Assembly (NCBI GenBank): GCA_016217965.1
Contig: JACRFI010000010.1
Span: 1 to 34,611, forward strand
Origin: Candidatus Kaiserbacteria bacterium
Lineage (GTDB): Bacteria; Patescibacteriota; Minisyncoccia; Phycocordibacterales; UBA2100
Length of the DNA stretch: 34,611 nt
Direction: 5' to 3'
The translations under genes and the position numbers were made by a program. This document shows positions 1 through 34,611 of the stretch, piece after piece. Under the pieces are notes generated by a model. The model did no database searches, was not told the DNA's origin, and worked only from the letters and a program-made list of their open reading frames with translations. Numbering within the stretch: position 1 is the stretch's first letter; every line of letters begins with the position of its first letter.

Positions 1-105
1 GCTCCGACACTCCGGGCACCACACGCTTTTGCCGAAGAGTGTGCGTCTGATGAACTTTTTAATCTGTGATTCCGACGGAATCTGGTTGAGGTTGTACATG
101 TCCAT
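1..105 (-). CDS. N-terminus of a zinc-ribbon transposase-like protein (IS1595-like?), truncated by window edge
   Basis: Reverse strand from 105 reads MDMYNLNQIPSESQIKKFIRRTLFGKSVWCPECRS, open to the window edge; CPEC is half a zinc ribbon, as at the N-terminus of IS1595-type transposases. Confidence 0.5.
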   Translation of the reverse strand, partial: MDMYNLNQIPSESQIKKFIRRTLFGKSVWCPECRS

Positions 106-260
106 ATGGTACTGGCATGTGACAACTGCTTGTTATTACCCCGGCTCTCTGTATTGACGCGAGGCTCCTAGCTGTGTCGCTGTGCGAAATCGTAGTTATG
201 CACAGAAGAATTTCATATATTTTTCGTGTATGCTTGCGAGTAAGGGAAACGGCGTGCATT

Positions 261-1778
261 ATGGTTACTGATACTCACGACATTGCCAGGGCGAGAAAAG
301 TAAGCGCCGCGGTCGCAGCGGTGCTGTTTTCTTTGTTCGTATTTCCTGGCGCCACCTACGCGCAATCGGCACCCAATTTGATCCAGAATTCGTCATTCGA
401 GACATCTGGCACAAATGGAAATCCAGCGAACTGGGCCAGAACTGCGTGGGGAACTCCTACTCCCACGTTCACGTATCCCGTTTCGGGCAATGGTTCAGCA
501 AAAGCCGTTCAGATGGTGCTTCAGTCGAACTCTACGGGGGATGGGAGATGGCAGCCTGCGGCAGTTACGGTAGAGGCGGGCGCAACCTATACATACACCA
601 CGTGGTACAAATCAAATGTCGCGACAGAAATTGATGTCGCATACACGAAATCAAACGGATCCATTTCGTACGGATGGATTGCAGATGTTCCTTCGTCTGG
701 AAACGTGTGGAAACAATTTACCGCATCTTTCACTGTGCCTTCCGGCTCAGTGAAGGCGTCCCCATATCACATACTTGAAAAAACAGGGACGCTTGCCATC
801 GACGACGTATCGCTTGTCAAAGCATCAACCACGCCGCCTCCACCGCCGCCAGGCGCACCCACTCTCACGTTCACTGCTTCTCCAACGACTGTGACTGCCG
901 GGCAGCAATCTACTCTTTCCTGGCAAGCGGGGAACGTGACATCGTGCACGGCATCAGGTGCATGGTCTGGCAGTAAATCACTATCAGGTAGTGCAACTGT
1001 CGCTCCTACGCAAACAAGTACCTATACTCTTTCGTGCACAGGAAGTGGAGGCAACATATCGAAGCAGGCAACTGTGACAGTATCAGCACAGCCGCCGCCT
1101 CCGCAGCCTGGACAATTCACTGAAGGAATGGTGTCGCTTACGTTCGATGATTCGTGGACGACGCAATACACGAATGCCCTGCCAATTCTTCAACAAGCCG
1201 GAGTAAAAGGGACATTCTACCTCACGACACAGCCGATACAGGAGGCGTGGAATACATTTATGACGCCGAACCAGGTAAAAGATATTGCACAGAAAGGGCA
1301 TGAGATAGCGGGACACACCATAACGCACGCGGATCTCACGACCCTTAGCCAAAGCGCTATCAATCGCGAGATCAAGAACTCGAAGACCTACCTCCAGAAT
1401 TTGACTGGACAGGCAGTGTCATCGTTCGCGCATCCATACGGAGCGGTTAATAACACCGTCAAGAATCTTCTCAAGTTGGCAGGATATACATCTGCCCGCG
1501 GAATTGACTACGAGTCACTGAATCTCAGTACGTCAGATAAATATGACCTTAAATCGATGTGTATCGAAACATCGAATCCTGTTTCTGAGATAAAAGCACA
1601 GATAGATGGTGCTAAGGCAAATAAACAGTGGTTCATTCTCTGCATCCATGAAGTAAAAGATGGGGGAGACCAATACACAATGACGCCAGCGAAATTCCAA
1701 GAGGTCGTGAATTACATCAAGTCCGTAGGCATCAAAGTGGTCACAGTGAAAGAGGGTTGGGCACTCATGGCGAACTAA
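261..1778 (+). CDS. Secreted polysaccharide deacetylase (NodB domain) with N-terminal carbohydrate-binding-like and Ig-like domains
   Basis: Signal peptide (KVSAAVAAVLFSLFVFPGATYAQS), Pro-rich linkers (PPPPPPG, PPPPQPG), C-terminal VSLTFDDSWTTQY...GHEIAGHTITHADL...FAHPYG NodB motifs. Start 261 preferred over 174 because of the signal peptide. Confidence 0.85.
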   Translation: MVTDTHDIARARKVSAAVAAVLFSLFVFPGATYAQSAPNLIQNSSFETSGTNGNPANWARTAWGTPTPTFTYPVSGNGSAKAVQMVLQSNSTGDGRWQPAAVTVEAGATYTYTTWYKSNVATEIDVAYTKSNGSISYGWIADVPSSGNVWKQFTASFTVPSGSVKASPYHILEKTGTLAIDDVSLVKASTTPPPPPPGAPTLTFTASPTTVTAGQQSTLSWQAGNVTSCTASGAWSGSKSLSGSATVAPTQTSTYTLSCTGSGGNISKQATVTVSAQPPPPQPGQFTEGMVSLTFDDSWTTQYTNALPILQQAGVKGTFYLTTQPIQEAWNTFMTPNQVKDIAQKGHEIAGHTITHADLTTLSQSAINREIKNSKTYLQNLTGQAVSSFAHPYGAVNNTVKNLLKLAGYTSARGIDYESLNLSTSDKYDLKSMCIETSNPVSEIKAQIDGAKANKQWFILCIHEVKDGGDQYTMTPAKFQEVVNYIKSVGIKVVTVKEGWALMAN

Positions 1779-1788
1779 CAGGTTTATT

Positions 1789-1806
1789 TGATAGGCTCTC
1801 CTTATG
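1789..1806 (+). promoter_or_regulatory. Extended -10 (TGATAGGCT) 6 nt before ATG; predicted leaderless start
   Basis: TG-A-TAGGCT (1789-1797), ctcctt, ATG at 1804. Confidence 0.5.
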
Positions 1807-2544
1807 GCAAGGATTAGCGCACTTCTCGCAGCGGTCCTTCTTGTCGCACTCGCGCTGCTTGTGTTTGAGAACGCCACGCTGAAAAGAGAGTTGCGAAAGA
1901 TGGAGGAACGGCCACGAGCAAACGATGCAATTGCCACGTCGTCCTCGAAGCAATTTCCTTCTTCAGTTGGCTCTATTGCTCCGCGGCAGGGTTACAAACA
2001 CGCGATAGCGACCGTGTTTTGGGTGGGCGAGGGAGAGACTGAAGACAATGCATATATTTCTAACAGCGAGAGTGCTTTTGACGGGAATTGGCTGTCTTCT
2101 TTCGGTGGCGTGGATGATCCCGAATGTCGCAATGGTTTCCATCCTTGCTTGTTCACACCAAGAGAGAACCCGTTCTATATTGCACTTCCGTACAGTGATC
2201 TCGATGAAGAAGGGAATCGGAAAGAAAATGCATTCGGAATTCCCTGGTTCAAGGCAGTTACAAAAGGCAGTCTCCTAAAGGACAGATGGGTCGAAGTGCG
2301 CGCGAACGGGACGTCATGTTATGCGCAGTGGGAAGACGTCGGACCATTTGGAGAAGATGATTTTGCATACGTATTTGGCACATCTACAGCGCCCCAGAAC
2401 ACCTATGGGGAGGGTGCCGGCATAGACCTCTCGCCTGCAATGCGTGATTGCATCCAGGTGGACGGCTCCTCTGACGTCGAATGGCGCCATGTGGATGCAA
2501 GTGCTGTGCCAGAGGGCCCGTGGAAAGAGATACTCACGCACTGA
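1804..2544 (+). CDS. Hypothetical protein with N-terminal membrane anchor
   Basis: ORF starting MARISALLAAVLLVALALLVFENATLKRELRKMEER (TM plus short coiled segment); ends 3 nt before the convergent gene. Confidence 0.7.
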   Translation: MARISALLAAVLLVALALLVFENATLKRELRKMEERPRANDAIATSSSKQFPSSVGSIAPRQGYKHAIATVFWVGEGETEDNAYISNSESAFDGNWLSSFGGVDDPECRNGFHPCLFTPRENPFYIALPYSDLDEEGNRKENAFGIPWFKAVTKGSLLKDRWVEVRANGTSCYAQWEDVGPFGEDDFAYVFGTSTAPQNTYGEGAGIDLSPAMRDCIQVDGSSDVEWRHVDASAVPEGPWKEILTH

Positions 2545-2547
2545 GGC

Positions 2548-4806
2548 TTAGATGTGTACGCGCTCTGCGCTGATGTTGAGAGAGGCAGGTTGCGGCGATT
2601 CATTTGCCACGCGTGCCGGAACGAGTTGGGGCTGCAACGGAGAGAGTGTGAGCATGTCTTGCAGGGCGGCGTGGCAATCACCGCGCCTTTCATGCGTGCC
2701 CCAGCGCATCCAGCTGCCTCCAAGGGCAAGAAATATACCTCGAACTATGGCGGCAGCCATGATGTATCGGTAGAAGAGCCTTTGCCAGATGATGAGTGGA
2801 AGCAGCCTGCGTAGCTTCACGCGTTCTACTCGTGCGCTCTCCGCAACACACCACAGATCGAATACGGTATAGACAAGGAACGGCCCCAGGACTGCAGAAA
2901 TGTCCACGTAACCCATGAGCCCGAGTAGTATTGCTCCATCGATAAATGGCACGAGGAGTGGGACAAACAAGTTAAAGAAAATGACGTTTGGAAGTATAAG
3001 CCAGCCCAGAGAAGGCCGCCTGAATGAGAATAGAAAGGTGCGATATTTCCATGCGCACTGCATTGTCCCGTACACCCATCTTGAGCGTTGTTTGAAGAAC
3101 GCGAGCAGATTGTTTGGCGTTTCCGTGAATGCTGTTGCGCTTGGTTCGAAGCGGACAGACCAGTCACGGGAGAGGAGGGAAAGCGTTAGATCCTGATCCT
3201 CTACCACGGTATCCCGCGAGTATCCTCCTCCCTCAAGGAGCGCCGACTTGCGCCACGCGCCTATCGCGCCTGGAACAACTCCGACGGCATTCCCGAGCGC
3301 AAAAACCATCTTCTCCAGATTTTGCCCCTGCAGATATTCCAGGTACTGAATTTTCTCGATGAGCGTGTGTGTTGATGCTGGATACACTTTGCCTGCCACA
3401 GCTCCTACATCTCTGTCGTGAAAGTGCTTGGCGAGGCGTTCGATGGTTCCAGGGCTGATGATAGTATCAGCGTCTACGCACACGAGAATATCCGAAGTTG
3501 CATAGGGGAGCGCGTAGTTGAGGGCGGCAGCTTTTGAGCCGCCATTTTCTTTCTCCAAAAGCAGCAAGCTTGGGCCATATTCTTCGCATAGTTTGCGTAC
3601 CGTGTCTCCTGTAGTATCGGTCGAACCGTCGTTAACGACGATCGTTTGCATGTGCGGCTCGCGCATTATGGACCGAACGGTTGCCTCTATGTTTGCCTCT
3701 TCGTTGTACGCGGGAATTATGACAGAAACTTCTTTTTTTGAGGCAGAGCGGGCAGGTAGAGTGGCGCGCAGCTCACCAAAGATAGTTTCGATGCTGAGAG
3801 CGCTTGTTGGAACGAATGCGTCTTCTTCCTTCGCTGAAGCTCGCGGTACGAGAAGGCGCCTGCCTGCAACAACGAGCCAGATACGCGAAAGGCCAAGTAC
3901 GCTCACTACCATCACTATGGTGTTGAATACCGGTGCAACGCGCGCAAATATTTTTGCGGCACCCACGAGGAAGTATCCCACTCCAAATGTTGGGGCAGAG
4001 TCTGGCATAGCCTCGGCTTTTGTCAGGCCGAAATATTCCGAAACAAATACGAACCGATACCCCTTTTCTTTCATCAAAGGAATAAATGTCTCCAAGGCCT
4101 CGATCGATGCGCCTTCCCCCGCGCTATCGTGCATGATAATGACTGTGGGGCCGTTTTCTTTTGTGCCGGACATGAGGCGTTCGAGAACGGTGCCTGACTC
4201 GCCCTTTTGCACCCGCCAATCTTGGGTATCAAGATTGGCGCCCACGACGACGTAGCCCAGATCTTCTGCCCATCTCACTTCTTCACCTTCTATTTTCCCA
4301 CCGTCGAATTCTCCGACATTTACGTCTTCCAGGTATGGAGGGCGGAATAAAAGCGGATGTTTTCCTGTTGCGTCGCGTATCACGTGGTCGGTAGTTACAA
4401 GTTCCTTTCGAAGCCTTGATTCCGAATCCCCGACCCGTGCTGAGTGAGTGAATGTGTGGTTTCCAATCTCGAACCCCTCATCGACTATCCGTTTCGCGAG
4501 GTTTGGATGCCGCGCGACATTTTCACCAATGAAGAAGAATGTGGCGGGAACATTTTCTTTCTGCAGCAGTTCCGCTAGTTTGGGCGTAAAGACCGGATCG
4601 GGACCATCGTCGAATGTGAGAGCAATAGTTTTCGAGAATCGCGCGTCATTTTGCGAGGCATTGTCGTACGCGATACGTTCTTCTGTCGGGGCAAGGATGA
4701 GAGCAAGGTACGCGAGGGCACCAAAACCCGAGAACAGCAATAAAACGGCAATGCTGCTCCCGAAAAATAATGCTCTACGTGTTCCGGATGGATCAAAGAA
4801 AACCAT
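2548..4806 (-). CDS. Fusion of polysaccharide deacetylase and family 2 glycosyltransferase
   Basis: N-terminal TM, then IALTFDDGPDPVFTPKL...GNHTFTHSARVG...RPPYLEDV (NodB); C-terminal SVIIPAYNEEANIEATVRSI...VVNDGSTDTT...DADTIISPGT...VVEDQDLTL...QRSRWVYG (processive GT2) plus TM helices. Confidence 0.92.
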   Translation of the reverse strand: MVFFDPSGTRRALFFGSSIAVLLLFSGFGALAYLALILAPTEERIAYDNASQNDARFSKTIALTFDDGPDPVFTPKLAELLQKENVPATFFFIGENVARHPNLAKRIVDEGFEIGNHTFTHSARVGDSESRLRKELVTTDHVIRDATGKHPLLFRPPYLEDVNVGEFDGGKIEGEEVRWAEDLGYVVVGANLDTQDWRVQKGESGTVLERLMSGTKENGPTVIIMHDSAGEGASIEALETFIPLMKEKGYRFVFVSEYFGLTKAEAMPDSAPTFGVGYFLVGAAKIFARVAPVFNTIVMVVSVLGLSRIWLVVAGRRLLVPRASAKEEDAFVPTSALSIETIFGELRATLPARSASKKEVSVIIPAYNEEANIEATVRSIMREPHMQTIVVNDGSTDTTGDTVRKLCEEYGPSLLLLEKENGGSKAAALNYALPYATSDILVCVDADTIISPGTIERLAKHFHDRDVGAVAGKVYPASTHTLIEKIQYLEYLQGQNLEKMVFALGNAVGVVPGAIGAWRKSALLEGGGYSRDTVVEDQDLTLSLLSRDWSVRFEPSATAFTETPNNLLAFFKQRSRWVYGTMQCAWKYRTFLFSFRRPSLGWLILPNVIFFNLFVPLLVPFIDGAILLGLMGYVDISAVLGPFLVYTVFDLWCVAESARVERVKLRRLLPLIIWQRLFYRYIMAAAIVRGIFLALGGSWMRWGTHERRGDCHAALQDMLTLSPLQPQLVPARVANESPQPASLNISAERVHI

Positions 4807-4894
4807 AGCCCTCTTGGAGCTGGTTTCCCGTCTGAGTAGCGTAACATGCTCACCAGCGTGGCCGAATCTGTACAGCTGTGAATGATCGTGTTCT

Positions 4895-5143
4895 CTAGCT
4901 CCGAACTAGTCTGAGAAGCCACAGAAGGACGACAGCTCCTATCACGGCAACGAGAAGGCTGTAGAAATTAAAGCCTGTGACCCCGATGCCGCCGAATATG
5001 TTGAAGAGCATGCCGCCGACGAATGCACCGATGACACCGATTGCCACGTTCGCAAGGACTCCCTGTGACTTATCTGTGTTCATCAAGAGAGATGCAAGCC
5101 AGCCGGCAATGCCACCGAGAATAAGGAATAAGACTATACCCAT
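4895..5143 (-). CDS. GlsB/YeaQ/YmgE-family small membrane protein
   Basis: 82 aa, MGIVLFLILGGIAGWLASLLMNTDKSQGVLANVAIGVIGAFVGGMLFNIFGG..., typical of transglycosylase-associated/stress membrane proteins. Confidence 0.88.
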   Translation of the reverse strand: MGIVLFLILGGIAGWLASLLMNTDKSQGVLANVAIGVIGAFVGGMLFNIFGGIGVTGFNFYSLLVAVIGAVVLLWLLRLVRS

Positions 5144-5301
5144 ACGGTTGTCATGTATTAGTCAGTCTGATAATGTGCCCGCCTGCCGCACGGAAGCGCT
5201 GCAGACAGACCGCGTTCGCATTGAGAGCCACCCAAGGCGCGCATCGACCTCTGTAGAGCCGGATTCTCTCGTACGGTCATGAGCGGGGCGTGAAGGAGAG
5301 T

Positions 5302-5346
5302 TTCGAAGCGTCACAGGAATTTCATCACTCACCGCTACGCTTCGAA
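5302..5346. repeat. 10-bp perfect inverted repeat TTCGAAGCGT/ACGCTTCGAA
   Basis: TTCGAAGCGT at 5302-5311 and ACGCTTCGAA at 5337-5346, in the divergent intergenic region. Confidence 0.7.
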
Positions 5347-5385
5347 GAAAGGACACGGTTCGTCATCCGTCTAAATACCTACACT

Positions 5386-5772
5386 ATGCCCATACTATCA
5401 ACCATCGCATCAATACTGCTCGTACTCTGGATCTTCGGGGTTGTCGGAGTCTTCTATATTGGCGGTTTTGTACACCTTTTTCTATTGGCGGCAGCCATTG
5501 TGGCAGGCATTCGTATCTCACAAGAGTACAGTGTGAATATGAATGAACTTGTCCAGCTCTCTTTTGATATTGCAAAGGAACGTACAAGCGCTTTGCTTTC
5601 ACGCTCGCGCGAGATGCTGTATCATCGCTCTTTGATATGGACCGGTCGATCACGATCGATGGCAAAGCGTATGAGCTCGTTGCAAGCCAGCAGCGGGGCG
5701 CTTCGGCAGTATATAGAGGAAAAGACGAGTATCTCCGCATTGGAGAAAAACGCATCATCGAGAGGCACTTAG
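5386..5772 (+). CDS. lmo0937-like small membrane protein with C-terminal extension
   Basis: MPILSTIASILLVLWIFGVVGVFYIGGFVHLFLLAAAIVAGIRI resembles DUF5670/lmo0937; the ORF runs 136 nt into the next gene. Confidence 0.6.
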   Translation: MPILSTIASILLVLWIFGVVGVFYIGGFVHLFLLAAAIVAGIRISQEYSVNMNELVQLSFDIAKERTSALLSRSREMLYHRSLIWTGRSRSMAKRMSSLQASSGALRQYIEEKTSISALEKNASSRGT

Positions 5773-6488
5773 AAGTGCACAGAGCGATGGAAGCGGCGCA
5801 CTATCCTATTCCGAAACTGCTTGATTCGGGAAAGGTAGGGTACCGGTATTATTTTTTAGAGCGCTCGCTCGGAGAGGTGCCACTGGGCGACCTATTTGCG
5901 GCAGACTGGAAAGCGCACGGTGAAATCTCAGAATCCCATTTCCTGGAACTATTAAAAGTCGCCGAGAGCTTCGGAAATGCGCAGATCGAGACACGTACAG
6001 ATGGAAACAAGAGAGAACTCTCATCAGGGATATACCTTGAAGTCTTGTGCGACGAACTTCCCGAACACGCGCAGAAAGTACGCGCGCGATTCGATGCGGT
6101 TTTTGAGCGGCTTGCGCAATTTCCGTACGTCCTTTCACATGGGGATTTCAACCCACGCAATCTATTTTCCGAAGGAGCAATAGATCTCGAACACTCGTTC
6201 CAGGCACCATTTGGCTATGATCTGGTAACGGCGCTTGTTCATATCGAGCTGCATCCGGAAAAAGGGGACTACGAGTTCTTTGCGAAGTATCGATATTCCG
6301 ACGAACAGAAGAAAAGATATCTTGCCTCGCTCGACAAAATTGCCGCTCGCTTTCAGTTGCCGCCTATCTCGACATACGCAGATGACTTCGCGTTCCTGCG
6401 AGCTATCTGGTCGACCGTGCGGATGTACGAATGGCCAAAGTTGCAGAAGTGGAGATATGAATATTTGGTGCGTAGGTACTTGAGCTAA
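5637..6488 (+). CDS. Aminoglycoside phosphotransferase/kinase-like protein
   Basis: SHGDFNPRNLF catalytic loop and IDLEHSFQAPFGYDL motif. Confidence 0.8.
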   Translation: MDRSITIDGKAYELVASQQRGASAVYRGKDEYLRIGEKRIIERHLEVHRAMEAAHYPIPKLLDSGKVGYRYYFLERSLGEVPLGDLFAADWKAHGEISESHFLELLKVAESFGNAQIETRTDGNKRELSSGIYLEVLCDELPEHAQKVRARFDAVFERLAQFPYVLSHGDFNPRNLFSEGAIDLEHSFQAPFGYDLVTALVHIELHPEKGDYEFFAKYRYSDEQKKRYLASLDKIAARFQLPPISTYADDFAFLRAIWSTVRMYEWPKLQKWRYEYLVRRYLS

Positions 6489-6491
6489 TGC

Positions 6492-6613
6492 GCAAAACTC
6501 TTCGCTCGCCGCAGATTCTCCGTCGCACGGATATTTTTCCGCTGAAAGATTCCTCGAGCTCGCGCCGCCGCGCTCGCTAGGCGACGTCAAACCTACGCCT
6601 CGCCGAGTTTTGC
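6492..6613. repeat. Intergenic structured element with GCAAAACTC/GAGTTTTGC arms (copy A)
   Basis: GCAAAACTC 6492-6500 and GAGTTTTGC 6605-6613; internal TCCGT-CGC-ACGGA hairpin; arms shared with 17388-17511. Confidence 0.7.
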
Positions 6614-6657
6614 ACTGTTGTGCGCCACAAAGATAGTGGAGAGGTTAGAATGAGGTT

Positions 6658-7209
6658 GTGAAAGCACGTCGAAGGCACCTGGCGCACATGGCTGTTTCGC
6701 TCGTTGCGAGCGTTTTCTTTGCTGCTCTCATTATCTATTCGGGAGTCGTTCATACGTTTATGGCAACGACGGACGGGCTCTCAGAGGTTGGAAGTTTCGT
6801 GGCCGGACTTTTTTTCACTTCGATACTCACGACTGCACCCGCTATCGTCGTCCTGGGGGAATTTGCCCAGAGCTCTCCGATACTGAGCGTTGCCTTTATT
6901 GGGGCGCTCGGCGCAGTCTGCGGCGATTACCTTTTGTTCTGGCTCGTTAGGACTGAAGTCTCGGGCGAAGTCGAGTATCTCGTGAGCCATACAGGAGCGA
7001 AACGCCTCAAAGCGCTTTTCCATACGAAGCTTTTCCACCGGTTGCTTCCTTTGGTTGGCGCACTCATCATCGCTTCACCGCTCCCGGATGAGCTTGGCCT
7101 GGCGCTTCTTGGTATCTCAAAGATAAAGAGAGAGCGGTTTCTTCTAATATCATTCATCATGAATTTCGTCGGCATTCTCGTCATCGGGATGGTGGCGCGC
7201 TCCGTCTAA
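6658..7209 (+). CDS. Polytopic membrane protein, small-exporter/DedA-like
   Basis: Several TM segments; GTG start at 6658. Confidence 0.65.
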   Translation: MKARRRHLAHMAVSLVASVFFAALIIYSGVVHTFMATTDGLSEVGSFVAGLFFTSILTTAPAIVVLGEFAQSSPILSVAFIGALGAVCGDYLLFWLVRTEVSGEVEYLVSHTGAKRLKALFHTKLFHRLLPLVGALIIASPLPDELGLALLGISKIKRERFLLISFIMNFVGILVIGMVARSV

Positions 7210-7228
7210 GGCAGATACAATAAGCAAT

Positions 7229-7729
7229 ATGAAGCTTCTGTTTTTACTCATCCTCCTTGCTGCAGTATTTGGTACCGGATATTACATGGGCAAGGGAGGG
7301 GATATCGCGGCTCTTCTGAATGCCGGCATTCTTAAAAAAGATACCCCTGCAGGTGTGAGTAATGAGGTTATTGAAAGAAAAACTTCCCAGACCGATCAAG
7401 TCACAGAGTCGGCGGCTATTGCGGCAAATATTGTCGGCACGTGGAAGAGCACCGATGACGCAAAATTCTCGCGAACGTTCTTGGCAGACGGAACAGTCAT
7501 TGATAAGTACGAGGGGAACGAAGATGCGACCACAGAAGGAATGTGGAAAACATTTATGGGCACTGACGCAGAGAACGCTCCGGCACCTCTAGATGAGGGT
7601 GTAGTCTATCTCAAGATAACAATGCCGGAAGAGGTACTGTTTCTTAGTATCCCTAAACTCACGGCAGATGCGCTCGAAATGATGTATCTAAGTGGAGGCG
7701 AGACCTTGAAATTCACACGAGTTCGCTAG
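7229..7729 (+). CDS. Membrane-anchored hypothetical protein with lipocalin-like C-terminal region
   Basis: N-terminal TM (LLFLLILLAAVFGTGYYMG) and IVGTWKSTDDAKFSRTFLADGTVIDKYEG. TACAAT lies 7 nt before ATG. Confidence 0.6.
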   Translation: MKLLFLLILLAAVFGTGYYMGKGGDIAALLNAGILKKDTPAGVSNEVIERKTSQTDQVTESAAIAANIVGTWKSTDDAKFSRTFLADGTVIDKYEGNEDATTEGMWKTFMGTDAENAPAPLDEGVVYLKITMPEEVLFLSIPKLTADALEMMYLSGGETLKFTRVR

Positions 7730-7815
7730 CTGGTCGTGTAACAGCAGAAGGTACTGCTTCGTCTATTGCAGCTGGGGATACGCTCAAAAAAGTGTTTTTA
7801 TCCTATTCGTAAGTA

Positions 7816-8562
7816 CTAGTATTCCAATTCTTTAGCGATTTTGCTCGTGAGCTCGAAGAATTCTTTTTCGTGTTTTAAGTCATGTTTGCGGGGGCGGGGA
7901 AATGGGATCTCGAATGTCTTCTTGATGGTTGTCGGGCGAGACGATAGTACGTGCACCGTATCGGCGAGGAAAATGGCTTCGCTTACATCGTGCGTAACAA
8001 AAACAACCGTTTTCTTCTCTTTTTCCCAGAGATCGGTGAGAAATTCTTGCATTTTCGATCGGGTATGAGAATCGAGCGAAGCGAAAGGCTCGTCCATGAG
8101 AAGTATCTTCGGATTTGTCGCCAATGTTCGTGCAATCGCGACTTTTTGTTGCATGCCGCCCGAAAGGTCTTTCGGATAAAAATCGACGAAATCAACTAAT
8201 CCCGTGACTTTCAAATAGTGATCAATTGTTTTTTTACGATCCTTCTTAGAAATTTTCTTCATATCTAACCCGAAAGCAATATTGTCTCGGACTTTTAGCC
8301 ACGGGAACAATGTGAAATCTTGAAAAATCATTCCTCGATCTGATCCAGGACCAGTGACGAGCTTGTTATCTACGAGGATAGTTCCAGACGTAGGTTCTAT
8401 TAATCCGGCTATCATCTTTAGAAGAGTTGTTTTCCCGCACCCGCTGGGTCCTACGAGTGCAATAAACTTACCATCTTCTGCGACCAAAGACAGATTTTGT
8501 ACTACTCGTATTGATTTATCCTTGGCCTCGTAGTTTTTTGAAACGTGATCCAGTTCAAGCAT
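7816..8562 (-). CDS. ABC transporter ATP-binding protein (nitrate/sulfonate/taurine type)
   Basis: GPSGCGKTTLLKMIAG Walker A, LSGGMQQKVAIARTLA signature, ILLMDEPFASLD Walker B. Confidence 0.95.
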   Translation of the reverse strand: MLELDHVSKNYEAKDKSIRVVQNLSLVAEDGKFIALVGPSGCGKTTLLKMIAGLIEPTSGTILVDNKLVTGPGSDRGMIFQDFTLFPWLKVRDNIAFGLDMKKISKKDRKKTIDHYLKVTGLVDFVDFYPKDLSGGMQQKVAIARTLATNPKILLMDEPFASLDSHTRSKMQEFLTDLWEKEKKTVVFVTHDVSEAIFLADTVHVLSSRPTTIKKTFEIPFPRPRKHDLKHEKEFFELTSKIAKELEY

Positions 8563-9361
8563 GGCGTGATTTATCAGTCCATGGGAAAAAATATCTGTAG
8601 CCCAATTTAAATAGCATGTCTGTTGCGAGGCCGAGCAATCCTATAACCACGATTGCTGCCATCACGTTTGATATTTTCAGGAATCTTTGGGAGATCACTA
8701 TAAGATGACCCAATCCTGATGTTGCAGCTACAACTTCAGCAAGTATTACGAACGCCCAACCAAAGCCTATTGTGATTCGCATCGAATCCCATATGCCCGG
8801 CATTGATTGCGGCAAGACAATACTAAAAAAAATATGCTTAGTTTGAGCTCCAAGCGTCAGAGCTGCGTAGGCATATTCTTTTTTTGTGTTCGCAACAGTA
8901 TCAGCTACCAAGACAATGAGATATGGCACAATTGCCAGAAAAATAACGGAAATTTTCTCTAGTTCCCCGATTCCGAACCACAATATGAAGAGTGGGATAT
9001 ATGCGGATACTGGAGTATATCGGAAGAAGCTAGTTAGGGGAGTGAGGAACGCCTCGGTCTGTTTGTGTATCCCGATCCACACCCCAAGTGGAACTGCGAT
9101 AATCACAGAAAGTCCGAATCCTAACGCTATTCTGTACACACTTGCCCAGATATCGCCCAGGAGATTAAATTCGAGCGCTAGCGTTGCGGCAGATGCGACG
9201 ACCGCGGCAGGAGTGGGGAGGAATAGAGAATCAATTTTTCCGGAATAACTTGCCACAGACCATACGGTCAACATCGAGACCGCGCCTGCAACTGTAAGCA
9301 ATCCATATGCGCGTCCCGAGAGCTTCCTCTCAAATCGGAATATCGCATTAACTGGATTCAT
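8555..9361 (-). CDS. ABC transporter permease (SsuC/TauC-like)
   Basis: Polytopic; RYTPVSAYIPLFILWFGIGELEKISVIFLAIVPY and ALTLGAQTKHIFFSIVLPQSMPGIWDSMRI (EAA-loop-like); overlaps the ATPase gene. Confidence 0.93.
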   Translation of the reverse strand: MNPVNAIFRFERKLSGRAYGLLTVAGAVSMLTVWSVASYSGKIDSLFLPTPAAVVASAATLALEFNLLGDIWASVYRIALGFGLSVIIAVPLGVWIGIHKQTEAFLTPLTSFFRYTPVSAYIPLFILWFGIGELEKISVIFLAIVPYLIVLVADTVANTKKEYAYAALTLGAQTKHIFFSIVLPQSMPGIWDSMRITIGFGWAFVILAEVVAATSGLGHLIVISQRFLKISNVMAAIVVIGLLGLATDMLFKLGYRYFFPWTDKSRHA

Positions 9362-10350
9362 CGTAGTTCGGTAAGGAGTGATCCGTCTATCATTGAATCT
9401 CCATCGAATGAATTCTTTATCACCTTGTCTTCCGCATATATTTTCGATGCATATTCCGACAAGTAATAGACATTCAAAGGATTCGATTTATCGAACGTCT
9501 GCAAATTATCTTGCAGGCCGAATAGCTTAACTGTGGCAAGTGTCGGGACAAATTCTTCGGACGTGAGGCTCAAGGCTTTTGCAGCTATCTCGTTTCCTTC
9601 TTGGGGATTTTTTGCCCACCAATCGACTGCATCGAAAAATGCGCGCATCACATTCTTAAGATCTTCGCGTTGTTTTTCGATAGTGTCCTCTCTTACAATA
9701 GCGGCGTCAACGATTATGCCTGGGACGTCTTTACTGGTGAAAAGCACTTTTGCTCCTTTTCGTTCCGTGGCCTTCGACAGCCATGGCTCCCACGTCGCGC
9801 CAGCGTTAATATTCCCGGAGACGAACGAAGCTCCGACGTCCTCAGGACTCATGTTTATGAGCTTGACGTCGGAGTACTTGAGGCCATTTTGTGCCATTAC
9901 GTAGCGGGTAAGAAAATGGCTTGGAAATCCTATGCCAAGATATACCTCTTTACCTTTTAGATCAGAGATATCTCGTACATCGTCGGTAGCTACAAAACCA
10001 TCCGCTCCATTGGAAATACTTGGAGCGAATATTTGCTTTGCATCCATGCCTGCGTCTCTAAAAACTGACAGTACATCCGTGCTCATGTACAGCATCTGTA
10101 CATCGTTACTCGCGAGCGACTGTGCGATGTTATCGACTTGGAGCATTACTACCTCGACATCAACACCATGCTTTTCAAAGAATCCTTTTTCCTGTGCTAT
10201 GTAGAACGCTCCAGACCCTGGGTATACATTGACGCCTATCCGTATTTTTTGGTTACTGCTGCTTTTTGTATCGCTACGCTGCATGACAGCGTATCCGATC
10301 CCAAGGATAATAATGATTCCGATAACAATTGCGATAGTCCCTTTTTTCAT
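9358..10350 (-). CDS. ABC transporter substrate-binding protein (SsuA/NMT1-like)
   Basis: N-terminal TM anchor; RIGVNVYPGSGAFYIAQEKGFFEKHGVDVEVV...DLKGKEVYLGIGFPSHFL. Confidence 0.92.
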   Translation of the reverse strand: MKKGTIAIVIGIIIILGIGYAVMQRSDTKSSSNQKIRIGVNVYPGSGAFYIAQEKGFFEKHGVDVEVVMLQVDNIAQSLASNDVQMLYMSTDVLSVFRDAGMDAKQIFAPSISNGADGFVATDDVRDISDLKGKEVYLGIGFPSHFLTRYVMAQNGLKYSDVKLINMSPEDVGASFVSGNINAGATWEPWLSKATERKGAKVLFTSKDVPGIIVDAAIVREDTIEKQREDLKNVMRAFFDAVDWWAKNPQEGNEIAAKALSLTSEEFVPTLATVKLFGLQDNLQTFDKSNPLNVYYLSEYASKIYAEDKVIKNSFDGDSMIDGSLLTELR

Positions 10351-10479
10351 AACGATTTGTTTCTTTTAATAAGGCGTCGCAAGCATACGAGGGAACATGC
10401 GGAAGACATAGTGTCAAATGAAAAATCATGTCCCGATACCCATAAAATGGCTTGATATATGGGATCATATATGCAAATT

Positions 10480-10527
10480 TGTCAGAAATATTGACAGAAT
10501 GCGCTATGTGGATATACTGCACGGGTG
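10480..10527 (+). promoter_or_regulatory. Promoter TTGACA-N16-TATACT with overlapping palindrome TGTCA-N7-TGACA; predicted leaderless
   Basis: TTGACA 10491-10496, TATACT 10513-10518, GTG start 10525; TGTCA 10480-10484 and TGACA 10492-10496. Confidence 0.75.
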
Positions 10528-11262
10528 GATACTAAATCTCTCGAATCGGTCGGCCTTACAGAGAAAGCAGCCAAAATTTATCTTGCCGGGCTTACCCTTG
10601 GTACGACTACAGTACAGGAAATTGCTAGAAAAACCGGGTTAAAGCGGCCGACTGTATATTTGCATCTTGATGAGCTTGTTAGGCGCAATTTTTTCGAGAA
10701 AGTCTCACTTAATAAGAAAGAATATTATAGAGCCGCTGATCCAAGGGTGCTTGAAACGCAGATAAAGCAACGTCTATCAGAATTACAAACGATAATGCCG
10801 AAACTCGCTTCTCTTCAAGCAAATACACTCGGAAGGCCGCAAGTGCAAATGTTTGAAGGCGAGGAAGGGATTAGGCGCGTGTATGAAGAAGTTAAAAATT
10901 CGAACAATTGGCGCATATGGTCCAATCTTTCCGAGATATATACTCTTTTCAGCGACACGTATGCTGATATATCAGAATCTGTGCGCCGTAACGGTATAGG
11001 CGTACGGGAAATCATAGCCGATACCAAAGAATCGCGGCGCTATTCTCGTCTCTTGAGCCAGGTCTGTGGACCAACATACACGAGTCGGATCGCAACGGTC
11101 GCGGGATTGGAAAATGACACGTTTATTTATGGCAATTGTGTAGCGATTTTCCGGCTTCACGAATTTAATATGTTCGTAGTGCGGATCGAAGACAAAACAA
11201 TCGCCGACAGCATGAAAGCACTTTTCGATATGGCGTGGAAGAGCGCGAAGCCGTTCAAATGA
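10525..11262 (+). CDS. TrmB-family transcriptional regulator
   Basis: SVGLTEKAAKIYLAGLTLGTTTVQEIARKTGLKRPTVYLHLDELVRRNFFEKV winged-helix; divergent from the ABC operon. Confidence 0.87.
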   Translation: MDTKSLESVGLTEKAAKIYLAGLTLGTTTVQEIARKTGLKRPTVYLHLDELVRRNFFEKVSLNKKEYYRAADPRVLETQIKQRLSELQTIMPKLASLQANTLGRPQVQMFEGEEGIRRVYEEVKNSNNWRIWSNLSEIYTLFSDTYADISESVRRNGIGVREIIADTKESRRYSRLLSQVCGPTYTSRIATVAGLENDTFIYGNCVAIFRLHEFNMFVVRIEDKTIADSMKALFDMAWKSAKPFK

Positions 11263-11292
11263 ATCCACATATCTGCACTGTGGTGGGATGAT

Positions 11293-12402
11293 ATGATGCA
11301 GATTATGTTGCGAGGTTTTGTGGATCCGGTCATTGACCAACTTGATGCTGAAGCTGAGCATGTCGCGATACGCGAATTTCTGTATGCGCTAGAAAATTCT
11401 GCGGATTCGGAGAAGATATTCGAGAAATTGAGAGGGAATAAGCCCCGCGTTTTAGATGCACGGCTCTTAGTTTCGCTTGCGGGGATAGAACTTGAGAATC
11501 CGCTCATGGTGGGCCCAGGGTGGGATAAAGTCGGCCACGCGGTGCGCGCTCTGCATGAGCTCGGGTTCGGAGCCGTCGAGGTCGGTTCAATAATGGAAAG
11601 GCCGCAATCGGGGAATCCTAGGCCTCGGCACTTCAATCTCAAGCCCGGAGTTCCTCTCAATAGATATGGATTTAATACTCCTGGTATGGAAGTCGTTGCA
11701 GAAAATCTCTCCGTCTATCAGGACATGGGTGTCCCGATAGGAATTAATATCGGAAAAAACAAAATTGTTCCGGAAGATAAGGCACCAGGGACGTATGCGG
11801 CGGTCGCGAAACGCATGTATGCACTCGGCAGATATTTCGTCATCAATGTCTCGTCGCCGAACACGCCAGGGCTACGTGCACTACAAGACAAGGAGCCGCT
11901 CAACCGTATCGTCCAAGCGGTGAAAGCCGCGCTCGAAAGCGAAGGCGGCGGCAAACCTCTTTTCGTAAAGATCGCACCCGACATGACGCCCGAAGCGGTG
12001 AGTGATGTGATAGATGTAGCAATCAGCAACCAGTTAGCGGGCATTGTCGCGACGAACACGACATCAAGCGGCGACATCAAAGCGAAATACGGGGAAGAGT
12101 GGAGGAACGAAATGGGCGGCGTTTCGGGAGACGATGATGAGTTTAGGAAGATGTCGACGGAAATAATTCGCCACATCCACAAAGAGGCAGGGAAGAAACT
12201 CACGATCATCGGTGTTGGCGGCGTCAAGGATGCGGAAACAGCGTTGGAGAAGATCCGTGCCGGTGCCACGGCGGTACAGGTCGTCGCAGCACTTGATACA
12301 GAAGGTCCGACACTAGCGCAGAAGATTCTTTTTGACTTACTTACGTATCTCGACAGAGAGGGTATACGTTCATTGAAAGAATTAATCGGGATGGACGCAT
12401 AG
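11293..12402 (+). CDS. pyrD: Dihydroorotate dehydrogenase
   Basis: NPLMVGPGWDKVGHAVRALHELGFGAVEVGSI, NRYGFNTPGMEV, YFVINVSSPNTPGLRALQ, IIGVGGVKDAETALEKIRAGATAVQV. Confidence 0.93.
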   Translation: MMQIMLRGFVDPVIDQLDAEAEHVAIREFLYALENSADSEKIFEKLRGNKPRVLDARLLVSLAGIELENPLMVGPGWDKVGHAVRALHELGFGAVEVGSIMERPQSGNPRPRHFNLKPGVPLNRYGFNTPGMEVVAENLSVYQDMGVPIGINIGKNKIVPEDKAPGTYAAVAKRMYALGRYFVINVSSPNTPGLRALQDKEPLNRIVQAVKAALESEGGGKPLFVKIAPDMTPEAVSDVIDVAISNQLAGIVATNTTSSGDIKAKYGEEWRNEMGGVSGDDDEFRKMSTEIIRHIHKEAGKKLTIIGVGGVKDAETALEKIRAGATAVQVVAALDTEGPTLAQKILFDLLTYLDREGIRSLKELIGMDA

Positions 12403-12410
12403 GAAGAAAT

Positions 12411-13814
12411 GTGGCATACTACCCTGTGAGAAAGCTGAATGAAAAATGTGCGGTCTTCGGAGTCTATGGGAAAGGGCTCGAGGCAGCACGGCTCGCATTT
12501 TTCGGACTTTTCGCTCTACAACATCGCGGGCAAGAAAGCGCAGGAATAGCAACAGGGGACGGCGAGAAATTACACTGCCACAAGGACATGGGCCTTGTGG
12601 CTCAAGTTTTTTCTGAGGATTCCATAAAAAGTCTCACAGGCCATTGTGCAATAGGGCATAATCGCTACTCGACCGCAGCGGGCTCAAAGCTCGCGCACGC
12701 GCAACCGATACTTGTCGCGAATGACACCATCGCGCTTGCTCACAATGGAAATTTGCCATCCACGGCTACGCTCCAAGAATTCTTGAAAGCGCGCGGGCAT
12801 GACATATCCGACATATCAGATTCGCGCTTTGTCGCGGACGCGATAGCAGAGTTCGTGAAAGACGGGCTTTCTCTGGAAGATGCCGTTCGAAAAACATACC
12901 CTCTCATCACCGGCGCATTCTGCATCCTCATACTTTCTAAAGATAAACTCATCGCTATTCGCGACCAATGCGGCATCCGCCCGCTATCGCTGGCGAAACT
13001 GAACGGCGGATGGGTCATCTCGTCCGAGACCTGCGGATTCAAACCCATCGGTGCTACATTCGAGCGAGACGTGAACCCCGGGGAAATGCTTGTTATCGAT
13101 GAAAATGGCCCGAGGGGCGAACAGCTTGCAGAGGCGAACCTCAAACTCGATGTATTCGAGTTCGTTTACTTCGCACGTGCTTCAAGCGACCTTCTTGGAA
13201 AATCAGTGTACGAAGTCCGGAAGAATTTCGGAAAGCAACTGGCGCGTGAGAGAAAAATTGATGCGGATGTCGTTATTGCAGTGCCTGACACAGCAACCCC
13301 GATCGCGCTTGGCTACGCGCAGGAATCCGGGATACCGCTTGAATTCGGTCTAGGGAAGAATCGATATATCCAACGAACGTTCATACAACCGGAGCAGCAC
13401 CTTCGTGATCAGGGGGTTCGCATGAAATTGAATCCTCGCGAAAGTGTCATTCGCGGAAAGCGGGTAATTGTCGTCGATGATTCCATCGTCCGAGGAACAA
13501 CGTCGCAAAAAATCGTCAAAATGCTTTTTGAAACAGGAGCGAAAGAAGTCCATTTTGTTGTCTCATCGCCGCCTGTCAAATATCCCGATTTCTACGGAAT
13601 TGATATTGCAAAACAAGGCGAGCTCATAGCAGCTACGAAGACGGAGGATGAGATACGAGACCACCTCGGCGCAACGTCGGTACAGTATCTTTCTCTCAAG
13701 GGAATGATAGATGCTATCGGTGTTCCAGAATCACAGCTCAATACATCGTGCTTCACGGGACTTTACCCGATAGACATCAAAGAGAGAAAGAAAGACATTC
13801 TCTACTATGTCTAA
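12411..13814 (+). CDS. purF: Amidophosphoribosyltransferase
   Basis: Class II GATase (ECK-like NEKCAVFGVYG, LQHRGQESAGIA, IGHNRYSTAG) plus PRTase motif VIVVDDSIVRGTTSQKIV; GTG start with AGGAAG upstream. Confidence 0.96.
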   Translation: MAYYPVRKLNEKCAVFGVYGKGLEAARLAFFGLFALQHRGQESAGIATGDGEKLHCHKDMGLVAQVFSEDSIKSLTGHCAIGHNRYSTAAGSKLAHAQPILVANDTIALAHNGNLPSTATLQEFLKARGHDISDISDSRFVADAIAEFVKDGLSLEDAVRKTYPLITGAFCILILSKDKLIAIRDQCGIRPLSLAKLNGGWVISSETCGFKPIGATFERDVNPGEMLVIDENGPRGEQLAEANLKLDVFEFVYFARASSDLLGKSVYEVRKNFGKQLARERKIDADVVIAVPDTATPIALGYAQESGIPLEFGLGKNRYIQRTFIQPEQHLRDQGVRMKLNPRESVIRGKRVIVVDDSIVRGTTSQKIVKMLFETGAKEVHFVVSSPPVKYPDFYGIDIAKQGELIAATKTEDEIRDHLGATSVQYLSLKGMIDAIGVPESQLNTSCFTGLYPIDIKERKKDILYYV

Positions 13815-14379
13815 GAATTACAAGAAACCAATGCCGCCCAATGCCAAGACGGTGTTCAAAGGTGTGATATTCGAAGTGTGGCAATGGCAGCAAAAATTAT
13901 ATGACGGAACTTTCAAGACGTTCGAGAGGCTGAAGCGCCCAGACACGGTCGAAATGCTCGCAGTCGTAGGAGATAAGATACTTGTGCAAGATGAAGAGCA
14001 GCCAGATACTGACGAATTTATTTCAGTACCCGCTGGCCGTGTGGATCCAGGTGAATTGCCTCAACCGGCTGCACAGCGCGAATTACTCGAAGAGACCGGT
14101 TACGCCTCAACAGATTGGGCGCTCATAAGCGAAGAGACTCCGTCGGGGAAGATCGAATGGACAATACATGTTTTCGCTGCGAGAAATTGTGCGAAGAAAC
14201 AGGAGCCAGACCCAGGTGCTGGCGAAAAAGTGAAGTCCCGTTTGGTCTCGTTCGAAGAATTGCTTACGCTTTCAGACCATCCAAGGTTTCGCTCAACGGC
14301 GACACGCTTCCTTTTGTGGCGAGCGCGACTTGACCCAGAAAAGAAAGAAGAACTCCGTGCGCTATTATTCAAAGAATGA
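13807..14379 (+). CDS. NUDIX hydrolase (ADP-ribose pyrophosphatase-like)
   Basis: Nudix box GELPQPAAQRELLEETGY; overlaps purF. Confidence 0.9.
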   Translation: MSKNYKKPMPPNAKTVFKGVIFEVWQWQQKLYDGTFKTFERLKRPDTVEMLAVVGDKILVQDEEQPDTDEFISVPAGRVDPGELPQPAAQRELLEETGYASTDWALISEETPSGKIEWTIHVFAARNCAKKQEPDPGAGEKVKSRLVSFEELLTLSDHPRFRSTATRFLLWRARLDPEKKEELRALLFKE

Positions 14380-15413
14380 AGCCGCGAGAGGAACGCATCG
14401 TTGAACGTTGCATACGAGCAGTAGAAGAGAGGGTCTGTCCGGGCGGGATAGTTGGGACTGTGCGCGCAAGTGGTGAGAAAAAAACGTATCCCTTCGGGCA
14501 CCTGACCGATATTGATTCCGCGTTCGTTATGGACGACACGATGTACGACGTAGCGTCCATCACAAAATCAATCCCTACAGCATCTCTGACGCTAGCCCTC
14601 ATAGATAAAGGCGCGCTTTCGCTTGATGACTTGGTTGCGAAGCATTTGCATGAATTTCGCAATAATTACAGCGATAGGGTCACCATTTGGCATCTTCTTA
14701 CCTACACCATAGATAGCGCGCCGCTATCGACTCTCGCAGACAAAACGTCTGATGAAATATTGGCGTTCGTCATGGCTCGGGATATGGAGCATGAACCCGG
14801 AACCGCTTTTCGATATTCGAATACACCCGCCCTTCTCCTCGGACTTATCATCGAGCGCGTACTCGGTGTCGGGATCGCGCAAGCCGCGCAAGATGTTTTC
14901 TTCAGGCCGCTTGGTATGAAAAGCACAGGATTCATGCCGCAAAAGAATCTGCAATCGCGCATTGCCCCGTCCGAAGGAGGGCTGAGAGGCGTCGTCCATG
15001 ATGAAAGTGCGAGAGTTTTTGCGAGCGAGGGGCGCGCAGTAGGGCATGCGGGACTTTTCTCGACCGCCCCGGACATGATGAATTTTCTTGAGATGTTGCT
15101 TCGAGGAGGGGAGATGCGAGGGCGTCGCTATCTTTCTCAGAAGATTATCCGGGATATGGCGACGAATCAGATTTCGGAGCTCGGAGATAGCACTGGTCTC
15201 GGGTGGGAGCTGAATCAGGCGCGATTTATGGGAAAGCATCCCAGCGAACGTACGTTCGGAAAGACGGGATTCGCTGGCACGAGTATAGTGTGTGATATCG
15301 AGCGAGGCAGCGCGTTTGTCATCCTCACAAATCGAACGTATCCGAAACGGCCACCGGACGATACCGCTATTAACGCTTTCCGAAATGACATTGCAGACAT
15401 CCTGCTGGCCTGA
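14376..15413 (+). CDS. Beta-lactamase-class-C/PBP-like serine hydrolase
   Basis: SITKS (SxxK), YSN, GKTGFAG; no signal peptide; ATGA overlap with the NUDIX gene. Confidence 0.9.
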   Translation: MKPREERIVERCIRAVEERVCPGGIVGTVRASGEKKTYPFGHLTDIDSAFVMDDTMYDVASITKSIPTASLTLALIDKGALSLDDLVAKHLHEFRNNYSDRVTIWHLLTYTIDSAPLSTLADKTSDEILAFVMARDMEHEPGTAFRYSNTPALLLGLIIERVLGVGIAQAAQDVFFRPLGMKSTGFMPQKNLQSRIAPSEGGLRGVVHDESARVFASEGRAVGHAGLFSTAPDMMNFLEMLLRGGEMRGRRYLSQKIIRDMATNQISELGDSTGLGWELNQARFMGKHPSERTFGKTGFAGTSIVCDIERGSAFVILTNRTYPKRPPDDTAINAFRNDIADILLA

Positions 15414-15420
15414 GAGGTTA

Positions 15421-15514
15421 CTGGCGACGTAGGGCGAGCGAGGTGGGAAAACGCAGTTTTCGCATCTCCGAGCCGAGGAGCCAGAAATCGGCAAACCGAT
15501 TTACCGTCTCGCTC
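15421..15514. repeat. Intergenic structured element (copy C): nested and adjacent hairpins
   Basis: CTGGC 15421-15425/GCCAG 15480-15484; GAAAAC-GCA-GTTTTC 15447-15461; AAATCGG-CAAA-CCGATTT 15485-15502; GAGCGAG 15436-15442/CTCGCTC 15508-15514. Confidence 0.65.
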
Positions 15515-15561
15515 ATGGATAATTCAGCAATAATAGTGTTAGATTAGCGTCTACCTCTGAT

Positions 15562-17388
15562 ATGTGCGGGATATTTGCATACACGGGCTCGAACGGGAAG
15601 AATGCAGCAAAAGTGCTCTTAGACGGGCTCGTGTCGCTTGAATACCGGGGCTATGATTCTGCAGGTATTTTTATTCCAGAGGCGGGAGTGATAAAAACGC
15701 CTGGTGCAGTCGGTGCTTTGAGAAAGAAAGTCCCAAAGAATTTTAAAGGGAAAAGCGGCATCGCACATTTACGCTGGGCAACGCACGGAGAGCCGACTGA
15801 GAAAAATGCACACCCGCATTGGAGTGGCGACAAGGAGATATGGGTGGTGCACAACGGCATCATAGAGAATTGGCAGGAACTTCGGGCGAAGCTAATTTCA
15901 AAAGGGCACACATTTGTCTCCGATTCTGATTCAGAAATTATTCCTCATCTTGTCGAAGAGCATTTAAAGAAACATAAAAATTTTGAGAAGGCTGCACTTG
16001 CTGCTCTTAACGAGATCAGAGGGACATTTGGCATTGCAATGCAGTACAAGGGGGAACCCGACAAGCTCATTGCCGCGCGAATGGGCTCGCCAATTGTTAT
16101 CGGGGTCGGCAAAAACGAGCGTTTTATCGCCTCCGACGCTTCCCCAATATTGCCGCACACAAAAAAAGTTGTTTTTCTCGAAGATGGCGAGGTGGCTATA
16201 CTTACTCCCGACAAACATACAGTCCTTAAACTGAATGCAACAAAGATCCAGCGTGAGCCGGAGGAAATAGAATGGAATGCAGAACAGGCGCAAAAGGGAG
16301 GCCACGAACACTTCATGCTCAAGGAAATATTAGAAGCGCCACTGGTCGTTGAAGACACGATGCGGGGGCGCTTGATACTGAATAAAGGAACGTCAAAGCT
16401 TGGAGGGCTTGATAAAGTGGAAAAAAAACTTAAAGAGATCGATCGCATCATTATTGTTGCGTGCGGAACCGCATACCTCGCTGGTTTAGTAGGAGAGTAC
16501 ATGATTGAAGAATTTGCTGGCATACCGGTAGAAGTCGAACTTGCAAGCGAGTTTCGTTACCGAAAGCCGGTTGTTAACAAGCGAACCGCTGTATTGGCGA
16601 TATCGCAATCAGGAGAGACGCTGGATACGCTTGAGGCAATACGTGAGGCGAAGCGCCAGAATGCACTTACACTCGGCATTGTGAATACCGTTGGGTCTAC
16701 CATTACTCGAGAAGACGATTCAGGCGTTTACAATCACGCCGGCCCGGAGATCAGCGTTGCCTCAACAAAAGCATTTATCTCGCAACTCGTTGTTTTGGCG
16801 CTCATGACGTTGTTTTTGGGCCGGCAACGCAAGATGACAGCCGCGCAGGGTAAGGAAATAGCTCGCGAGTTGAAAAAACTTCCCGGGAAACTGAAGGCTA
16901 TATTGGAAAATGAGAAGGCGATAGAGACACTTGCTAAAAAATACTCACATCATCGAGATTTTCTGTTCCTTGGGCGCAAGTACAACTATCCAGTTGCACT
17001 CGAGGGAGCGTTAAAGTTGAAAGAGATATCGTACATTCATGCAGAAGGGTATGGGGCGGGGGAAATGAAGCATGGGCCGCTCGCGATGATAGATGAGAAT
17101 TTTCCAACGTTTGCGGTCGCGCCCCATGATTCCGTGTACGAAAAAGTCTTGAGCGCAATTCAGCAAGTGAGGGCTCGAAAGGGACCTGTCATAGCTCTCA
17201 CGACAGAAGGGGACAGTGAGGTACAAAAGATAGCGGATGACGTTATCTACGTGCCGCAAACCATAGAGATGCTTTCTCCTATTCTGAATGTCGTGCCGCT
17301 CCAGCTGTTCGCGTACTACTTTGCGAAAGAAAAAGGCCTTAATGTAGATCGACCACGAAATCTAGCAAAATCCGTTACGGTCGAATAG
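15562..17388 (+). CDS. glmS: Glutamine-fructose-6-phosphate aminotransferase
   Basis: MCGIFAYTGS N-terminal Cys, SLEYRGYDSAGI, SQSGETLDTLEAIREAK SIS domain, C-terminal LAKSVTVE. Confidence 0.98.
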   Translation: MCGIFAYTGSNGKNAAKVLLDGLVSLEYRGYDSAGIFIPEAGVIKTPGAVGALRKKVPKNFKGKSGIAHLRWATHGEPTEKNAHPHWSGDKEIWVVHNGIIENWQELRAKLISKGHTFVSDSDSEIIPHLVEEHLKKHKNFEKAALAALNEIRGTFGIAMQYKGEPDKLIAARMGSPIVIGVGKNERFIASDASPILPHTKKVVFLEDGEVAILTPDKHTVLKLNATKIQREPEEIEWNAEQAQKGGHEHFMLKEILEAPLVVEDTMRGRLILNKGTSKLGGLDKVEKKLKEIDRIIIVACGTAYLAGLVGEYMIEEFAGIPVEVELASEFRYRKPVVNKRTAVLAISQSGETLDTLEAIREAKRQNALTLGIVNTVGSTITREDDSGVYNHAGPEISVASTKAFISQLVVLALMTLFLGRQRKMTAAQGKEIARELKKLPGKLKAILENEKAIETLAKKYSHHRDFLFLGRKYNYPVALEGALKLKEISYIHAEGYGAGEMKHGPLAMIDENFPTFAVAPHDSVYEKVLSAIQQVRARKGPVIALTTEGDSEVQKIADDVIYVPQTIEMLSPILNVVPLQLFAYYFAKEKGLNVDRPRNLAKSVTVE

Positions 17389-17511
17389 CAAAACTCTTTC
17401 TCGGCATAAGCTTTTTGCCGTCGCTATCTGGGCCTGCTGGCCCAGCGCTCGGTCTCGGCGCCGTCGCGCCTGCGAAGACGGCAAAAAACTTACGCCTTCA
17501 ACGAGTTTTGC
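17388..17511. repeat. Intergenic structured element (copy B) between convergent glmS and HAD genes
   Basis: Outer arms GCAAAACTC 17388-17396/GAGTTTTGC 17503-17511; core GCCGTC 17417-17422/GACGGC 17477-17482; hairpins CTGGGCC-TGCT-GGCCCAG and GGCGC-CGTC-GCGCC. Confidence 0.88.
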
Positions 17512-18154
17512 TTCGGATGTTAACTATGTTCGCAACTTCTTCCATCGTATCGGCATATGCATGAGCGCCTTTTTGTTCATATCCAGGCATGAGATGTCCT
17601 CGGAAAGCGATGACGAAACATCCCGCGGCTTTTCCTGCCTCTATTCCGAAATTAGAATCTTCCAACACAAACGAGAAGCTCGAGTCCGCATCGAGTGCGC
17701 GCAAACCGGCGAGGTAGCCATCAGGCGCGGGTTTTGGTTTTAGTTCTTGATGTTGGTGGAGGGAAATTACGATCTCCAATCTATTTTTTGAGGGAAGATG
17801 TTGCAGGACTTTTTCTATCGAATCTTGTTTGGATTGCGAAACAAGACCTAGCCTGAATTCTTTTGCATGCAGCTCCTCGATCAGTGAATCAGCGCCAGGG
17901 GTTATTTGTGCGCGTTCGTACACTTTTGCTGCCATGGCCTCATGTTCAGCGATCACATCTTCGCGGTTAAATGTCGCTCCGAGCGAGGTCGCTAGTTCAA
18001 TAACTCCCGTGAGACCGTATCCAATTAAATTCGGTATTTTTGCCGCGGCTTCCGCTCCGAACATTTTAGGCAGATATTCGCGCTCGAGTTCTTCCCAGAC
18101 AGGTTCACTGTTCACTATCACGCCATCCATATCGAAAATGAATGCTTTGTTCAT
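17498..18154 (-). CDS. HAD-superfamily phosphatase/phosphoglucomutase-like
   Basis: AFIFDMDGVIVNSEPVWEELE, GLVSQSKQDS, FVLEDSNFGIEAGKAAGC. Confidence 0.92.
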   Translation of the reverse strand: MNKAFIFDMDGVIVNSEPVWEELEREYLPKMFGAEAAAKIPNLIGYGLTGVIELATSLGATFNREDVIAEHEAMAAKVYERAQITPGADSLIEELHAKEFRLGLVSQSKQDSIEKVLQHLPSKNRLEIVISLHQHQELKPKPAPDGYLAGLRALDADSSFSFVLEDSNFGIEAGKAAGCFVIAFRGHLMPGYEQKGAHAYADTMEEVANIVNIRSKTR

Positions 18155-18160
18155 GCGGAA

Positions 18161-19300
18161 TTATTTCAAAAGTTTCAAAAAGTCTCTAATTATCATTTCA
18201 AGTTCCGCCATGATTTGCGCAAAGGCATATGACGCACTTGTTGAGGCGGTCGAATCATTCTTGATCCCAGGATTTTTCTTAGTCTCAAACGTTGTCTCAT
18301 GTGTAATAGGCGAACTGCTAGAAGTTTTCGTTGCACTATTTGTGACAGCAAACTTGCTCTCGCCTAGTCCTTTTGCCGCCACAGAGAAGATATCTGAAGT
18401 AGGTGTAATTGATATCGCAGTACCAATGGATTGTATGCCCGCGGAAAGCGGCGCGATATTCGCGAACGTCGAGAGTGGAGTTCCGGGTTGATAGGAATAC
18501 GGTGCGTTAGACATTTGTGGCATAAGCGTCGAAGGGTATGACGAAGAAAAAGACTGTTGGTATGTTCCTGCTCCCTGTGAAGAAAACATAGAACCGAGTG
18601 ACATCGGCCCTGAATTCGATAGCGGGACGAGAGGTGATGGAGCTACGTTACCTGTAGAAGTAAGCGCTTGGTACTTCTCAAAGGTGCTAGCGAGTATTTT
18701 TCCTGTGTCGTTGCCTGTAAAAGTGCCATCGCCCCCAGCAAGTTTGCCGATTGCTTCTGCAACTCCGACTGAGCCAGGAAGCCCAGCGTGATTCGTTTTG
18801 AATTGATTGCCGTAAAAGCGAAGGACTTCGACGTTGGGATTAGCGCTTTTCACACGCGCGATGGAGTTTTCAAATCCGCTATAATTAGCTTCAAGCGAAA
18901 CCAAGCTCTTCACGCGCTTCATTGTGTCAGCATCCATCGCGCCCACTGTTTGCCACATCGCCTTGTATCCGGCGCTGTATGCGACAAGGATAATTGTTTT
19001 GCCTGAAAGTTGCTGTATGACCCGGTCACGGTCCGTATTATTTGCATACGCGCCTGCTGTTAATTGCGGAGCGATGAGTTGTGCGCCAGCCGGCATTCTC
19101 GGCCCCATGACAGTCTTGGCACTTTCCGCCGCAACGCATGTCTGAGGGCCGTTACAAAGGCCACTGAAGAAGACCACAACCGTTCCTTCAGCGGAAATGG
19201 CACTTGGAGACACACTGAGGGCGAATACGAAAAGGAGAAAGAGTGCGGTGAGGCTTGCGACCTTGATGTTCGGGAAACGCGTCGCAGCGAACATACGCAC
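18161..19300 (-). CDS. Secreted hypothetical protein with alpha/beta-hydrolase-like N-terminal half
   Basis: Signal peptide ending SPSAISAEG; IILVAYSAGYKAMWQ resembles a nucleophile elbow; Ser/Thr/Pro-rich C-terminal half. Alternative ATG at 19294. Confidence 0.6.
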   Translation of the reverse strand: MRMFAATRFPNIKVASLTALFLLFVFALSVSPSAISAEGTVVVFFSGLCNGPQTCVAAESAKTVMGPRMPAGAQLIAPQLTAGAYANNTDRDRVIQQLSGKTIILVAYSAGYKAMWQTVGAMDADTMKRVKSLVSLEANYSGFENSIARVKSANPNVEVLRFYGNQFKTNHAGLPGSVGVAEAIGKLAGGDGTFTGNDTGKILASTFEKYQALTSTGNVAPSPLVPLSNSGPMSLGSMFSSQGAGTYQQSFSSSYPSTLMPQMSNAPYSYQPGTPLSTFANIAPLSAGIQSIGTAISITPTSDIFSVAAKGLGESKFAVTNSATKTSSSSPITHETTFETKKNPGIKNDSTASTSASYAFAQIMAELEMIIRDFLKLLK

Positions 19301-19348
19301 TAGCGTAACACGGGTGTCACGATGCTTGTCCTCTCAAAACGAACAATA

Positions 19349-20401
19349 TTAGATTTTCACAATCTTCTCCCAAGGTCTCCCAGATACTCCAAAGTGGCCG
19401 TACGCAGCAGTTTCTTGGAATATCGGTTTTCGAAGTCCGAGTCGTTCGATGATGGCGCGTGGCCTGAAGTCGAAGTGTTTATTTACGACAGATGTCAGGT
19501 TTTTTCCGCTGTCACTGAACGCTTCGACCATGACTGGCTCGACTCGTCCGATAGCGTATGCCACTGTAACAAGTGCTTTCTTCGCATAACCGTTAGCAAC
19601 CAAGTTTTTTGCGACGAAGCGGCACATGTACGCGGCGGAGCGGTCTACTTTCGTCGCATCCTTTCCAGAGAACGCGCCGCCTCCATGCGGCGCAAGGCCT
19701 CCATACGTGTCTACCTGGATCTTGCGGCCAGTGAGGCCAGCGTCGGCAAAGAATCCGCCTTGGATAAATTGCCCGGTCGGATTTACCAATACCTCAATGG
19801 CGTCGAGGTTGCCGAGGATGGGCTTGAAGAGATGCTTGATAAGGTCCGCACGAATATCTTCTTGGGATATCTTTTCATCGTGCTGCGTCGATGTGAGCGC
19901 TGTGAGCACTTTTCCTTTTGCGATAGTAACCTGTGTCTTGCCGTCGGGTTTTATCCATTTTAGTTTTTTGCTGCGGCGAAGCTCTTCAAGTTTTCTGGCC
20001 ATTTTGTGCACCAGCACAACACCGAGAGGCAGCATCTCTTTCGTTTCGTCGGTTGCGTAGCCGTACATGATGCCTTGGTCGCCTGCGCCCCCCGTATCTA
20101 CTCCCATCGCGATGTCTCCGGACTGTTGCGCTACTTTTACCAATACATCTAATTTCTCCGTATAGCCGATATCTTTGTAGACTTTGCGGGCGATCTTCTC
20201 AAAATTCAATTTCGCGTTGGTTTTTATTTCACCACCTATCATCAGTGTGCCATGGCTGCCGAACGTCTCGATCGCAACGCGGCTCATAGGATCTTCTTTC
20301 AAGGCAGCATCCAAAATCGCGTCCGAGATCTGATCGCAGACTTTATCCGGGTGGCCGGACGTAACGCTCTCAACTGTGTATCTCTCTAAAAGATGGAACA
20401 T
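19349..20401 (-). CDS. metK: S-adenosylmethionine synthetase
   Basis: TVESVTSGHPDKVCDQISDAILDA, GAGDQGIMYGYATDET, GGGAFSGKDATKVDRSAAY. Confidence 0.98.
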   Translation of the reverse strand: MFHLLERYTVESVTSGHPDKVCDQISDAILDAALKEDPMSRVAIETFGSHGTLMIGGEIKTNAKLNFEKIARKVYKDIGYTEKLDVLVKVAQQSGDIAMGVDTGGAGDQGIMYGYATDETKEMLPLGVVLVHKMARKLEELRRSKKLKWIKPDGKTQVTIAKGKVLTALTSTQHDEKISQEDIRADLIKHLFKPILGNLDAIEVLVNPTGQFIQGGFFADAGLTGRKIQVDTYGGLAPHGGGAFSGKDATKVDRSAAYMCRFVAKNLVANGYAKKALVTVAYAIGRVEPVMVEAFSDSGKNLTSVVNKHFDFRPRAIIERLGLRKPIFQETAAYGHFGVSGRPWEKIVKI

Positions 20402-20493
20402 AAGAATTAGGTTCTAGCTGCTAGCTACTAGTAATAAAATAATACGACTTCAGAACACGTTACTTCTAGAAGCTGGACCCTAGAAACTAGAAG

Positions 20494-20509
20494 CTCCCCT
20501 GTAGGGGAG
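20494..20509 (-). other. Hairpin CTCCCC-TACA-GGGGAG between riboswitch aptamer and metK
   Basis: Perfect 6-bp stem; no U-run follows, so not called a terminator. Confidence 0.55.
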
Positions 20510-20520
20510 ATTCTTTGTGA

Positions 20521-20620
20521 GAGTATCGCCCCGTTAGGGTCGGAGGGAGCACATTGCTTCATGTGAAGCTGTTGCTGGCGGGTCGTCGAGCCGAATCTCT
20601 CACCGCGCTCTTGATACGTA
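20521..20620 (-). ncRNA. SAM-I (S-box) riboswitch aptamer upstream of metK
   Basis: Minus strand GTATCAAGAGCGCGGTGAGAGATTCGGCTCGACGACCCGCCAGCAACAGCTTCACATGAAGCAATGTGCTCCCTCCGACCCTAACGGGGCGATAC matches SAM-I layout: UAUCAAGAG, GAGRGA-cUGGCYCGAYGA-CCCG-GCAAC, AAnGUGCU..UCC, P4 CCC-UAAC-GGGG, P1 GTATC/GATAC. Confidence 0.88.
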
Positions 20621-20692
20621 TGGGGGATGTGCGAATATTGTGCCAGGATACCTTTATTAATGCAAATATAGTGCGCGCTATCACATATTCGT

Positions 20693-21175
20693 ATGACACA
20701 AGATCAAGGAGGTGTTGACATTAGCAGGCAAGGAGAGAGTGCTGGTCGGGACGCATTTTCGAGAGGGAAGATAGTAGCTTTTGAGGATTTTTTAAAAAAT
20801 CAGCAACGGCTCCACGTTAGCATCTCTTCCGGAGCTCGCATCCTCGATCTAAATGGCGGCGAAGGGCCGTTTTCTCAGATGTTAAAACACAATGGATATG
20901 TTCGCAGCCTAACGGCAAAGGGCGGCGAACAATTCAATGCTGTGATCGCAATGGGTGTCTTGGGAAACATGAAAGATGATACAGAAAGAAAGGCAAAGCT
21001 TGCGGAGATGGGGCAGTCATTGATGCCGGGTGGAATTGCTCTGGTCGACCAGTTTCCAGGCGCGGAGAGTTTATTGCCAATAGACACTGAAGACGGACAC
21101 GAGTTGGATTTTCCTGTGGGTCCGGAGGCAAGCAGGGTGGTGAATGGGATCGTATTGCAAAAACATAAGAAGTGA
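20693..21175 (+). CDS. Short methyltransferase-like protein
   Basis: RILDLNGGEGPFSQMLKHNGY resembles SAM-binding motif I; AVIAMGVLGNMKDD...GQSLMPGGIALVDQF resembles later class I MTase motifs, but the protein is short (160 aa). Confidence 0.55.
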   Translation: MTQDQGGVDISRQGESAGRDAFSRGKIVAFEDFLKNQQRLHVSISSGARILDLNGGEGPFSQMLKHNGYVRSLTAKGGEQFNAVIAMGVLGNMKDDTERKAKLAEMGQSLMPGGIALVDQFPGAESLLPIDTEDGHELDFPVGPEASRVVNGIVLQKHKK

Positions 21176-21216
21176 ACTCCTAGTTGAGATTGTCCGACTG
21201 TGCTATATCTTTCGAG

Positions 21217-21792
21217 ATGCGGAAAATAATACTTGCTTCTCAGTCTCCGTGGCGGAAGAAGATACTGGCAAAAACTGGCCTGAAATTCAGGGTCGTTGTG
21301 AGTAATTTCGAAGAAGACCTCGGGCTGAAGCTCTCGCCTGAGAGATTAGCGATACTGATGGCTAGGGGAAAAGCAGAAGCGGTCGCGAAGAAACAAAAAG
21401 ACGCGATTATCATCGGCGCGGATACTTTCATAGTCTTTGGCAAACAATATCTGGGAAAGCCCCACACGCCCGAGAGGGCAAGGGAAATGTTGACGATGCT
21501 TGCTGGAAAATGGCATCGAATCATAACCGGGTTTGTCATTTTGGATCCAAAAAATGGAAAGCGGATTGAAAAATCTGTGATAACCCACGTGCATCTCAGG
21601 AAGGCAGATAAAAAAGAAATAGACGCATATGTAAAAACAGGCGAGCCACTGCAGGTCGCTGGTGGCTATGCAATACAGGGGCGAGCAGGGGCTCTGATAG
21701 ACAAAATAGAGGGTGACTATTGGAATATCGTCGGTCTTCCGCTCTCGGACCTCGTCGTAGCGCTGAGGAAATTCAACATTAAGCCACGATAG
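21217..21792 (+). CDS. maf: Maf-like nucleotide pyrophosphatase
   Basis: MRKIILASQSPWRKKILAKTGLKF, ADTFI, GKPHTPERAREMLTMLAGKWHRIITGFVI, GDYWNIVGLPL; start 21217 preferred to 21184. Confidence 0.94.
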   Translation: MRKIILASQSPWRKKILAKTGLKFRVVVSNFEEDLGLKLSPERLAILMARGKAEAVAKKQKDAIIIGADTFIVFGKQYLGKPHTPERAREMLTMLAGKWHRIITGFVILDPKNGKRIEKSVITHVHLRKADKKEIDAYVKTGEPLQVAGGYAIQGRAGALIDKIEGDYWNIVGLPLSDLVVALRKFNIKPR

Positions 21793-21836
21793 CTCGGAAA
21801 GAGGTGGTGTGGTAGCATCGTCTACTAAACGAGTAT

Positions 21837-22817
21837 ATGCCAACCAGAAAAAAGATAGTGACGATAGGAGGGGGAACTGGGCGTTTCGCGCTCCTCCAGG
21901 GCCTCAAAAAATATCCAGTGGACCTATCCGCAATAGTTACAATGTCGGATGATGGGGGCTCGACTGGGCGCCTCATGGACGAATTCGGCGTACTTCCGCC
22001 AGGAGATCTGCGGCAGTGTCTTGTGGCGCTTTCGAGTGCTCCACAGGTGATGCGCAAGCTGATGAATTATCGATTCGATAAGGGGGAATTGAAAGGCCAT
22101 AATTTTGGAAATATTTTTTTATCGACGCTTGAATTGGTGACGGGCTCGCTTGATAAAGCACTCGATCTTGCGGGATCAATATTGAATATAAAGGGCCGTG
22201 TTCTTCCAGTGACTCTCGACAAGATAAAACTTGTTGCAGAACTCAAGAACGGCAAAGTCATAGAAGGAGAAGATGCGCTCGGAGACTACCAGCTCGTGTC
22301 GCGATTTGGCATTAAAAAGATATATCTAAAGCCAAAGGGGCATCCGAATCCGAAGGCACTGCAAGCGATAAAGGAAGCAGATATGATAATCGTAGGACCA
22401 GGGGATTTGTATACATCTCTCATTCCGAATTTTCTCGTATCGGGAATCAGTTCTGCGTTCATAAAGTCACGTGCGAAAAAAGTTTACGTCGTGAATTTGA
22501 TGAACAAGAATGGACATACGGATGATTTCGAGGTGTCCGATTATGTGCGAGTCTTAGAAGATGTGGTTGGGAAAAAGAAGGCGTTTGATACAGTCGTCTA
22601 TAACACGAAAAATCCATCCACTGCACTTCTCAGGAAGTATGCCGATGAGGGAGAGCCAGTGCTGCGGCGGAAAGGCGCTAATGGCCAGAAAATGGTAGGG
22701 GCGAATCTGCTAGCGAGTCATCTTGTGAAGAAAGCAAAAGGCGATGTTTTGCAACGTGCACTCATTCGCCATGACCCTCAGAAGCTAGCGGCGGTTTTGA
22801 TGCGCCTCTCGAAGTAA
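21837..22817 (+). CDS. yvcK: YvcK/CofD-family gluconeogenesis factor-like protein
   Basis: KIVTIGGGTGRFALLQGLKKYPVDLSAIVTMSDDGGSTGRLMDEFGVLPPGDLRQCLVAL, GPGDLYTSLIPNFLV. Confidence 0.95.
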   Translation: MPTRKKIVTIGGGTGRFALLQGLKKYPVDLSAIVTMSDDGGSTGRLMDEFGVLPPGDLRQCLVALSSAPQVMRKLMNYRFDKGELKGHNFGNIFLSTLELVTGSLDKALDLAGSILNIKGRVLPVTLDKIKLVAELKNGKVIEGEDALGDYQLVSRFGIKKIYLKPKGHPNPKALQAIKEADMIIVGPGDLYTSLIPNFLVSGISSAFIKSRAKKVYVVNLMNKNGHTDDFEVSDYVRVLEDVVGKKKAFDTVVYNTKNPSTALLRKYADEGEPVLRRKGANGQKMVGANLLASHLVKKAKGDVLQRALIRHDPQKLAAVLMRLSK

Positions 22818-22821
22818 CGGC

Positions 22822-23259
22822 ATGTTCACGCTTTTCCGAACCCTTACGCTGATCGCACTCGTTTCATTTGCCCTTCATCTCGTGTGGGAATCATTACATG
22901 TTCAGCTCTATACGGGATACGAGCATTGGACACTCGGAATGCCGGTGGCGCTTTTAGCAACGATTGGGGATGTCTTGTACACGCTTGGCGCATTCGCGCT
23001 CGTGTCTGGCTTCAAGGGAAAAGTCGCATGGCTACAAGAGGCGAGACGGCAGGATTACTTGATGCTCGTGACGCTTGGATTTTTCATTGCACTCTTCGTC
23101 GAGTATAAGGGCCTCGCACTTGATAGGTGGCAATATCTGCCGGATATGCCGATTATTCCGCTCCTCAATGTCGGACTTTCGCCCGTGATACAAATGGCGC
23201 TTCTTCTTCCTCTCACGTTCTTTATCGTCTCGCGTGTACAGAAAATTAGTTTAAAATAG
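22822..23259 (+). CDS. Hypothetical polytopic membrane protein
   Basis: 145 aa with about four hydrophobic helices. Confidence 0.6.
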   Translation: MFTLFRTLTLIALVSFALHLVWESLHVQLYTGYEHWTLGMPVALLATIGDVLYTLGAFALVSGFKGKVAWLQEARRQDYLMLVTLGFFIALFVEYKGLALDRWQYLPDMPIIPLLNVGLSPVIQMALLLPLTFFIVSRVQKISLK

Positions 23260-23264
23260 ACAAC

Positions 23265-23732
23265 ATGAATACACGAAATATTGTGATTGGTGCAGTGATA
23301 GTAGTAATCGGATTGGGTGCAGTGTGGTTCGCAATGTCGGATTATGGCGCAAGCCTCTTCGGCGAGAAGACACGCGGAATAACATACAACAATGCAGACG
23401 ATAGCCTGATAAAGCTTGACCTGATACGCCCGGGCGTCACGGTCTTGCCGCATTTTACGGTAACAGGGCAAGCGCGCGGCACGTGGTATTTCGAAGCGAG
23501 CTTTCCGGTTGAAGTTGTTGCGGCGGACGGCAGGCAGCTTGCTATGGGAATTGCGCAAGCACAAGGCGAATGGATGACAGAGGAATTCGTGCCATTTGCT
23601 GCTCAGGTAGAGCTGACTGAGGACTACAGTGGTGCAGCAAAGCTAATATTGCACAAGGACAATCCTTCTGGAGAGGCAGCGAATGATGCGTCTATCGAAC
23701 TGCCCATTGAGATCCTAGATATCCAACAATAA
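23265..23732 (+). CDS. Membrane-anchored Gmad2 (Ig-like) domain protein
   Basis: N-terminal TM, then LIRPGVTVLPHFTVTGQARGTWYFEASFPVEVVAADGRQL...KLILHKDNPSGEAANDASIELPIEI. TAAAAT lies 7 nt before ATG. Confidence 0.75.
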   Translation: MNTRNIVIGAVIVVIGLGAVWFAMSDYGASLFGEKTRGITYNNADDSLIKLDLIRPGVTVLPHFTVTGQARGTWYFEASFPVEVVAADGRQLAMGIAQAQGEWMTEEFVPFAAQVELTEDYSGAAKLILHKDNPSGEAANDASIELPIEILDIQQ

Positions 23733-23741
23733 AAGCAGGGG

Positions 23742-23759
23742 TGATAGCATCACTCTATG
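23742..23759 (+). promoter_or_regulatory. Extended -10 (TGATAGCAT) 6 nt before ATG; predicted leaderless start
   Basis: TG-A-TAGCAT 23742-23750, cactct, ATG 23757. Confidence 0.55.
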
Positions 23760-24413
23760 GATTCTGCGGATGGAAGGGCGAGAGCGTTGAGGATGGTGGC
23801 GTACTTAAAGCGTGAGTACTCTAAGCCGAAAAGTGAGTTGAAATACAAAACGCCCTTCCAATTTCTTGTTGCAGTAGTCCTTTCGGCGCAGTGTACGGAC
23901 AAATTGGTGAACAAAGTGACAGAAACTCTCTTTAAGAAATACAAGACAGCCTCCGATTTTGCTAGGGCAAATCCTGTCGACTTCGAAAAAGAAGTAGCTC
24001 GTGTCTCTTTTTTTCGCAACAAAGCGAAAGCCATAATTGGTGCGGCAAAAATAGTTGAGCATCAGTACGCCGGCAAAGTCCCAAATGACGCCGACCTTCT
24101 TCAAAAATTGCCAGGCGTCGGCTACAAGACTGCACACGTGGTGTTAGGTGAGCTGTACGACACGTGGCCGGGGATACCCACGGATACGCATGTAAAACGA
24201 TTTGCGCGCAAATTCGATCTCACGCACCACACGGATCTAAAAAAGATATCTAAGGATCTCGAGGCGCTCATTCCGAAAAAAGATTGGAAGTATGTGAATA
24301 ATGGACTTGTGCTGTATGGGCGTTATATTTGCAAAGCACGGAGGCACGACTGTTTGCAGCATCCGCTCACAAAATTGTGGCCGGAAGCCGCCGAGCGTTG
24401 GCCCCGCACCTAA
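23757..24413 (+). CDS. nth: Endonuclease III
   Basis: FLVAVVLSAQCTDKLVNKVT, LPGVGYKTAHVVLGE helix-hairpin-helix, TDTHVKRFARK; C-terminal cysteines reduced (CKARRHDCLQHPL). Confidence 0.93.
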   Translation: MDSADGRARALRMVAYLKREYSKPKSELKYKTPFQFLVAVVLSAQCTDKLVNKVTETLFKKYKTASDFARANPVDFEKEVARVSFFRNKAKAIIGAAKIVEHQYAGKVPNDADLLQKLPGVGYKTAHVVLGELYDTWPGIPTDTHVKRFARKFDLTHHTDLKKISKDLEALIPKKDWKYVNNGLVLYGRYICKARRHDCLQHPLTKLWPEAAERWPRT

Positions 24414-24515
24414 TTTTGGCTTAGCCAATCCCGTCTATGACAATCCCAAACTCGCTGACAAGGCATACTCTAGACTTTGTTGAACAATCTGATTCAGTTG
24501 TCGAAAGCCAAAATT
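24412..24515. repeat. 11-bp perfect inverted repeat AATTTTGGCTT/AAGCCAAAATT
   Basis: AATTTTGGCTT 24412-24422 and AAGCCAAAATT 24505-24515. Confidence 0.75.
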
Positions 24516-24542
24516 GGTTCATGGGCAAGCCCCGCACATAGT

Positions 24543-25292
24543 ATGAAGACAATAGTTCAAAATCTGGCGGTTGAGTATGACGACCAGGGTTCTGGTCCTG
24601 TGGTTTTGATGTTGCACGGGTGGAAGGACTCGCTTCGTACATTCGACGCATTGATTCCGTATCTAGCGAAGCACAGGATAGTGCGGCTCGATCTGCCGGG
24701 GTTTGGCGGCAGCGAGATGCCAAGAAACACCTGGAATATCGCCGCGTATGTCGATTTTGTGCGTAGCTTTGTCGAGAAAATGAATTTGCAGGTGGATACC
24801 ATTGTCGGCCATTCATTTGGTGGCCGCATTGCCATCAGGGGTGTGGGGAGCAGAATATTGAAACCGAAACGAATGGTTCTTATTGCGGCGGCGGGCTTAG
24901 CAAAAAGACGGACACTTCGAAATCAATTGTTGGGTGCAATGGCGAAAATTGGGAGATTTGTGACGATGGTCCCGCCTTTCAGCCTGTGGCGTAACCAACT
25001 TCGCCAAGCGCTCTATGAATCGATAGGAAGCGATTATTTTACCGCAGGAGCTCTCAAAGATACTTTCGTTTCTGTGGTTGCAGAAAACCTGAGCGAATTT
25101 GCTTCAAAGATCACCGTGCCTACTCTCATCGTTTGGGGAAAGAATGATACGACGACTCCTCTCGAGCAAGCTATCCGGATCAAAGAGCTGGTCCATGGTT
25201 CTACTCTGCGAGTCGTTGATACCGCGGGCCATTTCGTGCATCGCGAGATGTCAGGTGAGGTAGCCAAGTCAATAGAAGAATTTCTCGTATGA
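24543..25292 (+). CDS. Alpha/beta hydrolase
   Basis: VLMLHGWKDSLRTFD, VGHSFGGRIAIR, PTLIVWGKNDTTTPL, TAGHFVHRE; TTG start at 24477 also possible. Confidence 0.88.
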   Translation: MKTIVQNLAVEYDDQGSGPVVLMLHGWKDSLRTFDALIPYLAKHRIVRLDLPGFGGSEMPRNTWNIAAYVDFVRSFVEKMNLQVDTIVGHSFGGRIAIRGVGSRILKPKRMVLIAAAGLAKRRTLRNQLLGAMAKIGRFVTMVPPFSLWRNQLRQALYESIGSDYFTAGALKDTFVSVVAENLSEFASKITVPTLIVWGKNDTTTPLEQAIRIKELVHGSTLRVVDTAGHFVHREMSGEVAKSIEEFLV

Positions 25293-26719
25293 CCCTGACT
25301 CGTTGGCTTTCACGCAGGGATCCGCGCTACATCCGCTCGCTCGTCTACATGCTGCAGGCGAGCGAATATGACATCGCACATTTTTGGCGCTGGCACGAGC
25401 GGACGAACGATTTTAGCGCCGTCGAAAAGAGAAAAAAGTTAGTGTTCACCCCGAAAGCAATTGCATTACTCGCCATAGGATGGCTTACCGTTCCTCTCGT
25501 TATATTTCTCAGTGGTATCGCTATCACACACCATGTTTTTCCTTGGAATTACGTCGTTGCTCTCATCCTTATCCTTGAATTGCCGCTTTTCGTGTTGTTC
25601 GACATTCTTGTAACGCTGGCCTTGTTGCGCCTCATCCAGGCTCCTGTCGAATATGTGCTGAAGAGCAGAGCGAAACAGACGCTTGCTTCGCACAAGGCAG
25701 TGAAGATAGCCATCGCGGGAAGTTTCGGAAAAACATCAATGCGCGAGATTTTGAAGACGGTGCTCAGCGAAGGGAAGAAGCTCGCGGCGCCTGGTGGGAG
25801 CCAGAATACTCCACTTGGCATCGCGAAATTCGTTTCCACGCTGAAGGGGGATGAAGACGTGCTAATTTTTGAACTTGGAGAATATTATCCCGGCGATGTC
25901 AGCAAACTGTGCAAGATCGTACGGCCGACGATTGGCATTATCACGGGCGTGAATGAAGCACATCTGGAAAAGTTCAAAACGCTAGAACGAACTGCGGCAA
26001 CAATTTTCGAGCTTGCTGATTATCTGAACGGCGAAACCGTGTATGTGAACGGAGAGAATGATATTTCGAGGGGCGAAGCGCGAGAGAGCCACGTTCTCTA
26101 CAGCAGGGAAGGGGCCGCATCATGGAAAGTTTCAAATCCGCATACCGGACTCGACGGAACGTCATTTGTGTTGACTAGGGGCGATGTTCGTATCGAGGCG
26201 CACTCAAAGCTCTTGGGGTTACACCACATTGGGCCACTCGCCGCGGCAGCAGATATCGCGTCTCGTCTAGGCCTCGCACCACAGGAGGTACAGGCAGGAA
26301 TCAGCAAGACGCATGCGTTCGACCATAGATTAGAGCCAGAAACAGAAGGGGCCGGAGTTACGACGCTCGATGATAGTTACAATGGAAATCCAGATGGTGT
26401 AAAAGCAGTCATTGAATTCCTCGCGACTTTGAAGGGCAGACGGATCTATGTGACGCCTGGATTAGTTGAAATGGGTGCAAGAAAAGAAGAAGTACATAAG
26501 GAGATAGGCAGACAGCTTGCGCAGGCGGGAATCGAGAAAGTGATACTCATAAGAAACTCAGTTACCCCCTTCATAGAGCGCGGCCTCAAAGAATCGGGGT
26601 ATAAAGGTGAGCTTATCTGGTTCGATGAGGGTCTTGCCGCCTATAAAGCGTTGCCTCAAATGACGGTAAAGGGCGACATCGTATTGCTTCAAAATGACTG
26701 GCCGGACCAATATTTTTAG
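25289..26719 (+). CDS. MurF-like Mur ligase with N-terminal transmembrane region
   Basis: IAIAGSFGKTSMREIL P-loop, GITGVNEAHLEKF, TTLDDSYNGNPDGVKA, VTPGLVEMG; about 120-aa N-terminal region with hydrophobic helices replaces the usual MurF N-domain. Confidence 0.85.
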   Translation: MTLTRWLSRRDPRYIRSLVYMLQASEYDIAHFWRWHERTNDFSAVEKRKKLVFTPKAIALLAIGWLTVPLVIFLSGIAITHHVFPWNYVVALILILELPLFVLFDILVTLALLRLIQAPVEYVLKSRAKQTLASHKAVKIAIAGSFGKTSMREILKTVLSEGKKLAAPGGSQNTPLGIAKFVSTLKGDEDVLIFELGEYYPGDVSKLCKIVRPTIGIITGVNEAHLEKFKTLERTAATIFELADYLNGETVYVNGENDISRGEARESHVLYSREGAASWKVSNPHTGLDGTSFVLTRGDVRIEAHSKLLGLHHIGPLAAAADIASRLGLAPQEVQAGISKTHAFDHRLEPETEGAGVTTLDDSYNGNPDGVKAVIEFLATLKGRRIYVTPGLVEMGARKEEVHKEIGRQLAQAGIEKVILIRNSVTPFIERGLKESGYKGELIWFDEGLAAYKALPQMTVKGDIVLLQNDWPDQYF

Positions 26720-26725
26720 ACAGTG

Positions 26726-26740
26726 TATACTGCGAATATG
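26726..26740 (+). promoter_or_regulatory. -10 box TATACT 6 nt before ddl ATG; predicted leaderless start
   Basis: TATACT 26726-26731, gcgaat, ATG 26738; same spacing as at 10513. Confidence 0.5.
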
Positions 26741-27901
26741 AAGGCGATTGCGGTCATATTCGGAGGGAGGAGTGCGGAACATGATGTTTCGATAATTACC
26801 GCGCATATTCCTATCATCGATACGCTCCTCTCTTGCGAGAAATTCGACGTGTGGCCGGTGTATATAACTAAAGAAGGTGATTGGTATTCGGACAAGGCAA
26901 TGAATGAGTTGGCATATTTCAAGAAACCTGGATGGGAAGAGAGGTTGAAGGGTTTAAAAAAAGTCGATCTATCGTTCGACGATGGCCTTACGTTGAAATG
27001 GCCGGGGATGTTTGGGAAATCGCAGAAAATAGATGTCGTATTTCCCTCGTTGCATGGAACATACGGTGAAGACGGGAGTTTGATGGGACTTCTTCGGATG
27101 GCGAATGTCCCGTTCGTAGGGTGCGATATTTTTGGTTCAGCCGTTGCGATGGATAAGGTGCTCACTAAGCAGGTGATAGCGGCGGAGGGCATGCCCGTCG
27201 TTCCGTATGTTTGGTTTTTAAAATCGGATTGGGAGAAAGAAAAAACTAACATTTTGGAGAGCATTAAAAAACTGCAATGGCCGCTTTTTGTGAAGCCAGT
27301 CCATCTTGGTTCATCTATAGGAATGGCAAAAGTAAAAAATGATGCGGAACTAGAAAATGCGATTGAAGTGGCTCTTCATTACGACAATAAAGTTTTGGTC
27401 GAAGAAGGCATCGAACCGTTGATAGAAATTACTTTACCGATCATGGGAAATGATGAAGTTCGCACCGCGAATTGCGAACGACCGCTCAACAAGACTGAAT
27501 TCTTCAATTTCAGTGATAAATATCTCTCTGGCGGAAAGAAAGGAGGAGGGAAGGGGGCTAACAGCGAATACAGCGAAATTCCGGCTGATATCGGGGAGGA
27601 ATTAACACGAGAGTTCAAAGAGTTGGGGACGAAAGTCTACAAAGCTCTCGATCTATCCGGAATTGCGCGCGTTGATTTTCTTATGCATGCGGGTACGAAG
27701 AAAATCTATGTGAACGAAGTAAACACGTTGCCTGGCAGCCTGTATCATCACAATTGGAAAAAGGCAGGAGTTTCGAATATGGATCTTGTTCTTGGACTTG
27801 TGAAATTAGCCGAGGAGAGGTTTGAGAAACAAAAAAATACGACCTTCGCATTCCAGTCGGATATTTTGCAGAAAGTTGGCGGTTCTAAGACTCAACATTA
27901 G
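26738..27901 (+). CDS. ddl: D-alanine-D-alanine ligase
   Basis: IAVIFGGRSAEHDVSIITA, LHGTYGEDGSLMGLL, FVKPVHLGSSIGMAKV, NEVNTLPGSLYHHNW. Confidence 0.96.
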   Translation: MKAIAVIFGGRSAEHDVSIITAHIPIIDTLLSCEKFDVWPVYITKEGDWYSDKAMNELAYFKKPGWEERLKGLKKVDLSFDDGLTLKWPGMFGKSQKIDVVFPSLHGTYGEDGSLMGLLRMANVPFVGCDIFGSAVAMDKVLTKQVIAAEGMPVVPYVWFLKSDWEKEKTNILESIKKLQWPLFVKPVHLGSSIGMAKVKNDAELENAIEVALHYDNKVLVEEGIEPLIEITLPIMGNDEVRTANCERPLNKTEFFNFSDKYLSGGKKGGGKGANSEYSEIPADIGEELTREFKELGTKVYKALDLSGIARVDFLMHAGTKKIYVNEVNTLPGSLYHHNWKKAGVSNMDLVLGLVKLAEERFEKQKNTTFAFQSDILQKVGGSKTQH

Positions 27902-28199
27902 CTTGTTTGTTCGCAACCTCCTGAATCTGCTCGATTGTGAGGCGGCCTTCGCGAAGCGCCTGTGAAATAAGCGAAGGGGCTCTTTCGCTTTTTCTGTCGT
28001 CAAATACTTCGGCGAGGAATGCTGCTTCAATGAGAACCCTCTGTATTCGTCTTGCCATATCAGAGCCAGATAGACGAGACGCACCGCCCGCTGCAAGTTG
28101 CACAGCAGCGAGCATTTCCGGCTTGTCAGACAACGCATCATGGATTTCCTCTAAGAAAGCGAGAGAAGGGTCACGTATACGCTCAATTGAATCGGTCAT
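27885..28199 (-). CDS. Hypothetical protein (about 104 aa)
   Basis: MTDSIERIRDPSLAFLEEIHDALSDKPEMLAAVQ...; overlaps the 3' end of ddl convergently. Confidence 0.55.
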   Translation of the reverse strand: MTDSIERIRDPSLAFLEEIHDALSDKPEMLAAVQLAAGGASRLSGSDMARRIQRVLIEAAFLAEVFDDRKSERAPSLISQALREGRLTIEQIQEVANKQANVES

Positions 28200-28263
28200 A
28201 CTGCAAATGTAATGCAATAGGCCATGTTCGTCCATAATAGAAATATGTACCTGGTTTTGGAAG

Positions 28264-28281
28264 TGATAAAATACCGACATG
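28264..28281 (+). promoter_or_regulatory. Extended -10 (TGATAAAAT) 6 nt before ATG; predicted leaderless start
   Basis: TG-A-TAAAAT 28264-28272, accgac, ATG 28279. Confidence 0.6.
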
Positions 28282-28971
28282 CAGGAAAAAAGGCGTGTAG
28301 CAATATTTGACGTGGACGGTACGATTTTCCGCTCCAGCCTCCTCATACAGCTTGTGAACCAACTAATGCTGGATGGCGCTTTTCCCAAAGAAGCTGAAGC
28401 GGTATACGAACGAGAGCGCAGGAAATGGCTGGATAGAGAGGGGGACTACGGGGAATACGTGGAGGCCTTGGTCGCGGCATTCCGAAAGCATCTAAAAGGT
28501 GTCCATTACAGTGCGCTTGCTGATGCCGCTGACAGAATGGTAGAGAGTAAATGGAAGCAAACATATCGCTACACTCGCGACCTTTTGCCTGAGCTGAAAA
28601 AGAAAGGGTACTTCCTGCTTGCAGTCTCGCATTCTCCGAAGACGGTCTTGGACAAATTCTGCCCACGCCTTGGATTCGATAAGGCCTACGGCATTGTCTA
28701 CGAAATTGGCCCCCAGGAGCTTTTTACGGGTGGAGTCATTGACGAACATTTGATATACAACAAGGCCAATATTGTGAAGCGCGCAGTCGAAAATGAGAAT
28801 CTCACACTGTCACACTCAATAGGAGTAGGGGACACTGAATCCGACATCCCGTTCCTCGAAATGGTCGCGAGGCCCATCTGTTTCAATCCGAACATGAAGT
28901 TATACAAGACAGCAAAGCGGATGAAGTGGAAGGTGATAGTGGAGAGAAAAGATGTCGTATACGAACTCTAA
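28279..28971 (+). CDS. HAD-IB family phosphatase (SerB-like)
   Basis: VAIFDVDGTIFRSSLLIQL, LLAVSHSPKTVLDKF, GVGDTESDIPFLEMV. Confidence 0.9.
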   Translation: MQEKRRVAIFDVDGTIFRSSLLIQLVNQLMLDGAFPKEAEAVYERERRKWLDREGDYGEYVEALVAAFRKHLKGVHYSALADAADRMVESKWKQTYRYTRDLLPELKKKGYFLLAVSHSPKTVLDKFCPRLGFDKAYGIVYEIGPQELFTGGVIDEHLIYNKANIVKRAVENENLTLSHSIGVGDTESDIPFLEMVARPICFNPNMKLYKTAKRMKWKVIVERKDVVYEL

Positions 28972-28973
28972 TT

Positions 28974-29063
28974 TCCAATTTTCAATCAAATCCCAATGAA
29001 TCAATTTTCAAACATTGCAACATTGAAAATTCATTGGAAATTGAGAATTGTAAATTGAAAATT
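28974..29063. repeat. AT-rich fold-back intergenic linker
   Basis: CCAATGAATCAATTTTCAA...TTGAAAATTCATTGG inverted repeat (28993-29037) within repeated AATTTTCAAT/AAATTGA units. Confidence 0.75.
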
Positions 29064-29070
29064 TGCTCTC

Positions 29071-29859
29071 ATGCCAGAAATAACTAAATTCCGACGAAAA
29101 GTAATGTCGTATTGGAGACGTCATGGACGCCATAATCTTCCCTGGCGTAAAACGCAAGATCCATACAAGATTCTTGTATCGGAAATGATGTTGCAGCAAA
29201 CCCAAGTGTCGCGAGTGATCCCGAAATACGAAGAATTTTTGAAGAAGTTTCCAACTGTGCAAGCACTGGCAAAAGCACCTCTTATCGAAGTGTTGCGAGT
29301 TTGGAGCGGGCTCGGATATAACCGTCGCGCGAAATTCCTACACGACGCAGCAAAACAGGTCGCGGAAAGGCATGATGGGCATTTTCCGAGGGAATATGCG
29401 GAATTGCGAGCATTGCCCGGGGTTGGGGACTACACGGCAAAAGCGATTCAAGTGTTTTCTCTCAACGAATCAGAGCTCTTACTGGAAACAAATATTCGTA
29501 CAGTGTACCTGCATACCTTTTTTTCAAACACGAGTAAGGTATCCGACCGTAAGTTGCATCCATACGTAGAAAGGGCAGCAAGAGGGCAAAATCCGCGAAC
29601 ATGGCACTGGGCACTTATGGATTACGGAGCACATCTCAAGAAAAGTGGAGTGAAGTTAAATTCGAAAAGTGCGCATTATACGAAGCAGTCGAAATTCGAA
29701 GGCTCGTTACGGCAAATGCGCGGAGCAATATTGCGAGCACATGCCAAGGGAGATAGCCTTTCTTCGATTAAAGCTACAAACAAGCAGAATTTCGAAAAAG
29801 CATTCACATCGTTGGTTCGAGACGGGTTAGTACCGATGTCAAAGGGCGGCGCTTCTTAA
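29071..29859 (+). CDS. mutY: A/G-specific adenine glycosylase
   Basis: RHNLPWRKTQDPYKILVSEMMLQQTQVSRVIPKYEEFLKKFP, LPGVGDYTAKAIQVF; no obvious C-terminal 4Fe-4S cysteine cluster. Confidence 0.88.
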   Translation: MPEITKFRRKVMSYWRRHGRHNLPWRKTQDPYKILVSEMMLQQTQVSRVIPKYEEFLKKFPTVQALAKAPLIEVLRVWSGLGYNRRAKFLHDAAKQVAERHDGHFPREYAELRALPGVGDYTAKAIQVFSLNESELLLETNIRTVYLHTFFSNTSKVSDRKLHPYVERAARGQNPRTWHWALMDYGAHLKKSGVKLNSKSAHYTKQSKFEGSLRQMRGAILRAHAKGDSLSSIKATNKQNFEKAFTSLVRDGLVPMSKGGAS

Positions 29860-29880
29860 GCTTGACCCGCCCCTCCCTAG

Positions 29881-30030
29881 TTAGCTGAAGAAGAACATTG
29901 CTGCCAGCAACGCTACCAACGACGCCCCGAAGTAGGCTCTGAAAAAAACTGTATTCCGCAAGGAATACGCGATCAGAGCCCACAGCCCGAGGACAGCCGC
30001 AAGCCGCGTGGTTGTCAGGTTCTGTACCAT
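29881..30030 (-). CDS. Small (49 aa) membrane protein, not in the ORF track
   Basis: AGGAGGTGAAG-ATG; translation MVQNLTTTRLAAVLGLWALIAYSLRNTVFFRAYFGASLVALLAAMFFFS-stop. Confidence 0.72.
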   Translation of the reverse strand: MVQNLTTTRLAAVLGLWALIAYSLRNTVFFRAYFGASLVALLAAMFFFS

Positions 30031-30087
30031 CTTCACCTCCTAGGTTGCGAGAGGACTTTCGTTCAGAAACGCAGTGAAGTCAAGTTT

Positions 30088-31944
30088 TTACACGCTCACG
30101 ATCACAGGAATAACGATGGGTCTTTTCATGGTGCGTTGAAGGAGGAAGCGGGCGACAGAATCTGCGAGGTCTTCGCGCGCTGCGTCCAAATCAGCCGAGC
30201 GGGGATTGCGCATCGATTGCTCGACGCTTTTTCTGATGATGAGGCGCGTTTGATCCATCAGGTCTTTGTTGTCACGAAGGTATACGAATCCGCGCGAGAT
30301 GATGTCGGGGGATTTGTGAAGCCTGCCGCTGCGCCTGTCTACTGTCGCGACGACGACACAGAAACCTTCCTGTCCGAGCGCTTTACGATCGCGCATAAGA
30401 ACATCGGATATTTCGCTCACCGTTAGCCCTTCGACAACGCGCAACTCGGACGGTGCTTTATGCGCAGTCTTTACAATCTTTTCGCCTTTTACTATCTCAA
30501 CGACAGAGCCGTTGTCGGGGATGACGATATTTTGCGGTGGCACGCCCATTTCTGCCGCAAGGTCCGCGTGGACGCGTAGCATGTAATGATAGCCGTGCTG
30601 AGGCACGAAGAATTTCGGCTTGACCTGTTTGTGTATCCACGCTGCCTCTTCTCGATTGCCGTGCCCGGAGGCATGCACGTCGGACGCGTAGTAGGTGATG
30701 ATGTGCGCGCCTTGGCGGGAGAGGTTGTCCTTCAATTTCTGGACAGCGCGTTCGTTGCCGGGAATGACTGAGGAAGAAAGAACGATCGTATCTGTCGGTT
30801 GCAAGCGGATATGCTTGTGGGACTTGTTACCGATGCGTGCGAGCGAAGCGAATTCATCGCCCTGCGCACCCGTTGCGAGGATCAAAAGTTTCTCGGGCGG
30901 GTAACTCGCCATGTTCTCGACAGCAACAACGGTATCGTCTTTGTATTTGATGAGCCCTATCTCGCGAGCGATCTCGATATTTGTACGCATGCTTCTTCCG
31001 TCGATTACGACCTTTTTGCCGAATTTTTCCGCGAAATGTACGACACGGATGAGCCGCTCAAGGTGTGAAGCGAACATTGCAATGATGAGACGGCCGTGCG
31101 AGTCATGGATTATTCTCTCAAGCGTCGCATACACCGTGCGCTCTGGGATAGAGAATCCGGGCTGCCAGACATTTGTCGAGTCCATGAGGAGGCACAGCAC
31201 CTTTCGGTTCCTAAATACTTCGAATTCGCGGAACTCTTCTTCTGTTGGCACGCCATTTTCAGTATCAAGTTTTATATCGCCCGTGTATACGACATCGCCC
31301 CAAGCGGTTTCGATGATAATGCCCATTGAGTCAGGGACCGTATGGGTAACGCCGAAAAAGCGGATAGTGTGGTTTCCTAGTTTGATGCTCTCGTCCTTTT
31401 CGACTTCGCGGATATTTACGGGCGCATTGCCAGCGAATTCTTCTTGGCGTTTTTTTATCATGAGGCCGGTCAACTTTCTTGTATAGATGGTCGGGTTCCC
31501 GATGCGATCCGAGACGTACGGAATTCCACCGATGTGGTCGAGGTGGCCATGCGATATGAACATGCCGCGTATCTTGTCCCGGCGTTCCTCCAGATAGCCG
31601 GTGTTTGGAAGGATGTAGTCGATGCCAGGCGTTTCTTCTTCCTTGAATTGAAAACCACAATCAAGGATGTAGATGTCATTACCAACCTCGACGGCGGTCA
31701 TGTTTCGTCCTATCTCTTCGACGCCGCCAAGCGGGATGATGCGCACGACGTCGGCTGCGGGTGGAGGTATCGGGGAACCTGTGGCACGGGCACGTTGTGC
31801 ACTCGATGATGTCTGGTGCTCAAGCCGCATGCGGCGTGGGCGAGGCGGGCGCCTTGAGGGACCGAATTGTCTGCGAGGGCCGCGCGGGCGGTCTCCGTGG
31901 GATCGCGAGGGACCGTGGCCAGAAGGATTAGGTGAAGGGTACAT
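30088..31944 (-). CDS. rnj: Ribonuclease J with Arg/Pro-rich N-terminal extension
   Basis: RIIPLGGVEEIGRNMTAVEV, FISHGHLDHIGGIPYV, HTVPDSMGIIIET, HASGHGNREEAAW. Confidence 0.95.
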   Translation of the reverse strand: MYPSPNPSGHGPSRSHGDRPRGPRRQFGPSRRPPRPRRMRLEHQTSSSAQRARATGSPIPPPAADVVRIIPLGGVEEIGRNMTAVEVGNDIYILDCGFQFKEEETPGIDYILPNTGYLEERRDKIRGMFISHGHLDHIGGIPYVSDRIGNPTIYTRKLTGLMIKKRQEEFAGNAPVNIREVEKDESIKLGNHTIRFFGVTHTVPDSMGIIIETAWGDVVYTGDIKLDTENGVPTEEEFREFEVFRNRKVLCLLMDSTNVWQPGFSIPERTVYATLERIIHDSHGRLIIAMFASHLERLIRVVHFAEKFGKKVVIDGRSMRTNIEIAREIGLIKYKDDTVVAVENMASYPPEKLLILATGAQGDEFASLARIGNKSHKHIRLQPTDTIVLSSSVIPGNERAVQKLKDNLSRQGAHIITYYASDVHASGHGNREEAAWIHKQVKPKFFVPQHGYHYMLRVHADLAAEMGVPPQNIVIPDNGSVVEIVKGEKIVKTAHKAPSELRVVEGLTVSEISDVLMRDRKALGQEGFCVVVATVDRRSGRLHKSPDIISRGFVYLRDNKDLMDQTRLIIRKSVEQSMRNPRSADLDAAREDLADSVARFLLQRTMKRPIVIPVIVSV

Positions 31945-31995
31945 AAAAATTAAGTTAAAAGTTAGAAGGCAAAAATCAAAAGTGATTGATAATAA

Positions 31996-33918
31996 TTAGA
32001 ACTGAAAGAACTTTAGATCGGGATAAGTAGAAAATATATTCCAGACGCGTTCAGTGTCCGTATACCATTCATGCGCACTGAGAAATCGTTCGGAAGGCGA
32101 TGTGAGCGCGCCGAATGAAAGTCCCTCCAGGTCTTTCGGCACAACGTAGATGAATTCAGGGGCATACAAAAAGACGGCTGGCTGGTCCTCTCCGATGATA
32201 TCGGAGAATTCGCGATACAATTTTTCTCGCTCTTCTTTGTTCACTTCTGTGCGGGCAGACGCTAGAAGCTTGTCCGCCTTCGTACTTGCATAGAGTGCGA
32301 GGTTAAGGCCTGGGTCGTTGCGTTGGCTAGAGTGCCAGAAAGCGAATAGGTCTAGCGTGCGTCCTACGACTTCTCCGAAGAGAATTGCATCATACGCGCG
32401 CGGACGAAGAACCGTTGTGTTGAATTCTGCAAGCGGATACACCTGAACGTCAACATCCACACCTGCTTCTTTCCATGATGCTGCAACGGATTCTGCCGTT
32501 CCCGACAGCTCGGGCGTATCAGCAGTCGCAAGTGCGAAGGAAAGCGTTTGTTTATTTTTTGTGCCCTTTGTCCAAACGCTGTTTTCAGTGCTTGCTTCCG
32601 GTGAGGTTGTCGAGACTGTGGCCCCCTCATATTTCCACCCCCCTTTTGTGAGAATGGAACGCGCCGCATCTGCCTCGGTTTCAGTGCTCGTTGCCGTTTC
32701 CTCTCGAACTTCCGAAAAGAGTCCTGGCGGGATTGGTCCGTCGGCCTCTTTGCCGAACCCGCCGAGGCTTTTGTCAATTAACTCTTCTCTATTTATTGCG
32801 GCTGAAAGTGCGGAGCGGACGGAAAGGTCAGCCAAAATAGGCGCATGGCTTTGATTGAAAAAGATGCCGAAGATGCGAGTCGAGGCAATGCGCACGAGCC
32901 TCGAATCTGGGCGGCTTTCAATAAGGGTGCTTGGGGGTGTGATTCCTGCAAAGCTGTCTATCTCGCTGTACGCGAATGCGTCCTTGAGTGCCTGTTGGTT
33001 CGGATAAAAATGAAATTCAATCTTGTCGAGGTTCGCACGCCCCAGAGTGAAATCATCGAAAGCGGAAAGTTCGTACAAAATTGGGGAGCCTGCTTTATCT
33101 GTTGTTACATCTGAGATTTTAAATGGGCCGCTTCCTATCGGGTTTGTGTTCAGGGCGTGGAAGGGAAATTCTTCAGGAGAGATATTGTTCCAAAGTGCCT
33201 TTGGCAAAATGCCGAGCTGCGTATTCTCAAGGAACGGTGCGTATGCGTGGGGGAGCGTAAAAATGACGGTGCGTTCATCGGGGCTGGAAACTGAGACGCC
33301 CTCCCAATCTGCACGCCGCGGGCTTTTTATCATCTCGTTCTGTGCGAGTGATACGGTGAACAAGACATCCTCTGCTTTTATAGGAGTGCCATCATGGAAG
33401 GTGGCATTTTCCCGGATGGTGAACGTGTATGCCGTGCCATCTTCAGATACTTGGTAGCCCTCCGCAACGTCGGGGATAAGTGTGCCGTTCTTTCCTGCGC
33501 GCATGAGCCCTGAGTAGATGAGCGCGGCAAGGTCTTGGTCTGTCTGCGATATCGCAAGGAGTGGATTGATGAATCGCGGAGTTCCAAGCGTACCTTCGGA
33601 GAGCGCACCGCCCCTTGAAGGCACCGTGACGCTGACCTGTTCGTTCACTTTGATGAGAAGCATAAGGGCGCTTCCGGCGAGAAGGATGGATAGTACATAG
33701 AGAAGCATCCTCTCTCCTGGGGAGAGCGCATGAAGGACGCGGTGCAATGCGCTGAAACGCCCGACATGCCTCTCTTCCATGAGCATGTCTGCAACGTTTT
33801 TTTTCCGTAGAGCATCCTGCATTTCCGGGATGTCCGGTTTTTTTTGTAGGTCAAGGAGTTCTTCCACCCCGTTAGAAACAGGACGCGGACGCTGGTTTGT
33901 TGAGTCTGTAAAATTCAT
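31996..33918 (-). CDS. Family 5 (peptide/nickel-type) extracellular solute-binding protein, membrane-anchored
   Basis: Cytoplasmic-like N-terminus, TM (MLLYVLSILLAGSALMLLI), then LGTPRFINPLLAISQTDQDLAALIYSGLMR...TIRENATFHDGTPIKAEDVLFTVSLA. ATG at 33918 preferred to TTG at 33948. Confidence 0.9.
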   Translation of the reverse strand: MNFTDSTNQRPRPVSNGVEELLDLQKKPDIPEMQDALRKKNVADMLMEERHVGRFSALHRVLHALSPGERMLLYVLSILLAGSALMLLIKVNEQVSVTVPSRGGALSEGTLGTPRFINPLLAISQTDQDLAALIYSGLMRAGKNGTLIPDVAEGYQVSEDGTAYTFTIRENATFHDGTPIKAEDVLFTVSLAQNEMIKSPRRADWEGVSVSSPDERTVIFTLPHAYAPFLENTQLGILPKALWNNISPEEFPFHALNTNPIGSGPFKISDVTTDKAGSPILYELSAFDDFTLGRANLDKIEFHFYPNQQALKDAFAYSEIDSFAGITPPSTLIESRPDSRLVRIASTRIFGIFFNQSHAPILADLSVRSALSAAINREELIDKSLGGFGKEADGPIPPGLFSEVREETATSTETEADAARSILTKGGWKYEGATVSTTSPEASTENSVWTKGTKNKQTLSFALATADTPELSGTAESVAASWKEAGVDVDVQVYPLAEFNTTVLRPRAYDAILFGEVVGRTLDLFAFWHSSQRNDPGLNLALYASTKADKLLASARTEVNKEEREKLYREFSDIIGEDQPAVFLYAPEFIYVVPKDLEGLSFGALTSPSERFLSAHEWYTDTERVWNIFSTYPDLKFFQF

Positions 33919-33987
33919 GTCAAGAAACGAGAGTGTGATTGTTACCAAGGCGCTAATTTCAGCGAGTGTCCGCTGTTTCTAACGGGG
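33867..33987. repeat. 15-bp perfect inverted repeat CCCCGTTAGAAACAG/CTGTTTCTAACGGGG
   Basis: Arms 33867-33881 and 33973-33987, flanking the start codon of the solute-binding protein. Confidence 0.85.
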
Positions 33988-34029
33988 TCCCATCATCTAT
34001 AACAACAAGACTGCCGACTAGATCTCGGC

Positions 34030-34048
34030 CTCCCACTGTTTGGGGGAG
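34030..34048 (-). terminator. Possible hairpin terminator downstream of secG
   Basis: CTCCC(A)...(T)GGGGGAG stem after the secG stop; weak T-run. Confidence 0.35.
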
Positions 34049-34059
34049 AGTTGTAGCAA

Positions 34060-34293
34060 CTAACTAATAATTAAATTCACGAATGCCGACAAAGCAAAGA
34101 GGATACCAAGAGTAATAGTAGCCTGGAACAAGGTTTTTTCCAATCCACGGCGGGTGTGGAAACCGCTGGTGAAGTTATCGGCGCCGAAAGCACCCCCGAG
34201 GGATGCGCCCGTGCGCTGCAGCAAAATTGCCCCTATGAGGAGTACAGAGAGGCCTATTTGCACGTACGGCAATGCCGTCTGGAGAAGAACCAT
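34060..34293 (-). CDS. secG: Preprotein translocase subunit SecG
   Basis: PYVQIGLSVLLIGAILLQRTGASLGGAFGADN...RRGLEKTLFQATITLGILFALSAFVNLI; start MVLLQ at 34293 preferred to 34491. Confidence 0.88.
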   Translation of the reverse strand: MVLLQTALPYVQIGLSVLLIGAILLQRTGASLGGAFGADNFTSGFHTRRGLEKTLFQATITLGILFALSAFVNLIIS

Positions 34294-34378
34294 GCGGTGG
34301 CATACTACCATATGGGGCATTCCAAAGTCAAAGGTCAGAAGGCAAAAGTTCCTAAGCGAGCGCAGGTATTGCTCCTGA

Positions 34379-34445
34379 GCCGTCTTCGCAGGCGCGACTG
34401 GCGCCGAGACCGAGCGCTGGTGCAGCAGCACCAGATAGCGACGGC
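34379..34445 (-). repeat. Second copy (copy D) of the structured core found in the 17388-17511 element
   Basis: Minus strand GCCGTCGCTATCTGGTGCTGCTGCACCAGCGCTCGGTCTCGGCGCCAGTCGCGCCTGCGAAGACGGC, near-identical to 17417-17482. Confidence 0.9.
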
Positions 34446-34611
34446 GAAGGAGTAGATACCAAGCGAGCAGGTTGCATAAGTTCAGATACATTTGGCACTC
34501 GGGTAACTGCTAGGATGTGCGGCAGATATACATGCGAGACATGGTCCCTGGAGCGCGAAAGTTCCAGCGGGACACGGTACGCTGGCTCCATATGGCTACC
34601 GAGCGGGCGAA

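Follow-up and report, generated by a model that had tools for sequence, protein, structure and literature searches.

The window, the whole 34,611-nucleotide stretch of Candidatus Kaiserbacteria DNA analysed here (contig 5 of a 0.98 Mb genome), carries two copies of a real and widespread palindromic element, whose sequence and architecture are new and whose general kind is known. The element is probably a mobile, non-autonomous palindrome, similar in kind to Rickettsia palindromic elements (RPEs) and REP repeats, that has spread through Paceibacteria. A sequence-only reading of this DNA had proposed a new structured RNA or DNA with a three-way-junction core, and its structural description proved exact: both cores, their identical linkers, the exchange of two pairs in hairpin 1 (CTGGGCC/GGCCCAG in one copy, CTGGTGC/GCACCAG in the other) and the loop difference (CGTC versus CAGTC) are as described, and the outer boundary that it drew delimits a real 124 bp palindrome (Table 1). 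The longer palindrome around the core, the copy number and the strand that folds had escaped it.

Table 1. Element copies and other features of the window.
Feature	Position	Strand	Remark
Beta-lactamase-fold serine hydrolase family protein (PF00144)	14376-15413	+	
glmS-like glucosamine-6-phosphate synthase	15562..17388	+	SIS and glutamine amidotransferase domains; left of copy 1
Element copy 1, whole palindrome	17388..17511	-	GCAAAACTC...GAGTTTTGC, 124 bp
Copy 1, left outer arm	17388..17416	+	paired with right arm
Copy 1, three-way-junction core	17417..17482	+	plus-strand reading; conserved
Copy 1, core closing stem	17417-17422 / 17477-17482	+	
Copy 1, core linkers	17423-17427; 17446-17456; 17471-17476	+	GCTAT; CGCTCGGTCTC; TGCGAA
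Copy 1, hairpin 1	17428..17445	+	CTGGGCC-TGCT-GGCCCAG
Copy 1, hairpin 2	17457..17470	+	GGCGC-CGTC-GCGCC
Copy 1, right outer arm	17483..17511	+	
HAD-family phosphatase	17498..18154	-	right of copy 1; ORF end at 17498
S-adenosylmethionine synthetase	19349-20401	-	downstream of the SAM riboswitch
SAM riboswitch (RF00162)	20520-20620	-	score only just at the gathering score
Family-5 solute-binding protein	31996-33948	-	
SecG	34060..34293	-	downstream of copy 2
Element copy 2, whole palindrome	34354..34468	-	GCTCGCTTGGTAT...ATACCTGCGCTCGC; core 34445-34379
ORF start, first residues MCGRYT	34515-34611	+	divergent from secG; interrupted by the contig end

Copy 1 occupies the entire gap between the convergent glmS and phosphatase genes. 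The first base of its left arm is the final base of the glmS stop codon TAG, and its right arm encodes, on the minus strand, the stop codon and final residues of the phosphatase. Beyond copy 2, the ORF interrupted by the contig end opens with residues that we take to be a hallmark of SRAP/HMCES-type proteins.

In the element, a long outer stem of copy-specific sequence, reaching a median of 18 bp outward from the core, closes on a conserved core made up of two hairpins, whose loops are fixed (TGCT and CGTC on the plus strand), and of linkers that are fixed as well. The stem of hairpin 1 varies with full compensation around its conserved TGCT loop, with 1281 Watson-Crick cells against 21 others, and the CGTC loop of hairpin 2 is likewise conserved. 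Among 20 copies of the window's own genome, two-sided changes were found at 23 of the 32 model pairs, a number equalled in none of 500 shuffles, and compensation amounted to 98 cells versus 27 in shuffles. Across 103 copies of the wider group, 31 of the 32 pairs changed on both sides, with 973 cells versus 283 in shuffles, in an alignment that was fitted to the covariance model and is biased towards it. Both compensation counts collapse in slid controls. These changes show that a T-shaped core with a long variable stem is maintained by compensatory change, extending the covariation first seen between the two copies of the window.

Some copies depart from this plan. Hairpin 2 holds nested further palindromes in some of them, either as inserted short palindromes (CCTGCCTGCCGGCAGGCAGG, CCCGCCTGCG...CGGGCAGG) or as an alternative hairpin of the GTCGTCTG..CAGACGAC type (inserts or alternatives at loci L113, L180, L205, L207, L253; L020, L206, L220). 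A divergent subfamily, present in further families of the phylum too, has an A/T-rich hairpin 1 (ATTTTTC-TGCT-GAAAAAT) and retains both loops and the linkers (L118, L122, L125, L126, L128, L134, L357-L365).

A 23-base pattern with at most three mismatches detected 20 copies of about 115-125 bp in the own genome, and its reversed control detected none. The covariance model, built from 20 copies, returned 21 strong ones; its weaker rows are the same palindromes on the other strand, or marginal. Most genomes of the genus carry the element, with 0-16 copies across 35 relatives and 0-21 when the own genome is included. The core DNA pattern occurs in at least 111 stretches of named genomes. Among the matches listed, nearly all belong to Kaiserbacteria, Nomurabacteria, Zambryskibacteria, Liptonbacteria and other Parcubacteria, and the few others (e.g., Treponema, Aphanocapsa) look like chance. 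The element pattern was found in 30 of 40 genomes of the Nomurabacteria group and in 13 of 287 genomes of a phylum sample that is thin and was strictly filtered, eight of these 13 belonging to the window's order. Carriage by phages was rejected, the core pattern having no match in viral contigs. Nor did any Rfam covariance model match the element in the window or at 12 element loci, in agreement with the earlier reading, which had recognised no described RNA class in it; only the SAM riboswitch, away from the element, passed the gathering score in the window, and tRNAs alone reached the cut-off at the 12 loci. No description of palindromic or REP elements in CPR/Parcubacteria was found in the open-access literature.

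Empty orthologous sites and copies inside genes characterise the element as an insertion. Two genomes of the same genus (G018 and G007) keep the convergent glmS-HAD pair without the element. The copies of the own genome look exclusively intergenic, whereas in-frame copies are the rule in Nomurabacteria, where the element lies inside PcrA, RecG, TsaD, Tgt, Def, UvrB, IleRS, and others. In the PcrA/UvrD helicase, an empty site A measures 35 aa and a filled one 61 aa, while site B has 33 aa without an insert and mostly 65 aa with one; depending on the species, site B contains the element in sense, the element in antisense, another repeat family, or nothing. Both sites coincide with short, variable links in the PcrA crystal sequence and are presumably surface loops. 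In KsgA, Def, Tgt, MnmA, and DnaE a Pfam domain extends across the insert, and in TsaD, RecG, UvrB, Fmt, and IleRS the ORF continues through it. All six frames through the core are open in most copies (120-187 of 189). Nevertheless, two of them, one per orientation, account for 48 of the 54 long ORFs that cross the core (a lone "anti 1" row was counted with "anti 2", the peptide being identical). These two frames encode SLSPRARGALPLGSSACET and (G)VSQADGPRGSAPRARGDSD, both polar and of low complexity. Such a frame bias would follow from inserts that are translated and survive in mild frames only, and it suggests that the in-gene inserts are neither spliced out nor gene-breaking. The element also accounts for unusual inserts, about 26-32 residues long, that core enzymes of these bacteria contain and that matter for annotation and structure prediction.

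Judged from sequence comparison, the element is thus a dispersed insertion and not a riboswitch-type RNA. No exact target-site duplication was resolved among the compared genomes, which are too diverged, and no recent transposition between strains was seen. MITEs of DNA transposons share terminal inverted repeats with a transposon and have a target-site duplication; the ends of the element are palindromic, and no close pair of empty and filled sites fixes its exact boundary.

Other repeats share the PcrA sites. A second repeat family, with the peptide RTLGRSDGDGQRKFSAENFRG and the DNA CGACGGACAGAGAAAATTTTCAGCAGAAAATTTTCGTGGTGA, was found at both sites (L315, L317, L321, L322, L323, L329, L332, L334) and in 14 of 60 genomes of the Nomurabacteria group. 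With its CAGCAG hairpin loop and its GACG motif it is similar to the minus strand of the element, and it may be a sister family of the element. At site B, L313, L319, and L320 contain unrelated inserts, e.g., SPFAGGEDSPLPAKGGVGGG from a palindromic GGGGGAGGG-type repeat, and AFENGLAGGG.... Judging by this variety of inserts, the site B loop is a hotspot for short repeats.

Between genes, 98 of 129 copies are no more than 60 nt away from a stop codon that ends an ORF of 100 aa or longer, in numbers that are rough since the gene calls are simple ORFs. These 98 comprise 54 sense, 26 antisense, and 18 convergent copies.

The mismatches within the arms indicate which strand folds, on the premise that strand-symmetric mutation would yield equal numbers of A.C and G.T mismatches in a palindrome. 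On the plus strand, which the sequence-only reading had described, 118 non-redundant elements contain 72 A.C versus 20 G.T mismatches; 41 elements lean towards A.C and 11 the opposite way (p = 3.6e-5), the kinship of copies being only partly controlled in this count. The A.C:G.T ratio is 25:8, 19:3, and 21:2 for intergenic copies in sense, antisense, and other contexts, respectively, and 13:7 for coding copies in sense as well as in antisense. As a control, the tRNA stems of the same loci gave the mirror ratio, with 23 G.T versus 6 A.C on the RNA strand. Hairpin 1 taken alone is without polarity (10 G.T, 7 A.C). The A.C cells of the plus strand are T.G wobbles on the complement, so that the minus strand behaves as the strand that must fold. 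The fold described earlier holds, and the strand whose folding is conserved seems to be the opposite one, independently of the direction of transcription. The ratio of A.C to G.T mismatches offers a simple test for which strand of a palindrome must fold.

As a new structured RNA class, the element would be transcribed and act as a cis-regulatory or small RNA. The conserved fold and specific linkers of the earlier proposal stand and would suit such a class, as would the wobble polarity, which is as large as that of tRNA though for the minus strand, and the many Kaiserbacteria copies just past stop codons, which follow the orientation of the upstream gene more often than they oppose it (54 against 26). 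However, the polarity does not follow the transcribed strand: it stays the same for either direction of transcription from the neighbouring gene. Copies also sit within unrelated coding genes in both orientations, are absent from orthologous sites, vary from 0 to 21 within one genus, and match nothing in Rfam. A functional RNA class is therefore unlikely. Covariation as it stands was rejected as proof of RNA: wobble pairs are scarce, and whatever the direction of transcription they indicate the opposite strand. A terminator of transcription in both directions, or a stabiliser of mRNA 3' ends, would suit a copy that fills the space between two convergent genes and the prevalence of copies close to stop codons. 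This function is nevertheless highly improbable: the T-runs before and A-runs after the core are reversed for an intrinsic terminator, orthologous gene pairs do without the element, in-gene copies would stop their own gene, and the stop-proximal position may simply follow from where insertions are tolerated.

Other explanations concern how the palindrome is kept or moved. Template switching during replication (quasi-palindrome correction) could keep the palindrome perfect, in which case compensation would need no selection on folding. The same mechanism has been discussed for coding palindromes of Nematomorpha (PMC6649704), and the near absence of wobble or mismatch intermediates in the stems, as counted for hairpin 1, would be in line with it. 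As the whole explanation it is rather improbable, for it leaves the conserved unpaired linkers and loops unexplained, as well as the residual A.C mismatches on one strand of the element in any orientation, but it may still act additionally. Y1 enzymes (IS200/IS605) act on one folded strand, which would match the polarity, and a REP-like element could be mobilised by the Y1/RAYT tyrosine transposases of these genomes: three RAYT-like Y1_Tnp ORFs, each about 236 aa long, are present in the own genome (L021, L022, L023), and Y1_Tnp is common in the genus, with up to 13 per genome. The counts of Y1 genes and elements do not match, however (0 and 6 in G004, 1 and 16 in G022, 12 and 1 in G033), the 33 Y1_Tnp loci examined hold no element, and no GTAG-type guide was recognised beside the hairpins. 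These enzymes were rejected as movers, and the idea is quite unlikely. Spread by reverse transcription of a minus-strand RNA would draw on the RNA-sized polarity of the minus strand and on reverse transcriptases in 15 of 37 relatives searched; it is very unlikely, as the search turned up none in the own genome, the one richest in copies and 94% complete.

The mobile palindrome that we consider probable needs no ORF of its own, has many copies and is absent from orthologous sites. Its minus strand, most likely as a single-stranded DNA intermediate, as the polarity suggests, would fold and be recognised by an enzyme supplied in trans, for which the conserved linkers and loops would serve as marks. 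It would insert widely, and copies would persist only where they are harmless, directly behind stop codons or, in the mildest frames, in tolerant surface loops; the positions of copies behind stops and in loops are observed, and the selection is what we infer from them. Template switching may help to keep the arms perfect. Against this reading, a minus-strand RNA would fit the wobble polarity too. An insertion element comes near to the transposon-like outcome that had been named as contrary to an RNA class, though no transposase was identified: comparison of Y1 transposase counts and flanks tied no transposase or nuclease gene to the element. The polarity gives a concrete substrate for finding the enzyme. 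A further-reaching idea, which we hold only tentatively and with more doubt than confidence, is a new class of mobile elements. Each would travel as a single strand that folds into a three-way junction with a long stem, through a host or element-specific enzyme, and the class would have settled, alongside sister families at shared insertion sites, in the core genes of an entire lineage of bacteria with reduced genomes.

Protein-coding palindromes have been described as peculiar to Rickettsia and later Wolbachia. Unrelated in-gene palindromes in Paceibacteria, which have reduced genomes and depend on hosts, suggest that reduced genomes are repeatedly open to such DNA. Among described repeats, the RPEs appear to be the closest known functional counterparts, and REP and ERIC-type repeats resemble the element less closely. 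RPEs (Ogata et al., 2000, 2002) are palindromes of 105-146 bp with several families per genome, situated between genes and in frame inside conserved protein genes, and without known transposase (PMC2229807, PMC3733652). The element is alike in size (124 bp in copy 1), in being repeated (21 copies), and in its in-frame insertion in unrelated conserved genes of Nomurabacteria that have insert-free orthologs. Compared by description only, it differs from RPEs in its phylum, its sequence, and its T-shaped core with two fixed-loop hairpins and long linkers. RPE arms are reported to lose identity over time (PMC6649704), whereas two-sided changes across a highly diverse set of copies preserve the pairing of the arms of the element, and it is this maintenance that would set it apart.

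REP units measure 20-40 bp with a tag unpaired at one end; CGTC and GTAG REPs lie downstream of coding regions and sometimes in repair genes (uvrB, uvrD), and CGTC REPs, which include RPE-4 and RPE-6, have no linked transposase (PMC3733652). The element also occurs behind genes and in repair genes without linked transposase. Identity with CGTC REPs, which have an 8-9 bp stem starting with A-T pairs, an unpaired CGTC at one end and a CCA tail (PMC3733652), was rejected, as in the element CGTC forms the apical loop of hairpin 2, and the full length is about 100-125 bp. A RAYT-mobilised GTAG REP was rejected as well, as the copies do not flank a tyrosine transposase gene at the 33 Y1_Tnp loci. 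ERIC and NEMIS (Correia) repeats are imperfect palindromes of about 100-155 bp, intergenic and sometimes in frame (PMC2229807). The element shares their size, form, and settings; however, no TA-flanked terminal repeats were seen in it, and its conserved part is the centre, not the ends. In mitochondria of Nematomorpha, coding palindromes are actively maintained within protein genes (PMC6649704), but, unlike the copies of the element, these lack a conserved core in common and do not form a family of dispersed sequences.
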